NCBI GenBank assembly: GCA_019636345.1
Contig: JAHBXQ010000011.1
Location: 62,001 to 126,000 of the forward strand
Length of the DNA stretch: 64,000 nucleotides
DNA from: Pirellulales bacterium
Lineage (GTDB): Bacteria > Planctomycetota > Planctomycetia > Pirellulales > Lacipirellulaceae
Reading direction: 5' to 3'
Part shown: one piece after another, positions 1-64,000 of the stretch
Layout: each line of letters starts with the position of its first letter
How positions within the stretch are numbered: position 1 is the first letter of the stretch
Notes under the pieces: model-generated
What the model saw: the letters and a program-made list of their open reading frames with translations, nothing else
The model's database searches: none
Told to the model about the DNA's origin: nothing
Position numbers and translations under genes: made by a program

Positions 1-16
1 GCTCGGCAAAACGGGG

Positions 17-718
17 CTACTCCTCGAAGCCGTCCAGCAGCGCAGCGGCGTCGCGCCGTCGCCGCCACGAGCGCGGCAGCGGGGCGAGGATCTCCAGCGG
101 CTCGCGCCGCACCGGATGTTCCAGCGCGAGGAACCTCGCATGCAGCGCGATTCCCTCCGGAAACGGCTCCGTGCTGCCGTACTTGCGGTCCCCAAGGATC
201 GGCCAACCCGCCTTAGATAGTTGCACGCGAATCTGATGCTTGCGACCTGTCTCCAATTCGATCTGCACGTGCGTCAGTTCTCCGCGGGAAGCGAGCCGGC
301 GATACGCCAAGCGAGCCAGTCGGGCGTCGGGACACGCGGCATGCGTCGCATGAACCCGGCGATGGCGCTCGTCGTGCCGCAGGTAGTGTTCGAGCTCGCC
401 CGCCGCCGGTTCGACTTCGCCCGCGACGATCGCCCAGTAGATCTTGTCGACCCGGCGTGAACGAAACGCTTCGCTCAGCCGAGCCGCCGCCTTGGAGGTC
501 TTCGCCAACAGCGTGACGCCGGTCACCGGGGCGTCGAGCCGGCTGACGATCCCCAGGTAGACGTTCCCCGGCTTCTGATACGCCTGCTTGAGATAGTCCT
601 TGGCGATCGTCAACAGGCTCGCCTTGTCCTCGCTCACCCCCATCGTGGGGAGCATTGCCGGCTTGTTGACGGCCAGCAGATGGTTGTCCTCGTACAGAAT
701 GTCCAGCGGTGCAGGCAT
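17..718 (-). CDS. RluA-family RNA pseudouridine synthase
   Basis: This 233-residue protein is a pseudouridine synthase of the RluA family, which converts specific uridines in rRNA or tRNA to pseudouridine. The family signature is present as SRLDAPVTG, with the catalytic aspartate at about residue 62. The later segment ELETGRKHQIRVQL and the following GDRKYG are also typical RluA blocks. There is no N-terminal S4 domain, so it resembles the short RluA/TruC-like subgroup rather than RluC or RluD. The exact target nucleotide cannot be read from the sequence. It is transcribed away from maf, with about 195 bp between the two start codons. Confidence 0.9.
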   Translation of the reverse strand: MPAPLDILYEDNHLLAVNKPAMLPTMGVSEDKASLLTIAKDYLKQAYQKPGNVYLGIVSRLDAPVTGVTLLAKTSKAAARLSEAFRSRRVDKIYWAIVAGEVEPAAGELEHYLRHDERHRRVHATHAACPDARLARLAYRRLASRGELTHVQIELETGRKHQIRVQLSKAGWPILGDRKYGSTEPFPEGIALHARFLALEHPVRREPLEILAPLPRSWRRRRDAAALLDGFEE

Positions 719-913
719 GTCGATCGACGGGCAAGAAGAAGTTCGGCGCCCGGGGGAGAGCGTCGTCGCGGGCTATGCGCTACAATGCGTTTGCTCCCCG
801 CAGCTTACCCCAAGCTCGGGCGAAGCGAAGCGGTCGATCGGCGCCAAACCCGATCCGTCCCCCGAACCGGCGGTCCATGGCCGTCAGCCAGTTGCAGATC
901 TGCTTGGGAGACC

Positions 914-1591
914 ATGCCGAATTTGCCTTCCTTGATTCTCGCCAGCGGGTCGCCTCAGCGTCGACGGCTGATGGCCGAGGCGGGCTATCGGTTTACAGTG
1001 ATGCGGCCCGACGACCACGTCGAGTGCGGCATCTGCTCGACCGGCGGTCCCGCGGCCCTGGTCGCCGAGTTGGCCGCGGAGAAAGCGGCGCACGTCGCCG
1101 CTCGGCTGGCGCAGGGCGAGCTTCCTTGGTCCGATGACGGACAAACCTCCGTGTCGGTCGTCGCCAATCAGGCCGCATCAGCCTTGATTGTCGCCTGCGA
1201 CACGGTCGCCGAATGCGAAGGCCATATCCTGGGCAAACCCCATGACGAGGCCCACGCCGCCGACATGTTGCGCCGCTTGCGCGGCAATCGCCACCGCGTG
1301 TACAGCGGATTATGCCTCTGGCCGTGGGGGGGACCCGACGCCCCAGTCCCTGTGACGCGGTTGGCGGTCTCGGAACTGTTCATGGAGTCGATTTCCGAGG
1401 ACCAGCTCGAGGAGTATCTCGCCAGCGGCCTGTGGGAAGGCAAGGCGGGCGCCTTCGGCTACCAGGACCGCCACGGCTGGCTCCGTCTCGACAGCGGCAG
1501 CGAGTCGAACGTCATCGGTCTTCCGCTGGAACTGCTGGCCGAAATGCTCGCCGACCACGATCGGTCGCTCTCGGGAGAGCGGGAGAGGTGA
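914..1591 (+). CDS. maf: Maf-family nucleoside triphosphate pyrophosphatase
   Basis: This 225-residue protein belongs to the Maf/YhdE/YceF family, which hydrolyses non-canonical or canonical NTPs to NMP and pyrophosphate. The N-terminal block LILASGSPQRRRLM (residues about 8-20) is the nucleotide-binding signature. The segments ACDTVAECEG, EGKAGAFGYQ and SNVIGLPLELL follow in family order. The start at 914 is preferred over upstream in-frame codons because homology begins there and GGGAG lies just upstream (906-910). A TACAAT hexamer at 781-786 could be a -10 element, but no good -35 pairs with it. An insertion of roughly 25 residues before the ACDTV block is longer than usual for Maf. Confidence 0.92.
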   Translation: MPNLPSLILASGSPQRRRLMAEAGYRFTVMRPDDHVECGICSTGGPAALVAELAAEKAAHVAARLAQGELPWSDDGQTSVSVVANQAASALIVACDTVAECEGHILGKPHDEAHAADMLRRLRGNRHRVYSGLCLWPWGGPDAPVPVTRLAVSELFMESISEDQLEEYLASGLWEGKAGAFGYQDRHGWLRLDSGSESNVIGLPLELLAEMLADHDRSLSGERER

Positions 1592-1659
1592 CGCCTCGCT
1601 TCCTCCTTGCTCCAGCCGGTTCGACCCCTGCCAAGCGCAGGCTGACGTTTCGATCCGAA

Positions 1660-1689
1660 CTGTCAGCTGATTGCCCCTGCGGATATACT
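1660..1689 (+). promoter_or_regulatory. Candidate sigma70-type promoter for the Gfo/Idh/MocA gene
   Basis: The hexamer CTGTCA (1660-1665) resembles a -35 box (4 of 6). An 18-base spacer separates it from TATACT (1684-1689), which resembles a -10 box (5 of 6). Transcription would begin near 1696, about 50 bases before the start codon at 1748. This is a pattern match only. Confidence 0.35.
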
Positions 1690-1747
1690 CTCGACAGCAC
1701 AGTTCCTCTGCTCGTTCTTGCCCCATGACGGACGTCGGCGGTCATCC

Positions 1748-2734
1748 ATGAAGGTCAAAGTCGGAGTTGTCGGCGTCGGGTCCGACTGGGAGTCGCGGCG
1801 ATTGCCGGCGTTGCGGGCGTTGCCGGACCGATTCGAAGTACGGGCCGTGTGCGACCCGGTCGGCCACCGTGCCGCCCAGGCCGCCCGCACGTTGCAGGCC
1901 GACGTTCATGACGGATTCCGGACGTTGATCGCGCGGGACGACGTCGAGGCGATTTTGCTGTTCGCCGACGAGTGGTACGGCGCGCTGCCGCTTTACGCAG
2001 CGTGCGAAGCGGGCAAGGGGATCTACTGCGCCGCCGCCCTGGAGTTGCGCGACGAGGAGGCCGCCGACCTCCGCGACCAGGTTCGTGAGTCGGGGGTCGC
2101 CTTCATGGCGGAGTTTCCCTGTCGGCTCTCTCCTGCGACGTTGCGGCTCAAGGAGCTGATCGCCACGAAGCTCGGCCGGCCGCGGCTGCTGTTCTGCAAT
2201 CGTCGCCAGTTGGTCGGCTCGACCCCCGCCGACACCGAACCATGCGAGCACGACCTCATCGAACTGATCGATTGGTGCCGGTACATGGTCGACGACGAGC
2301 CGTCGTCGCTGTTGGCGTCGATGCACTGCAGCGCCAAGGGACCGTCGGATTACTTTTCGCTGAGTCTCGACTTCTCCCCGGTCGGCGACGTGGGAACAGG
2401 ACCGCTGGCGATCATCGCGTGCGGCGAGTACGTCGCCCCGCAATTCGACGAATCGCTCGCCTATCGTCGCCCCGCCGACATGAAGGTCGTTTGCGAACGA
2501 GGGATCGCATTTCTTGACTTGCCGTCGACCTTGATCTGGTTCAACGACGCGGGACAGCACTTCGAGCGGCTCGAACACGAGCGCCCCGTCGGCGAGCAGA
2601 TGCTGCTCCACTTCCACCGGGCCGTGGAAAGTCTCGTCCTCAAAACGGCGAGTCTGGAAGACGCCCACCGCGCGATCGCGATCGCCCACAAGGCCCGCCT
2701 GTCGGCCCGCAACGGCCAGCGGGCGCTGTGCTAA
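1748..2734 (+). CDS. Gfo/Idh/MocA-family NAD(P)-dependent oxidoreductase
   Basis: This 328-residue protein has an N-terminal Rossmann fold with GVVGVGSDWESRR at residues 5-17, where the GxGxxG-like loop would bind the dinucleotide. It continues with a pattern typical of the Gfo/Idh/MocA family (EVRAVCDP, then a conserved block around CEAGKGIYCA). Members oxidise or reduce sugars, inositols and related compounds, and Planctomycetes carry many paralogues, so no substrate can be named. The C-terminal half is the alpha/beta substrate domain. The start at 1748 places the nucleotide-binding strand at the N-terminus. There is no signal peptide, unlike many secreted planctomycete paralogues. Confidence 0.75.
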   Translation: MKVKVGVVGVGSDWESRRLPALRALPDRFEVRAVCDPVGHRAAQAARTLQADVHDGFRTLIARDDVEAILLFADEWYGALPLYAACEAGKGIYCAAALELRDEEAADLRDQVRESGVAFMAEFPCRLSPATLRLKELIATKLGRPRLLFCNRRQLVGSTPADTEPCEHDLIELIDWCRYMVDDEPSSLLASMHCSAKGPSDYFSLSLDFSPVGDVGTGPLAIIACGEYVAPQFDESLAYRRPADMKVVCERGIAFLDLPSTLIWFNDAGQHFERLEHERPVGEQMLLHFHRAVESLVLKTASLEDAHRAIAIAHKARLSARNGQRALC

Positions 2735-2767
2735 GATTCGGGCCCAGGGTTGCCCGGTGAAACTCGG

Positions 2768-2830
2768 GCGAAGGCGCAAAGCCCGGCGCAGGTTGAGATC
2801 AGAAAGCCACGCCAAGCTTTGCGCCTTAGC
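2768..2830. repeat. Imperfect inverted repeat (CGCAAAGG-type element)
   Basis: The 15-base arm at 2768-2782 (GCGAAGGCGCAAAGC) is the reverse complement of 2816-2830 (GCTTTGCGCCTTAGC) at 14 of 15 positions, around a 33-base spacer. The run TTTGCGCCTTAGCGCCTTTG continues to the right. It lies between the oxidoreductase stop and the transketolase start, where no gene is supported. From memory, similar 'cgcctttgcgtga' motifs recur between genes in several bacterial phyla. That recollection was not checked. Confidence 0.6.
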
Positions 2831-3017
2831 GCCTTTGCGTGATTCTCCTAGCGCAAATGCTTGCGGGTTCGGCGCAGTTTTTTGCGCGGAATCGTCCCGT
2901 GTCGCCTGCCCGGAGGCGTGGCGGCGTCTCGTCGCCGGGGAGGTGATGAGTTATCTTGAGGGGCTGTCGTCGCCGCGATGGCGATTCCTCCCCGCACAGC
3001 CCTCCGCACGCCTTGCC

Positions 3018-5078
3018 ATGTCGACCGTTTCTCAGGATCTCTCGCAACTGACGATCAACACGATTCGCACACTGTCGATGGACGGCGTGCAGGCGGCTAA
3101 CTCAGGGCACCCAGGGACCCCGATGGCCCTGGCGCCGGTCGCCTATCAGGTGTGGACCGAGGCGTTGCGGTTCGACCCCGAGGCGCCTCGGTGGCCCAAT
3201 CGCGATCGGTTCGTTCTGTCGTGCGGCCACGCGTCGATGCTGATTTATTCGCTGTTGCATCTGGCGAGGGTGAAGAAGCTCGACGCCGCCGGCGCCCCGA
3301 CCGACGAACTGGCGGTGACGCTCGAGGATCTCAAAAGCTTCCGGCAATGGGGAAGCCGCACCCCAGGGCATCCCGAGTTCGGGCACACCTACGGCGTCGA
3401 GACGACGACCGGCCCGCTGGGCCAAGGTTGCGGCAACAGCGTCGGCATGGCGATCGCCTCGCGCTGGCTCGCGGCCAACTACAACAAGCCGGGCTTCGAT
3501 CTGTTCGACTTCAACGTCTATGCCCTCTGCGGCGACGGCGACATGATGGAAGGGGTCACTTGCGAGGCCGCTTCGCTTGCCGGGCATTTGAAGCTCTCCA
3601 ACCTCTGCTGGATCTACGACGACAACAAGATCACGATCGAGGGCGCCACGACCCTTGCATTCAGCGAGGACGTCGCCACGCGGTTTGAGGGGTTGGGATG
3701 GAACGTCGTGCGGGTCGACGACGCGAATGACTTGGGCGCCTTGAGCGGCGCGCTGGCCAGTTTCGCCAAGTGCGACGACGCCCCCACGTTGATCATCGTG
3801 CGGAGCGTCATCGGCTACGGAGCCCCGAAGAAGGCCGGCACCCACGGCGCCCATGGCGAGCCGCTCGGCCCCGACGAGGTCCGAGCGACCAAGGCCGTGT
3901 ACGGCTGGCCGGAGGATGCCCAGTTCTTGGTCCCGCCCGAGGCGCCGCAGCAGTTCGCCGAGACGCTGGGGCAACGGGGCGCCAAGGGTCGGCAGGCGTG
4001 GGAGAAGCTGTTTGCCGAGTACAAGAAGCGGCACCCGGAGCTGGCCGAGCAAATCACGCTGATGCAGTCGCGGGAACTGCCGGCCGAATGGGACGCCGAC
4101 CTTCCCGAGTTTCCCGCTGATCCCAAGGGCGCCGCGACCCGCGCCACGGGCGGCAAGGCGCTCAACGCCTTCGGCAAGAAGATCCCCTGGCTTGCCGGCG
4201 GTTCGGCCGACTTGGCCCCCTCGACCAAGACGCTGCTCGAGTGGCCCGAAGCGGGGCACTTCGGCCCCGACAACTACGCGGGCCGCAACTTCCACTTCGG
4301 CATCCGCGAGCACGCGATGGCCGCCGCGGTGAACGGAATGTGCCTGTGCGGCATTCGCGGTTATGGCGCCACGTTCTTCGTGTTCAGCGATTACTGCCGG
4401 CCTTCGATCCGGCTCAGTTCGATCATGAACCTGCCGGCGTTGTACGTGTTCACGCACGACTCGATCGGCGTCGGCGAGGACGGCCCGACCCATCAGCCGG
4501 TCGAACAACTCGCCGCGGTGCGGGCGATCCCCGGCGTTGTCGTGCTGCGTCCCGGCGACGCGAACGAGTCGGTCCAGGCGTGGCGTGCCGCGCTCAAGGA
4601 AACGCATCGGCCCGCCCTGTTAATCCTCACCCGACAGAACATGCCGACGTTCGACCGGACCAAGGTTGCATCGGCCGAGGGGGTGTTGCGCGGCGGTTAC
4701 GTGTTGTCCGACGCCCCCGACGGCAAGCCGCAGGTCGTGCTCATCGGCACGGGAAGCGAGCTGTCGCTGGCGGTGGCGGCCCAGGAGAAGCTCGCCGCCG
4801 AGGGGATTACGTCCCGGGTCGTCAGTCTTCCCTCGTTCGAGTTGTTCCAGGACCAGGACGCCTCCTACCGCGAGTCGGTCCTCCCCGCCGCGATCAAGGC
4901 CCGCGTCGCCGTCGAGGCGGGCATTCGCCAAGGCTGGGACCGATACCTGGGGGACCAGGGCGAGTTCGTCGGGATGCACGGCTTCGGCGCCTCGGCCCCG
5001 GCGGGAACCGTGTACGAGAAGATGGGGATCACCGTCGACGCCGTCGTCGCCGCGGCGAAGAAATCGCTCCAGGGGTAA
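3018..5078 (+). CDS. tkt: Transketolase
   Basis: This 686-residue thiamine-diphosphate enzyme transfers two-carbon ketol units between sugar phosphates in the pentose phosphate pathway. HPGTPMALAP (His31), GHASMLIYSLLHL, the ThDP motif GDGDMMEGVTCEA and DDNKITIEG mark the N-terminal domain. REHAMAAAVNGM and HDSIGVGEDGPTHQPVEQ mark the pyrimidine-binding domain, followed by a complete C-terminal domain. Length is normal for the family. In-frame codons exist upstream to 2757, but homology begins at MSTVSQDLSQL, so 3018 is chosen. It stands alone, about 280 bp after the oxidoreductase, and the gap contains an inverted repeat. Confidence 0.96.
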   Translation: MSTVSQDLSQLTINTIRTLSMDGVQAANSGHPGTPMALAPVAYQVWTEALRFDPEAPRWPNRDRFVLSCGHASMLIYSLLHLARVKKLDAAGAPTDELAVTLEDLKSFRQWGSRTPGHPEFGHTYGVETTTGPLGQGCGNSVGMAIASRWLAANYNKPGFDLFDFNVYALCGDGDMMEGVTCEAASLAGHLKLSNLCWIYDDNKITIEGATTLAFSEDVATRFEGLGWNVVRVDDANDLGALSGALASFAKCDDAPTLIIVRSVIGYGAPKKAGTHGAHGEPLGPDEVRATKAVYGWPEDAQFLVPPEAPQQFAETLGQRGAKGRQAWEKLFAEYKKRHPELAEQITLMQSRELPAEWDADLPEFPADPKGAATRATGGKALNAFGKKIPWLAGGSADLAPSTKTLLEWPEAGHFGPDNYAGRNFHFGIREHAMAAAVNGMCLCGIRGYGATFFVFSDYCRPSIRLSSIMNLPALYVFTHDSIGVGEDGPTHQPVEQLAAVRAIPGVVVLRPGDANESVQAWRAALKETHRPALLILTRQNMPTFDRTKVASAEGVLRGGYVLSDAPDGKPQVVLIGTGSELSLAVAAQEKLAAEGITSRVVSLPSFELFQDQDASYRESVLPAAIKARVAVEAGIRQGWDRYLGDQGEFVGMHGFGASAPAGTVYEKMGITVDAVVAAAKKSLQG

Positions 5079-5261
5079 AGTCCCTTTGCCCCGGGCGGTT
5101 CGCGAATCGTTGCCGAGGAACCGATTTTGCGCAGGCCCGGCAGTTTCTCTAGCTTGCCGCGCCATTGACTCCCCCTCCCTGCCCTGCCACGCTATTTGTT
5201 CGGTGCGGAGGCCTCAATCGGTCTCGCTGGCGTATTCGGAATCGTTGTGCGGAGGTCCATG

Positions 5262-6584
5262 ATGCAGGCGTGTTTCGCGGTGTTGGCGCTCTTGTTGTCC
5301 AGTCAAGTCCAAGGAGGACGCTACGACGCCGAGCCGGCCGCCGAAGCTGCGGCCACGCCTGAGACCGCGGTCCCCGATCCCGCCGCTCCTGCTGAGCGGC
5401 CGCAGTTCCAGTACGTCGACCAGCCGCAGGGCGCCCCTGCGGGCAACGTCCTGCGAGCGCAGCCGACGCCGCAGCCGACGCTTCCCGCCGGTTTCACGCC
5501 GCACGCTTCCTCGGCCGGAAACTTCAACGAGGAGCTCGTGCAGCCTTCGGTGACGCCGCTCGACGCCCAGGCCGACAGCGCCGCCGCCGTCTCGCGGCCG
5601 CGCGAGTTGATGCAACTCGTCCTGGAGACGCCCCCGACGGGAAGCCAGCTTGCCGGCACGCCGATCGAGTTGATGACCGCGGTCGCCGGCGCTACGGGCC
5701 GTCGCGAGCAGACGCAGCTCGCTACGGCGTATTGGGACCTCTCGGCCGCTGTGGCCGACTACTATCTCGCGCTGCAGGAGTCCGCGGAGCTGCGCTCACT
5801 GGCTGCCGGAATTGCGGCGCCGAACGAGTCGTGGAATCGCGCTGCGGGTCAGTTGCAGGTTCGCTTGGCGACCGCGCTGAAGCGGGCCCAAGCCGCTCAG
5901 TCGCGGCTGCAGGGTCTCATGGGTCCCGCTGCCGGAGACCGCGTGCCGTTGCCCGCCGACGCTCCGCACGCCGGGCGCTACGACACGCGCTACGAGGAGA
6001 TCTTCGCGGATCGCGACGATCCCGCGGCGCTGCAGTTGCATGATCTGATCCCCGCTGAGTTCGACAACATCTCGCGGCTGTGCGACGCGGTAGTCGAAGC
6101 CGACCTGTGGCTGCAGCGCGGTCCCGGCTCCGCGAATGATCCCGGCGGCGAGCATGTGCTGCGAGCCCATGAGCTGCTGTCGCTCCGTCGTCGCGAGTTC
6201 GTCGAGGCGGTGCGGCAGTACAACCAGCACATCGCCGAGTACAGCGAGCTGGCCACTCCGGGCCGCGTCGAGACGCGGCGTCTGGTGGCGATGTTGATCA
6301 AGACCTCGACGACGGCCGGCTCGGCGCCTGTCGGCGGACGTTTCGACGCTGCGGTTCAGGGGGCCAGCGCCTCCGAGCCGATGCTCGCCAACGACGCCGC
6401 CGAGGCGGAGCGGCTCCCCGCAGTCCCTCCGACCTACGCTTCCGAACAGGACGCCCCGCAACAGGCGGCGCCCGAGGCGGAAGAGACGCGAGTTCGCCGT
6501 CCGATCCTCGACAATCTGCGAGATCGCGAGCACTCGATCCTGCGCCGCCCGTTGAACCGGCTTCGCGGCGACCGTCGCGGCTAG
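5262..6584 (+). CDS. Secreted alanine/proline-rich hypothetical protein
   Basis: I do not recognise a named family. The 440-residue product starts with a signal peptide-like segment (MQACFAVLALLLSSQVQG), followed by about 90 residues rich in Ala, Pro and Gln that look disordered. The middle (about 150-370) is predicted by eye to be helical, with LATAYWDLSAAVADYYLALQ and QLQVRLATALKRAQAAQ. This pattern recalls the long helices of TolC-like outer-membrane proteins, but nothing decisive supports that. The tail is basic (RRPLNRLRGDRRG). Two tandem ATG codons occur at 5259 and 5262. GGAGG at 5251-5255 gives better spacing to the second. Confidence 0.6.
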   Translation: MQACFAVLALLLSSQVQGGRYDAEPAAEAAATPETAVPDPAAPAERPQFQYVDQPQGAPAGNVLRAQPTPQPTLPAGFTPHASSAGNFNEELVQPSVTPLDAQADSAAAVSRPRELMQLVLETPPTGSQLAGTPIELMTAVAGATGRREQTQLATAYWDLSAAVADYYLALQESAELRSLAAGIAAPNESWNRAAGQLQVRLATALKRAQAAQSRLQGLMGPAAGDRVPLPADAPHAGRYDTRYEEIFADRDDPAALQLHDLIPAEFDNISRLCDAVVEADLWLQRGPGSANDPGGEHVLRAHELLSLRRREFVEAVRQYNQHIAEYSELATPGRVETRRLVAMLIKTSTTAGSAPVGGRFDAAVQGASASEPMLANDAAEAERLPAVPPTYASEQDAPQQAAPEAEETRVRRPILDNLRDREHSILRRPLNRLRGDRRG

Positions 6585-6603
6585 GGTTCGCAGGGCGTCA
6601 TCC

Positions 6604-7647
6604 ATGATCGCTCCTCCGTCGCCGTCGAGCGCCTCCCCGGTCGTCGTCGCGGCGCCGTTTTACATCGGCTCGCTCAAAGTCGACCCGCCGATCCTGCAGG
6701 CCCCGATGGCGGGGTTCACGAACTTCGCCTTTCGGCAGATCGTGCGCGAGTTCGGCGGCGTCGGGCTGTTGGCCACCGAGATGGTCAACGCTCGCGGGTT
6801 CGTCTGGCTTGACGAGCAGGAGGCCGAGCACCCCGACCGGCTGTGGGGCGTGGCCGACGAACCGCGCCCGCTGGCCGTGCAGATCTGGGACAACGAGCCG
6901 GAGACGCTCGCCAAGGTCGGGGCCCGGCTGGCCGGCGAATACCGCGTGAGCGTCGTCGACATCAACTTCGGCTGCCCCGTGCGGCAGGTCACGCAGAAGG
7001 CCCATAGCGGGTCGTACCTGTTGAGTTTCCCCGAACGGATGGGGGCGATCATCGAGCAGGTGGTCGCAGCCTGCGCCCCGACGCCGGTCACGGCGAAAAT
7101 TCGCCTGGGGTGCGCCCGCGATCGGATCAACGCGATCGACGTCGCCCAGGTGGTCGAAGGGGCCGGCGCCGCGGCGCTGACCGTCCACGGTCGCACGGCG
7201 GCCGACATGTTTCGCGGCTCGGCCGATTGGGATCAGATCGCGGCAATCAAGCCGCATCTCAAGCGGATTCCGCTGATCGGCAACGGCGACCTCGACGCGC
7301 CGCAGAAGGTGGTCGACGCCTTTCGCCGGTACGACGTCGACGGGGTGATGATCGCCCGGGCGGCGCTGGCCAAACCGTGGCTTTACGCCCAAGCGGCGGC
7401 CGCGGTGCGCGGTGAGCCGATCCCCCCCGAGCCGACGCTCGCCGAGGAGCGCGCCCTGCTGGTCCATCACTTTGCGCTGGTGCGGGCGCGATTCGGCGAC
7501 GAGCGAGCCTGCGTGCTGATGCGCAAATTCGCCTGCTGCTACGCCCAAGGTCGCCCCGGCGCCCGGGAGTTTCGCAAGCAGATCGCCGTGATCGAAACGC
7601 CCGAACGATTCTACGACGTCGTCGAGCGCTGCTTCCCCCGCGATTGA
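6604..7647 (+). CDS. dusB: tRNA-dihydrouridine synthase (DusB-like)
   Basis: This 347-residue flavoenzyme reduces specific uridines in tRNA to dihydrouridine. The TIM-barrel signatures are present: QAPMAGFTNFAFR near residue 32, LAVQIWDNEP, DINFGCPVRQVTQKAHSG with the presumed catalytic Cys124, TAKIRLGC and LTVHGRTAADMF. GNGDLDAP and GVMIARAALAKPW form the FMN phosphate-binding end. The first 20 residues are a non-conserved extension. The 3' end overlaps the convergent DUF2721 gene by 37 bp. The assignment to DusB rather than another Dus paralogue is by general resemblance. Confidence 0.88.
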   Translation: MIAPPSPSSASPVVVAAPFYIGSLKVDPPILQAPMAGFTNFAFRQIVREFGGVGLLATEMVNARGFVWLDEQEAEHPDRLWGVADEPRPLAVQIWDNEPETLAKVGARLAGEYRVSVVDINFGCPVRQVTQKAHSGSYLLSFPERMGAIIEQVVAACAPTPVTAKIRLGCARDRINAIDVAQVVEGAGAAALTVHGRTAADMFRGSADWDQIAAIKPHLKRIPLIGNGDLDAPQKVVDAFRRYDVDGVMIARAALAKPWLYAQAAAAVRGEPIPPEPTLAEERALLVHHFALVRARFGDERACVLMRKFACCYAQGRPGAREFRKQIAVIETPERFYDVVERCFPRD

Positions 7648-8087
7648 GCGGTCCGCGGAGCCATGTCGGTCTCCAACGCCAGTGCGTGCAGCGAGCGTTG
7701 GATGTCGCGCAGGAAAAACAGGATCGCCGCGCCCACCGAGCCGAGGCAGCCCACAAACAGCCCGCCGACTAGCGGGGCTGCCTGCCACCGCATCACCGCG
7801 GCGAGGAACAGCACGATGACGAGCATCGCGGCCAGCAAGGCCGACGAGGCGGCCAGAAAGATCGCCGTCCGCAGCAGTCTTGCTCGGATCCAGAGGATTC
7901 GCAGTTGAGCGTCGTTCTTGGCTCGATCGCCGTGAGCCTGACGGTTGAATTCGATCAACTCGCGAGTCCGGTCGATGACCCGACCGAACCGATTGGTCAT
8001 CGTCAGCAGCAACAGGCCGACTGCGGAGATCAAGATCGCCGGCCCGACGGCCACTTGGAGGACGGGCGCCAGTTCTTCGAGCGGCAT
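7611..8087 (-). CDS. DUF2721 family membrane protein
   Basis: This 158-residue protein has three hydrophobic segments (about 10-31, 75-100 and 104-128). The cytoplasmic loop between the first two is basic, with NRFGRVIDRTRELIEFNR, which is characteristic of DUF2721 proteins. The function of the family is unknown. Its 3' end overlaps the 3' end of dusB on the other strand by 37 bp. It lies downstream of the NSS transporter genes on the same strand, but a 60-bp gap and the lack of functional linkage make co-transcription uncertain. Confidence 0.75.
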   Translation of the reverse strand: MPLEELAPVLQVAVGPAILISAVGLLLLTMTNRFGRVIDRTRELIEFNRQAHGDRAKNDAQLRILWIRARLLRTAIFLAASSALLAAMLVIVLFLAAVMRWQAAPLVGGLFVGCLGSVGAAILFFLRDIQRSLHALALETDMAPRTAQSRGKQRSTTS

Positions 8088-8147
8088 AAGGCGGGGCGGG
8101 GTACGGCGGGAGGCGGAGCGGAGTGCGCCGAGACGTGACGCGGCGAA

Positions 8148-8312
8148 TCAATCGGCGTCGTGGGTGTCTCGGGTGTCGATCTCCAGCGGGGCTTTGAGGT
8201 GGGATTGAACCACCTCCGCCGGCAGCGTCAGCATCCGCCAGAAGCAGAACCCGGCCAGCGACAGGACGAATCCCAACGAACCGCACATAATGGCCCAACC
8301 GGCGGAGGTCAT
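8148..8312 (-). CDS. metS: MetS-like small subunit of the NSS transporter
   Basis: This 54-residue protein has one membrane segment (residues about 5-28, WAIMCGSLGFVLSLAGFCFW) followed by a charged cytoplasmic tail. AAGGAG sits about 10 bases before its ATG on the minus strand. It lies 69 bp downstream of the neurotransmitter:sodium symporter gene. This matches the MetP/MetS arrangement known from corynebacterial methionine uptake, where a small single-span subunit is required with the NSS permease. The assignment rests on size, topology and position rather than on a strong motif, so the substrate is not implied. Confidence 0.65.
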   Translation of the reverse strand: MTSAGWAIMCGSLGFVLSLAGFCFWRMLTLPAEVVQSHLKAPLEIDTRDTHDAD

Positions 8313-8381
8313 AAGCGGTGCTCCTTGTTCGAAGCTCAGGCGAGGTTGAGTCGCGACCCGGACAGACGGGAAGCGTGTTGG

Positions 8382-9980
8382 CTAGTGGTCCGAAGACCGT
8401 TCCCGCGGCTCATGGCGTTCGGACGTCGACTCCAGTTTCCCCTCGCGCTCCCACCGCTTGCCGGCGATGTGCACGAGGATGAGCAGGAAAACCAACACCG
8501 TGGCGATCACCATGACCGCGTACTGCGGCACGCCGGGGGTGCTGAGCGTCTTGGCGTACTCTGGCCCCTGGGTGTAGCAGATGCCCGCGAAAATCGCCAG
8601 CAAGTAGACCGGCGTCACGTACTTCAACACGTACTGCACGATCCGCGGCACGCGGATGTGGGCGCCGCGGTGGAGTTCCTTCTCGCCCTCTTCGATTCCC
8701 AGGGCCCAGCCGTAGATCAGCGATTGGATCATGGCCAGGATGAAAATCAGCACGGTGCCGACCCAAAAATCGAGCGTGTCGAGGGCCGCGATGTCCTTGG
8801 AAAAGAACACGACGAACCCGGTGCCGAAGGCGGCGATCAGCCCCAGCAGCGTCACCGAGGCGTGCCGCTTGAGCCCCAATCCCTCCTCGAAAAAGGCGAT
8901 CACCGGTTGCAGCATCGAGACGCTGCTGGTGATGGCCGCGAGAAACAACATGAAGAACCAGCAGAAGCCGAAGAATCGCCCGGCGGGCATCTCGGCAAAG
9001 ACGCAGGGGAGTGCGTGGAATCCCAACGCGAACGACGACCCTGTGCTGTCGCGCATGGTCGCGCCAAGGAAGATAAACGCCGCCGGCAGGGTGATGAGTC
9101 CGCCCAGGCAGACCTCGAAAAATTCGTTGACGCTGCTGGCCGCGAGCCCGCTGAGGGCAATGTCGTCGTCCTTCTTAAGATAGCTCGAGTAGTTGACGAT
9201 GATCCCGAAGCCGACCGAGAGGCTGAAGAAGATTTGCCCCGAGGCGGCGAGCCATGTCTTGGGATTCCAGAGCTCTTCGGGCTTGGGATTCCACATCTCG
9301 CCGAGGCCGGCGATCACCTTCTCGCCGTCGAGCGTCAGAACCCGCACCAAGACGCACAGGGCGCACATCGCCATCAGCGGCATGGCGAACTTGCAGAACG
9401 TCTCGATCCCCTTGGCCAGACCGCGGTAGATGAACACGAAGTTCAGCGTGAACACCGCAGCCAAAATGACGACCAGCGAGTTGTTGCCCCCCTCGTAGAT
9501 GAAGCCGTCGGTCCCGGCGCCGACGAAATCGACGAAGTGTTCCTTGTACGCCGCGGGCTCGCCTTTGATCGACTCCATGTTGCCGACCAGGTAATCCCAG
9601 GCGTAGCCCAGGCACCACGCCTCAATGTGGACGTAGTACATGTAGATCACCAGCGGGATCAACAGCGCGATCGAACCGAAGTAGCGAGCCAGCTTGTGCC
9701 GCCAGATGACGCTGTAGATCCCCGGGGCCGAGTTGAACCCCTTTCCCCCGCCGTAGCGGCCCATCGTCCACTCGGCCCAGCAGAGAGGGATCCCCAACAA
9801 GAGCAGCGAGATGAAGTAGGGGAGCATGAACGCTCCCCCGCCGTTCTGGGCCGCGTTGCCAGGGAACCGGAGGAAGTTCCCCAACCCGACCGCTGACCCC
9901 GCCACCGCCAGGATGACCCCGATCCGTGACGCCCACTGGTCGCCGGCCGGTTTGACGCGCGGGGCGGGCTGGTTCGACAT
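8382..9980 (-). CDS. Sodium-dependent NSS-family amino acid transporter
   Basis: This 532-residue permease belongs to the neurotransmitter:sodium symporter family (LeuT-type fold, about 12 membrane helices). The signature around helix 1, [20 protein letters not shown] followed by FLRFP and GGGAFMLPY (residues about 15-55), contains the unwound region that binds sodium and substrate. Bacterial members usually carry amino acids. It probably works with the 54-residue protein encoded just downstream, as in MetPS-type systems. AAGGA lies upstream of the chosen ATG at 9980. An upstream in-frame codon would add only eight residues before homology begins. Confidence 0.9.
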
Positions 9981-10176
9981 CGGCTCGGTCCTTTGCGAAA
10001 TCACGAGTCCCGGCGACAGGGCGCCGCTGGCGGGTCGTTCCTGCCAAGCGGCGGCGAATCGCTGCTGTCACAAGCGCCGCCCAGGAACTGCAGTCGGCAA
10101 GCCGCAGCAGGTCCCTCTTTTATCGAATAAGCTGTTTTCGATCAACAAGTTACGACGTCAAAATAAAACCAGTTGT

Positions 10177-10191
10177 CTATTTGAAAAATAG
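10177..10191. promoter_or_regulatory. Candidate operator palindrome upstream of sufR
   Basis: CTATTT-GAA-AAATAG is a perfect 6-bp inverted repeat ending five bases before the -35 box of the sufR promoter. Its right half, AAAAATAG (10184-10191), is repeated directly at 10201-10208, inside the -35/-10 spacer. A site in this position would suit autoregulation by SufR. The match to any published SufR operator is not established. Confidence 0.4.
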
Positions 10192-10195
10192 GCGG

Positions 10196-10223
10196 TTGTT
10201 AAAAATAGCCACTCCGATATGAT
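10196..10223 (+). promoter_or_regulatory. Candidate sigma70-type promoter of the suf operon
   Basis: TTGTTA (10196-10201) and TATGAT (10218-10223) are separated by 16 bases. They match the -35 and -10 consensus at 4 of 6 and 5 of 6. Transcription would start near 10230, about 85 bases before the sufR start codon. The surrounding DNA is AT-rich, unlike the neighbouring coding sequence. Confidence 0.55.
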
Positions 10224-10313
10224 TAAACGAACAGCCGGCGAGCGTCTCCGCGGGCGTGGAGGCCCGTGGATTGCGGCTTGAGAGGCGTTACCAGCGATCT
10301 GCGATCGCGACCC

Positions 10314-10988
10314 ATGATGTCGGCCGTCAGCGAAACCACCGACCGGACGATCCTCGACCGCCTGCGGCGCGAGCCGACGGCGACCGTGCAGTCTTTGGCC
10401 GACTGGCTCGGGGTCACGGCGACGGCTGTCCGCCAGCGGCTGACGCGGCTGATGGACCAGGGGCTCGTCGAGCGGACCGCCGAGGCGGCGGGGCGCGGGC
10501 GACCGACGCATTACTACCGAATTACCGACTTGGGCCGTCGCTCGGCCGGGAACAACTACAACGAATTGGCCGTGGCCCTCTGGGAGGAAATCCGCTCCGT
10601 GCGCGATCCCGAGGTCCGGCAGGGGCTGTTGCAGCGGATCGCCGTTCGCGTGGCCGACCTGTATCGCGACCAAGTGACGGGCGACTCCGCCGACGAGCGA
10701 TTGGCGAGCCTCGCTCAGTGGATGTCCGACCGCGACATCCCGTGCGAGGTGGGTCACGATGGCGAAACGCCGGTGATGGCCGCGCTGGCGTGCCCTTACC
10801 CCGATTTGGCCGAGCAGGACCGGGGGGTGTGCGCCATGGAGAAGATGGTGTTCGCCGAGTTGGTCGGCGCGGGGGTGAAGCTGAGCGCGTGCCGGCTCGA
10901 CGGAGCCGATTGTTGCTCGTTCGTCCCTTCGGGCTCGATCGTCGCAACGCCGCAAATCCCCCCGGAAACCCCGCTGGAGAGCGCCTAG
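10314..10988 (+). CDS. sufR: SufR-like iron-sulfur transcriptional regulator
   Basis: This 224-residue protein has an N-terminal winged helix-turn-helix (TVQSLADWLGVTATAVRQRL, then GRGRPTHYYRIT, the wing). Its C-terminal half is cysteine-rich: Cys160 (ACPYPDL), Cys173 (GVCAMEKMVF), Cys193 and Cys200/201 (CRLDGADCC). This arrangement is that of SufR, which senses Fe-S status through a bound cluster and represses suf genes. It is the first gene of a suf operon, as in Actinobacteria, and unlike the divergent arrangement in cyanobacteria. ATG codons occur at 10314 and 10317, and either may be used. A promoter and palindrome lie upstream. Confidence 0.85.
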   Translation: MMSAVSETTDRTILDRLRREPTATVQSLADWLGVTATAVRQRLTRLMDQGLVERTAEAAGRGRPTHYYRITDLGRRSAGNNYNELAVALWEEIRSVRDPEVRQGLLQRIAVRVADLYRDQVTGDSADERLASLAQWMSDRDIPCEVGHDGETPVMAALACPYPDLAEQDRGVCAMEKMVFAELVGAGVKLSACRLDGADCCSFVPSGSIVATPQIPPETPLESA

Positions 10989-11081
10989 TCGCTTGCTAGC
11001 TCGAATGTTACGCTGGCTGGGCTACCGACCTTTTCAGGCCGGCCCCCCGTCCCGCGAACAAGGTATTCAGGACCGAGTGCG

Positions 11082-11702
11082 ATGTCGCAACCATGGATTG
11101 AAGGGCGTTTCGAGGAGAACGTCATCACGACGACCGTCGAGCAGGCCATCAACTGGGCCCGGCAGTCGAGCGTATGGCCGCTGACCTTCGGACTGGCCTG
11201 TTGCGCGATCGAAATGATGGCCGCCGGGGCGAGCCGATACGACTTGGACCGGTTCGGCGCAGGCGCCTTCCGGGCGACCCCGCGGCAGGCCGACCTGATG
11301 ATTGTCGCCGGGACGGTGACCTACAAAATGGCGAGTCGGGTGCGGCGGCTTTACAACATGATGCCTGACCCCAAGTTCGTCATCGCGATGGGGGCCTGCA
11401 CGGTCGGCGGGGGGCCGTACTTCAAGTACGGCTATCACGTCGTGAAGGGAGTCGACCTCGTCGTGCCGGTCGACGTCTACGTGCCGGGTTGTCCCCCGCG
11501 TCCCGAGGCGCTGCTCGAAGGGCTGATGAGAATCCAGGACAAAATTAAGGGGCATCGCATCGCGAAGCGCGCCGGCACGACCGGTCTGGGTCAGCTTGGC
11601 GAGAAGCTCGATGACGAGTTGCCGATTCCCCACCACAGCGGTTACGTGTCGACCGCGATTGACACCGAGCCGCTGCACGACCATCAGAAGATTGCTCCGT
11701 AG
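11082..11702 (+). CDS. nuoB: NADH-quinone oxidoreductase subunit B (NuoB-like), orphan
   Basis: This 206-residue protein matches the complex I subunit that carries the terminal [4Fe-4S] cluster N2. All four ligands are present: the tandem pair Cys40-Cys41 ([10 protein letters not shown]), Cys106 (MGACTVGGG) and Cys137 ([10 protein letters not shown]). The C-terminal 45 residues after the conserved core are a non-conserved, His-containing extension. No other nuo genes are in the window. It sits between sufR and sufC on the same strand, 93 bp after sufR and 93 bp before sufC. The context would fit either a split nuo locus or co-regulation of a cluster-containing subunit with Fe-S assembly. Confidence 0.88.
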
Positions 11703-11795
11703 CGTCGTCCGCTGTTCGTCGGCTCCGTGGAGCCGAACTGTCACGAACGACTTTCGACGCCGATCACCAGTAACCAGTCGCTAAACACCGCCCCC

Positions 11796-12608
11796 ATGCT
11801 CGAAACGCTCAAAATCACCGACCTTCATGTCGCCGTCGAAGGGAAGCCGATCCTCCGCGGCGTGAACCTCGTCATCAACCGCGGCGAGGTGCACGCCCTG
11901 ATGGGCCCGAACGGCTCCGGCAAGAGCACCCTCGGCAACGCGATCATGGGACACCCGAATTACGAGGTGACCGGCGGCGCGATCGAGTTGAACGGCGAGG
12001 ACGTCCTGGCGATGGACCCCTCGGAGCGCGCTCGGGCGGGCGTCTTCATGGCGTTCCAGCGCCCGATGGCGATCCCCGGCGTGAAGCTCGCCGACTTCCT
12101 CCGCCACGCGACCACCAACGTCCGCAACCCGGCCCGCAAGGAAGGGGAGGAGCTGATCCCGATGCGGCAGTTCCGCAAGGAGCTGACCGAGAAGATGGAA
12201 CAACTGCGGATGGACGTGGACTTTGCCCGCCGCTACGTCAACGACGGGTTTTCGGGCGGCGAGATGAAGCGGGCCGAGATATTGCAGCTCGCCATGCTGC
12301 GGCCGAAGTTCGCGATCCTCGATGAAACCGACAGCGGGCTCGACGTCGACGCGGTTAAGCTGGCGAGCCAGAGCATCGCCGAGATCGGGGGCGCCGAGAT
12401 GGGCATCCTGATCATCACCCACCACGACAAGCTGTTGGAGCACAACGCCCCGGACTTTACGCATGTCATGCTCGGCGGGCGGATCGTCGAAACCGGCGGC
12501 GTCGAACTGGCCCGCGAACTGTACACCCAAGGTTACGACCGCATCCGCGCCGCTTACCCCGCCGCCGCGGCCGTAGGCGACGAGATGACGACCGTCGCGA
12601 CGGCTTGA
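11796..12608 (+). CDS. sufC: Fe-S cluster assembly ATPase SufC
   Basis: This 270-residue ABC-type ATPase powers the SufBCD scaffold that builds iron-sulfur clusters. It has Walker A (GPNGSGKST), the ABC signature (FSGGEMKR) and Walker B (FAILDETDSGLD), plus the typical SufC segment ARAGVFMAFQRP. The start at 11796 gives the usual N-terminus MLETLKITDLHV. An upstream in-frame codon would add 23 unrelated residues. It is followed by sufB after 149 bp. No membrane segments are present, as expected for a soluble cytoplasmic component. Confidence 0.96.
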   Translation: MLETLKITDLHVAVEGKPILRGVNLVINRGEVHALMGPNGSGKSTLGNAIMGHPNYEVTGGAIELNGEDVLAMDPSERARAGVFMAFQRPMAIPGVKLADFLRHATTNVRNPARKEGEELIPMRQFRKELTEKMEQLRMDVDFARRYVNDGFSGGEMKRAEILQLAMLRPKFAILDETDSGLDVDAVKLASQSIAEIGGAEMGILIITHHDKLLEHNAPDFTHVMLGGRIVETGGVELARELYTQGYDRIRAAYPAAAAVGDEMTTVATA

Positions 12609-12757
12609 GAGCTTCGCCGCGCAGTTCGCGGCGAATGCAGAGAGAGAGGCCAAGCAGATCGAAGCGATTCGCTCGCTGAGAACTCTTGGCGCTCCCTGGC
12701 GACGGCAAGGTCGCGACGAAGACGAGTTTCCCCCCCCATTTCGCGTAGGCAGCAATC

Positions 12758-14173
12758 ATGGCCACCGACCTGAGCGAAGACGTCCATCCTGTCGCGTTGG
12801 GCGAAATCAACAAGTACGATTTCGTGACCCCGGCTCACGACGTGTTCAAGTCGCGCAAAGGGCTTGATCGCGAGATCGTGGCTCAGATTTCCGACATGAA
12901 GCAGGAGCCCGCGTGGATGCGCGATTTCCGGCTCCGCTCGCTGGAGATCTTCGAGTCGAAGCCGATGCCCCAATGGGGCGGCGCGATCAACATCGACTTC
13001 CAGGACATCTACTACTACCTGAAGCCGACCGAAGGCCAAGGCAAGACCTGGGACGACGTTCCCGCCGAGATCAAGGAAACGTTCGATCGTCTGGGGATTC
13101 CCGAGGCCGAGAAGAAATTCCTCGCCGGCGTCAAGGCGCAGTTCGAGAGCGAGGTCGTCTACGGCTCGCTGCAGGAGGACCTCGGCAACAAGGGGGTCAT
13201 CTTCACCGACACCGATACGGCGGTTCGCGAGCACAGTGACCTGTTGCGGGAGTATTTCGGCAAGATCATCCCGCCGGAGGACAACAAATTCGCGGCGCTC
13301 AATTCGGCCGTGTGGTCGGGGGGCTCGTTCATCTACGTCCCCAAGGGGGTCAAGATCGAGTTCCCGCTGCAGGCCTATTTCCGAATCAACGCCGAGCGGA
13401 TGGGGCAATTCGAGCGGACGTTGATCATCGTCGACGAGGGCGCCGAGGTGCACTACGTCGAGGGGTGCACGGCGCCGATGTATTCGTCCGAGAGTCTCCA
13501 CTCGGCGGTCGTCGAGGTGATCGTCAAGAAGAACGGTCGCGCGCGATACACGACGATCCAGAACTGGGCGAACAACATCTACAATTTGGTCACCAAACGG
13601 GCCGTAGCGTACGAGAACGCTCTGATGGAGTGGATCGACGGCAACCTGGGAAGCCAGCTCACGATGAAGTACCCGGCCGTCTACATGATGGAACCGGGCG
13701 CTCGGGGCGAGATCCTGTCGATCGCCTTCTCCTCGAAGGGGCAACACCAGGATGCGGGCGCCAAGGTCGTCCACTGCGCCCCGCACACCAAGAGCCGGAT
13801 CATCTCCAAGAGCATCTCGAAGAACGGCGGCCGCAGCAGCTATCGCGGTCTGTGCAAGGTCGAGGAGGGCGCCACCGACTGCAAGAGCAACGTTGTGTGC
13901 GACGCTCTGATCCTCGACAGCGCCAGCCGCAGCGACACCTATCCCTACATTGAGGTCGAAGAACAGGACGTGCAGGTCGAGCACGAGGCGAGCGTCTCGC
14001 GGATCGGCGAAGAGCAACTCTTCTACCTCATGAGCCGCGGGCTGACCGAGGCCGAGGCGAGCTCGATGATCGTCAGCGGGTTCATTGAGCCGTTGATCAA
14101 GGAGTTGCCGATGGAGTACGCCGTCGAGATGAACCGGCTGATCGAGCTGCAGATGGAAGGGTCGGTGGGTTAA
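12758..14173 (+). CDS. sufB: Fe-S cluster assembly protein SufB
   Basis: This 471-residue protein is the scaffold subunit of the SufBC2D complex, where sulfide and iron are joined. It carries the SufB core from [16 protein letters not shown] to the C-terminus, with the conserved cysteine in [10 protein letters not shown] (about Cys381) corresponding to the persulfide acceptor. [20 protein letters not shown] follows. Length is normal. The 149-bp gap upstream is unusually long for a tight operon, but I see no terminator there. Downstream lies an Uma2-family gene rather than sufD, which is itself preserved further on. Confidence 0.96.
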
Positions 14174-14205
14174 ATCGCCATCGTGATCGGCAAAGGAGTT
14201 TAACG

Positions 14206-14754
14206 GTGAACACCTTCAATCCGCTCGACTTGCTGATCTCCGAACTCTACTCTGTCGACGGGAAAGCCGAGATTGTCGATGGCAGGATCGTCGCTATGAG
14301 TCCGACCGGAAGTCGCCCAAGCCGAACGAGCGGTTTGATCTTCGCCAGCCTGTTGGAAGTTGAGGAGACTGCGAACGGTCGGGCGTATCCAGACAACGCC
14401 GCGTATATGGTCGACCTTCCCTGCCGGAAGTCTTTCAGTCCCGATGCCTCATTTTTTACGGGGCCCGATTCGGGGATGAAGTTCTTGGAGGGAGCGCCTG
14501 ACTTTGCCGTCGAAGTTCGTAGTGAAAACGATTACGGTCCTGCTGCCGAACGAAAGATTGCCGCCAAGCGGGCTGACTATTTCGCCGCCGGAACGAAGGT
14601 TGTGTGGGACGTTGATTTGCTGAGCGACGAGGTCATTCGTTCTTATTGCAGCCAATCCCCCGATTCGCCCCAGATTTTTTGCCGCGGCGAAGTTGCGCGT
14701 GCAGAGTCTGCAGTGCCGGGTTGGATTGTCTCCGTGGATTCCATCCTGCGGTAG
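14206..14754 (+). CDS. Uma2-family (DUF820) putative endonuclease
   Basis: This 182-residue protein has the PD-(D/E)XK-like layout of the Uma2/DUF820 family: an early YSVDGKAEIVDGRIVAMSP segment, FSPDASFFTG as the first acidic site, and DFAVEVRSEND as the ExK-like strand, followed by Lys-rich KIAAKRADYFAAGTKVVW. These proteins are abundant in cyanobacteria and Planctomycetes, and their biological role is unknown. Translation most likely begins at the GTG at 14206, which is preceded by AAAGGAG (14192-14198). It lies between sufB and sufD. A, T and rare codons are somewhat more frequent here than in its neighbours, which suggests insertion into the operon. Confidence 0.8.
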   Translation: MNTFNPLDLLISELYSVDGKAEIVDGRIVAMSPTGSRPSRTSGLIFASLLEVEETANGRAYPDNAAYMVDLPCRKSFSPDASFFTGPDSGMKFLEGAPDFAVEVRSENDYGPAAERKIAAKRADYFAAGTKVVWDVDLLSDEVIRSYCSQSPDSPQIFCRGEVARAESAVPGWIVSVDSILR

Positions 14755-14821
14755 CACGGCAATTCGTCCGGTGCTGTTCGCCGCTTCATTTTTTTGACCG
14801 CCCCGAGTTGGGCTGCTTGGC

Positions 14822-16141
14822 ATGACTGCTGCGACATTGAAGACGACTGGTTTCACTCGCGAGGCGTTCGACGCTTGGCTCGCTTCGCGCGACGAGCCAG
14901 GGTGGCTCGCCGATTTGCGGCGCGACGCGTGGCGGCGGTTCGAGTCGCTTCCGATGCCTTCGCGGACCGACGAGGAGTGGATGCGGACCGACGTTCGTCT
15001 GTTCCGGCTTGATCGGTACGCTCTGCCGAGCGACCTGCCGGCTGGCGTCGTCGCGCCTGCGGCGGTGCTGGCGGCGGGGGTGGAGTTGGGAGGGCGCGCG
15101 GTCTCGCTGAATTCGCGACCCGTCTCGAGCGACCTTGCCCCCGAACTGGCCGCCAAGGGAGTTCTGTTCGGCAGTCTCGACCAATTGGTCGCGGAGCATG
15201 GCGAACTGTTGCGGCCGTACATTGAACGGCACGTCGTCGATCCCGGTTACGACAAGTTCGCGGCCCTCAACGCGGCCTGCTGGAGCGGCGGTTCGGTGCT
15301 GTTCGTCCCGGCAGGGGTGCGCGTCGAGCAACCGCTGCACGCCCTGGCGGCCATGACCGACGGGGGGGTCGATCTGTCGCGGACGCTCGTCATTCTCCAG
15401 CGCAGGGCCGAGGCGACGCTGCTGACCGAGACGGCGAGTACGGGTGCGCAGGACTCCGGATTCCACTGCGGTTCGATCGAACTGCTGGTCGAACCCGAGG
15501 CCCGGCTGCGGTACGTCAATTTGCAGAACTGGGGAAGCGGGGTTTGGCATTTCGCCCACCAGAAGGCCCACGTCGCCCAAGCCGCGGGGTTGCAGTGGAC
15601 GATTGGCGCCCTCGGCGCGCGGCTCGCCAAAGTGAACCAGCACGTCGCCCTGACCGGCCAGGACGCCGAGGCCCAGGTCAACGGCGTCATGTTCACGCAC
15701 GGCAAGCAGCATTTGTCGTACAACACCCACCAGCACCACCAAGCGGCTTACTGCCGCAGCGACCTGCTGTACAAGACGGCGCTTCAGGACCAGTCGCGCA
15801 CCGTGTGGCGCGGGATGATCAAGGTCGACGAGGGCGCCCAGCGGACCGACGCCTATCAGCGGAACGACAACCTGATGCTGTCCCGCGACGCCCGGGCCGA
15901 TTCGATCCCAGGATTGGAGATCGAGGCGGACGACGTCCGCTGCACGCACGGCAGCACGGCGGGCCGGATCGACGACACGCAGGTGTTTTACGCGATGACC
16001 CGCGGCTACACGCGGACCGAAGCGATGCGGATGATCGTCGCGGGGTTTTTTCAGCAGGTGTTCGACAGGATCGCGATCGAGAGCGTTCGCGAAGCGCTGG
16101 GGCGGGCGATTGGGGATCGCGTGCGGGCGATCTCGGAGTAG
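14822..16141 (+). CDS. sufD: Fe-S cluster assembly protein SufD
   Basis: This 439-residue protein is the SufB paralogue of the SufBC2D scaffold. It shares the beta-helix core (CWSGGSVLFVPAGVRVEQPL, then the variable middle). It ends with the block RCTHGSTAGRIDDTQVFYAM, whose histidine (about His376) corresponds to the functional histidine at the SufB-SufD interface. The N-terminal region (FESLPMPSRTDEEWMRTD) is the SufD-specific helical domain. It begins 67 bp after the Uma2-family gene. A 14-bp palindrome lies 22 bp after its stop. Confidence 0.94.
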   Translation: MTAATLKTTGFTREAFDAWLASRDEPGWLADLRRDAWRRFESLPMPSRTDEEWMRTDVRLFRLDRYALPSDLPAGVVAPAAVLAAGVELGGRAVSLNSRPVSSDLAPELAAKGVLFGSLDQLVAEHGELLRPYIERHVVDPGYDKFAALNAACWSGGSVLFVPAGVRVEQPLHALAAMTDGGVDLSRTLVILQRRAEATLLTETASTGAQDSGFHCGSIELLVEPEARLRYVNLQNWGSGVWHFAHQKAHVAQAAGLQWTIGALGARLAKVNQHVALTGQDAEAQVNGVMFTHGKQHLSYNTHQHHQAAYCRSDLLYKTALQDQSRTVWRGMIKVDEGAQRTDAYQRNDNLMLSRDARADSIPGLEIEADDVRCTHGSTAGRIDDTQVFYAMTRGYTRTEAMRMIVAGFFQQVFDRIAIESVREALGRAIGDRVRAISE

Positions 16142-16163
16142 GCGACTTGAGCGCCGCGTTCAT

Positions 16164-16177
16164 GTCTGTCGACAGAC
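16164..16177. promoter_or_regulatory. Perfect 14-bp palindrome after sufD
   Basis: GTCTGTC-GACAGAC is a perfect inverted repeat without a loop, centred on GTCGAC. It could be a dimeric regulator site. It lacks a loop and a T-tract, so it is not a good terminator. The function is unknown. Confidence 0.4.
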
Positions 16178-16302
16178 GTGAGCCTGATAAGTCAGAGATC
16201 GCCATGGGTACGTCGGAAGACCACCGTGACCATGGGGCCCGGCGAGCAGACATGCGATCGTGGGTATGCGACCGGCTGCGGACCCTCTGGGCATCGTAGA
16301 TA

Positions 16303-16431
16303 TCACGAAAGCAACTTCAGAAGCCCGACCAACACGATTACAAAAACGCACAGCGAGAGGATGTACCAATAGCACCCAGAAGGTTCTCCGGGTTTCATGT
16401 TGACCCGGAACAGAGGTATATGCCGTTCCAT
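16303..16431 (-). CDS. Possible 42-residue single-span membrane protein
   Basis: A short reading frame on the minus strand encodes 42 residues with a polar, basic start (MERHIPLFRVNMKPG) and a strongly hydrophobic segment (YILSLCVFVIVLVGLLKLL) running almost to the C-terminus. This order of polar head and membrane helix is typical of real small membrane proteins and is hard to obtain by chance in GC-rich DNA. No convincing Shine-Dalgarno sequence is visible upstream. It lies opposite in direction to the surrounding suf genes. I do not recognise a family. Confidence 0.4.
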   Translation of the reverse strand: MERHIPLFRVNMKPGEPSGCYWYILSLCVFVIVLVGLLKLLS

Positions 16432-16542
16432 AGCTTGCGCTTCGCGATTGAAAGCAAATGTCGGCGGACTCTGAAAGCGGGAGTTAGCGGCAGATCGAAC
16501 TCCAAGAGTGAATCATAGCTGACGCCCCCGTTTCAAGAGAGC

Positions 16543-16866
16543 ATGAACGAATTTCAAGCCGTGGCCTGTGTCGCCGATGTTCCTGATCCAGGTTCGCAAC
16601 TGGTCGAGGTCGGCGATCGGCTGGTGGTGCTCATTCACGCGGCCGGGCATTGGTACGCGCTGGACGACGTTTGCACCCATGACGGGGGGCCGCTGTCCGA
16701 CGGACCGGTCGACCCTCGACAGGTCTCGATCGCTTGTCCGCGCCATGGGGCGCAGTTCAGCGCCGAAACCGGGGCCGCGCTCACCATGCCGGCGACCAAA
16801 GCGACTGTTGCGCACGAAGTGCAGATCAACGGCGACCGCGTCTTAGTGCGGCTGTCTGACGCCTGA
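16543..16866 (+). CDS. Rieske [2Fe-2S] ferredoxin-like protein
   Basis: This 107-residue soluble protein is a single Rieske domain. The cluster ligands are present as Cys44-x-His46 (VCTHDGGPLSDG) and Cys65-x-x-His68 (ACPRHGAQFS). It lacks the catalytic domain of ring-hydroxylating oxygenases and a membrane anchor, so it is probably a small electron-transfer ferredoxin. Its place between sufD and sufT suggests a role linked to Fe-S assembly, as small ferredoxins are often found in suf operons. sufT begins 38 bp after its stop. Confidence 0.9.
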   Translation: MNEFQAVACVADVPDPGSQLVEVGDRLVVLIHAAGHWYALDDVCTHDGGPLSDGPVDPRQVSIACPRHGAQFSAETGAALTMPATKATVAHEVQINGDRVLVRLSDA

Positions 16867-16904
16867 CAATCGCCAGCCATGCGACTCTCGATAAGGAGCT
16901 CCTC

Positions 16905-17222
16905 ATGCCTATCGCCGAAGACGCCGTTCGCGAGGCCCTCAAGTCGGTCATCGACCCCGAGTTGTTCGTCAACGTGGTCGACCTGGGGTTGATCTACACG
17001 GTCAACGTCGCCGAGCAAGACGACGGAACGTCGAACGTCGACGTCGAGATGACGATGACCAGCCCCGCGTGCCCCGCCGGGCCCCAACTGTTGGCCCAAT
17101 CCAAGGAGGCGGTCGGCCGGCTGGAAGGGGTTGGCGCCGTCGACGTGCGGCTGGTGATGCATCCCCCGTGGACGCCGGATCGAATGACCGAGGACGCGCG
17201 AGATCAACTCGGCATTTTTTGA
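16905..17222 (+). CDS. sufT: SufT-like MIP18/DUF59 Fe-S maturation protein
   Basis: This 105-residue protein belongs to the MIP18 (DUF59) family, which helps to mature Fe-S proteins. Family features are ALKSVIDPELFVNVVDLGLI at residues 11-30, MTSPACPAGP with the conserved Cys56, and the C-terminal block HPPWTPDRMTEDARDQLGIF. AAGGAG precedes the ATG at 16905. It is the last recognisable gene of the suf operon. A GC-rich hairpin follows before the next gene. Confidence 0.9.
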   Translation: MPIAEDAVREALKSVIDPELFVNVVDLGLIYTVNVAEQDDGTSNVDVEMTMTSPACPAGPQLLAQSKEAVGRLEGVGAVDVRLVMHPPWTPDRMTEDARDQLGIF

Positions 17223-17265
17223 GCGTCTCGTCTTAGCGTCGCGATCGATCACCCTTCCCATTTCG

Positions 17266-17286
17266 CCCCCGGCCATCGGCCGGGGG
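17266..17286 (+). terminator. GC-rich hairpin between sufT and mfnD
   Basis: A perfect 9-bp stem, CCCCCGGCC and GGCCGGGGG, encloses the loop ATC. It starts 44 bases after the sufT stop and ends ten bases before the mfnD ATG. Only two Ts follow it, so it is a weak intrinsic terminator. Because the right arm contains the GGGGG that would serve as the mfnD ribosome-binding site, it may instead mask that site. Confidence 0.45.
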
Positions 17287-17296
17287 TTATGTGCAA

Positions 17297-18349
17297 ATGC
17301 ACGTTTTCGTTTATGAATGGATCACCGGCGGGGGGCTCGTCGAACAAGCGGGGCGACTGCCGGAGTCGTTGCTGGCCGAGGGGACGGCGATGACGGCGGC
17401 CCTGACGGCCGACCTGCTAGCCATCTCTGGCTGCCGCGTGACGCGACTGGCCGATCACCGCTTGAGCGAGCCGCTGGCCGAGCGGGAGCGCGTGATCGAG
17501 GTCCACAGCGAGTCGCATCGCCGCGCGGAGTTCGCCGTCGCGGCAGCGGAGGCCGATTACACCGTCGTTATCGCCCCGGAGTTCGACCGCATCCTGATGC
17601 GATCCTTCCGCGCGGCGCTCGAAGCAGGAGCCCGACCGTTGGGGGGCTCGGCCGAATTCATCGCCCTGGCGAGCGACAAGCAGCGAACGGCCGGCCGGCT
17701 GGCCGCCGCCGGCGTGTCGACGCCCGAGGCGGTGCTCGTGCCCGCGGACGCCGAGCGGTTGCCGCACGACTTCCGTTACCCGGGGGTGCTCAAGCCGCTC
17801 GACGGGGCGGGCTCTCAGCACACGCTGCTCGTCGAAGGCCCGCAGGACGAGCCCCCCCCCTATCCTTGGCCGCGACGGTTGGAACGCTACTGTCCGGGGC
17901 GCGCGGCGAGCGCGGCCTTTCTGTGCGGGCCTGCCGGCGCCGTGGCGTTGCCGCCGTGCTGGCAGCACCAGTCGACCGACGGACGGTTTGCTTACCGAGG
18001 CGGCGCCGTGATCGACGATCCCGCGCTCGCGGCGCGAGCCGTTGCACTGGCCGAGCGGGCCCTCGCCGCGTTGCCCGCAGCGTACGGATACGCGGGAGTC
18101 GACCTTGTCCTGGGGGATGCTGCGGACGGCAGCGACGATGCGGCGATCGAAATCAATCCGCGGCTGACCACTTCCTACGTCGGCCTGCGGGCGGCCGTCG
18201 AGGGCAACTTGGCGGAAGCGATGATCGCCGTCCACCGGGGCGAATCGACGACCATGCGACCGCTCGAACTGTCGGTCGAGTTTACTGCCGAAGGAGGCGT
18301 CACGACCAAGCCTCGGCTGCAAGCGACCGCCGCGGGAGAGGGAGCATGA
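17297..18349 (+). CDS. mfnD: ATP-grasp ligase, MfnD-like tyramine-glutamate ligase
   Basis: This 350-residue protein is an ATP-grasp enzyme. It begins with the family-specific EWITGGG (residues 7-13), then LASDKQRTA, GVLKPLDGAGSQ and the metal-binding end DAAIEINPRLTTSYVGLR. The best match from family knowledge is MfnD, which joins tyramine to glutamate in methanofuran biosynthesis, given the two genes that follow (mfnF and mfnE). A GTG at 17291 is an alternative start. The stop overlaps the ATG of the next gene by 4 bp (ATGA), which indicates translational coupling. Confidence 0.8.
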   Translation: MHVFVYEWITGGGLVEQAGRLPESLLAEGTAMTAALTADLLAISGCRVTRLADHRLSEPLAERERVIEVHSESHRRAEFAVAAAEADYTVVIAPEFDRILMRSFRAALEAGARPLGGSAEFIALASDKQRTAGRLAAAGVSTPEAVLVPADAERLPHDFRYPGVLKPLDGAGSQHTLLVEGPQDEPPPYPWPRRLERYCPGRAASAAFLCGPAGAVALPPCWQHQSTDGRFAYRGGAVIDDPALAARAVALAERALAALPAAYGYAGVDLVLGDAADGSDDAAIEINPRLTTSYVGLRAAVEGNLAEAMIAVHRGESTTMRPLELSVEFTAEGGVTTKPRLQATAAGEGA

Positions 18350-19356
18350 GCTGGCTCGCCCTTGACGTCGGCGGCGCCAATCTCAAGGTCGCCGATGGCC
18401 TTGGCTACGCAGCCGCGCGGCCGTTCGCGCTGTGGCGTGCTCCCGAACGATTGAGCGAGGAACTGGCGGCGCTCACGGCCGCGGCGCCCCCGGCGACTCG
18501 CTGGGCGGTGACCATGACCGGCGAGTTGGCCGATTGCTATTCGAGTCGCACCGACGGGGTCCGCGCCATCCTGGCCGCGGTCGAGACGGCGGCGGCGGGA
18601 CGCGAGACCTGGATTTATCGCACCGACGGGCGCCTCGCTCCCCCTCCCGCCGAGGCGGAGTTGTTGTCGGTCGCCGCCAGCAACTGGCGTGCGCTCGCAG
18701 AGTATACGTTGCGGTTCTGTTCGACCGGGCGGGGGCTGCTTGTCGACATAGGTTCGACGACCGTCGACGCCATCCCGCTGGTCGACGGTCGCGTCGCGGC
18801 GCGCGGAAGCGATGACTTCGGGCGGTTGGGCGCCGGGGAACTCGTCTACACGGGGGTCGAGCGAACCCCCCTCTGTGCGGTCGTCGACGCCTTGCCGATC
18901 GACGGGCGCGAGTGCCCTGTCGCGGCGGAGCTGTTCGCCACGACGGCCGACGCGTATTTGCTCTCGGGCGATCTGCCGGAAGAACCGTCAAATTGCGACA
19001 CGGCGGACGGCCGGCCGCGGACCCGCGAGCACTCCCGGCGCCGAATCGGACGTATGCTTTGCAGGGAAGTTGACGACGCGGCGGCCGCTGCATGCGCCCG
19101 TCGGGCCTGCACGGCGCAGCTCGACCAACTCGCCGGCGCGGTCCGACGCGTGGTCGCCGAGCTTGGCGGGCCGCTTGGCGTCGTCGTGCTCAGCGGACAT
19201 GGCGAGTTCTTGGGGCGGCGGTTGCTCGAACGGTTGGAACTGCCCGACCCGCAACCTCGCGTCCTCTCGTTGGCAAGCGAACTTGGCGCCAGCGCGTCGC
19301 GCTGCGCCCCGGCCCACGCCCTGGCGGTGTTGGCGCGAGAAGGTTGTGAACGATGA
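18346..19356 (+). CDS. mfnF: Hydantoinase/oxoprolinase-like MfnF, methanofuran biosynthesis
   Basis: This 336-residue protein is of the 'H4MPT-linked C1 transfer pathway protein' group in the hydantoinase A/ASKHA fold superfamily. It has LALDVGGANLKVA at the N-terminus, TMTGELADCYSSRTDGV, VDIGSTTVDAIPL and VERTPLCAVVD. In Methanocaldococcus the homologue MfnF condenses the aminomethylfuran diphosphate with gamma-glutamyl-tyramine. It overlaps mfnD and mfnE by 4 bp on each side. The polyglutamyl-type cofactor of bacteria would be made through the same core step. The assignment relies on motif order and gene context. Confidence 0.82.
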   Translation: MSWLALDVGGANLKVADGLGYAAARPFALWRAPERLSEELAALTAAAPPATRWAVTMTGELADCYSSRTDGVRAILAAVETAAAGRETWIYRTDGRLAPPPAEAELLSVAASNWRALAEYTLRFCSTGRGLLVDIGSTTVDAIPLVDGRVAARGSDDFGRLGAGELVYTGVERTPLCAVVDALPIDGRECPVAAELFATTADAYLLSGDLPEEPSNCDTADGRPRTREHSRRRIGRMLCREVDDAAAAACARRACTAQLDQLAGAVRRVVAELGGPLGVVVLSGHGEFLGRRLLERLELPDPQPRVLSLASELGASASRCAPAHALAVLAREGCER

Positions 19357-19994
19357 CTAGCCCCTCCTGCATTCGCGTGGTGAAGGTCGGAGGGAGTCTC
19401 TTTGATCTGCCCGACCTTCCCGAGCGATTGCTCGCATGGATGGAGCGGCAGACGCCTGCTCACCATGTGTTGGTGGCCGGAGGGGGCGAACTGGTCGAGA
19501 CGATTCGCAAATGGCACCGGCAGCGGGCCCTCGACGCGACCGCCGCGCATTGGATGTGCGTCGATCTGATGACGGTCTCCGCTCATTTTTTGCACGATCG
19601 CCTGCCGCAGGTCCCCCTGGTCGAGGACGACCGGCTGTTGTGCCAGCGGGTCGGCGAGCAAGGGGTCACGATCTTCGGTCCGGCTCCCTGGATGCGCAGC
19701 GCCGAGCCGGCGCTGCCGGGGGTGTGGCTTCCCAGCGACTGGGTCACGACCAGCGACGCCATCGCCGGCCGTTTGGCCGTGGCGTTGCGGGCGCACGAGT
19801 TCGTGCTGATGAAGTCGGTGCTTCCTCCGCGCCGCAGCGGCTGGGAGTTGAGCGCGTTGGCTGCATCGGAGTTCATCGACCCGATCCTCGCCCAAATGGC
19901 GCCGGAGCTTCCCACGACCCGGTTGGTCAATATGCGTTCGCAACCGCCGGCCGAGGGGCGCGTGTCGCGCCCCGGCGAGGCGGCGTCGCGGTGA
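19353..19994 (+). CDS. mfnE: Amino acid kinase-family MfnE, aminomethylfuran phosphate kinase
   Basis: This 213-residue protein has the amino acid kinase fold: VVKVGGSLFDLP at residues 9-20, VLVAGGGELVETIR for phosphate and nucleotide binding, and WVTTSDAIAGRLA before the C-terminal strand. The archaeal member MfnE phosphorylates (5-(aminomethyl)furan-3-yl)methyl phosphate to the diphosphate used by MfnF. The gene overlaps mfnF by 4 bp and ends 4 bp before the convergent transporter gene. The last 15 residues look unstructured. Confidence 0.8.
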   Translation: MTSPSCIRVVKVGGSLFDLPDLPERLLAWMERQTPAHHVLVAGGGELVETIRKWHRQRALDATAAHWMCVDLMTVSAHFLHDRLPQVPLVEDDRLLCQRVGEQGVTIFGPAPWMRSAEPALPGVWLPSDWVTTSDAIAGRLAVALRAHEFVLMKSVLPPRRSGWELSALAASEFIDPILAQMAPELPTTRLVNMRSQPPAEGRVSRPGEAASR

Positions 19995-19998
19995 CGAT

Positions 19999-21276
19999 TC
20001 AGTGCTGCGCTTCGCGCGCCTTGTGAGCCCTGCCCAGCCAAGACGCCAGCAGGATGGACGCCCCCGCGACGGGAAGCATCCATCGGGCGTAGCCCGTCGC
20101 AGTGGAAAGCTGACCGCACCAAGCGGCGATCGCGTCGCCGACTCGCTTGAGCACCGTGTCGGCGAAGGCCTTGGCCCGATACTTTTCGTCGGGCGCCACC
20201 GTGGTGAACAGGACCTCGCGCGCCGGCCCCGCGAACGCGAAGCTGACGCACCGCTGCAGGACGTCGAACGCGCCCAGCAGCCACAGTTCGGAGTATCCCA
20301 GTCCCAGCACCGCGAACCCGGCGAGGTAGACGATCGGAGCGACCGCCAGCGTGGCGCCGACCCCGGCAGTGCGCATCAGCCACGACACGCCGACGAATTG
20401 CCCGAGGAGCGTCAGGCCGTTTTGGTACAGGTTGAGAGCGGAAAACCACTGACGCCGCTCCGCTTCGTCGGGAAGCTGCTGGCGGACCAGCTCGAGCATC
20501 TGCACGTAAACCCCGGTCGCGTTCACGCACGCCAAGACGATCGTGACGCCAATCGCCGCCAGAAACGGCGAACGGGCGACGTCGATTGCGCCGCGGAACG
20601 CCGAGAACGGATCCTCGGCCGGCACGCTCTCATCGGGAAGATCCCCCTCGTCGGGAGAGGCGTTCGCGGCGCGGCGCAGTCGATTGCCGCAGGCGATCGA
20701 CCCGACCAACAGCGCCGCCGAGGCCAAGAGGACGTCATGCGGTCGACCGAATCTGACGAATGCGTCGCAGAGGAGCGAGCCGACGATTCCCCCTGTGGTT
20801 CCCGCAGCGGCGATGACGCCGAACAGCCGTTTCCCTTGGGCGCTGGTGAAGCTGTCGACCGCGACGCTCCAAAACAGAGTCACTACGTAGAGATTGAACA
20901 CGCTGAGCCAAACGAAAAAGACCCGCTTGAGCGCCAGCGGGGCCGGGTCCCCGGCGTGGGCCAGCCCCCACCAAAGCCCCAGGAGATTCAACACGAAAAA
21001 ACCGTCGACGACTGTCAGCAGGCGGCGTCGCGGCAGGGCGGCCACGACCAGCGAATAGATCGGCGTGGCGACGACCATGGCCGCGAGGGTCCAGACGAAC
21101 GACCAAGCGAGCTCTGCGGAGCTGAACCCGGCCCCGTACGCCTCGCGGACCGGCCTCAGCACGTAGTACGAGGCGAGCACGCAGAAGAAACTCCCCGCTC
21201 CCCAGGCAAGCGGCCAAGCCTCGCCGGTGCGGACGTCGACCAAGGGGGGGCGGCGAGTGTGCGGATCGGACGGCAT
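19999..21276 (-). CDS. MFS/NTT-type transporter resembling ATP/ADP translocases
   Basis: This 425-residue protein has about 12 hydrophobic segments. The start, WGAGSFFCVLASYYVLRPVR, and the segment GPAREVLFTTVAPDEKYRAKAF are characteristic of the bacterial Npt/Tlc-like group annotated as NTP/NTP exchange transporters. In intracellular parasites those proteins exchange ATP and ADP, but short free-living homologues like this one lack a demonstrated substrate. It is slightly shorter than the parasite translocases (about 500 residues). It converges on mfnE with 4 bp between the stop codons. Confidence 0.65.
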   Translation of the reverse strand: MPSDPHTRRPPLVDVRTGEAWPLAWGAGSFFCVLASYYVLRPVREAYGAGFSSAELAWSFVWTLAAMVVATPIYSLVVAALPRRRLLTVVDGFFVLNLLGLWWGLAHAGDPAPLALKRVFFVWLSVFNLYVVTLFWSVAVDSFTSAQGKRLFGVIAAAGTTGGIVGSLLCDAFVRFGRPHDVLLASAALLVGSIACGNRLRRAANASPDEGDLPDESVPAEDPFSAFRGAIDVARSPFLAAIGVTIVLACVNATGVYVQMLELVRQQLPDEAERRQWFSALNLYQNGLTLLGQFVGVSWLMRTAGVGATLAVAPIVYLAGFAVLGLGYSELWLLGAFDVLQRCVSFAFAGPAREVLFTTVAPDEKYRAKAFADTVLKRVGDAIAAWCGQLSTATGYARWMLPVAGASILLASWLGRAHKAREAQH

Positions 21277-21313
21277 TGTGCGGGTCGGGCAAACTCGACG
21301 CAGGGTCGGCGGC

Positions 21314-21342
21314 TTGGGGCGTTCCCGCGGCGCGGGTATACT
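21314..21342 (+). promoter_or_regulatory. Candidate sigma70-type promoter of the desaturase gene
   Basis: TTGGGG (21314-21319) and TATACT (21337-21342) are separated by 17 bases. The -10 match is 5 of 6 and the -35 is only 3 of 6. The start site would be near 21349, about 60 bases before the desaturase ATG. This is a pattern match only. Confidence 0.4.
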
Positions 21343-21407
21343 TGGGGACGACGACCGATTGTGACACTCCGCCGCAGCGGCCTCAATTCGACTGATTCGA
21401 GATTCTC

Positions 21408-22415
21408 ATGGCCACGATTGATTCCGAAACGCTCCTCGAAGAGGACGTTGCCGTCTCGGACGACCCGACCGCGCTGAAGCCCGCCGACGAGCGCACGCTC
21501 GAATGGCCCGAGTCGACGGTCAATCCCGTTCAAGTCCGCTGGCGGTACGCGCTGGGCATTCCGCTGATTCACGCGTTGGCGTGTCTTGCGTTCTTTCCGT
21601 ACTTCTTCAGTTGGACCGGCGTCGTGCTGGCCGTGTTGGGGTTGTACGTGTTCGGCACGCTGGGGATCAACTTGTGTTATCACCGCCTGCTGACCCATCA
21701 GGGGTTCGTGATGCCGAAGCGGCTGGAGCACTTGCTGGCGATCCTCGGCGTCTGCACGCTGCAAGACACGCCGGCCTGCTGGGTCGCGATGCACCGGATC
21801 CATCACCGCCACAGCGACGAGCGACCCGACCCCCACAGCCCGCTGGTGACGTTCTTGTGGGGGCACTGCGGGTGGTTGATGTTCAAGAATCGCGAGTTTC
21901 TGAACGTCAACTACTATCAGCGTTTCACCCGCGATCTGCTGCGAGACCCGTTCTATCTCAAGCTGGAACGGGGAGCCAAGTGGTTGTACGTCTATCTTGG
22001 CAGCATGCTTTTCTTTTACGGAATCGGCTTCGCGATCGGGGCCGCCTCGGGAGGGCTTGCCGCGGGGGTTCAATTCGGCGCCAGTTTAATGGTGTGGGGC
22101 GTCTTTGTGCGAACGGTCGTTACGTGGCACATCACCTGGAGCGTCAACTCGGTGACCCACGTGTGGGGCTATCGCAACTACGAGACGAGCGACAACAGCC
22201 GCAACAACGTGCTGGTGGGCCTGTGGAGCAACGGCGAGGGGTGGCACAACAACCACCACGCCGACCAGCGCGCCGCCGCTCACGGCCACAAGTGGTGGGA
22301 GTTCGACGTCACCTGGTTGACGATTCGTCTGTTGGAAAAAATCGGCTTGATTCGCGACGTCATCCGTCCCCGATCGTGGCAGGAACCGAAGACCAGACCC
22401 GCCCCCGGCGCATGA
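21408..22415 (+). CDS. Acyl-lipid/acyl-CoA fatty acid desaturase
   Basis: This 335-residue membrane enzyme introduces a double bond into fatty acyl chains, probably at delta-9. The three histidine boxes that hold the di-iron centre are HRLLTH (92-97), HRIHH (129-133) and NNHH (281-284). Hydrophobic segments lie around 50-90 and 195-240. There is a non-conserved 35-residue acidic N-terminus. A hairpin terminator follows the stop. Position of desaturation and electron donor cannot be told from the sequence. The Rieske or ferredoxin-like proteins in this window are not obviously linked to it. Confidence 0.9.
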   Translation: MATIDSETLLEEDVAVSDDPTALKPADERTLEWPESTVNPVQVRWRYALGIPLIHALACLAFFPYFFSWTGVVLAVLGLYVFGTLGINLCYHRLLTHQGFVMPKRLEHLLAILGVCTLQDTPACWVAMHRIHHRHSDERPDPHSPLVTFLWGHCGWLMFKNREFLNVNYYQRFTRDLLRDPFYLKLERGAKWLYVYLGSMLFFYGIGFAIGAASGGLAAGVQFGASLMVWGVFVRTVVTWHITWSVNSVTHVWGYRNYETSDNSRNNVLVGLWSNGEGWHNNHHADQRAAAHGHKWWEFDVTWLTIRLLEKIGLIRDVIRPRSWQEPKTRPAPGA

Positions 22416-22417
22416 AA

Positions 22418-22443
22418 AAGCCCCGACCTTCCGGCCGGGGCTT
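22418..22443. terminator. Bidirectional rho-independent terminator
   Basis: AAGCCCCGACC and GGCCGGGGCTT form an 11-bp stem with one mismatch around the loop TTCC. Five consecutive A's (22415-22419) give a CTTTTT tail on the minus strand, so it mainly ends the DUF1598 gene transcript. It directly follows the desaturase stop, so it may serve both genes. Confidence 0.75.
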
Positions 22444-22481
22444 GTGAACTGTGCGGATTGATCGGGACGTCGCGGCGGGCG

Positions 22482-23795
22482 TCAGTACGCCCCGTTCGCC
22501 GCGGCGAACTTTTCGCGGACTTCGGCCAAGGCTGCGACTGTCTCGTGCTTCTCGACGATCTGCCAGGGGAGCATCTCGACTCCGCCCGAGGCGGTCACGA
22601 TCCAGTTGCGGCCCTTCTTCAGCAGCGTCGCCTTGCTGGAGGTCTGCGTAGCCGCCGCAAACCGGGCTAGGGGCAGCTCGCCCCGCAATTGCGGCGCGTC
22701 CAGTCCGGCCCGCTCGAACATCTGTTCGCGTTCGACCAGGGCGCCGACGACCGCCAGGTCCATCAGGTTTCGCAACTGGCCGAAGGTCGAGTCGTGCGCT
22801 GCCAGTTCCTCGTAGGCGGCGGTCATCATCGCGGCCCACTTTGCGGCAAGCGGGTCGCTCTGACCGGTCCGCTGTCGCTGGCCGTCGGCCGCGACGAATT
22901 CGCTTTCGCTGAGGCACTTCACCCCGGGACCGCGCAGTTCCCACGACAAGCCGTCGGCCGTTTGCGCGAGCGGCTCGTAGCTGGGCGCCAGCCACCACCG
23001 CGGGGTCATCGTTGCGCTGCGGCCGCTCATCATTTGAACGAAGCTCGGCAGGCCGCCGACCGGCGCCGGCTCGAATCCCATCGCGATCCGCTTCATCCGA
23101 AAGTCGGCGGCGACCATCGTGCGGGCGAACCGACTGGTTGCGGGGATTCCGGTCACGGTGATCCGCTGCGGTCCAAGGGCCTCTTCAACGGCCGTTGCGG
23201 TCTCGTCGGGATCGCCCATTCTCGACATCCGCGCAAACAGGGCCTGAGCCCGGGCCAAGCCCTCGGGGCTTGGATCAATCGAGCACGTGATTGGCTCGAG
23301 TCGCGACGGCGCTCCGCTGCGGAGGCCCGCCAGCAGGTCGTCGAGCAGAATGACCGGGCGATTCGTCGTGGCGCCGACGACGTTCCCCAAGCGGTCGATT
23401 TTCCAACCCTCGGCCGGGCCCACCAGCACGACATCGCCGCGCTCGGGGAAAGCGAACACGTAGCGCACCCGCTGCAGGCCGGCGACGTACGCGACCGCCG
23501 CAGGGACGTCCTTTCCTTCGGCTGTTGCTTGGGCGATCGACGCTTCGAGCCATTTCAGCGAAACGGCCCGCAGTTCTTCGTACTTCTCCAAGTCCTTCGG
23601 GACGCCGAGGTCGATTCTGGCGCGGGCGGCGGCGAGAGCCTCTTCCTCGGCTTGGGTCGGGGCTTCGAGGACTCCGTCGGCGTCGACCGAGACCCCGCCG
23701 ACGGCACTGGGGAAGATCTGAGCCCCGGCGCCGGATGCAAGGCACGTCGCAGCCACGGCGACGACGAGGATCCCGCGAGAAAGAAGCCTCAACAT
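22482..23795 (-). CDS. Secreted DUF1598 domain protein
   Basis: This 437-residue protein begins with a signal peptide (MLRLLSRGILVVAVAATCLA, then SGAGA) and AGGAG lies upstream of its ATG at 23795. The rest resembles DUF1598, a domain known mainly from Planctomycetes, with unknown function. Recognisable parts include FAFPERGDVVLVGPAEGWKI and RMKRIAMGFEPAPVGGLPSF. No catalytic motif is apparent. The gene ends 39 bp from a bidirectional terminator and is divergently arranged with the sigma54 activator gene across a 528-bp gap. Confidence 0.75.
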   Translation of the reverse strand: MLRLLSRGILVVAVAATCLASGAGAQIFPSAVGGVSVDADGVLEAPTQAEEEALAAARARIDLGVPKDLEKYEELRAVSLKWLEASIAQATAEGKDVPAAVAYVAGLQRVRYVFAFPERGDVVLVGPAEGWKIDRLGNVVGATTNRPVILLDDLLAGLRSGAPSRLEPITCSIDPSPEGLARAQALFARMSRMGDPDETATAVEEALGPQRITVTGIPATSRFARTMVAADFRMKRIAMGFEPAPVGGLPSFVQMMSGRSATMTPRWWLAPSYEPLAQTADGLSWELRGPGVKCLSESEFVAADGQRQRTGQSDPLAAKWAAMMTAAYEELAAHDSTFGQLRNLMDLAVVGALVEREQMFERAGLDAPQLRGELPLARFAAATQTSSKATLLKKGRNWIVTASGGVEMLPWQIVEKHETVAALAEVREKFAAANGAY

Positions 23796-24323
23796 GAACG
23801 CGTCTCCTAATCCGGCCCCGACCCGCACGCACGGGCGCGCGGGGTCGGAGGACCGGAAATGAACCCGGGAGCGCCTGCAGCCGGGGCGGCAACCGCCTGG
23901 CTGTGGGCGCAAAATCTGTTCCGTTGGCGGGGCACGCGCCGGCGTCGACGCCGAGTCCTGCCGCTCCACTCAGCCTAGTTGCTAACCCTTTGGCATTCAA
24001 CAGTTTTGCCTGCCGCGCGGGCCGTCGTGACGGGCCTGAGCCGGCGCGGGCGGCACAATCGGCGCGTCCGGACCGGTCGGAATCGCCGGGCCCAGGCCGT
24101 TCCGCTCCCGGGCGATCGTCCGTGACCGGGACGATACGTCGTAAATCCAAGCTATTTCGGCGTTTGCGTGGCTGCCAGCTTGAACCCCGATGGCGTTGCG
24201 GAATAAGGTGATAGAGGGGGACCAAGTCCGCCTGAGTGTGGCAGAATTGAACAACTTCCCCGGGCGCACCCCGCCGCCGCCGCGCCACGCAGCCCGTGGT
24301 GCTCGACCTCAACGCCGCTGAGC
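23796..24323. other. 528-bp divergent gap without a supported gene
   Basis: Reading frames here are short, mutually overlapping and lack ribosome-binding sites or recognisable motifs. On the minus strand TTGAAT followed by TAGGCT with a 17-base spacer (23973-24001 region) is a weak promoter candidate for the DUF1598 gene. I saw no convincing promoter, hairpin or RNA gene for the plus strand. Confidence 0.5.
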
Positions 24324-26366
24324 ATGGCCAACGCCTACCTGATCACGCGCGAGGGCTCCAAGTGGGCCGACGTCATCCGGCTCGTGCCGGGCGAGTCGGC
24401 GACCATCGGCCGAGCCCCCACCAACACGATCGTGATCAAGGACGAGCGCTGCAGCCGTAATCACGCCGAGGTGTTCCAAGCCGGCGGCGTCTGGAAGCTG
24501 CGCGACCTCGACAGCCGCAACGGCACAATCGTCGCCGGCGAGCGCGTAGTGCGGGACTACGACTTGCAGCCGGGCGATATTGTCCAAATCGGCAGTTCGC
24601 ATTTGGCGTTCGTCGACGATTTGGCCAGCGCCTTTCCCGATACGAGCACGCTTCTCAAATCTTCGCGGCTGGTCGAGGGAAACACGGCCGAAATCGTGCT
24701 GCCCGTCGATCCCGACGAGGAGAGCGTGTTCGACGCGTTCGAGCCGACGACGATTACGCACCGCAAGGAACAGACGCGGTTTCTCGACGCGTCGTCGATC
24801 GACGAGGCCGAGGATTCGAGCCCCAAGATCGGCCGCGCCGCGGCAAAGTTGTGTCGGCTGGCGTTTGAACTGGCCAAGAGCACCGACGTCGTGTCGCTGG
24901 CGAATGTGGCGCTCGAGGGACTGTTTTCCGGCACGCAGGTCGACGCCGGCGCCGTCTTGCTTCGCCGCCGCGACGCCACCGGCCAACGCAGCGGCGAGGA
25001 GCTCGAGGTCGTCGCCTCGCGCAGCGAGAGCAGCCACTCGTATCATCGCGTTTCGGCGTTTCTGGCCGCCACCGTAATGCGCGACGGTCAGGCGGTCATG
25101 GCCCGCAACGTGATGGACGACAGCCAACTGGGCAATCGCGACAGCCGCGGCGAGATCCTCGCTACGAGCGTCATCTGCGCCCCGGTTCGCATGGACGGGC
25201 GTCTGTTGGGACTGATCCACCTCTATTCGACCGATCCCGAGCGCAGTACCGACCCTGAGGATTTGGAGTTCACCCTGGCCGTGGCCGACACGGTGGGCGT
25301 GGCGTTGCAGAATCTCAGCAAGCGGCAGGAACTGGCCGAGAACCTCAATCAGATCCGTACCGAGAATGTGCAGCTTCGCGAGCAATTGGGGGTGCAAAGC
25401 GAAATTGTCGGGGGCAGCGAGGTGATGAACCGCGTCGCCCAGCAGATCGGTCGTGCGGCGCCAAGCCGAGCCACCGTGCTCATCCGCGGCGAAAGCGGCG
25501 TCGGCAAGGAACTGGTCGCCCGGGCGGTTCACTTTTCCAGTCCGCGAAAGAAAGGTCCCTTCGTCTGTCTCAACTGCGCTGCGCTGTCCGAGACGCTGCT
25601 GGAGAGCGAGCTGTTCGGCCATGAGAAAGGGGCCTTCACCGGCGCCACCGAACGGAAGATCGGCAAGTTCGAGCAGGCGAATCGCGGGACCCTCATGCTC
25701 GACGAAATCGGCGAAATGAGTCCCACGATCCAAGCCAAGTTTCTGCGCGTGTTGGAAGGGCATCCGTTCGAGCGCGTCGGCGGCGCCGAGCAGATCAAGG
25801 TCGACGTCCGCACGATTGCCGCCACGAATCGCGATCTTGAGAAGGACGTCGCCGAGGGGAAATTCCGGCGCGATCTCTACTTCCGCCTGCACGTGCTCGA
25901 AATCATCGTCCCGGGGCTGCGCAAACGGCCCGAGGACATTCCGCTGTTGGCCGAGTACTTTCTTCGCAAGTTCAACGAAGAGACGGGCCGCAAACTCAAA
26001 GGCTTCACGCCCCGCGCGATGGAGGAGATGCTCCGCTATCGCTGGCCCGGCAACGTCCGGGAGATGAAGAACGTGATCGAACGGGCCGTTGTGTTGGCCC
26101 GGGGCGAGTACGTCGATCACGACGATCTGGTGTTGTCGCACCTCAAGACGGCCGGCGACACCGAGGTCGGCTACGAACTGGGCGAGCGACACGTCGGCTA
26201 CGAGCCGGCCTCGCTGGTCGACGTCGAGCGGGCCCACATCCTGCGGACCCTCAATGCCACGCATTGGAACAAGAGCAAGGCCGCGTCGATCTTGGGGATC
26301 GAACGCTCGACGCTTGACCGCAAGATCAAGCGCTACCGCCTCAGCGACGACCGAGCCCGGTTCTGA
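24324..26366 (+). CDS. Sigma54-dependent activator with FHA and GAF domains
   Basis: This 680-residue regulator has an N-terminal FHA domain (1-95; GR at 29-30, CSRNHAEV and DSRNGT) that would bind phosphothreonine peptides. A GAF-like sensor domain follows (about 170-330). The AAA+ sigma54-interaction domain has Walker A GESGVGKE (about 390), the GAFTGA loop at about 436 and [10 protein letters not shown]. The Fis-type DNA-binding helix-turn-helix is at the C-terminus ([20 protein letters not shown]). There is no response-regulator receiver domain, so it is probably controlled through the FHA and GAF parts, possibly by a Ser/Thr kinase. cheX lies downstream after 194 bp. Confidence 0.92.
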
Positions 26367-26560
26367 GCTTCTTCGGCTTGCGGCACAGCAGCGGGCGCAG
26401 CGGGCCGGCTGTGCCGGCTGTAGCGTGCGGGGAGCCGCGTTTTTCCGGTTCTCGCCAGGCGAGGAGGGACGCCCCAGGCAATTGGCTATCCCATACTTTG
26501 CCAGCGCCGCCTGAGGCGGCGGCGCCGTTTCTGTTCCCATCCGATGTACGCGAGTCCGTT

Positions 26561-27091
26561 ATGAGCGCCGCCCTTGCCGAGCGACAGTCTTTGGAAGCCG
26601 TCAGCGTCAATGGCGTGCTGTTCGACAGCGTTCAGACCGCCGTCCGAAACGCAATGGACATGTGCGGCGTCAAGATTCGCTGCACCGGCGTGTCGAGCGT
26701 CCCCACCGCGCAAACCGGGATCGTCACGGGCATGATCGGCGTGCACGGCAAGGTGACCGGGTTCGCCACGGTGAATCTTGCCGAGCAGTTCGCCGTGCGA
26801 GCGGTCGAGGGTCTTCTTGCCGACAAGTTCGACAAGCTCACGTCGCAAGTCGTCGACGGGGCCGGCGAGATCACCAACATCATCGTCGGCGGCATCAAGT
26901 CGGGGCTCGCCAAGACCGAGTGGGGATTCTCCCACATCACGATCCCGTCGGTGCTGGTGGGCAATAATCTGACGATCGCTTACGCCCGCGGGCTGGATTT
27001 TCTGACCGTCAGCTTCGAGCACGACGACCCCGAGGCGGTCCGCCTGGAAGACCGCATGATGCACGTCAGCCTGTCGCTGCTGACCCTATAG
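26561..27091 (+). CDS. cheX: CheX-family CheY-P phosphatase
   Basis: This 176-residue protein matches the CheX/CheC family, which dephosphorylates CheY-P in chemotaxis or related signalling. The catalytic signature is seen as GAGEITNIIVGGIKSGLA (Glu and Asn), with a second conserved region in SVLVGNNLTIAYAR. No other che gene is in this window. It may act on a receiver domain encoded elsewhere or on non-motility signalling. The ATG at 26561 is chosen because homology begins there. Upstream in-frame sequence is repetitive and unrelated. Confidence 0.85.
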   Translation: MSAALAERQSLEAVSVNGVLFDSVQTAVRNAMDMCGVKIRCTGVSSVPTAQTGIVTGMIGVHGKVTGFATVNLAEQFAVRAVEGLLADKFDKLTSQVVDGAGEITNIIVGGIKSGLAKTEWGFSHITIPSVLVGNNLTIAYARGLDFLTVSFEHDDPEAVRLEDRMMHVSLSLLTL

Positions 27092-27139
27092 GGTCGGCGC
27101 GGCTGACGAGCGAGAGACCTGCGGAGCGATTCAGCCGGC

Positions 27140-27601
27140 CTACGCTTCGTCTGCCGCGCGCATCCACTTCGTGATCGTCGGCGTGTCTTCGCACAGTTCT
27201 TCGGGTTTGAAGTAGAGGGCGATCTCGCGGGCCGCGGCTTCTTCGCCGTCCGAGCCGTGGACGAGGTTCATCTGCCGGCTGCTGCTGAAATCGCCGCGGA
27301 TCGTGCCGGGGGCGGCGTTCAGGCCATTGGTGGCGCCCAGCATGTCGCGGACGACGCGGATCGCTTCGAGCCCTTCGAGCACGGCGGCCACGACGGGGCC
27401 GCCGGTGATGAACCCCTCGAGCGTCGGGTACCAGCCCTTCTGCACGTGCTCGGCATAGTGCTGCTTGGCCAGTTCGGGGGTAATCCGCAGCATCTTCATC
27501 GCCACGACGTTGAGCCCCTTGTCCTCGAACCGGGCGAGGATGCGCCCCATCAGGCGGCGTTGAACGCAATCGGGTTTCAGCAGAATAAACGTGCGTTGCA
27601 T
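27140..27601 (-). CDS. ndk: Nucleoside diphosphate kinase
   Basis: This 153-residue enzyme transfers phosphate from ATP to other nucleoside diphosphates through a phosphohistidine. The active-site His115 lies in MNLVHGSDG, and MQRTFILLKPDCVQRRLMGR starts the protein in the usual way. Longer in-frame readings upstream add non-homologous sequence, so 27601 is preferred. The last residues (KWMRAADEA) are typical. It converges with cheX with 48 bp between stops. A promoter is visible on the minus strand upstream. Confidence 0.95.
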   Translation of the reverse strand: MQRTFILLKPDCVQRRLMGRILARFEDKGLNVVAMKMLRITPELAKQHYAEHVQKGWYPTLEGFITGGPVVAAVLEGLEAIRVVRDMLGATNGLNAAPGTIRGDFSSSRQMNLVHGSDGEEAAAREIALYFKPEELCEDTPTITKWMRAADEA

Positions 27602-27683
27602 GGCGAAACGGTCCGTGGTCAAGAAAGTCCGAAGAATGGCGGTCGAAACGATCGTCGCTGGTCTCCGCCCGCGGCGAACGCGA

Positions 27684-27712
27684 ATTGTAAGCCAAGCCCT
27701 CTCTCCCCTCAA
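27684..27712 (-). promoter_or_regulatory. Candidate sigma70-type promoter of ndk
   Basis: On the minus strand TTGAGG (27712-27707) and TACAAT (27689-27684) are separated by 17 bases. They match the consensus at 4 of 6 and 5 of 6. Transcription would begin near 27677, about 75 bases before the ndk start codon. The divergent nfo gene starts at 27757. Confidence 0.45.
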
Positions 27713-27756
27713 CCGCCCCCTGTGCGCTGCGGCTGCGAGCCGCTAGCTTGGGCCGC

Positions 27757-28620
<864 letters not shown>

Positions 28621-28675
28621 ACGCTCGTGGCGCTCTCGGCGTTGCAGGAAAAAGCTGAAGCCGCAGCCGCCCGGG

Positions 28676-29986
28676 TTAGTTGGGGATCTCGCGCCCGTGC
28701 GGGTCGGTCCGCGCGTCGTCGAGCTTTTGCTCGAGCGACTCTTTCATCGTCGCGTCGATGTAGTGCTCGACCCGATCAGCCGGGGCGTGGACATGGTCGA
28801 GCGGCAGGCCGAGGTGCTGGACGAGGTAGTTTTCCCACAGGCGGTGGGCGCGGACCAATTGCCGCGCCGCGTCGCGTCCCGCAGGGGTGAGCTCCAGCCG
28901 ACCGGTCGTCTGCGTCACCTGTCCGGCACGCAGCAAGCCGGCCAACCCGCGACGAGCGAGCAGGCCGCCGCCGACGGCCGCGCAGGCCTCAGCCGCGGCG
29001 AGGCGATGCTCGGTTCCCAGTTCTTCCAGTCGGTACAGCACTCCCAGCAAGTCGTCACGCACCACGGCCAAGGCGAGCCGAGCGTTGCGGACCACGGCGC
29101 TGAGGATGCCGTATTGCGGCGAGAGCAGCACGGCCAATCCGTAGAGCCCGCCGGCGACGACGGCCATCATGCCGGCGATGTTGACGTCGAACCACGCAGC
29201 CAGGGCGTATCCGAGACCGCTGCACACGGCCCCGAGCGCCGCGGAGAGAAAGACCATCGGTCCGAGCCGATCGACCAGGAGGTGGGCCGTCGCCGCGGGG
29301 ACGATCAGCATCGCCACGACGAGGATCGACCCTACGGCCTCAAACGACGCAACTGCCGTGATCGCCGTCAGGGCCATCAGCAGATAGTGGAGCAGCCCCG
29401 CGGAGAATCCCATCGTTTCGGACAGCGCGGGGTCGAACGAACTGAGCTTCAGCTCTTTCCACAACAGCGCGACGATCAGCAGGTTCATGGCAAGCACGAC
29501 CCCGCCGACGACCAATGCCCGGGGGAGTTCGACCCCTGCGATCGTGACCACGTACAGCGGCGTCAGTTCGAGGGCGCCCTCGAAGACGCATTGCTTGTCG
29601 AAGTGGACTCCCTTGACCTGCGTGATCAGAACGACCCCCAGCGCGAACAGCGACGTGAATACGACCCCCATGCTTGCGTCGGCGGGGACGCGAGCGTAGT
29701 GATGCAGCGATTGCGTGAGGGCGGCGGTCGCCAGACCCGCCACGATGGCGCCGACGAGCAACGGGCCCACGGAGTACGATTGGGTGATCAGAAACGCCGC
29801 GGCGATCCCGGGCAACACGGCATGCGAGATTGCGTCCCCCATCATGCTCATGCGCCGCAGCACGAGGAACGACCCGAGCACCGCGCAGGCCGCGGCCGTC
29901 ACGGCTCCGGTGGCGATGATCGCCGCGGCGTCGGACACCAGCCACGTCGGCCACCCGACGGCCAAGGCAGGAGAGCAGCCGGTCAT
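28676..29986 (-). CDS. Metal ABC permease fused to a DtxR-like C-terminal domain (second permease)
   Basis: This 436-residue protein has a metal-type ABC permease (about 1-300, eight or nine hydrophobic segments), with GDAISHAVLPGIAAAF matching the ZnuB/MntB-type signature near residue 50. Residues about 310-436 resemble a DtxR/MntR effector region, including HRLWENYLVQHLGLPLDHVH (381-400) followed by a VEHYI motif. The start overlaps the stop of the first permease by 4 bp. Fusion of a regulator-like domain to a permease is the notable feature. It may sense cytoplasmic metal and gate transport, but this is inference. Confidence 0.88.
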   Translation of the reverse strand: MTGCSPALAVGWPTWLVSDAAAIIATGAVTAAACAVLGSFLVLRRMSMMGDAISHAVLPGIAAAFLITQSYSVGPLLVGAIVAGLATAALTQSLHHYARVPADASMGVVFTSLFALGVVLITQVKGVHFDKQCVFEGALELTPLYVVTIAGVELPRALVVGGVVLAMNLLIVALLWKELKLSSFDPALSETMGFSAGLLHYLLMALTAITAVASFEAVGSILVVAMLIVPAATAHLLVDRLGPMVFLSAALGAVCSGLGYALAAWFDVNIAGMMAVVAGGLYGLAVLLSPQYGILSAVVRNARLALAVVRDDLLGVLYRLEELGTEHRLAAAEACAAVGGGLLARRGLAGLLRAGQVTQTTGRLELTPAGRDAARQLVRAHRLWENYLVQHLGLPLDHVHAPADRVEHYIDATMKESLEQKLDDARTDPHGREIPN

Positions 29987-31293
29987 GGCGCGTCGCCCCC
30001 CATGCGATGCGGCGACGGGGGGACCGTGGGCGCGGCGGCGGCTTCGGCCGCGGTTTCGGCAGCCAGTTCCGCTTCCAACTCCAACAGCACGGCCGGCGGC
30101 AGCAGGTGCTCGACGTCGTCGGCCGAGCGATCGACGTGATCGGCCGCGGCCCCCGCGACCCGCATCATGTAAAGTTCCCACAGCCGATGCCGGCGCGTGG
30201 CTTCCGCGGCGGCGCGGATTCCCAGGGGTGTGAGCGTCACGGCGTCGCCCCGATATGCGAGCAGCCCCTGCTCCTGATTCGCCGAGAGCAGACGTCGCAA
30301 CCGTGCCGGGCGCCAGCCGCGGTTGGCCGCCAGCGCGGCGAACGGGATCATCGGGGTCTCGGCGAGTCGCGGCTCGGCCAGTTCGTACAACGACCGCAGC
30401 AAATGGTCCTGCGCAACGCGCCGTCGCAGTCGCTGCTCGTGGACGAGCCGGGCGATCATCCCCTGCTCGGGGGCAAACAGCAGCGAGAGGACAAACAGCG
30501 TTGCGGCGGTCAGCACGATCGCCGGTCCCGCGGGTACGCCGTGCCCCAGCCGCGGACCGACTCCCCCGGCGACGACGCCCAGCGCCCCGGCCAACAACAA
30601 GAGCGTGTGAAGCCGATGGGTCCACATCCTTGCCGTCGCCGCGGGCAGGATGATCATCGCCGCCATGAGCACGACCCCCACGATCGGCAGTCCCGCAATC
30701 GTCACCGCGGCCACCAGCGTCATCATCGCCAAGTCGAGGCGCGTCGCGGGCCACCCCTGCGACAAGGCGAAGTCGGGATCAAACGCGACCAGCTTGAATT
30801 CCTTGAACAGCAGCGCCAGCGTCGCTGCGGAAGCGATTCCCACGGCGCCGATCAGAGCCAAGTCGCTGGTGAGCATGTTGCCCGGCTCGCCGAACAAGAA
30901 GGAGGTCAGTCCCGCGCTGTTGCCGCTCGCGGTCGAGCGGGTCGCCTTGGACAACAGCACGACCCCCAGTCCGAAAAAGGTGCTGAGCATGACGCCGATC
31001 GCGGCGTCCTCCTTGGTTCTTGTCCAGCGGATGACCAGCGTCATCAGGCCGACCGCCGCCAACCCGCTGGCCAGGGCGCCGACCGACAGCACGGCGAGGC
31101 TTCGCGAGCCGGTGAGCAGAAAGGCCAGCACGACTCCCGGCAACGCGGCGTGAGACAGCATGTCGCCCAGCAGCGAGCGACCGCGCAATACGGCGAGCGC
31201 GCCGATGGCGCCGGCGATTCCCCCCAGGGCCGCTGTACCCACGGTCACCTTGGTCGACAGGCTCAGGGCGAACATGGCATCGGGGACGTTCAT
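29983..31293 (-). CDS. Metal ABC permease fused to a DtxR-like C-terminal domain (first permease)
   Basis: This 436-residue permease is paralogous to the next gene. The permease part (about 1-290) contains [16 protein letters not shown] near residue 43, characteristic of metal-type ABC permeases. The C-terminal part contains [20 protein letters not shown] (369-388) and DDVEHLL, resembling the metal-binding and dimerisation region of DtxR-type regulators, then an Ala/Pro-rich tail. It overlaps the ATPase gene by 4 bp and its partner by 4 bp. Both permeases have equal length, which may be coincidence. Confidence 0.88.
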
Positions 31294-32054
31294 CGCACGG
31301 CTTCGCCCTGCCGCATTGCCTCGGCGGCCGCATCGAGGATTGTGAGCCGGCCGCCGTAAGTCTTCTGCAGGTTCTCGGTCGTGAAGGTCGACTCGACCGG
31401 CCCGCACGCCACGAGCCGCATGTTGAGCAGGATTACGTAATCGAAATACTCGCGGACCGTTTCCAGGTCGTGGTGGACGACGAACACGGTGCGACCGTCG
31501 CTGCGGAGCGACTGCAAGAGCGCGACGATCGCCGACTCGGTCGCCGCGTCGACGCCGGCGAACGGTTCGTCGAGAAAGTAGATCCGCGCTTGCTCGGCGA
31601 GCGCCCGGGCAAGAAACACCCGCTGTTGTTGCCCGCCGGAAAGTTGCCGGATTTGCCGTTTGGCGAACGGCAGCATGCCGACCTGGTCGAGGCTGCGCGC
31701 GGCGGTCTCGCGCTCGCGGCGTCCCGGGCGTCGGATCCAGCCCAACCGACCGTAGGTCCCCATCAGCACGACGTCTTCGACGGTCACGGGGAAATCCCAG
31801 TCGACGCTCTCGCGCTGCGGCACGTATCCCACCAGATGCCGCTGCTCGCGGTAGGGTTTGCCGTAGATCTCGACCTTGCCGCTGGCCAGCGGCGTGAGCC
31901 CCAAGGCCGCCTTGATGAGGGTCGTCTTCCCTGCGCCGTTGGGGCCGATGATTCCCACCAGTTTTCCCTCGGGCACGATCAGGTCGACGTCCCACAACAC
32001 GGGCCGACGGTGATAGGCGACGGTCATGTCGTGGATTTCGAAGGCGGGAGGCAT
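31290..32054 (-). CDS. Metal ABC transporter ATP-binding protein
   Basis: This 254-residue ATPase energises the two permeases that follow. Walker A is GPNGAGKTT, the ABC signature LSGGQQQR and Walker [13 protein letters not shown], with a histidine switch in VVHHDLE. The segment [17 protein letters not shown], with a Q-loop followed by an aromatic-acidic stretch, is characteristic of manganese/zinc-type (MntB/TroB/ZnuC) ATPases. The start overlaps no upstream gene: 131 bp separate it from the binding-protein gene. Its stop overlaps the first permease start by 4 bp. Confidence 0.92.
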
Positions 32055-32185
32055 AGGAGGATTGGTGCTTGGCGGGAACTGGTTGGTTGGCGGGCGTTCC
32101 TGGTGTTGCCAGCGGCGAAGGACAGCTCAGGCTTGCGGTGGATAACTTCTTGGGGCCGAGTTGCGTGAGAGAGGTCCTTGCCTTG

Positions 32186-33205
32186 TCACTTGCTCAGCCC
32201 TTCGACAATGACTCGAACGTTGTGTCGCAGCATGCCGGCGTAGGTCGCGGCGTCGCTGTCGGGGGCGCCCAGGGCGTCGGCGTACAGCGGTTCGTCGGGG
32301 AGCACGAGCGCGAACCCACGGGCCCGGACCGGTTCGACCAGCGCCTGCACGACCCGCGGAGCCACGGCAGACTCGACGAACACGGCCGGGATCTTTCGTT
32401 CGATAATCATCCGTTGCAAGTCTTCCTGCCGGCCTAGATCCTTCTCCTCTTCGGTGCTGATCCCCTTAAGACCGTGGACCTCCAAGCCATATGCGGCGCC
32501 AAAGTAACCGAAGGCGTCGTGGGCGGTGACCAACACCCGGCGTTCGGCGGGAATCTCCGCGATCGCGGCCCGGCACTCGGCGTCGAGCGACTCAAGCTCG
32601 GCGACGTACGCCGCCGCGTTCGCAAGATAATGCTCCGCATGAGCTTCGTCGAACTCGGCGAACGCCGCCGCGACATCGCCGGCGCACGTCGCCCACAGCG
32701 CCGCATCGTGCCAGACGTGCGGATCGTACAGCCCGGCGAACTCCGGCGGTTCGCGCAACCGCGGATCGTTGCGTTCGACCAAACCCGCCGCGACGGCGAG
32801 CGTGAATCTCCGTCGGGCAAGTTGCTCGAACAACTCGGCCATCCGGCCTTCCAGGTGGAGCCCGTTGTAAACGATCGCGTCGGCCCGCCGCAGCCGCGAC
32901 ACGTCGGAGGCGGCAGGGCTGTACAGGTGGGGGTCGACTCCCGGCCCCATGAGGGCCTCGACGCGGACCCGCTCCCCCCCGATGCGGCGCACCAACTCGG
33001 CCACCGGGCCCGTCGTGCAGACGACATGCACGGGCCCCGCGCCGGCGTAATGATGCACGACTTGTCGTTCGTCGGCATGGGGCCCCGCGGCGCCGCTCGA
33101 ACAGCCGCCGCCGACCGCGATGCAAGCCGTCGCCACGACGGTTGCGACTGTGCCGAACAGGGCCGATGCGGTCGCGCCGGCTGCGGGTGAGCGGGCAGAG
33201 TTCAT
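32186..33205 (-). CDS. Metal ABC transporter solute-binding lipoprotein (cluster A-I)
   Basis: This 339-residue protein belongs to the ZnuA/TroA/MntC group of metal-binding proteins. It has an N-terminal export signal with a possible lipid-modified cysteine (Cys28 or Cys35). Ligand positions are His93 (VDPHLYSP), His163 (DPHVWHD), His229 (VTAHDAFGYF) and an aspartate in LPDEPL. A third histidine is seen in zinc- and TroA-type proteins, while PsaA/MntC-type manganese proteins use glutamate there. It overlaps the small lipoprotein gene by 4 bp. The metal cannot be fixed from the sequence. Confidence 0.9.
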   Translation of the reverse strand: MNSARSPAAGATASALFGTVATVVATACIAVGGGCSSGAAGPHADERQVVHHYAGAGPVHVVCTTGPVAELVRRIGGERVRVEALMGPGVDPHLYSPAASDVSRLRRADAIVYNGLHLEGRMAELFEQLARRRFTLAVAAGLVERNDPRLREPPEFAGLYDPHVWHDAALWATCAGDVAAAFAEFDEAHAEHYLANAAAYVAELESLDAECRAAIAEIPAERRVLVTAHDAFGYFGAAYGLEVHGLKGISTEEEKDLGRQEDLQRMIIERKIPAVFVESAVAPRVVQALVEPVRARGFALVLPDEPLYADALGAPDSDAATYAGMLRHNVRVIVEGLSK

Positions 33206-33543
33206 TTCGCCGGGCGGACCTGGTGTTGCATGAGCTTTCGGGCCGCGGTGCGTGCGGCGGCCCACTCGCCGCGCCGGGCGTCCTCGAGCATGTCGCCGAG
33301 CCGCTCGGCTTCGCTCGGCGAGAGTTTTCCCGCGGCGACCAGTTCGTCGATTTTCGCCGCCGCCGCGTCGATCTTTTCGGGGGCCTCGCGATTGGCCAGC
33401 GCATAAATCGCAGTCGCCGTTTCGTATCCTTCGGCGCTCAGCGGGGGTTCGCCGCAGCCCGCCGCGACGAGCGGCAGAACCAACGGGACGGACCGGAGGA
33501 TGCGCCGCACGCGGCGCTGCGGGCAGCAGTGCGATGCAGTCAT
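33202..33543 (-). CDS. Small lipoprotein, unknown function
   Basis: This 113-residue protein has a basic n-region, a hydrophobic segment and a lipobox-like LVAAGC (Cys30), so it is probably a lipoprotein. The mature part contains a helical, charged stretch ([20 protein letters not shown]) without known motifs. It is placed between the pseudopilin-like gene and the solute-binding protein gene, with 4-bp start/stop overlaps on both sides, so it is almost certainly translated with them. No function is recognised. Confidence 0.75.
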
Positions 33544-34679
33544 AGCTCGCCGCCCCCGACTTCGCCCTCGTTGATGCTCGAGTACTCGGCCCACACCAGC
33601 AGGTTGACGTCCTCGGAAACGAACCGCACCGAGGCGTCGCCGAGGGCCACGTTCCCGCCGCCGGCGTGCTCGGCGTACATCTGGCCGACGTGGAGCGTCG
33701 GAAAGTTCACCGGATGAATGATCGGCAAGCCGGTGATGTCCAATTCGCCCCCCGACGGCCCGCCATGCACGAGCACCAGCGTCGCGGCCGCATCGTCGCC
33801 GTTGGCCGGCGATTCCAATTTGGGAAGCGTCAGGGCGCCCGGCACGACGCCGACCCAGGTCTTGTCGCTCAGGAGCGAGGAATGCTCGCCGAAGAAGATC
33901 GTTTGCGACGTGCCGTCGGTGATTTCGCGGAGCGTGATCTGCGAGTTGCGATAGAACGGCCCGTCGGCCACGATCTTTACGTCGCCCCGATGCTCGACGA
34001 CGGTCGTCGACCCCGAGTAGATGTCGGTGAAGACGAGGGCGTCGTTCGCGGCGCCGCATTCGCCCCAACACGACTCCTGACCGTGACTGGCCACGTAGTG
34101 CGAACGTCCGAGCTCGACCTGACGACCGCCGATCGTCAGCGGGGCCCCCTGGGGGTCGGTCACAAGGAACGGCTCTCGCTCGCCGGACGACGACGGGCAG
34201 AGGAACGACTCGATCTGCGCGCGCACCAGCGGGGCGAACTCGGCGATCCACAGCGGATCGTCGAGCCGAATCTGCTGGCCGATCGCGGTCTGTTCCATGT
34301 AGGGCAACAGATGGGCGGCCCAGCCCCAGCCCGGGCCCGCGTCCCATGTGTCCGGGTCGCGATCGGCTCGCGGGGGCTGCTCCAAGCTCCGCGACGCGTA
34401 CCCTGGCGGCAAGACGCGCCGAGCCGCTTCGTGGTTGAGAGTCGCCAGACCGATCTGCCGCAGGTTGTTCGCGCACTGCGAGCGGCGGGCCGCCTCGCGC
34501 GCCGCCTGGATTGCCGGCAGCAAGAGCGCCACCAGCACGCCGATGATCGCGATGACGACCAACAGCTCGACGAGCGTGAAGCCCCGCGCGCCACGAACAG
34601 CGGCGCGGGGCCGACCGGACGATCGCAACGCCGAGAGCGAAAGCGAGGAGGCGGGACGACACTCCGTCAGACGAACCAT
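33540..34679 (-). CDS. DUF1559 type II pseudopilin-like protein
   Basis: This 379-residue protein has the prepilin signature [20 protein letters not shown] after a basic leader of about 33 residues, so it should be processed by a prepilin peptidase and methylated. It continues with [20 protein letters not shown] and ends with [15 protein letters not shown], both hallmarks of the planctomycete DUF1559 (SBP_bac_10) family. ATG at 34679 is chosen over a TTG at 34697. It is the first gene of the metal-uptake operon and overlaps the small lipoprotein gene by 4 bp. Its function in that operon is unknown. Confidence 0.88.
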
Positions 34680-34722
34680 GACACGACTCGCGGGCAAGGA
34701 GCGGGGCGCTGGGCGAGGGAAA

Positions 34723-34738
34723 TGTAGCCAGTGCTACA
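34723..34738. promoter_or_regulatory. MntR-type operator box 1
   Basis: TGTAGC-CAGT-GCTACA is a perfect 6-bp inverted repeat. It lies about 5-20 bases downstream of the predicted transcription start of the uptake operon, where a bound repressor would block transcription. Box 2 has the same TGTAGCC half. DtxR/MntR-type proteins bind AT-flanked palindromes of this size. Confidence 0.6.
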
Positions 34739-34749
34739 AATCTGCGGAA

Positions 34750-34778
34750 AGTGTAGCCGCGGCTAAATTCGCCGTCAA
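34750..34778 (-). promoter_or_regulatory. Promoter of the metal-uptake operon
   Basis: On the minus strand TTGACG (34778-34773) and TACACT (34755-34750) are separated by 17 bases, matching consensus at 5 of 6 and 4 of 6. The start site would be near 34743. Box 2 overlaps the spacer and the -10 hexamer. A second TTGACG occurs further upstream on the same strand. Confidence 0.6.
34752..34767. promoter_or_regulatory. MntR-type operator box 2
   Basis: TGTAGCCG-CGGCTAAA is a 16-bp palindrome with one mismatched position per arm. It shares TGTAGCC with box 1, and the centres are 29 bp apart. It lies over the -10 box and spacer of the uptake operon promoter, so a repressor bound here would exclude RNA polymerase. 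Confidence 0.6.
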
Positions 34779-34813
34779 GCGGGTTGGCGCCGTCAAAAAA
34801 TTGCCGTCCTTGG

Positions 34814-34842
34814 TCGTCAGTTCTCCGGCTCCTGCCTATACT
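34814..34842 (+). promoter_or_regulatory. Candidate promoter of mntR
   Basis: TCGTCA (34814-34819) and TATACT (34837-34842) are separated by 17 bases. The -10 match is 5 of 6, while the -35 match is 4 of 6. The start site would be near 34849, about 60 bases before the mntR ATG. It does not overlap the palindromes, so mntR might not be controlled by them. Confidence 0.4.
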
Positions 34843-34907
34843 GCCTGCGGAGGCTTGTCCGAACCGGTCGGGCCGTTCTTCTTTCGCCCTGGCTCCTTGC
34901 GTGTGCG

Positions 34908-35330
34908 ATGCCCCGCCCTGCCCCCGCCGCCGCCGACCCGCATCGCCGCACCCGGGACGATCACGCCCAAGAGACGGCCGAGGACTACGTCGAGGCGATT
35001 GCCGAGGTCCACGCCGCCGAGGGGCGTTGTCGAGTCATTGATCTCGCTCGGCTGTTCGACGTGAGCCACGTCACCGTCAGCAAGGTCGTCGCCCGGCTGC
35101 GCCGCGAGGGGCTGGTCGAGGGGGAGGCCTATGCCCCGCTGACCTTGACCCCTCGAGGTCGGCAGCTCGCCGACGAGTCGCGTCGCCGGCACGAGATCGT
35201 CTACAATTTTTTGCGCGCCATCGGGGTGAGCGCCCGCGTCGCGGCGATTGATACCGAGGGGATCGAGCACCACGTGAGTCCCCAAACGCTCGAGTGCTTC
35301 CGGAAGCTCACCGCCAAGATGCAGGGTTGA
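34908..35330 (+). CDS. mntR: MntR-like DtxR-family metalloregulator
   Basis: This 140-residue protein is a short DtxR-family regulator without the SH3-like domain. The helix-turn-helix is RVIDLARLFDVSHVTVSKVV (residues 42-61). All six positions that bind manganese in Bacillus MntR appear conserved: Asp26, Glu29, His95, Glu117, Glu120 and His121 (in AEDYVEAI, RRHEIV and TEGIEHH). It probably represses the divergent uptake operon when manganese is plentiful, through the two palindromes in the 228-bp gap. The N-terminal 18 residues before the family start are an extension. Confidence 0.9.
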   Translation: MPRPAPAAADPHRRTRDDHAQETAEDYVEAIAEVHAAEGRCRVIDLARLFDVSHVTVSKVVARLRREGLVEGEAYAPLTLTPRGRQLADESRRRHEIVYNFLRAIGVSARVAAIDTEGIEHHVSPQTLECFRKLTAKMQG

Positions 35331-35440
35331 TTCGCTGAATTTCCAGGCGGAGCCCCCCCGCAAACGCGGGATTGTCGATTCGGTTGCGGTTTGGCAGTTT
35401 GGCGTTCCGCCTCATTTCTTCTCCGGTTCGAGCCGTTTTG

Positions 35441-35469
35441 TTGGCCGAATCGGCGACAAGTGGTATCCT
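35441..35469 (+). promoter_or_regulatory. Candidate promoter of the GNAT gene
   Basis: TTGGCC (35441-35446) and TATCCT (35464-35469) are separated by 17 bases, each matching consensus at about 4 of 6. The start site would be near 35476, about 75 bases before the GNAT ATG. Support is modest. Confidence 0.3.
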
Positions 35470-35549
35470 TGCGGAAGCCAAACCGTCCCCCCTCGGGGTC
35501 GGTCCGCCAAACCTGCCCGCGCAATCGGTCCCGCACACCTCGCCCGCAT

Positions 35550-36140
35550 ATGCGCACCTTCAGCTACCGGTACTACAAACGGTTCCGGATGGAACTCGAT
35601 CTGCGCCGCTGGCGCCGGCCGACTGCCGCCGTTTGGTCTCCCGAGTACCGGCTGGTCCCCTGGTCCGCCGCTTTGGTCGAGTCTCACGGCGAAGTCAAGT
35701 TTCTCAGCTTCCGGGACGAGTTGGACGCGGTCGTCTTTCCGTGCCTGGGGCAAATGAACAGTTGCATTCGGCTGATGGAGGAGATCAGCCGGAAGCAGGG
35801 GTTCGTCCCCGAAGCGACTTGGCTGGCCGAGTACGTCGGCGCCGGGCCGAGGCTGGCGGAGTACTGCGGCACGATCCAGGCGATACGCATCAGCCGCTCG
35901 AAGGCCAACCTGCAGAACATCGGCGTCACCCCCCTCCACCGGGGCCACGGGGTCGCCAAGGCCCTGCTCGTGGCCGCCTGTACCGGGCTGCAGCAGGTCG
36001 GCGTCTCGCGAGTCGCTCTCGAGGTGACCGCCGATAATCAACTGGCGATCGGCTTGTACCGCCGCATGGGCTTCCGCACGGTGAAGACCCTCTACAAGGC
36101 GGTTGAACCGGACATGCCGCCGAACCCGGCGGCAGTGTAA
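35550..36140 (+). CDS. GNAT-family N-acetyltransferase
   Basis: This 196-residue protein carries the acetyl-CoA-binding motif A of GNAT enzymes in NIGVTPLHRGHGVAKALLVA, followed by VALEVTADNQLAIGLYRRMG and FRTVKTLYK. The N-terminal 85 residues are basic and not typical of the family, so they may hold a specificity element. The substrate is unknown. The start at 35550 is chosen because upstream in-frame codons give low-complexity sequence. It stands alone between mntR and the M16 pair. Confidence 0.8.
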   Translation: MRTFSYRYYKRFRMELDLRRWRRPTAAVWSPEYRLVPWSAALVESHGEVKFLSFRDELDAVVFPCLGQMNSCIRLMEEISRKQGFVPEATWLAEYVGAGPRLAEYCGTIQAIRISRSKANLQNIGVTPLHRGHGVAKALLVAACTGLQQVGVSRVALEVTADNQLAIGLYRRMGFRTVKTLYKAVEPDMPPNPAAV

Positions 36141-36302
36141 GGGCGTCGAACTCGCCCGCGACGCCATTTTCGCCCGAGTCTCTGCCGTCGGCGCCCTCCG
36201 CAGGCGAGACGGCGCCTGAGAGCCCCGGTTGTGAGAATCCTGCGCGACCGCTAATCTCGGGGCGTCGCTTGTGCCGCCCGGATGGTCTTTGCCCCCTTTT
36301 CT

Positions 36303-37559
36303 ATGACCGCTTCGCCCGTTTACCACGATCCGCCTGCTCGCGTGCACGAGTTTGCCAACGGGCTTGTGCTGTTGGCCGAACCGATCCCGTCGATGCAGTC
36401 GGCGGCGTTCACGCTGATGACCCCCTGCGGGTACAGTTGCGAGCCTGCCGATCGGCTGGGGTTGTCGGGGTTGGTGTGCGACATGGTCCTCCGCGGCGCG
36501 GGACGTCGCGACAGCCGGGCGCTGATCAACGACCTGGAGAACCTGGGGGTCGAGCGGGGCGAATCTGTCGGCGCCTCGCAGTCGAGCTTCAGCGGCGCCA
36601 CGCTCGCTGAGAGCTTGCCTGAGGCCCTTTCGATTTACGCCGACATCGTTCGCCGGCCCCACCTGCCGGCTGATCAGCTCGAAGCTGCGCAGCAAGTGTG
36701 CCTGCAGGAGATTCGCGGCGTCGAAGACGAGCCGGGGCAGAGGGTGATGGTCGAATTGCGGCGCCGCACGTATCCCGATCCCTGGGGCCGTCCCAGCCAC
36801 GGCGACGAGGCGGGCGTCATGGCCGCCACCGACGCCGAAGTCGCGGCCCACTGGCGGCACAACTATCGCCCCAACGGCTCCATCCTGGCGGTCGCAGGGA
36901 ACTTTGACTGGGATCGACTGCTCGACCATGTCGACGACCTGCTCGGCGATTGGCCCGCGGTCGCCGTCGAACCGGCGATCGACCGCGATCCGGCCGACAC
37001 GTCGCCTCACATTGAGTACGACTCGAACCAATGCCACATCGGCATCGCGTATGCGACCGTGCCGTACAAACACCCCGATTACATGCAGGCGTGGGCCGCG
37101 GTCGGGATTTTATCGGGGGGGATGAGCTCGCGGCTGTTCACCGAGGTCCGCGAGAAGCGGGGGCTGTGCTACACGGTGAGCGCCTCGCTGCAGACCCAGC
37201 GCGAACGGGCTCGGGTCCTGTGCTACGCCGGCACGACCGCTGAACGAGCCCAGGAGACGCTCGACGTCACCTACGCCGAGCTTGTGCGATTGGCCGACGG
37301 AGTGACTCAGGCCGAACTCGACCGGCTCAAGGCCCGCATCAAGAGCAGCCTGATCATGCAACAGGAATCGACCTCGGCCCGCTCGAGCGCGATTGCCCGC
37401 GATTGGTTCCACCTCGGCCGGGTTCGGACGCTCGAAGAGATCAGCGACTTGGTCGACGCCCTGACCGCCGAGACGATCAGCTCCTATCTGGCGGCCAATC
37501 CTCCGAGCGACTTCACCTTCGCTACGCTCGGCCCGACGCCGCTGGCGATCCCCACATAA
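36303..37559 (+). CDS. M16 peptidase-like subunit lacking the zinc motif
   Basis: This 418-residue protein has the M16 (pitrilysin/mitochondrial processing peptidase) fold. Where the active subunit has HFLEH, it has GLVCD (residues 56-60), so all zinc-binding residues of the motif are missing. It keeps the other half of the family signature, GGMSSRLFTEVREKRGLCYT, whose Arg and Tyr position substrate in the partner. It is therefore likely the non-catalytic subunit of a heterodimer with the next gene's product. An ATG at 36282 would add seven residues. It is followed by its partner after 94 bp. Confidence 0.87.
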   Translation: MTASPVYHDPPARVHEFANGLVLLAEPIPSMQSAAFTLMTPCGYSCEPADRLGLSGLVCDMVLRGAGRRDSRALINDLENLGVERGESVGASQSSFSGATLAESLPEALSIYADIVRRPHLPADQLEAAQQVCLQEIRGVEDEPGQRVMVELRRRTYPDPWGRPSHGDEAGVMAATDAEVAAHWRHNYRPNGSILAVAGNFDWDRLLDHVDDLLGDWPAVAVEPAIDRDPADTSPHIEYDSNQCHIGIAYATVPYKHPDYMQAWAAVGILSGGMSSRLFTEVREKRGLCYTVSASLQTQRERARVLCYAGTTAERAQETLDVTYAELVRLADGVTQAELDRLKARIKSSLIMQQESTSARSSAIARDWFHLGRVRTLEEISDLVDALTAETISSYLAANPPSDFTFATLGPTPLAIPT

Positions 37560-37653
37560 ACGAAACAAGCATCTCACGCTGCCGCGCCGAGTTCGAAGGG
37601 GGCTCGCGCCGCTGCATGAGATGAGAATAGGCCCTTGTCGAGACCAGCAAGCC

Positions 37654-38889
37654 ATGGAATTCCGTCAGCACACGCTCGATAACGGCCTCGAGATCGTCGC
37701 CGAGTGCAACGAAGCGGCCCATACGTCGGGGATCGGCTTTTTCGTCCGCACGGGAGCTCGCGACGAGAGCGACGAGGTGGCCGGGGTCAGCCATTTTCTG
37801 GAACACATGGCGTTCAAGGGGACCCCGCGCCGTAGCGCCGAGGACGTCAATCGCGAGTTCGACGAGATCGGCGCCCACTACAACGCCTACACCAGCGAGG
37901 AGGCGACCGTCTACTACGCCTCGGTCCTGCCCGAGTGCCTGGGGGCCAGCGTCGACATCCTGGCTGACATTCTTCGGCCCAGCTTGCGGGTCGAGGATTT
38001 CGACATGGAGAAGAACGTCATCTTGGAAGAGATTCAGATGTACGCCGATCAGCCCCCGTTCGGCATGGACGACCATATCAAGGAGCTTCACTACGGCGAC
38101 CACCCTCTTGCCCGCAGCGTGTTGGGGACCTTGGAGTCGGTCGGGGCGCTCTCCGCCGATCAGATGCGCAGCTACTTCGAGTCGCGGTACTCGCCCGGCA
38201 ACGTGTTCGTGGCCGCGGCGGGCAAGATCGACTTCGACGAGTTGGTGAAGCAAGTCGCTGCGCGGTGCGACGCCTGGACGCCGCGGGCGACGCCGCGCGA
38301 GATTCGCCGCCCCGAGTCGCGCACGGCCGTGAAACATGTCGTCCGCGAGTCCTCGACGCAGCAATACATCTTGCAACTAGCCGACGGCCCCGCGGCCGAG
38401 GACGCCGACCGCTATGCCGCAAAGATCCTGGCCACGATGATCGGCGACGACTCGGGGAGCCGCATGTACTGGGATCTCGTGGACTCGGGGCTCGTCGAGT
38501 CGGCCAGCCTGGGGCACTACGAGTATCAGGGAGCCGGGATGATGTTCACCTGGGTGAGTTGCCTCCCCGAGGACGCGGTCGACAATTACGCGCGGATTCA
38601 CGAGTTGCTCGCCGCTGTCGAGCGCGACGGGTTCCGCCCTGAGGAACTGCGGCAGGCCCAGAACAAGGTCAAGTCGCGCGTCGTGCTAGGGAGCGAAAAG
38701 CCCCGCAATCGACTGTTCAACGTCGGCGGCAACTGGATGCAGCGTCGCGAGTACCGCAGCGTCGCGGCCGACCTCGCCGCAGTCGACTCCCTCACGCTCG
38801 CCGACATTCACGCGGTGCTGGCGAAGTATCCGCTTACCCGGGCGACGACGGTCACGATCGGGCCGCTGACGAGCTTCGACGTGGGGTGA
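37654..38889 (+). CDS. Catalytic M16 peptidase subunit
   Basis: This 411-residue protein carries the inverted zinc motif HFLEH (47-51) and the third ligand in NVILEEIQMY (about Glu125). It lacks the matching RLFxExRExxGLxY block: here the corresponding region reads DSGSRMYWDLVDSGLVESAS, so the tyrosine is lost. The two neighbouring M16 genes are thus complementary, like the beta and alpha subunits of mitochondrial processing peptidase. No signal peptide is present, so it is probably cytoplasmic. The start at 37654 is preferred over 37621, where the extra residues are not conserved. Confidence 0.92.
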   Translation: MEFRQHTLDNGLEIVAECNEAAHTSGIGFFVRTGARDESDEVAGVSHFLEHMAFKGTPRRSAEDVNREFDEIGAHYNAYTSEEATVYYASVLPECLGASVDILADILRPSLRVEDFDMEKNVILEEIQMYADQPPFGMDDHIKELHYGDHPLARSVLGTLESVGALSADQMRSYFESRYSPGNVFVAAAGKIDFDELVKQVAARCDAWTPRATPREIRRPESRTAVKHVVRESSTQQYILQLADGPAAEDADRYAAKILATMIGDDSGSRMYWDLVDSGLVESASLGHYEYQGAGMMFTWVSCLPEDAVDNYARIHELLAAVERDGFRPEELRQAQNKVKSRVVLGSEKPRNRLFNVGGNWMQRREYRSVAADLAAVDSLTLADIHAVLAKYPLTRATTVTIGPLTSFDVG

Positions 38890-38958
38890 CGTGCGTCCGA
38901 GGGGCGTCCGAGCAGGTCAATGCGGCGCCACGGACCGACCCCCGAACGGAGCCGCGAC

Positions 38959-39630
38959 TCACCCTAAATCTCGCATCGCGTCGATCGCCGTTTGCTTGCC
39001 GATCACCAGCAGGAATTGGTCGATCTTCAGCTTGTAGTCGCCGCCGGGGAACATCTCCAACTCGCCGCTTAAGGCGTCCTTGACGCCCAAGACCCACACG
39101 CTGAATCGCTTGCGGATGTCGATCTCTTGCAGCGTCTTGCCGATCAGCGTATCGGGAACCGCGATTTCGACGAAGCTATAGTCGGGGCTCAGCGGCAGGA
39201 AATCGACGATGTTCGGGCGGATGAGTCGATCGGCGAGCGACTCTGCGATTTCCGCCTCGGGGAAGATCACTCGCGAGGCGCCGAGGCTCTTGAGGATCTG
39301 GCCGTGCTCGTGGGTCACCCCTTTGACGATGATCCGCTTGGCTCCCAGGTCGCGGCAGTGGAGCGTCGCCAACAGCGACTGGGTGATGTCTTCGCCCAGG
39401 CTGATGATGACCGCGGTCGCGTCGGCCAGGGCGAGGTGCTCGAGCGTGCTCCGTTCAGTCGCATTGCCGATGACGGGCTCGTAGAGCACGTCGCTCAAGT
39501 CGCTGATTTTTTCGCGACTGCCGTCAAGCCCGGTGATGCGGGCGCCGTGCGATGACAACCGGCGCGCCAGCGCGGCGCCGAAGGAGCCCATGCCGATGAT
39601 GATGTAATGCTGCTTTTTCGGTTCAGCCAT
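38959..39630 (-). CDS. KtrA/TrkA-type potassium channel regulatory subunit
   Basis: This 223-residue cytoplasmic protein has a RCK N-terminal domain (HYIIIGMGSFGAALARRLSS, GxGxxG binding NAD or ATP; residues 8-27) and a TrkA_C domain (about 140-223). It gates the potassium-transporting membrane subunit encoded 215 bp upstream on the same strand. It is single-domain, half the length of E. coli TrkA, and fits KtrA. It converges on the M16 gene. Confidence 0.9.
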   Translation of the reverse strand: MAEPKKQHYIIIGMGSFGAALARRLSSHGARITGLDGSREKISDLSDVLYEPVIGNATERSTLEHLALADATAVIISLGEDITQSLLATLHCRDLGAKRIIVKGVTHEHGQILKSLGASRVIFPEAEIAESLADRLIRPNIVDFLPLSPDYSFVEIAVPDTLIGKTLQEIDIRKRFSVWVLGVKDALSGELEMFPGGDYKLKIDQFLLVIGKQTAIDAMRDLG

Positions 39631-39845
39631 AACGGATCAGTCAGGTTGCGAGAACTGCGTTCTCAGTGGCGAGTGAAGCGGCGACGGGGATCTGCAGGGA
39701 CAGTCAAGTCGTTGCAGCTCTGTTCGGCAAAACATCGCCGCCGAGTGCACGGAGAGTGCTGAGGGAGCGGAATTCGGAGTCGGCATACGTTGAGCGTCGA
39801 TCATCCTCGGGCGTTCCAGCGTCCTCATATCTCAAGGTCCTCTCG

Positions 39846-41237
39846 TCAGCCCAACAACGGTTCCTCCCGCTCGTACTCGAGCGTGTGCCTCTGCTCGATC
39901 GAGGAGACGGCCGCGAACACCGAAATCGGCCCCAAGCGGCCGAGGAACATGCAACAGATGATGACGATCCGGGCGAGATTCGACAACTCGGTCGTCATGC
40001 CGGTGCTGAGCCCGACGGTTCCCAGGGCCGAGGCGGTCTCGAACAGCACGTCGATGAACAGACCCTGCGAGCGATCAGCGACGGGCTGACGCTGCTGCAT
40101 GACGAGGATCGCGGTCACCGAGACGACCATGATGACGGTGAACAGCATGGCGACGGCGGTCGCTCGGCCGGCGGTCTCGGCGGGGATCGAACGGCGGAAG
40201 AAGTTGACGTGACTTGCTCCGCGAAATCGCGACCAAGCGTGGAGCACCAGCACCATCAGCGTCGAGATCTTGAATCCCCCTGCGGTCGAGCACGGCCCGG
40301 CTCCCACGAGCATCAACAGCAGCGTGATGAACAACGATGCGTTGGTCAACGTGCCGACGTCAATCGTGTTGAATCCCGCCGTGCGGCAGGAGACGGCGTG
40401 AAACGCGGCCCCCATCGCACGTTGCCACCATGGCATCGAGCGAAAGGCCTTGTCGAATTCCAACAGCAGGAAGGTCAACGTGCTGAGCGCCAACAGCCCG
40501 CCGGTGCCCAGCAGCATCACTTTGCTGTGCAGGCTGAGATGTTGCCACAACTCGCCCCAGGGGCGTTTCCAGTTGCGCGCCAAATCGAGAATGACCGGAT
40601 AGCCCAGCCCCCCGACAATCACCAGCGCCATGATTGTGAGGCAGACGATCGGGTCGTCGCGGTACTGCACCATGCTGTTGGCGTAGAGCGCGAACCCCGC
40701 GTTGCAGAACGCGGACACCGAGTGGAATAAACCCGACCACAGTGCGCGGCTCAGGGACCCCTGTTCGGTCATCCAGAATCGCAACGACAGGATTGCCCAG
40801 CCGACAGCTTCGCAGACGAAGGTGGCGTAAATGACGTTTCGCAACACCCATTTCAGGTCGACGCGATCGCCGGCCCCCAGGGTTTCGGCGATGACGTTGC
40901 GTTGTCGCAGGCTTGCCTGCGAGCCGAGGTTCAGCAACGTAAAGGTCGTGACGGTGACAATGCCGATGCCGCCGAGTTGGATCAAGCCGAGAATGACGAT
41001 TTGGCCGAACAGGCTGAACTCGCCGGCGGTGTCGCGGACCGTGAGTCCCGTGACGCAGGCCGCACTGGTGGCCGTGAAGTAGGCGTCCAACAGCGAGACG
41101 GGGCGATCGGCCCGTTCGCCGCGAGAAGCCGGCAGCTGCAGCAGCAGGGCCCCGACAGTGATCAGTCCGAAGAACGTGGCGAAAGAGACCCGGGCCGGGT
41201 ACTTGACCATCGATCCGGAAAAAGTGGTGGCGGCCAT
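39846..41237 (-). CDS. KtrB/TrkH-type potassium transporter membrane subunit
   Basis: This 463-residue protein has the four pore loops typical of the Trk/Ktr/HKT superfamily: TSAACVTGLTV, SVSAFCNAGFALY, VSCRTAGFNTI and ETASALGTVGLST, each supplying a selectivity-filter glycine. Between eight and ten membrane segments are seen. The four filter glycines favour potassium with sodium coupling as in KtrB. The regulatory subunit gene follows after 215 bp, where I see no gene. Upstream is a 517-bp gap. Confidence 0.92.
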   Translation of the reverse strand: MAATTFSGSMVKYPARVSFATFFGLITVGALLLQLPASRGERADRPVSLLDAYFTATSAACVTGLTVRDTAGEFSLFGQIVILGLIQLGGIGIVTVTTFTLLNLGSQASLRQRNVIAETLGAGDRVDLKWVLRNVIYATFVCEAVGWAILSLRFWMTEQGSLSRALWSGLFHSVSAFCNAGFALYANSMVQYRDDPIVCLTIMALVIVGGLGYPVILDLARNWKRPWGELWQHLSLHSKVMLLGTGGLLALSTLTFLLLEFDKAFRSMPWWQRAMGAAFHAVSCRTAGFNTIDVGTLTNASLFITLLLMLVGAGPCSTAGGFKISTLMVLVLHAWSRFRGASHVNFFRRSIPAETAGRATAVAMLFTVIMVVSVTAILVMQQRQPVADRSQGLFIDVLFETASALGTVGLSTGMTTELSNLARIVIICCMFLGRLGPISVFAAVSSIEQRHTLEYEREEPLLG

Positions 41238-41754
41238 AGGAGGCTACGATCAGACCGATTCTGTCAGGCTCAGGTTCAGCCAGGATCGCGGGAGTCGTGC
41301 CGCGCCGCTGCGACTGGGATATGCCAAGGGCCCGTTGTATCACAGGTTGCCGCAGCGGGAGAGGGGCGTTTCGACGCCCAGTTCTCCCGGAATTCGTCGG
41401 TTCGGCGACCGGCCGGCCGTCGCGGTTGCCCGTTTTCTCCGCAGAAAACGGTCGTAGGCTGGTTATGGCGGTCAAACCGATTTTCGTCCCACCCCGCCGA
41501 GGGGAGACGCGTCGCGAAATCCCCGGCCCCGCACTCTGCGGCAAGCTAGGTTTCACACGGGACCGAGGCGGTACGGCCGACAGGTCGGCGCCGCCAGCTT
41601 CCCCTCTCGCTCGTCACAGTCCTTCTCGTGGGTTCGATGCGACGCAACGCCCGGGGCGGAACGTTGCGAGGGTCGTTTCGGCCCCCTCGAGGCCTCCGGC
41701 CGAGCGCGAGCCTGTTTCGCGATTCCACGCCACGCTGCTGCACGGGACCACAGA
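41238..41754. other. 517-bp divergent gap without a supported gene
   Basis: Overlapping reading frames here lack ribosome-binding sites and sensible composition, so no gene is called. The only clear structure is the perfect palindrome at 41431-41450. I see no good promoter pair, RNA gene or repeat family member. Confidence 0.5.
41431..41450. promoter_or_regulatory. 20-bp palindrome in the ktrB / REC-HDOD gap
   Basis: CGTTTTCT-CCGC-AGAAAACG has perfect 8-bp arms. It lies about 195 bp upstream of the ktrB-type gene and 305 bp upstream of the REC-HDOD gene, so it may be a dimeric regulator site. It lacks a T-tract, so it is not a terminator. Confidence 0.4.
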
Positions 41755-42972
41755 ATGGCCGCCAATGATCTGCGCGTCTTGATCGTCGACGACGATCGCG
41801 AGTCGCTGGACCGGACCCAGCGAATGCTGCGAGCCTATCGCCGCGATTGGGAAATGGAGTTTTGTCTCGGCGCCGCCGCGGGGCTCGATTCCCTCGCCCA
41901 AAAGCCCTACGACGCGGTGGTCGCCGACCTGAACATGTTCGGCGTCGACGGGGCCGAGATGCTCGGCTGCGTCCGCGACTTGTATCCCGACGCCGTGCGA
42001 TTGTTGGTTTGCCCTCCCGAGAAGTCGGCGGCGCTTGTCAAGTCGCTGGGGGTGGCTCATCGGTACTTGTCCAAACCGGTCGACGTCGGCCTGATGCGCG
42101 AGTCGATCGCGCGCGCCGCGATGCTGGGTCGGCGCTTGCGCAAGCCGGGGGTGAAGGGGCTGGTGAGCCAGATCGACAAGCTCCCCTCGCTTCCCGACGT
42201 GTACATCGCCATCGTCGAGGAGCTGCAGCGCGAGGACGCCGAGGTGGGCCGCGTCTCTGAGTTGTTGGCTCGCGACGTCAGCATGACCGCCAAGGTGCTG
42301 CAATTGGTCAACAGCTCGTTTTTCGGACTGGCGGTCCACGTCTCCGACGTCCGGCACGCGGCGGCTCTGCTGGGGCTCAACTCGCTCAAGCCGCTCGTGT
42401 TGACGGCGGGAGTCTTTAAGCAGCTTGAAGAGTCGCGGATCCCCGCCGAACTGCTCGAACGGGTCATGGATCACAGTCTGGCCGTTGGGGCCTTGGCTCA
42501 GCACATCGCAATTGTCGAGGGGCTCCCTCGCGACGCGGCCGACAACGCGATGCTCGCCGGCGTGCTGCACGACATCGGCAAGCTGGTCCTCTCGGATCAC
42601 TTCGGACGCAACTACGCGTTGGTCTGTCAGGCGGCCGAGCAATCGGGCCTGCCGCTGTTGGCCGCCGAGCAGGATCAGCTCGAAGCGACCCATGCCGACA
42701 TCGGCGGTTACCTGCTGGGGCTGTGGGGTCTGCCTCAGGATATTGTCGAGGCGGTCGCCTTCCACCACGATCCCCGCGCGCTGGATTGCTCGACCTTCTC
42801 CCCGTTGACGGCCGTTCACGTCGCCAACGCGATCGTCCATGCCCGCCGGGACGAGGACGGTCAGCGGAAGGTCGATCCGACGAAGTTCGATCGCAAGCAC
42901 TTGGCCAAGCTGAAGTGCGAGCATCGCGTATCAGCTTGGGTCGCGCTGGCCGAAGAGGCGGTCGCGGTCTGA
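41755..42972 (+). CDS. Response regulator with receiver and HDOD domains
   Basis: This 405-residue protein has an N-terminal receiver domain (residues 6-120) with VLIVDDDRES, the phosphorylatable Asp58 (VVADLNMFG) and Lys107 (YLSKPVD). Then follows an HDOD domain (about 135-335; KLPSLPDVYIAIVEEL, LLGLNSLKPLVL, GVLHDIGKLVLSDHFG). The HD motif is present in the form HDIGK. HDOD proteins act in signalling, often without catalytic activity. There is no kinase gene nearby. Such REC-HDOD proteins are numerous in Planctomycetes and delta-proteobacteria, so no pathway is assigned. Confidence 0.9.
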   Translation: MAANDLRVLIVDDDRESLDRTQRMLRAYRRDWEMEFCLGAAAGLDSLAQKPYDAVVADLNMFGVDGAEMLGCVRDLYPDAVRLLVCPPEKSAALVKSLGVAHRYLSKPVDVGLMRESIARAAMLGRRLRKPGVKGLVSQIDKLPSLPDVYIAIVEELQREDAEVGRVSELLARDVSMTAKVLQLVNSSFFGLAVHVSDVRHAAALLGLNSLKPLVLTAGVFKQLEESRIPAELLERVMDHSLAVGALAQHIAIVEGLPRDAADNAMLAGVLHDIGKLVLSDHFGRNYALVCQAAEQSGLPLLAAEQDQLEATHADIGGYLLGLWGLPQDIVEAVAFHHDPRALDCSTFSPLTAVHVANAIVHARRDEDGQRKVDPTKFDRKHLAKLKCEHRVSAWVALAEEAVAV

Positions 42973-42985
42973 TCCGAGCGTCGGT

Positions 42986-43381
42986 TCACCACTGTCGCAG
43001 ATACTCTGCGAGTCCGTGGTCCGCGAACCATGCGGCCGTCCACGATTGCTCGCTGGCGTACCCTCGCCGGTCGTCGGGCAGCAGATAGGTCTCGCACTCG
43101 ATCGTGCGGCCGTCGTCGAGCGCGACCGTCACCGGCGCCCGGTCGTAGAGCGACGACTCGTACTCGTCCAACAGCGAGACGGTTTCCGGGTCGAGATCGA
43201 AGTAGACGAGCCCCGGCACTTGCTCGACGGGCTCCCCGCGGGACATGACCGGAAACAACTGCCCGGCGGCCCGCCGCACCCGATAGCCCGTCACGCTTCC
43301 CCCTTGGGAAGCGAACCGTCGCGGCACGACGCGGTCCCACACTTCGGCGAACATGAGCGTGCCGTAGGCGAACAGGTGCAT
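42986..43381 (-). CDS. Gamma-glutamylcyclotransferase-like (GGCT/AIG2) protein
   Basis: This 131-residue protein has the family start AYGTLMF (YGTL at 6-9, binding the gamma-glutamyl carboxylate) and an acidic centre LLDEYESSLY, with the likely catalytic glutamate at about 75. Such enzymes cyclise gamma-glutamyl amines or peptides to 5-oxoproline. A 5-oxoprolinase-like gene lies 6 kb further on, but the link is only suggestive. It converges with the REC-HDOD gene with 13 bp between stops. Confidence 0.85.
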   Translation of the reverse strand: MHLFAYGTLMFAEVWDRVVPRRFASQGGSVTGYRVRRAAGQLFPVMSRGEPVEQVPGLVYFDLDPETVSLLDEYESSLYDRAPVTVALDDGRTIECETYLLPDDRRGYASEQSWTAAWFADHGLAEYLRQW

Positions 43382-43536
43382 GACGGAACCAGACAGAGAA
43401 CTTGAGGATCGAAAGCCGCGAGTTTCCGATCGTCCGACGTCGCGTGGGAGATTCTAACAGAAACTGCCTCCGTTGCGTTTCGGCAAGGCGCGGGTTTCGC
43501 GACCGGCGAGTTCTTGCGATGCTTCCGCGAGGATGC

Positions 43537-44973
43537 CTACGCCTCGATCAGCACGCCGCCGCAGACATGGTTCAGCTTGTTCAACCCGTTGTACGCCGCC
43601 ACTTTGTAGCACTCGGCGAGCGTCGGGAAGTTGAACACGTTGTTGATGAAGAACTCGACGTCCCCGTCGAGCGCCATGACCGCCTGCCCGATGTGAATCA
43701 GTTCGGTCGCCCCCGTACCGATGACGTGCACCCCCAGGATCTTGTGCGTCTCCTGGTGAATCAGCAGCTTGAGCATTCCGAGCGTGTCGCCGAGCAACTG
43801 CCCGCGGGCGATCTCGCGGTAATTGGCGACCCCCGCCTCGTAGGGAACTCCCTCCTCGGTGAGCTGCTCTTCGGTCTTGCCGACCATCGAGATCTCGGGC
43901 ACGGCGTAGATGCCGTAGGGGAACAGCGACGTGTTGTAGTTGCCGACGTCGCACTGGCCGAAGGCGTGGCAGATCGCCCGGCGGCCTTGCTCCATCGAGG
44001 TGCTCGCCAGAGCGGGGAAGCCGATGACGTCCCCCGCGGCGTAGATGTGCTCGGCAGCGGTCTGATAGTTCTCGTTGACCCGCAGGCGTTCGCGGTCGTC
44101 GAACTCGATCCCCGCGCGCTCGAGCCCCAGCGAACCGCAGACGCCTTGTCGGCCGACGGCGTACAGCAGCGTCTCGGCGTGCAGCGTCTTGCCCGATTCG
44201 AGTCGCGCCTGAACCAGCCGCGGCGAGTTGCCTGCGCGGGCGTCGACTTCCTCGATCCGCTCCACTTTCTCGCCCAGTCGGAGGGTGATCCCCTTCTGGC
44301 GGAGGAAGTAGTGAAAAGCGTCGCAGATTTCCTGGTCGAGGAATCCCAGCACGCGGTCGCGGCCCTCGACGAGCGTCACCCGCACGCCGAGGGTCGCCAT
44401 GATGCACGCGTACTCGGTGCCGATCACCCCGCCCCCCACGACGACCATCGTCCGCGGCAGGTGGTCGAGGTGGAGCACCTCGTCGCTTGTGAAGATGGTC
44501 CGGCCGTTGAACGGCACCGACTGGGGTCGCGCGGGGCGGGTCCCCACTCCCACGAGAAACCGGTCGGCCGAGATGACTTCGACCTGCTCGTCGCGGACGA
44601 TCTTGACCTCGAACGGGCTGGCAAACTCGGCCCGGCCCCACAGCAGTTCGATGCCGTTGCGATCGAACTGGTCGCGAATGACGTCCCACTCGTGCCGGAT
44701 GACCTGCTGCGAAGCGACCACCAGGTCGGCGATTGTGATGTGCTTCTTCGCTTGGTTGTTGCCTCCCAGAAGCCCGCGGCTGTTGGCGCCGGTCAGGTGG
44801 AGGACCGCCTCGCGGAGGGCCTTTGACGGGATCGTCCCCGTGTTGATCTGGGCTCCTCCCAGGACGGCGTTCTTCTCGATGATCGCCACCCGCTTGCCGA
44901 GCTTGGCGGCCTGGATGGCGCCCTTCTGCCCCGCGGGACCGGTGCCGATGACGATGCAGTCGTAGTGTTTCAT
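43537..44973 (-). CDS. sthA: Soluble (Si-specific) NAD(P)+ transhydrogenase
   Basis: This 478-residue flavoprotein moves hydride between NADPH and NAD. It has the FAD-binding GTGPAGQKGA (10-19) and a second nucleotide site VVGGGVIGTEYACI. The segment NTGTIPSKALREA lacks the CxxxxC redox cysteines of lipoamide dehydrogenase, which is the feature that identifies SthA. A C-terminal dimerisation domain follows (GVHVIGTGATELIHIGQAVM). An upstream in-frame extension to 45081 is not homologous, so ATG at 44973 is chosen. Confidence 0.93.
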   Translation of the reverse strand: MKHYDCIVIGTGPAGQKGAIQAAKLGKRVAIIEKNAVLGGAQINTGTIPSKALREAVLHLTGANSRGLLGGNNQAKKHITIADLVVASQQVIRHEWDVIRDQFDRNGIELLWGRAEFASPFEVKIVRDEQVEVISADRFLVGVGTRPARPQSVPFNGRTIFTSDEVLHLDHLPRTMVVVGGGVIGTEYACIMATLGVRVTLVEGRDRVLGFLDQEICDAFHYFLRQKGITLRLGEKVERIEEVDARAGNSPRLVQARLESGKTLHAETLLYAVGRQGVCGSLGLERAGIEFDDRERLRVNENYQTAAEHIYAAGDVIGFPALASTSMEQGRRAICHAFGQCDVGNYNTSLFPYGIYAVPEISMVGKTEEQLTEEGVPYEAGVANYREIARGQLLGDTLGMLKLLIHQETHKILGVHVIGTGATELIHIGQAVMALDGDVEFFINNVFNFPTLAECYKVAAYNGLNKLNHVCGGVLIEA

Positions 44974-45155
44974 GGGAAGATGGCAAGATCGGGGAGTGGT
45001 CGAAAGTCGCAACGGCCGCCGAGTTGAAAGAGCGTAATGCCGTCGCTTTCCATTTCGACCTTCCCAGCGAAGATTCTCCACTTAGGAAAACTTTGCCGTT
45101 ATCACCCGCACTGCAGCCCGGGCAAGGAACGCCGCCGGCGCCGATTACGCGGGAA

Positions 45156-45185
45156 CTGACGAATAGAGCGGGTCTTTGGTAGAAT
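45156..45185 (+). promoter_or_regulatory. Candidate promoter of the leucine-rich-repeat gene
   Basis: CTGACG (45156-45161) and TAGAAT (45180-45185) are separated by 18 bases, matching consensus at 4 of 6 and 5 of 6. The start site would be near 45192, about 70 bases before the ATG at 45264. Support is by pattern only. Confidence 0.35.
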
Positions 45186-45263
45186 CGCTAAGTTCGCCAA
45201 GTGCGGCGTCGTGTCGCTGCCGACTCGACGCGATTTGGGATCTTTGCTGCGGAATCTTCCAAC

Positions 45264-46349
45264 ATGACGTTCCCGCGGAGATACTCGCTGCGACTGCTCC
45301 TAACGGCCTTGACGCTTGCGGCCGTGGCGTGCGGAGGGGCGGCTCGTTCGCTGCAACTCAAGCAGGCGGAACGCGCCGCGCTTCTGCATTTTCAACAGGC
45401 GTCCGTAGGCGCCGGCCCGCTCGCAGGTCCGTCGACTCCGGCTTGGCTCGTCCCGCTGCTCGGGCAGGATCACTTCCAGCATCTTCGCTCGCTGCAATTA
45501 TGGGGCGTCGGGCCCGCAACGTTGACGGCGGCGGGCGACGTTCGCTGGGCGGAGACCGTCCATTTCATGGAGAGCTCGCGGAGCGACCGCGCTCCGCTCC
45601 TGCCGCTTGAGACCTTTGCCGCGTTCGCAAAGTTGTCTCGCGTGCGGGACTTCATGTTCACGGGACCTTACGACGATCGCGTTCTAGAGTACGTCAAGAA
45701 CTGGCCTTTGGAGCGTTGCTGTTTGATCGACACGCGCATTCGCGGCGGCGGTCTGGCGGCGTTGAGGCCGGAACGCCTCAAGGTGTTGACGCTCGTCAAT
45801 TCCCCGGTCGACGACGCGGGGCTCCTGGCGTTGGGGCGATTCGTCGACCTGCGAGGGCTGTTGCTCGACAACGTCCCTGTCGAGGGGACTGAACTGGGAC
45901 GACTGAACTCCTTGGACTCTTTGGAGATGCTTTGTCTGATCAGACTTCCCCTCCGCCAGGGCGTTTTGCAAGAATTACGGCTGAAGAATCTCAAAACGCT
46001 CGCAGTCGCCCGCACTCGGCTCAGCGACCAGGATTGCTTGGCGCTCGCCAATTGCAGCCAATTGCGGGAGTTGTATCTGGTCGACGCGCGAGTTTCGGAC
46101 CAGGCGATCAACCTCTTGGCGCAGCGGCTGCCGAAATGTCGCTTTCATCTGCAGGAGGGATACGCAGTCGCCCGAGAATTGCCCAGGCCGGCGCCGCACT
46201 TCCAATTCGACACGATCTTCCTCCTTCACCCGGGGATTCGAGACGTGCGTGATTTGACCGATATTCGTCGTGCTGCCTTTCCGGCGGCTTCGTCCGAAGC
46301 GGCGCCACCGCTTTCGTTCCTGGATCCTCCGGACGGACTGGCGCCGTAA
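45264..46349 (+). CDS. Leucine-rich-repeat protein with N-terminal membrane anchor
   Basis: This 361-residue protein begins with RRYSLRLLLTALTLAAVACG, a hydrophobic segment with the SLRxLL start often seen on planctomycete proteins. From about residue 150 onward it holds at least five imperfect leucine-rich repeats with patterns such as LKVLTLVNSPVDDAGLLAL and LRELYLVDARVSDQAINLL. Such repeats usually bind proteins. The function is unknown. It ends 29 bp before rarA on the same strand, so the two may share a transcript. Confidence 0.7.
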   Translation: MTFPRRYSLRLLLTALTLAAVACGGAARSLQLKQAERAALLHFQQASVGAGPLAGPSTPAWLVPLLGQDHFQHLRSLQLWGVGPATLTAAGDVRWAETVHFMESSRSDRAPLLPLETFAAFAKLSRVRDFMFTGPYDDRVLEYVKNWPLERCCLIDTRIRGGGLAALRPERLKVLTLVNSPVDDAGLLALGRFVDLRGLLLDNVPVEGTELGRLNSLDSLEMLCLIRLPLRQGVLQELRLKNLKTLAVARTRLSDQDCLALANCSQLRELYLVDARVSDQAINLLAQRLPKCRFHLQEGYAVARELPRPAPHFQFDTIFLLHPGIRDVRDLTDIRRAAFPAASSEAAPPLSFLDPPDGLAP

Positions 46350-46378
46350 CCGTCTCTCAATTCCTTACTTCCCGTCGC

Positions 46379-47692
46379 ATGTCCCTGTTCGCCGCTGCTG
46401 AAGCCGAGAATCGACGCCGGGCCGAGCCGCTCGCCGCACGGATGCGCCCTCGCACGCTTGCCGAGTTCGTCGGCCAATCGCATTTTCTTGGCGAAGGCAA
46501 ACTGCTGCGGCGGCTCATCAAGGCCGACCGTCTCACCGCCCTCTTGTTTTACGGCCCCCCGGGAACCGGCAAGACGACGCTCGCGCACCTGTTGGCCAAG
46601 GAGACCCGGGCGCGGTTCCGCCAACTCAACGCCGTCACGAGCGGGATCAAAGAGCTGCGCGAGCTGTTGGACGACGCTCGCGACGTCCTCTCAGTCGACG
46701 GCGTGCGCACGCTGCTGTTCATCGACGAAATTCACCGCTTCAACAAGTCCCAGCAAGACGCCCTCCTCCCCGACGTGGAGAGCGGCGGGGTCGTGCTTGT
46801 CGGCGCCACGACGGCTAACCCGTTTTTTGCCGTCAACGACGCCCTGGTGAGTCGGGCGCGCGTGTTCGAGTTCCAGCCGTTGGCCGAGGAAGACGTCGTC
46901 GCCCTGCTGCGGCGGGCGATCGCCGACAGTGATCGCGGACTCGGCGCCGTGCCGATCGAGGCCGACGATGCCGCGCTGACCTTCCTCGCCGTCACGTGCG
47001 ACGGCGACGCCCGGCGGGCTCTTTCGGCGCTCGAGGTCGGCGTCCTCTCGGCCGACGAGCGCCCGGTGCGATTCACGCGCGAACTGGCCGCCGAGAGCGT
47101 CCAGCGCAAAGCGATCCAGTACGACGCCGCGGGAGACTCCCACTACGACTCGGCCAGCGCGTTGATCAAGAGCATCCGCGGCAGCGATCCCGACGCGGGA
47201 ATGTACTGGCTTGCCCGGATGCTCGAGGGGGGCGAGGACGTGCGGTTCCTGTGCCGACGGTTGGTGATCTTGGCGAGCGAGGACGTAGGGAACGCCGACC
47301 CGCACGCCTTGCCGCTGGCGGTGGGGACGATGCAGGCGTGTGAGTTTGTCGGCTTGCCGGAGTGCCAACTCGCCCTTGCGCAGTGCGTCGCGTATCTCGC
47401 CTGCGCCCCGAAGAGCAACGCCGCGACGGTCGCAATCGGCGAGGCCCGAGCCGACGTCCGCGAGGGGCGGCTCGTCCCCGTTCCCAAGCATCTGCAGGAC
47501 GCCCACTACGCTGGCGCCCAGCGGCTTGGCCATGGCGCAGGATACCAATACGCCCACGACTCCCCGGGAGGCGTCGCGGCCCAGGACTACCTGGGGGTCA
47601 ACCGCGAATACTATCGCCCGGTTGATCGGGGGTTTGAATCGCAGTTAGCTCAGCGGCTGGCCGCGATCCGCCGTCAACTGCGCGGCGAGTGA
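46379..47692 (+). CDS. rarA: Replication-associated recombination protein A
   Basis: This 437-residue AAA+ ATPase (RarA/MgsA, related to the clamp loader) acts at stalled replication forks. It has MRPRTLAEFVGQSHFLGEG, Walker A GPPGTGKTT, Walker B LLFIDEIHRFN and sensor GATTANPFFAVNDAL. The C-terminal tetramerisation domain is complete (GMYWLARMLEGGEDVRFLCR). The stop overlaps an in-frame GTG of the following chelatase gene, but that start is not favoured. Confidence 0.95.
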   Translation: MSLFAAAEAENRRRAEPLAARMRPRTLAEFVGQSHFLGEGKLLRRLIKADRLTALLFYGPPGTGKTTLAHLLAKETRARFRQLNAVTSGIKELRELLDDARDVLSVDGVRTLLFIDEIHRFNKSQQDALLPDVESGGVVLVGATTANPFFAVNDALVSRARVFEFQPLAEEDVVALLRRAIADSDRGLGAVPIEADDAALTFLAVTCDGDARRALSALEVGVLSADERPVRFTRELAAESVQRKAIQYDAAGDSHYDSASALIKSIRGSDPDAGMYWLARMLEGGEDVRFLCRRLVILASEDVGNADPHALPLAVGTMQACEFVGLPECQLALAQCVAYLACAPKSNAATVAIGEARADVREGRLVPVPKHLQDAHYAGAQRLGHGAGYQYAHDSPGGVAAQDYLGVNREYYRPVDRGFESQLAQRLAAIRRQLRGE

Positions 47693-47730
47693 GTCGCTCG
47701 CGAAAGTCTTGCCTTCAAGCCGTTGGTCCT

Positions 47731-48219
47731 ATGTCCGCCTACGATTCAGCCGCCGACCACGCCGCCGATGCTGCCGTCACTGCCGTGGTGATCGTCGATC
47801 ACGGTTCGCGCCGCGCCGAGAGCAACGACCTGTTGGTGGCGGTCGTCGCGGCGTATCGGGCTCGCGGACAGTGGCCGATCGTCGAGCCGGCTCACATGGA
47901 GCTTGCCGAGCCGACGATCGTCCAGGCGTTCGCCCGATGCGTCGCCCAGGGAGCGACGCGGGTCATCGTGTTTCCGTATTTCCTGGCCCCGGGGCGGCAT
48001 TGGGGCGAGGATATTCCGCGGCTGGCCGCTGAAGCGGCCGCCGCTTGCGGCGGGGTGGAGCACCTCGTGACGGCGCCGTTGGGGCTTCATCCCCTGGTGC
48101 TGGAGGTGATCGACGAGCGGATCGCCCACTGCCTGCGCCGCGTCCGCGGCGAGGGGGCCCCCTGCGACGCCTGTTCCCCGGACAGCGGTTGCCTGCTGCT
48201 GGCGCCGTCGAATCAGTAA
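47731..48219 (+). CDS. CbiX/SirB-family sirohydrochlorin chelatase-like protein
   Basis: This 162-residue protein matches single-domain CbiX/SirB chelatases, which insert iron, cobalt or nickel into sirohydrochlorin. The metal-binding histidine lies in VVIVDHGSRRAESN, and VFPYFLAPGRHWGEDIP contains the second conserved site. A short tail holds three cysteines (GAPCDACSPDSGCLL), resembling tails that bind a cluster or metal in some CbiX proteins. The start at 47731 is preferred. A GTG at 47689 overlapping the rarA stop is an alternative. Confidence 0.85.
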   Translation: MSAYDSAADHAADAAVTAVVIVDHGSRRAESNDLLVAVVAAYRARGQWPIVEPAHMELAEPTIVQAFARCVAQGATRVIVFPYFLAPGRHWGEDIPRLAAEAAAACGGVEHLVTAPLGLHPLVLEVIDERIAHCLRRVRGEGAPCDACSPDSGCLLLAPSNQ

Positions 48220-48322
48220 AGTCGTCCAGGCTCGCGGGACGATACTCCCCGACGACGCCGTGCCGTTGTCGCATCGGCTCCCTCTTTTCTGCTCCTCATG
48301 TTCCCTTGCATCGAGGTCACTG

Positions 48323-49369
48323 ATGGCCTGCCTGATGTTGGCCTTCGTCGTGCTGGCGATTCGTCGCGGGCCGCGGGCTGCCTTGCTCACGATCGCGGCC
48401 TGGCTCTCGCTGGCGCTTTCGACGGCCCAAGCGGCGCCCTTCGTCCCCGGCACGGGCGTGAAGGTCCCCGGCGTCGGCGACGACATGGAAGATCCCAACT
48501 GGCGGTACGTCCCCAACGGCGCCAAGGCAAGCTATGAACAGGACGAGCAACAGCGCCCCCCCGGCGGATACTCGACCAACGGCCGGTGGTACGAGAGCGC
48601 CATGCGGGGGCAGCCTGACGTGGTGAAGCGGATCGCCACCCCTCCCGGCGGGCTCGCGGGGAGCAAAGGCTCGCTCCTGCTCGTCACGCGCCTGTCGGGC
48701 GTTCCCGGAGAGCTGGCCCATAAGAAAATGCAAGACGACTTGCTGTTAGGCGTCAAGGAACGTCTCGGCCGGCCGATCGCCGTCAATTGGCAGCCAAGTT
48801 GCGTCGTCCGGGTTTACCTTCCTGAATGGGACCGCTGGGAACAACGGAGCGGCTCGAGTTTCGGCTTTCGAGCCGACGTCCGTGGTCGCAAGCCGAACGG
48901 CGACTCCGAAGCGTACTGGCCCGGCATGTTCATTTCGTTCCACAGCAGCACGAGCAAGCAGTTTGATCACGATCACGCCCAGATCCTCGTTCGTGCCGAC
49001 GAGAAGGGGCGCGACGTCGACGGGCCGATCATCGAGGAGCCCGGCTGGATCACGCTCGGCCTTTCGTTCACGCCCGACGGACAGGTCCACTACTACGCCC
49101 GGCCCGGAGTCGAGGACCTGACCGAAGAGGATTACCTCTACAGCAGCCGAGCGTACGGCAATCGGTGTCTGTACGTCGACGCGATTTTCTTCAACGTCGC
49201 AAACTTCGAAAACGGCAAGAACTGGTCGACGCCGTGGGTCGTCGACGACCCGATGGCGTACGTCATCCCGCCGCAGGGGCAGCGAGTGGAGAACCTCGGG
49301 CGCGGCGCCGCGGGTTCGACGGCGGGGCGATCGCCGTCGAAGGGACTGATGGGGCTTTTCCGCAAGTAG
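48323..49369 (+). CDS. Secreted hypothetical protein
   Basis: I do not recognise this 348-residue protein. It has a signal peptide-like N-terminus ending near LSTAQAAPFVPG. The mature region contains aromatic-rich stretches (GRWYESAMRG, SFGFRADVRGRKPNGDSEAY, DHDHAQILVRADEKGRDVDG), with beta-strand character that recalls a jelly-roll fold, but there is no decisive motif. It ends with a basic segment (GLMGLFRK). GAGG precedes the ATG at 48323. An upstream GTG at 48260 is an alternative start. It is in a run of genes on the same strand. Confidence 0.6.
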   Translation: MACLMLAFVVLAIRRGPRAALLTIAAWLSLALSTAQAAPFVPGTGVKVPGVGDDMEDPNWRYVPNGAKASYEQDEQQRPPGGYSTNGRWYESAMRGQPDVVKRIATPPGGLAGSKGSLLLVTRLSGVPGELAHKKMQDDLLLGVKERLGRPIAVNWQPSCVVRVYLPEWDRWEQRSGSSFGFRADVRGRKPNGDSEAYWPGMFISFHSSTSKQFDHDHAQILVRADEKGRDVDGPIIEEPGWITLGLSFTPDGQVHYYARPGVEDLTEEDYLYSSRAYGNRCLYVDAIFFNVANFENGKNWSTPWVVDDPMAYVIPPQGQRVENLGRGAAGSTAGRSPSKGLMGLFRK

Positions 49370-49465
49370 CGCGGCGTTAACTCGCAAGCCTATTGCGACT
49401 TGGCGATTGCCGCGCGGGTTCGTGATACGCTTGCGGCAAGGCGCTCGCCCCCCCACAATGCGGCC

Positions 49466-53455
<3,990 letters not shown>

Positions 53456-53700
53456 GAGGGCCTGGAGTGCGTGTTGCACCGCCTGGAGTTTCGTCCTTCG
53501 GCAACCGCTTCCGTTTGCCGTTCTTGACGCGAACGCCATGCTGCCGGCGGCCCGCAGACTTGCGTTCGAGACGCCTTCGCCCCGGGGTTGCCCGACGACC
53601 CAGTTGCCTCGATAATCATGCCTTTGCCTCTCCCCGCGACCGGTCCGATGTCCCGTCGCGAGCCCGCTTTTCACTGGCTTTGCCGCAGGAAGGGAAACCG

Positions 53701-54642
53701 ATGCCCCGCAACAAGATCTTCGCCAACGCCGCCGAAGCCATTGGCGACACCCCGATGATCCGCATCAATCGGCTCGTCCCCGAGGGGCATGCCGTGGTGT
53801 ACGCGAAGTGCGAGTTCTTCCAGCCGCTCAACAGCGTCAAGGATCGGATCGGCGCGGCGATGATCGCCGCGGGCGAGAAGTCCGGAGCGATTGACGCCGA
53901 GACGCACATCATCGAGCCGACCAGCGGCAATACGGGGATCGCGTTGGCGTTCGTCTGTGCGGCCAAGGGTTACAAACTCACGCTCACCATGCCCGAATCG
54001 ATGTCGGTGGAACGCCGCGCGCTGCTCCGTGCGATGGGCGCGAACCTCGTGCTCACCCCCGCTGCCGAGGGGATGAAGGGCGCCATCGCCAAGGCGACCG
54101 AGATGGTCGCGACCGAGAAGAACGCCTGGATGCCGCAGCAGTTCGAGAATCCGGCCAACCCGGCCATCCATGAGGCGACGACCGGTCCCGAGATTTGGGA
54201 AGACTCCGGCCACGACGTCGACATGATCGTCGCGGGGGTCGGTACGGGAGGGACGATCACTGGGGCGACTCGGTACTTGCGAACGAAGAATCCCGCCTTC
54301 AAGGCGATCGCCGTCGAGCCGACCGACAGCCCCGTCATCAGCGGCGGCAAGCCTGGACCGCACAAGATTCAAGGCATCGGCGCCGGCTTTATCCCCAAGA
54401 ACCTCGACACGTCGCTCGTCGACGAAGTGATCCAGGTCAGCAACGAGGAGGCGTTCATGTGGGCCCGCCGGCTCGCCAAGGAAGAAGGGATCATGGCCGG
54501 CATCTCGAGCGGCGCCAACATGTGCGCCGCCGCCAAAGTGGCCGCCCGACCCGAGAACCAAGGAAAAAAGATCGTCACGATCATGTGCAGCCTCGGCGAG
54601 CGGTACCTGTCGACCCCGTTGTTCGAGGGGCTCACCGGCTAG
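53701..54642 (+). CDS. cysK: Cysteine synthase A (O-acetylserine sulfhydrylase)
   Basis: This 313-residue PLP enzyme makes cysteine from O-acetylserine and sulfide. The PLP lysine is Lys47 in [10 protein letters not shown], the substrate loop is EPTSGNTG (72-79) and the phosphate-binding loop is [10 protein letters not shown]. Length and C-terminus are normal. It is the last gene before a 106-bp gap holding an inverted repeat. Cysteine from this enzyme could feed Fe-S assembly, but a cysteine desulfurase gene is not seen in the window. Confidence 0.96.
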
Positions 54643-54665
54643 CGAGAATCACGTCCGCTAAGTGA

Positions 54666-54739
54666 ACCGCGGAGACACGGCTGGCGCGGGGCGAACATAT
54701 GCCTTCGCACTGTTGCCGCGCCCTCCGTGCCTCCGTGGT
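54666..54739. repeat. Imperfect inverted repeat between cysK and lipA
   Basis: The 15-base arm ACCGCGGAGACACGG (54666-54680) is the reverse complement of CCGTGCCTCCGTGGT (54725-54739) at 13 of 15 positions, around a 44-base spacer. It ends nine bases before the lipA start codon. From memory, 'cggagacacggag' type elements occur widely between bacterial genes. That resemblance was not checked. Confidence 0.55.
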
Positions 54740-54748
54740 ACGAACTCA

Positions 54749-55663
54749 ATGACTCTGCTTCCAATTGTCGAACCCTCGCTGCGGCCGCGACTGCCTGAAT
54801 GGCTGCGCGTGCAGCTTCCCGCGGGGCGGGCGCAGGCAGCGTTCAACGTCACCGACGGGGCGGTGCATGACCACGCCCTGCACACCGTGTGCGAGGAGGC
54901 CCGGTGTCCGAACGTGCATGACTGTTGGTCGCAGGGGACGGCCACGTTCATGATCGCGGGCAAGAGTTGCACACGCGGCTGCCGATTCTGTTCGGTCGAA
55001 ACGCTCCGCGCCCCCGAGCCCCCCGACGCCGACGAGCCGGAGCGGCTTGCCGGAGCGTGCGGCCGGCTCAACCTCGACCATGTCGTGATCACCGTGGTCA
55101 ATCGCGACGACCTGCCCGATGGCGGGGCGGCCCACTACAGGGCGTGCGTCGAGGCGGTCCGCCGTCGGTTGCCGGACGCGGGGATCGAACTGCTTTCCAG
55201 CGATCTGGCCGGCAATTGGGAGGCGCTTGAGTCGCTCGTGGTCGGCGCCCCGCTTGACGTCTTCGCCCACAACGTCGAGTGCGTTCCGCGGCTCGATCGC
55301 GAGGTCCGCGACCCGCGGGCGAGTTTTTTTCTCAGTCTTGAAGTCCTCCTGCGGGCGAAGGAGCTGCGACCCGACGTCGCCACGAAGAGCAGCCTGATGG
55401 TCGGCCTGGGCGAAACCGATGCCGAAGTGACCGCAGCGCTGCAGGAACTTCGCGGAGCCGGCGTCGATCTGTTGACGATCGGCCAGTACTTGGCGCCGGG
55501 CAAACCGGGAACTCGATTCCTGCCGGTTGCTCGGTACGTCCCCCCGGAACAGTTCGCTGCGTGGGAACGTGAATCGCTTGCCATGGGATTCCGCGGCGTC
55601 GCCGCGGGGCCGCTGGTGCGAAGCAGCTACAAGGCGGGCGAGCTTCTGGCCGCGACTCGATGA
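54749..55663 (+). CDS. lipA: Lipoyl synthase
   Basis: This 304-residue radical SAM enzyme inserts two sulfurs into octanoyl groups to make lipoyl cofactors. Both clusters are readable: the auxiliary ligands Cys48, Cys53 and Cys59 (CEEARCPNVHDC) and the radical SAM ligands Cys74, Cys78 and Cys81 (CTRGCRFC). The C-terminal RSSY (291-294) that binds the auxiliary cluster is present. A longer in-frame reading from 54662 runs through the inverted repeat and is not favoured. It overlaps the acetyltransferase gene by 4 bp. lipB is not in the window. Confidence 0.96.
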   Translation: MTLLPIVEPSLRPRLPEWLRVQLPAGRAQAAFNVTDGAVHDHALHTVCEEARCPNVHDCWSQGTATFMIAGKSCTRGCRFCSVETLRAPEPPDADEPERLAGACGRLNLDHVVITVVNRDDLPDGGAAHYRACVEAVRRRLPDAGIELLSSDLAGNWEALESLVVGAPLDVFAHNVECVPRLDREVRDPRASFFLSLEVLLRAKELRPDVATKSSLMVGLGETDAEVTAALQELRGAGVDLLTIGQYLAPGKPGTRFLPVARYVPPEQFAAWERESLAMGFRGVAAGPLVRSSYKAGELLAATR

Positions 55664-56169
55664 ACGCCGTGTACCTCGCCGCGCCCTCTGGGCGAGACTG
55701 CGACGAATTCTTGGGCGCGGTCGAGCGAAGCCGTGAATTGCATTCCCATTGGGCCCATCCGCCGAACGCCCGAGAGGGGTTTGAGCAGTACTTGGAACGG
55801 CTGAAAGCGGATCGCCACGCGGGGTTTTTCGTACGACGCCAGATTGACGACGCACTAGCGGGCGTCGTAAACATCAACGAAATCGTCCGCGGATGCTTTT
55901 GCAGCGGCTACTTGGGGTACTACGCTTTCGTCCCGTATGCGGGGCAAGGGCTGATGCGACAGGGCTTGCGTTTGGTCATCGACGAGGCGTTCGACTCGCT
56001 CGGGTTGCATCGCGTGGAGGCGAACATCCAGCCCGACAATGCGGCGTCGATTGCGCTGGCAAGAAGACTGGGATTTTGCCGGGAGGGTTTCTCGCCTCGT
56101 TATCTGCGACTAGAGGGAGAATGGCGCGACCACGAGCGATGGGCTCTCACTAAAGAGAATCGCCCATGA
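55660..56169 (+). CDS. RimJ/RimL-like GNAT acetyltransferase
   Basis: This 169-residue protein resembles RimJ/RimL-type N-acetyltransferases. YAFVPYAGQGLMRQGLRLVI is the acetyl-CoA-binding motif A and HRVEANIQPDNAASIALARR the following beta-alpha unit, with LGFCREGFSPRYLRLEGEWR near the end. Targets could be ribosomal proteins or small molecules, and cannot be told. It overlaps lipA by 4 bp, so the two are probably co-translated. Confidence 0.82.
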   Translation: MNAVYLAAPSGRDCDEFLGAVERSRELHSHWAHPPNAREGFEQYLERLKADRHAGFFVRRQIDDALAGVVNINEIVRGCFCSGYLGYYAFVPYAGQGLMRQGLRLVIDEAFDSLGLHRVEANIQPDNAASIALARRLGFCREGFSPRYLRLEGEWRDHERWALTKENRP

Positions 56170-56206
56170 ATCGAAAAGTAGCTTGCAGTCTCGGGCGAGT
56201 GGTACG

Positions 56207-57283
56207 TCAATAGAACAGATTTCCGCCAAAGTTCGGGACTTCTCCTGCCTGTACGGCGGCGTTCCACCGGTCAAGCTCCTTTCGCGGCCAAAACTTGCGA
56301 CAGAGTTCGAAGTACTCGAGCACGACGTCGCGTTCGCCTCTTTCCAACAGTTCCTTGGCCATGGCCATGTTGGGGCCGAAGGAGTTGAGCTGCGGCGAGC
56401 CCGACGTCTTGCCGGTCTTCAGCAAGCAAGTCTTCGCCTCCTCGACGTCGCCGTTCGCCAGTGCGATGCGTCCCAGGACGAGGTTGCCGTGATGCACGGC
56501 GTTGCCCGTGTTCCAGTCCCGCGGGGTCTTGTCGGCGAGTTCCAGCAATTCTTCGGCGTAGGCCGTCGCTGTTTCGAGTTTACCGGCCAAGAAGGCCGTC
56601 TTCGCGAGATCGCCCAAGGCGTAGAAGCGGGCGTTGACTCCGTCGTCGAGTTCAGTCGCCCGTTCCAGCTTTGCAAGCGATTGTGTCGCCAGTCGCCGGC
56701 TTTCCTTCTGCGAACGCCCCCTGGATAGACGAAGATAATGCTGACCAAGTTCACGAGACCAAGTCGGGGACTGGGGATCAAGCAATTCCGCTTTCTCCAG
56801 GAGAACTCCTGCTTCCTCGGGCTCGCTGAATTGCAGAAAGTTCGCGGCATTGCCGAAGACCTGGGCGTTTGCAGAGTGCCGCTTGGTCGCTGCGAGCCAG
56901 AGCTTCTTGACTTTGGAGTATCCGGCCGGGTTGATCGCAGCGTGCAGTTGCATGTAGGGCGTCCCGCACTCGGGCCAGTCGGGATGATGCGTGACGAACC
57001 ACTCGATGAGTTCCTGTTGGGCGAGTTTGGATTCTGGGGTATGGGCGCGGCTGCTGAAGCAGCGGCCAAGCAGCATGAGACGTGAATCCGCGTCCGCTTG
57101 ATCCGCGGCAGCTTTCTCAACAAGTTCTACGGCTTGTTCGTCCGACATGCGGCTGCCGCGCATGAACAACTCGAATCTGTCGCGTTCAGGTTTCGTATCT
57201 TCGCCGCGAGTTTCCAAGGGGATCATGGCGAGCAGCGCTAAAGCGCCTGCGGCAGAAAACTGAAGTGAGCATAGATGCGCCAT
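56207..57283 (-). CDS. Secreted tetratricopeptide-like protein
   Basis: This 358-residue protein has a probable signal peptide (MAHLCSLQFSAAGALALLAM) and AGGAG shortly before its ATG at 57283. The mature part is helical with at least four TPR-like pairs, for example AGVLLEKAELLDPQSPTW and TATAYAEELLELADKTP. TPR proteins hold complexes together. The role here is unknown. It lies 60 bp downstream of the start-side neighbour on the same strand and may share a transcript with the 946-residue protein gene. Confidence 0.7.
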   Translation of the reverse strand: MAHLCSLQFSAAGALALLAMIPLETRGEDTKPERDRFELFMRGSRMSDEQAVELVEKAAADQADADSRLMLLGRCFSSRAHTPESKLAQQELIEWFVTHHPDWPECGTPYMQLHAAINPAGYSKVKKLWLAATKRHSANAQVFGNAANFLQFSEPEEAGVLLEKAELLDPQSPTWSRELGQHYLRLSRGRSQKESRRLATQSLAKLERATELDDGVNARFYALGDLAKTAFLAGKLETATAYAEELLELADKTPRDWNTGNAVHHGNLVLGRIALANGDVEEAKTCLLKTGKTSGSPQLNSFGPNMAMAKELLERGERDVVLEYFELCRKFWPRKELDRWNAAVQAGEVPNFGGNLFY

Positions 57284-57343
57284 GAGAAAACTCCTGAGAC
57301 GGCAACAGTTGATGGAAGACGACGGCATTGGGAGCGAAGGCGA

Positions 57344-60184
57344 TCAACTGTCAGGTGGCGCCGGGATTTCCTCCACGGGCGCCGCAGGCGGCCGCGGCCA
57401 TGCAAACGATTCGGGGAGGGCTTTGCCGTCGACGTCCAACTCCGCGCGAACTCGGATCGAGTCGTCGTCCAGCCGGGCGTCGGCGCGGGCGCCCTCGAAC
57501 CACGCGATCAACGGCAATTGAAAGTCGGCCGGGGGCTGCGTCAGCAGAAACTGGTTCGCCGGGGCGACGACCGTCGAGGTCCAGTACGGCTGCCGACCTT
57601 CGAGCGCAGCGAGTTGGTACTCCCCCCCCAGCGGGCAGACGAGCTGGCCGTCCATGAGTCGTTCGGCGACGATCAGGCACTGGTCGGGGGGAACGTGAAG
57701 TTGCGCGGCCAGCGCGCCGAGCAACCGGCTGTTGGCTCGCGACGTGGCGAGCACGCGCGAGTAACTCAGCTTGTTGACCATGTTCTCAAGGCCCGTCCCC
57801 GCGATCTGTCCGACGCGTAGCCAGACTTGCGCCGGCTCGCCGACCGGCTCGGTCGTCAACTGGGGCAACACTTCGCGGAGCAGCGTGGGCGAGAACGAGC
57901 CGAGAAACACGTCGTCCTGCCGTGCGACGAAGCCGCCGCGTTGGTCGGGCTGGGGCTCGGCGCCGGCCGCGGCGAGGTTGCCGAGCAGGCCCAACAGCCC
58001 CGGCTTCGGCCAGCTTCCCCAGTACGCTTTCACCGCTTGTCGCTGGTCGGGCAGCGGCAGCCCGAACTCGCCGCGGACAAGGTTCATCTCCGCGGAGAAA
58101 TCGCGCACGCCGAGGAACAGTTGGTACTGCTCGGCCGCATTGGGCCCTAAAGGGAGCACGGCGTCGACGACGACTTCGAGGTTGGCCAAATCGCCGGGGA
58201 GCCAAGCGATGCGGCGGTCGCTGGGATTGCCAAGCATGTCGGGCAGCTTGCCGAGCTTCACGCGTTCGAGCGGCGCAGCAATCGCCTCGATCAGGATCGT
58301 TTCGTCGCCGGCCTGAAGTTCGCCCCCGGTCGGCGGTTGACCGTCCAGGCGAGGCGCGCCGGCGGCGCGCGGCTGGCGCTTGAGACTCACGGCGATCGGC
58401 GGGAACTGGCCGCATTGTTGGCGAAAGCGATCGGCGAACGCGACGTAGGCGGCTGCTTCTGTCGCGGTGACGCCCGCGACTTCCATGTCGGCCACGGGGG
58501 TAAAGTAGCCGACGGCTCCGCGGCGCGAGTCGACCGCCGGCGCCTCCCCGTGGCCGAGAACAAGCTCGCTGCCGTCGCTGCGGGCGCCGAAACCCGCGGG
58601 CAACAGCCCCGCGGCGACGAGCCCCGCGAGATCGGTCGCTGCGACCCCTTCGGCCGCGGCTTGCAGCTTGGCCAGTTCCAATAACTTCGCCTCGCGGAGG
58701 GACCGCAACCGGCGCCGACGTTCGATCCACGACGCGGGACTGGTCAATTCGCGAAACATCTCCGGGGCCGCGTAGGCAAATAGAGTGCTGTCGGCGTCAA
58801 AGGGGATGCGTTGGCGAACGTGCAAGAAGCCGGGGCTGGCCGCGAGCGAGCCGATCCCCTGCCCCGCTTCGAGAAACCGCTGCGCCAACCGCCGGGATGT
58901 CGTCACCAGATGAAAGTCGCCGTCCTGCACGTAGTACGATCGCACTTCGCCGCCGGGGGCGGCGATGAGGTTGACCTTGGCTCCGCCAAGGGTGAACTCA
59001 GACTCGGTCGCGTCGGGAAACTTCGCGAGCGCCTCGCGTCGCTTCTCCATCAAGTCGCGCGACAGGAGAAAGTTGTTCTTGGCTTGAAAGAGCATCCCGA
59101 TCGCGGCGCCCTGCGACAGGTAAGGGTCGAGCCCCACGATCGCTACGTCGGCGATCACCTGGGGCCCCAGGATTTTCGACATCGCGGTCTGGCGGATCGC
59201 CAGTTGCTGCTCGATGCGTTTCGAGGCGTCACGGCGGATGCTGCGGCGCAAGATCATGTTGCCCAAGTCGTTCTGCCACTGTTCCGACCAGTCGCGGAAC
59301 CACAGGTAGTTGCTGAAGGCGCCGAACCTCAGGTAAAGGCACTCGGCCGGGGCGTGGAGCGCGAGCGGCTCCACGGCTGTCGGCGGCGCGTCGACGGGCG
59401 GGTCGAGGTCGTACCATGGCATAGGCGTCGGCAGCGGGGCGTCGACGAATTGTGCCGAGGAGTCCTCGGCCAGCATCTCGCGATCGATCGCCAGGAGTTG
59501 CCGCTCGTTGGCCAGCAGTTCGTCGACCGCGCTGGGGCCTGCGGAGCTGAACGAGAGCAAGCTCTGTTTGGGTTGCGGCTGCGGCAGGCTCAGCCGCCGA
59601 GCGAGCGACGCCACGAGGTAGTTCTCGACGATCGGAGGAAACTGCGGGTCTTGGTCCAGTTGCTGCCAACGCCGGCTCGTCTGTTCCCACCACTCGCGCA
59701 GCGTACGCGACCACGCCGAGGGATTGTTCCGCGGCGTCACCATGTGCCGTCGTCCCGCGGGGCCGTAGGCGACCAGCTCGAACGGTTCCGCGCCGCGAAA
59801 AAGGAAGTAGATCGTCGTCGACGCGGGGGTCTCGATCTCCAAGATCTGCCGGAGGAGGCGGCGTGCCGGGGCGTCGCTCGCGACGGGGTACAGCACTCGT
59901 CCGGCTGCGTCGGCGACGGTGAGCCGCGGGTCGTCCGTTGCGACAATGCCGGCGCCACGGTCGATCGACACCGTGAGTTTGCCGACGCCGAATGGCTGGC
60001 CGACGTAGGCTTCGATCTGCGCCGCGCCGGAGCGAGCGACCAGGACGGCGAGCGCTGCGACGACGCATCTCGACACGACGGCAAGATTGAGTCTGTGCCG
60101 GCGAATCGTCAGGAACGGAATTTCGCCGAGAGTGATCCGCGGGACGAGGCGACCAGGAACAACATGACAGGTTGGCGACGGCAT
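57344..60184 (-). CDS. Large secreted planctomycete protein, unknown function
   Basis: This 946-residue protein has a hydrophobic signal-like segment after a 35-residue basic region (LAVVSRCVVAALAVLVARSGA), so it is probably exported or anchored. Strands rich in PPAV and Gly alternate with helical stretches. Its middle contains LEAGQGIGSLAASPGFLHVR and later GPNAAEQYQLFLGVRD, which resemble no motif I know. Similar large secreted proteins are common in Planctomycetes. It is divergent from the ABC-transporter operon, 197 bp apart. No enzyme activity is assigned. Confidence 0.7.
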   Translation of the reverse strand: MPSPTCHVVPGRLVPRITLGEIPFLTIRRHRLNLAVVSRCVVAALAVLVARSGAAQIEAYVGQPFGVGKLTVSIDRGAGIVATDDPRLTVADAAGRVLYPVASDAPARRLLRQILEIETPASTTIYFLFRGAEPFELVAYGPAGRRHMVTPRNNPSAWSRTLREWWEQTSRRWQQLDQDPQFPPIVENYLVASLARRLSLPQPQPKQSLLSFSSAGPSAVDELLANERQLLAIDREMLAEDSSAQFVDAPLPTPMPWYDLDPPVDAPPTAVEPLALHAPAECLYLRFGAFSNYLWFRDWSEQWQNDLGNMILRRSIRRDASKRIEQQLAIRQTAMSKILGPQVIADVAIVGLDPYLSQGAAIGMLFQAKNNFLLSRDLMEKRREALAKFPDATESEFTLGGAKVNLIAAPGGEVRSYYVQDGDFHLVTTSRRLAQRFLEAGQGIGSLAASPGFLHVRQRIPFDADSTLFAYAAPEMFRELTSPASWIERRRRLRSLREAKLLELAKLQAAAEGVAATDLAGLVAAGLLPAGFGARSDGSELVLGHGEAPAVDSRRGAVGYFTPVADMEVAGVTATEAAAYVAFADRFRQQCGQFPPIAVSLKRQPRAAGAPRLDGQPPTGGELQAGDETILIEAIAAPLERVKLGKLPDMLGNPSDRRIAWLPGDLANLEVVVDAVLPLGPNAAEQYQLFLGVRDFSAEMNLVRGEFGLPLPDQRQAVKAYWGSWPKPGLLGLLGNLAAAGAEPQPDQRGGFVARQDDVFLGSFSPTLLREVLPQLTTEPVGEPAQVWLRVGQIAGTGLENMVNKLSYSRVLATSRANSRLLGALAAQLHVPPDQCLIVAERLMDGQLVCPLGGEYQLAALEGRQPYWTSTVVAPANQFLLTQPPADFQLPLIAWFEGARADARLDDDSIRVRAELDVDGKALPESFAWPRPPAAPVEEIPAPPDS

Positions 60185-60381
60185 GATATCAGTCCAGCAC
60201 AGGCGGCGTGGGAATGAGGTGCGTAGCGGGCCGGCGCGAGCGATTGGCCAAGGGCTTCGCGGGAGGCAGCGGGGTTCGCACTATCCTACCGCAATGACGC
60301 AGCGGGGCCTAATCCTCGCTGTCGGGAAGTGGGAGGCCTGGTTGCTTGCCACGCCGGCCCCGCATCTGGCACAATCGTGAC

Positions 60382-60687
60382 ATGCCGCTTCCTCGATTCA
60401 CCCTTCGCACGGCTTTGCTGGTCTTCAGCGGGGCCAGCTTGCTGGCTCTGGTGCTCGCCCAGGGACTCAGCGCGTGGGCGTGGGCGTTCGGGCTGGCCCT
60501 CGGGGCGGCGAGCATTGCGGCGACCCTGATTGTCCATGCGGCGTTTTACGGCCTGTTCGTCCTGACCGGGCGCCTGCTGGGGGTCGAGGAGATCGTCTCG
60601 CGAACCAGTCAGGGGGCCATGGTGCGAACCGCCGCGGGCCAGACCGCGCGGACCGAAGCGCCTGCGCGCGCGGAGGGCGAAGCATGA
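60382..60687 (+). CDS. Small two-span membrane protein
   Basis: This 101-residue protein begins with PRFTLRTALLVFSGASLLAL and has a second hydrophobic segment (ASIAATLIVHAAFYGLFVLT), then a polar tail. Its N-terminus resembles the SLRxLL start of other planctomycete membrane proteins, including the leucine-rich-repeat protein of this window. It overlaps the next gene by 4 bp, which indicates joint translation. Its function is unknown. It may be an accessory subunit of the ABC system that follows. Confidence 0.65.
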   Translation: MPLPRFTLRTALLVFSGASLLALVLAQGLSAWAWAFGLALGAASIAATLIVHAAFYGLFVLTGRLLGVEEIVSRTSQGAMVRTAAGQTARTEAPARAEGEA

Positions 60688-62897
60688 TGCGGGCCTGCTT
60701 GCCGCGGCTGGCGACGGCGTGCATGGTTGCGGCGTCGTTCGCAGTCCGTCTCCACGCGCAGAGTCCGACGCCGCTGGTCGTCGGAGGCTCCAACGTACTG
60801 AACAGTCCGATCGTCCCGGTGGCATTGCCCGATCCGGCGCGACTTGCCATGGGGCTGCCCGCGACCGGCCCCGTCTACTCTCAGGCGTCGGGCCTGCGAA
60901 TTGAGAGCGAAACCGATCCCGCCGGTTCGTTCGGCTACGCGCGGCTGCGAATCAGGGTCGAGGGTCAGGCTCCCGTCGCCAAGCCGCGCCGTGTGCACAT
61001 TCGCTTTCAAGCAGGTCACTGGCGCGATCCGCAGGAAACAGTCGTCGAAGGGGAATTCGAGGTTCCGGCCGGCGCCGTCTCGGCCGAGACTTCCATGCTG
61101 CTGCCGCGGTTCCTCGATTGGCAATTGTGCGGCATTCAGACCAAGATCGACGGACAACCGGACCCGGAGCTGTCGTTCGGCAGCGCCGGAATCATCCGCA
61201 GCGGTACGGCGCCGGGCATCGCCGTATTGACTCCCGATTGGATCGGGCTGGGACCGGCGACGAGCGCGTTCCTGCAATCCGTCAACGCGTTTCGCGGCGA
61301 CGTCGAACAACGGACCTTGGCGAACTTCGCCGACTGGCCGGAAGCGTGGCTGGACTACTCGAGCTATGATTTGGTTCTGATCGACGCAAAAGGATTGAGT
61401 GATCTTGTCGCGGCGGAGCCGGTGCGGGCCGCAGCGCTCGCGCAGTGGGTTCGTGCCGGGGGGAACCTGTGGGTCACGCAGGTTGGGATCGAGTGGAACA
61501 GGATTGCCGTCGTCGACGATTTCCTCGGCGGCCTACCGAATCGCGCCAAGCGCGGCGCCTCGGATTCGGCTCGCGACAAGGAGACCGGGGCGACAGTTGC
61601 CAGTGATGCGAGCGAGCTTCCTGCCGGCTGGCTGAAACCGCCGCGGCTGCGAGAGAACGAAGCGGCGGTCGACGTGTTGCTCGCTTTGCGCGGGGTGCGC
61701 TCCGGCGAGGCGCCCGTCGATGAAACGGTGTTGTTCGACCGAGCACGTCCGGACCAGCGGTTCCTCATGCGCCCGTGCGGACTGGGGCTGACGGTCGCCT
61801 TCGTCAACGACTTGCCGGATCAAAATCGCACTCGCTCTCGATCGCTGCCGAATCTTGCCTCTCAGGCGGAAATGCAGCTCCTCGCCGCTTCGCCGGCGAT
61901 GGGTCGGCTCGATTGGGTCGGTCGCCATGGCTTCACCCCAGGACAAAGCTGCGAAGAGTTCAACAATTGGTTGGTTCCCGGGGTGGGGCTGGCCCCGGTC
62001 ACGGCGTTTCAGGTGCTGATCACGCTGTTCGTCGTTCTGGTGGGACCGGTGAATTACTGGTTGTTGGCGCGACGACAGAAGTTGCCGTTGTTGTTGGCCA
62101 CGGCGCCCGCGGCGGCGTTTGCGGCGATCGCGCTGCTGTTTGCTTACGGCTTGATCACCGACGGCGTCGGAGCCCGAGTGCGCATGCGCAGCTACACCGA
62201 GCTCGATCAGCGAACCGGGCAGGCGGCATCCTGGGCCCGGATCTCGTACTACGCAGGAATGGCGCCGGCCGGCGGGCTGACCATGCCGGTCGACGCCGCC
62301 GTCTATCCCATGCTGCCGCGGTGGGAAGTCGATCGTCGCCACCGCGGCAGCGGGCAGCATCGAGAGGTCGCTTGGGTCGGAGGGCAACGGCTGTCGCGCG
62401 GCTGGCTCGCGTCGCGGACGCCGACCCAACTGCTGACAATTGCGGCGCGCCCGACGTCGCGTCGGCTTGAGCTGCGCGAAGGGCAACGAGGCGTACAAGC
62501 GACGAATCTGCTCGAAGTCGACGTCGCCAGCCTTGCGATCCAGGATCACCAGGGCCGGCTCTACTGGGCCGAGAACCTAGCCGCGGGAGAGGCGGTGCGG
62601 TTGGAGCCTGTCGAGTGGACCGTGATTGCTCCGAAACTACGGACCTTGTTCTCCGACAACGAGCCCCAATTCCCCGCCGGGGCCGACTACAACCGCCGCA
62701 ATCGGCGCTACGCCCAGAAGTTTTCGACCGGCTTGCTCGAACTGCATCTTGCCGCGCTCACGTCGCCGATGGTGCGCGGGCTGGGGAACGGCGCGTACGT
62801 CGCCGTGACGCAGGGCGGGGTCGAGGTCGACCACGGATTGCCTGTCGACGCAGTCGACGACGAGGGAAGCTTCTGCGTCACGCGGGGGACGTGGTGA
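60684..62897 (+). CDS. Exported membrane protein of the DUF4350/GldG-like type
   Basis: This 737-residue protein has an N-terminal signal (RLATACMVAASFAVRLHAQS) and two hydrophobic segments near the centre (GLAPVTAFQVLITLFVVLVG and LLLATAPAAAFAAIALLFAY). The part before them includes a segment (LLPRFLDWQLCGIQTKIDG and LAQWVRAGGNLWVTQVGIEW) reminiscent of DUF4350 or GldG-type domains, which are often encoded beside ABC-2 transporters. ATG codons at 60684 and 60687 both fit. It ends one base before the ABC ATPase start, so the four genes probably form one operon. The transported substrate is unknown. Confidence 0.7.
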   Translation: MMRACLPRLATACMVAASFAVRLHAQSPTPLVVGGSNVLNSPIVPVALPDPARLAMGLPATGPVYSQASGLRIESETDPAGSFGYARLRIRVEGQAPVAKPRRVHIRFQAGHWRDPQETVVEGEFEVPAGAVSAETSMLLPRFLDWQLCGIQTKIDGQPDPELSFGSAGIIRSGTAPGIAVLTPDWIGLGPATSAFLQSVNAFRGDVEQRTLANFADWPEAWLDYSSYDLVLIDAKGLSDLVAAEPVRAAALAQWVRAGGNLWVTQVGIEWNRIAVVDDFLGGLPNRAKRGASDSARDKETGATVASDASELPAGWLKPPRLRENEAAVDVLLALRGVRSGEAPVDETVLFDRARPDQRFLMRPCGLGLTVAFVNDLPDQNRTRSRSLPNLASQAEMQLLAASPAMGRLDWVGRHGFTPGQSCEEFNNWLVPGVGLAPVTAFQVLITLFVVLVGPVNYWLLARRQKLPLLLATAPAAAFAAIALLFAYGLITDGVGARVRMRSYTELDQRTGQAASWARISYYAGMAPAGGLTMPVDAAVYPMLPRWEVDRRHRGSGQHREVAWVGGQRLSRGWLASRTPTQLLTIAARPTSRRLELREGQRGVQATNLLEVDVASLAIQDHQGRLYWAENLAAGEAVRLEPVEWTVIAPKLRTLFSDNEPQFPAGADYNRRNRRYAQKFSTGLLELHLAALTSPMVRGLGNGAYVAVTQGGVEVDHGLPVDAVDDEGSFCVTRGTW

Positions 62898-62898
62898 C

Positions 62899-63852
62899 AT
62901 GATGATTAGCCCGCGTCGTCCGGCCATTCAAGTCGATCGCCTCCACCGCTATTTTGGCGAGACCAAAGCGGTGCAGAATATGAGCTTCGAGGTCTACCCG
63001 GGGGAGGTGTTCGGATACATCGGCCCCAACGGCGCCGGCAAGACGACCAGCATGCGGATCATCGCGACGCTCGACGAGCCGACCTCCGGCGACGCGTTCG
63101 TCGACGGATTCTCGGTGGTCGACGATCCCGAGCGAGTCCGCAAGCGGTTGGGGTTCATGCCCGATTACTTCGGCGCCTATCACGACGTCAACGTTCGCGA
63201 GTATCTCGACTTCTTCGCCCGGGCGTACGGGTTGCGGGGGCCGCAGCGCAACGCGGCGATTGACCGGGTCATGGAGTTCACCATGCTCGACCGGCTGGCG
63301 CGGAAGCCGATCGACGGGCTCTCGAAGGGAATGAAGCAGCGGCTCTGTCTGGGCCGAACGATGATTCACGACCCGGCCGTGCTGATTCTCGACGAACCGG
63401 CCGCGGGGCTCGATCCGCGAGCTCGGATCGAGTTGCGGGAAATGATCGACGCGCTGGCTCAGGCGGGCAAGGCGGTGCTGATCAGCTCGCACATCCTCAC
63501 CGAATTGGCCGAGATCTGCGATCGCGTCGGGATCATCGAGCAAGGACGGTTGTTGGCCGTCGGAAGCGTCGAGGAGATCAGCGCCGCGGCGGTCGAATCG
63601 GTCAGCCGCGTGCGGGTTCGCGTGCTTGAGGACGACGACGGACTGCGGCGCTGGCTTGCAGCCCGCGAGGACGTGTCGCAGGTGCTGTACGCCGACGGTC
63701 AGTTCACCCTGAATCATGAAGGGGGTCCGGCCGAGCAGGCGGAACTGCTGAAACAGCTCGTCGCCGCGGAGTTCCGGGTCATCGAGTTCGCCAGCAAGAC
63801 CAAGACGCTCGAGGACGTGTTTCTGCACGTCACGGAGGGCCGGGTGCAATGA
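62899..63852 (+). CDS. ABC transporter ATP-binding protein
   Basis: This 317-residue ATPase has Walker [11 protein letters not shown], the signature LSKGMKQR and Walker B VLILDEPAAGLDP, and resembles the ATPases of ABC-2 exporters (CcmA/GldA-like). The C-terminal 80 residues after about 235 are a domain typical of ABC-2 ATPases. It overlaps the permease start by 4 bp. The direction of transport (export) is inferred from the ABC-2 class. Confidence 0.9.
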   Translation: MMISPRRPAIQVDRLHRYFGETKAVQNMSFEVYPGEVFGYIGPNGAGKTTSMRIIATLDEPTSGDAFVDGFSVVDDPERVRKRLGFMPDYFGAYHDVNVREYLDFFARAYGLRGPQRNAAIDRVMEFTMLDRLARKPIDGLSKGMKQRLCLGRTMIHDPAVLILDEPAAGLDPRARIELREMIDALAQAGKAVLISSHILTELAEICDRVGIIEQGRLLAVGSVEEISAAAVESVSRVRVRVLEDDDGLRRWLAAREDVSQVLYADGQFTLNHEGGPAEQAELLKQLVAAEFRVIEFASKTKTLEDVFLHVTEGRVQ

Positions 63853-64000
63853 GCGTCGCCGAGGCGGAACCTGTAGAAACATCGACTCGCAGCGCCCTGG
63901 GCGCTGCGACGTCCTGGGCGCTGCGTGCGCTTGCTTGGGGCGAGCGGCAGCTTGTCGCGCTTACGGACGATCTCAACCCGATTCTCGTCAAAGAGACGCG
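63849..64000 (+). CDS. ABC-2 type permease, N-terminal part only
   Basis: This reading frame starts with ATG overlapping the ATPase stop by 4 bp and runs off the window edge after 50 codons. The visible residues are a variable start and then DDLNPILVKETR, the cytoplasmic end before the first helix that is typical of ABC-2 permeases (NPxLxKExR). The rest of the gene lies outside the window. Confidence 0.65.
   Translation, partial: MSVAEAEPVETSTRSALGAATSWALRALAWGERQLVALTDDLNPILVKET

What the first reader, a model, noticed from the sequence alone, without database searches (positions are those of the whole stretch)
17297..19994. Compact mfnD-mfnF-mfnE cluster for a methanofuran-type cofactor
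Three genes with 4-bp overlaps match the ATP-grasp ligase, hydantoinase-fold condensing enzyme and amino acid kinase of archaeal methanofuran biosynthesis. Presence of this set in a planctomycete implies that methanofuran or a bacterial analogue (methylofuran) is made, consistent with H4MPT-linked C1 metabolism. The cluster in this window lacks mfnA, mfnB and mfnC, which should exist elsewhere.
Basis: partly seen in the sequence, partly recalled or inferred. Interest (0 to 1): 0.7.

Follow-up and report, generated by a model that had tools for sequence, protein, structure and literature searches.

The report
Methylofuran cofactor genes in a planctomycete
Three tightly packed genes in a planctomycete bacterium look like part of the known pathway for a formaldehyde-handling cofactor (methylofuran), and in many related bacteria they sit directly behind the iron-sulfur cluster assembly genes.

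Summary
mfnD (17297-18349), mfnF (18346-19356) and mfnE (19353-19994) are consecutive + strand genes joined by two ATGA overlaps. MfnF passes NCBIfam TIGR03123 (269 vs 244 bits). All three score below the archaeal equivalog cut-offs, but the MfnE model matches archaeal MfnE (7qrh) best and the MfnD model an archaeal ATP-grasp protein. Partners lie scattered in the same genome: mfnB, MyfA- and MyfB-like ligases, an Orf17 candidate, fae, mtd, mch, fhcA, fhcB, fhcD and an H4MPT-biosynthesis cluster. No MfnA-type decarboxylase was found; MfnC cannot be singled out; FhcC was not searched. MyfA/MyfB homologues favour methylofuran over archaeal methanofuran. Tyrosine or tyramine core cannot be predicted. 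H4MPT-linked C1 genes in planctomycetes are long known. Less expected: mfnD directly precedes mfnF in 53 of 60 sampled loci of the order; suf genes lie upstream on the same strand in 38 of 60 (10 of 19 families); where SufT is within 1.5 kb of mfnD (32 loci, 7 families) the median gap is 37 nt; a SufR-like gene stands further up. MfnD-MfnF and MfnF-MfnE fusions occur. Ordinary function; an iron-sulfur linkage that I did not find in print.

The parts
17297..18349 (+). mfnD-like (bacterial orf1): ATP-grasp ligase, 350 aa, proposed tyrosine/tyramine:glutamate ligase
   Evidence: profile of 13 homologues finds PDB 3df7 best (78.5 bits); model pLDDT 94.0, Foldseek top hit 3df7 E 1.9e-20. 3df7 is titled a putative ATP-grasp protein, so the fold shows the superfamily, not MfnD itself
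18346..19356 (+). mfnF-like (bacterial orf9): hydantoinase-fold condensing enzyme, 336 aa
   Evidence: TIGR03123 over cut-off; PDB 3c0b/3cet, 120 bits, residues 4-331
19353..19994 (+). mfnE-like (bacterial orf21): amino-acid-kinase-fold kinase, 213 aa
   Evidence: K11-x-GGS, GGG 43-45, D135 and K154 invariant; profile finds 7qrh best, 66 bits; Foldseek top hits 7qrh = MfnE of Methanococcus vannielii, E 1.0e-9
18346..18349 (+). ATGA overlap mfnD/mfnF
19353..19356 (+). ATGA overlap mfnF/mfnE
17266..17286 (+). perfect 9-bp inverted repeat (loop ATC) between sufT and mfnD; its 3' arm ends in GGGGG ten bases before the mfnD start; no T run, so not a classical terminator
   Evidence: fold of the 88 nt from the SufT stop to 17310: -34.2 kcal/mol. 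Whether relatives have it was not tested; about half of their SufT-mfnD gaps are under 40 nt
10314..10988 (+). SufR-like regulator at the head of the suf-mfn block
   Evidence: TIGR02702 SufR 66 bits (cut-off 178.8, not reached); homologue upstream on the same strand in 23 of 80 loci of the genome contigs set
11082..11702 (+). NuoB-like protein
   Evidence: same position in many relatives
11796..12608 (+). sufC
   Evidence: TIGR01978 over cut-off
12758..14173 (+). sufB
   Evidence: TIGR01980 over cut-off
14822..16141 (+). sufD
   Evidence: TIGR01981 over cut-off
16543..16866 (+). Rieske ferredoxin
   Evidence: PF00355
16905..17222 (+). sufT-like (FeS_assembly_P)
   Evidence: PF01883 over cut-off; TIGR03406 104 bits, below its cut-off of 202.6

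Best explanation
mfnD-mfnF-mfnE form one translationally coupled unit for three steps of methylofuran biosynthesis: MfnD joins glutamate to tyrosine or tyramine, MfnE phosphorylates 5-(aminomethyl)-3-furanmethanol phosphate to the pyrophosphate, MfnF condenses the two. The furan precursor comes from MfnB elsewhere in the genome plus an unidentified aminotransferase; the Glu1 product is lengthened by the MyfA- and MyfB-like ligases. The finished coenzyme is the formyl carrier of the Fhc complex, which releases formate from formyl-H4MPT, the end of a Fae-Mtd-Mch formaldehyde oxidation pathway. Shown here: family membership by profile and fold, conserved gene order, fusions, presence of partner genes. 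Inferred from characterised homologues: the reactions. Not shown: that the cofactor is made, its core (tyrosine or tyramine) and chain length.
For: Profiles and folds. Own genome (5.18 Mb, 15 contigs, 95.9% complete): Fae 254 bits, Mch 396, FhcD 404 and FhcA 686, all over their cut-offs; methylene-H4MPT dehydrogenase by PF09176, 105.6 bits; MfnB by PF04476, 153 bits, over cut-off; MyfB-like ligase directly downstream of mch, best NCBIfam MptN 205.7 bits (cut-off 350) and RimK family over cut-off, the relationship reported for MyfB (PMC8141765); MyfA-like second ATP-grasp with partial MfnD similarity; Orf17-like HisA-family protein; run of DUF6513/DHPS-like, PabB, PabA, DUF447 and RFAP-synthase-like genes. 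Conserved D-F-E order and MfnD-MfnF and MfnF-MfnE fusions.
Against: MfnD, MfnE and MfnF score far below the NCBIfam archaeal equivalog cut-offs. Several partners are also under their curated cut-offs: FhcB 225.6 of 327.8, MfnB on its NCBIfam models (best 97.5 of 304), MptN-type score of the MyfB-like protein, RFAP synthase 92.1 of 113.5, the Orf17 candidate 66.5 of 179.85. MfnA absent, MfnC not identifiable, FhcC and dihydromethanopterin reductase not searched. No mass spectrometry; nothing known to me shows methylofuran in any planctomycete.
Confidence: 0.92

Rival explanations
1. The genes make an archaeal-type methanofuran (tyramine core, short linear gamma-glutamate chain) rather than methylofuran.
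For: MfnD is present, as in archaea and in most of the tyramine-type proteobacteria tested; the product of MfnD+F+E is the Glu1 core common to both cofactors.
Against: MyfA- and MyfB-like ligases are in the genome, MyfB next to mch; no MfnA-type decarboxylase; FhcB has Gly where FwdB has its Mo/W ligand, as fits a hydrolytic Fhc complex.
Confidence: 0.1
2. The pathway is incomplete or decayed here and the three enzymes serve another pathway.
For: Sub-threshold equivalog scores; no MfnA; mfnD not directly upstream of mfnF in 7 of 59 and mfnE not directly downstream in 10 of 60 sampled loci (in one of them, L085, mfnD lies about 4.5 kb away on the other strand).
Against: Motif residues intact and conserved; of the partners searched only MfnA gave no hit, though RFAP synthase and Orf17 gave hits below their cut-offs; conserved gene order and fusions.
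Confidence: 0.05
3. The suf-mfn linkage is only inherited gene order without functional meaning.
For: 9 of 19 sampled families show no suf genes in the stretch read, so the pathway stands without it; 16 of the 32 short SufT-mfnD gaps come from the window's own family; no methylofuran enzyme is known to need an Fe-S cluster (recalled).
Against: Gaps of -1 to 317 nt in seven families fit co-transcription better than mere proximity; FhcB here keeps cysteines of the FwdB cluster site.
Confidence: 0.6

Closest known systems
Proteobacterial methylofuran genes orf1 (mfnD), orf9 (mfnF), orf21 (mfnE), orf22 (mfnB), orfY (myfA), orf5 (myfB), orf17
   Same: Same set of homologues, with MfnD present as in M. 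flagellatus, M. album and four others (PMC8141765)
   Different: In M. extorquens mfnB, mfnE and mfnF lie in one archaeal-like cluster with fhc and H4MPT genes and no MfnD homologue is found; here D-F-E form their own unit behind suf and the partners found lie at eight further places in the genome
Archaeal methanofuran pathway MfnA-F
   Same: MfnB, D, E, F homologues; MfnE fold best matched by Methanococcus vannielii MfnE
   Different: No MfnA; extra MyfA/MyfB-type ligases; scores well under archaeal equivalog cut-offs
Planctomycete H4MPT-linked C1 genes (Chistoserdova 2004, 2013, seen only as cited in PMC5020050; planctomycete MtdC in passages of PMC3505017)
   Same: Same phylum and pathway
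   Different: What the 2004 and 2013 works say about D-F-E order or suf linkage was not seen

Membership tests
MfnF / TIGR03123 (H4MPT-linked C1 transfer pathway protein) | NCBIfam TIGR03123 score over cut-off 244.1 | tested here: met
   269.4 bits, residues 6-330 of 336
MfnF, archaeal equivalog NF040623 | score over 520 | tested here: not met
   155.1 bits, residues 4-329; a bacterial homologue, not filed as the archaeal equivalog
MfnD, archaeal equivalog NF040722 | score over 400 | tested here: not met
   58.3 bits, residues 20-311, best of 13 families listed
ATP-grasp ligase | ATP-grasp domains over cut-off; invariant K128, K166, D269, E285, N287 | tested here: met
   all five invariant in 23 sequences, E285 nearly invariant in 13; fold. 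That these residues bind ATP and metal is recalled
MfnE, archaeal equivalog NF040622 | score over 300 | tested here: not met
   33.7 bits
Amino acid kinase fold, MfnE-like | KxGGS, GGG, SD and K motifs and fold nearest to MfnE | tested here: met
   Pfam AA_kinase itself is just under its cut-off; the motifs as kinase hallmarks are recalled
Methylofuran (not methanofuran) pathway | MyfA and MyfB homologues in the genome | tested here: inconclusive
   Candidates L015:9058-10245 and L013:10600-11472, assigned by their relation to MfnD and MptN; no reference MyfA/MyfB sequence was at hand
Tyramine-type cofactor | MfnA-type tyrosine decarboxylase | tested here: not met
   No hit to PF00282 in the genome; 0 of 146 genomes of the order over the MfnA cut-off, though 139 of 146 have some weaker TIGR03812 match; absence does not exclude tyramine (PMC8141765)
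Methylofuran producer | cofactor detected by LC-MS | not testable with these tools
   no wet-lab data

The most novel reading that the evidence does not exclude
In many planctomycetes of this order methylofuran synthesis is one transcription unit with Fe-S assembly (SufR-like gene, nuoB-like, sufCBD, Rieske, sufT, mfnDFE), so the Fe-S-sensing regulator sets the cofactor supply for formaldehyde oxidation; the functional reason may be that the FhcB scaffold of this lineage still carries a [4Fe-4S] cluster although it has lost the Mo/W ligand, an intermediate between archaeal Fwd and proteobacterial Fhc.
Probability: 0.2. Interest if true: 0.6.

Novelty: new member of a known kind. Interest (0 to 1): 0.38.

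Why it matters
It places a nearly whole methylofuran/H4MPT formaldehyde-oxidation gene set in one planctomycete genome and shows the mfnDFE order to be widespread in its order, so the cofactor can be looked for by mass spectrometry in cultured planctomycetes. The suf linkage offers a testable regulatory tie between iron-sulfur status and formaldehyde handling. Planctomycete MfnD proteins are new candidates for the ligase that joins glutamate to tyrosine or tyramine; the tyrosine-using enzyme was still unknown in 2021 (PMC8141765).

Tried and rejected
Predicting a tyrosine core from 'MfnD present, MfnA absent' was tried and dropped. The genome has no PF00282 member, and 67 of 117 MfnF-positive genomes of the order have no TIGR03812 hit better than 1e-20; but by PMC8141765 M. 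album (MfnD, tyrosine type) and Burkholderia sp. Leaf177 and M. methylotrophus (MfnD, no MfnA found, tyramine type) share that genotype. The stronger sub-threshold TIGR03812 hits in relatives (best 244 bits; the top hits lie in stop-to-stop frames mostly of about 480-530 codons) were taken as other group II decarboxylases from length and score alone and were not followed.

A terminator between sufT and mfnD: the scan's only call there (17289-17304) overlaps the mfnD start, and over 11000-20200 it finds 9 terminator-like sites against 6.8 (sd 2.9) in shuffles. The GC-rich inverted repeat at 17266-17286 has no T run.

MyfA as an alternative identity for the mfnD gene was rejected: the second ATP-grasp_3 protein (L015) matches the MfnD model only over residues 153-265 with 29 bits, against 58.3 bits over 20-311 for the window gene. 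No tree with reference MfnD and MyfA proteins was made.

An earlier wording of mine, short SufT-mfnD gaps in ten families, did not survive the recount: suf genes are upstream in ten families, but SufT within 1.5 kb of mfnD in seven.

Searches for print: methylofuran + biosynthesis (9 papers), planctomycet + tetrahydromethanopterin + formaldehyde (38 found, 20 listed), methanofuran + planctomycet (17), mfn gene names (6), SufT + methanofuran (0), FhcB + iron-sulfur (4), Rhodopirellula/methanopterin/formaldehyde/Gemmata (17 found, 12 listed). I saw no report of the suf-mfn linkage in titles or opening abstracts; only PMC8141765, PMC5020050, PMC3505017 and PMC10100899 were opened, and the library lacks most subscription papers.
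Full report
WHAT IS THERE. mfnD runs 17297-18349 (350 aa), mfnF 18346-19356 (336 aa), mfnE 19353-19994 (213 aa), all on the + strand, each next start overlapping the previous stop as ATGA. The next gene (19999-21276) is on the other strand; it had no Pfam match at E 0.001 and no NCBIfam match at E 1e-5.

IDENTITY. MfnF is the firmest: TIGR03123 'probable H4MPT-linked C1 transfer pathway protein' 269.4 bits against a cut-off of 244.1, NF040623 MfnF 155.1 bits (cut-off 520), and PDB 3c0b/3cet 120 bits over residues 4-331. MfnD has ATP-grasp_3 and preATP-grasp_3 over the Pfam cut-offs; its best NCBIfam model is MfnD (58.3 bits, cut-off 400). A 13-sequence profile and an AlphaFold model (pLDDT 94.0, 23 sequences) both find 3df7 first, titled a putative ATP-grasp protein of Archaeoglobus fulgidus; this supports the superfamily, not MfnD as such. 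MfnE is the weakest by sequence (33.7 bits to MfnE, cut-off 300; Pfam AA_kinase 21.7, cut-off 24.9), but a 13-sequence profile finds 7qrh first with 66 bits, and the model (pLDDT 92.7, 20 sequences) finds 7qrh first with E 1.0e-9; 7qrh is titled MfnE from Methanococcus vannielii. K11, G13-G14-S15, G43-G45, D135 and K154 are invariant in 20 homologues.

THE REST OF THE PATHWAY. The window lies in a genome of 5.18 Mb in 15 contigs, 95.9% complete. Found there: fae on C4 with the methylene-H4MPT dehydrogenase gene next to it; mch on C7 with a MyfB-like RimK-family ligase directly behind it; fhcD elsewhere on C4; fhcA and, about 3 kb upstream, fhcB on C5; mfnB on C1; a MyfA-like ATP-grasp protein on C4; an Orf17 candidate of the HisA/HisF family on C2; and on C6 a run DUF6513/DHPS-like, PabB, PabA, DUF447, RFAP-synthase-like. 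That is eight places besides the window. The Orf17 candidate is tentative: TIGR00734 gives it 63.7 bits and a C1 gene 63.3, both under the cut-off of 179.85; I take the C1 gene for hisA, and a gene on C3 for hisF, by eye. Under their curated cut-offs are also FhcB (225.6 of 327.8), MfnB on NCBIfam models (97.5 of 304, while over the PF04476 cut-off), the MptN score of the MyfB-like protein (205.7 of 350) and RFAP synthase (92.1 of 113.5). No PF00282 decarboxylase was found.

CONSERVATION. TIGR03123 rings in 117 of 146 genomes of the order. I took 59 of the other 116 by hand: all 22 others of the window's family and 37 spread over 18 further families; with the window that makes 60 loci in 19 families. 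'Directly' means same strand with profile alignments ending and beginning within a few hundred bases. mfnD lies directly upstream of mfnF in 53 of 60, mfnE directly downstream in 50 of 60; with both flanks readable D-F-E stands in 44 of 59. Missing neighbours: mfnD in L084, L085, L119, L122, L124, L130, L138; mfnE in L087, L091, L092, L099, L105, L111, L119, L120, L121, L124; L085 has an mfnD about 4.5 kb off on the other strand. Fusions in one reading frame: MfnD-MfnF in L029 and in L114 (= L182, Pirellula sp. isolate PB1.007), MfnF-MfnE in L146 (which read L017-L046 and L080-L218). Its weaker half includes Gemmata and Schlesneria records with mfnF but no mfnD beside it. The two samples overlap in genomes and are not independent. 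That the order is Pirellulales is my inference from these titles.

THE SUF LINK. Upstream of mfnD in the window are a SufR-like regulator, a NuoB-like protein, sufC, sufB, sufD, a Rieske ferredoxin and a sufT-like gene, all on the + strand. The same order recurs: SufB/D or SufT upstream on the same strand within 6.5 kb in 38 of 60 loci and in 10 of 19 families. With at least 5.9 kb upstream readable, SufB/D is there in 32 of 51 loci, and in 26 of 46 of the second sample. Of 53 loci with mfnD, 32 have SufT within 1.5 kb; the gap from the SufT stop to the start of the MfnD alignment runs from -1 to 317 nt, median 37; these 32 loci fall in seven families, 16 of them in the window's own. A SufR-like gene appears upstream on the same strand in 23 of 80 loci of the second sample; the stretches of the first sample are mostly too short to show it, with one weak partial hit in L132. 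Against a functional reading: 22 of 60 loci show no such link in the stretch read, including families f4-f6, f8, f9, f12, f16, f17 and f20. I found no report of the link in the searches named under Tried and rejected; whether it means co-regulation is open.

FhcB. In the window's genome FhcB keeps a CxxCxxxC motif and a following cysteine that align with the N-terminal cysteines of archaeal FwdB, while the FwdB cysteine (X, presumably selenocysteine, in 9sfi) in SVCHGPS aligns with a glycine. That these residues hold the [4Fe-4S] cluster and the metal is recalled; PMC10100899 (passages) lists Sec/Cys as the FwdB Mo/W ligand and FhcB as a scaffold that lacks the Mo/W cofactor. PDB chain 6s6y_B (361 aa; M. 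extorquens FhcB as I recall) aligns only from residue 64 of this FhcB and from its own residue 3, so it lacks that N-terminal part. This was seen in one genome only.

HOW IT WORKS. By the pathway proposed in PMC8141765 (outline, abstract with introduction, results sections 4-7 and discussion read): MfnD joins glutamate to tyrosine or tyramine, MfnE makes F1-PP, MfnF condenses the two, MyfA and MyfB lengthen the glutamate chain, and the product sits in Fhc and shuttles formyl groups. The genes for this are here; the reactions are inferred. The core cannot be predicted from gene content, since strains with MfnD but no recognised MfnA make either type.

VERDICT. The pathway in planctomycetes is known (PMC5020050, the first of three parts read, passages; Chistoserdova 2004 and 2013 seen only as cited). 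New to me are the conserved D-F-E unit with its fusions, and its place behind the suf genes.

Noticed in passing
window 10314-19994: Conserved block SufR-like, NuoB-like, SufC, SufB, SufD, Rieske, SufT, MfnD, MfnF, MfnE in many relatives.
   Followed up: partly
L079:5079-6350 (own genome C5): FhcB keeps the N-terminal cysteines of the FwdB Fe-S site but has Gly at the position of the Mo/W ligand.
   Followed up: partly
window 17266-17286: Perfect 9-bp GC inverted repeat with 3-nt loop just before the mfnD start; could hide its ribosome-binding site.
   Followed up: partly
window 14206-14754: A 182-aa ORF (GTG start) between sufB and sufD; looks like a Uma2-type protein by eye, no family search was done.
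   Followed up: no
window 49466-53455: 1330-codon ORF that looks like a hydantoinase/5-oxoprolinase-type protein from its first 50 residues by eye; not searched.
   Followed up: no
order sample, family f17: 22 of the 29 genomes (of 146) without MfnF belong to one family, f17, including near-complete ones, which suggests loss of the pathway there; one f17 genome (G122) has it.
   Followed up: no
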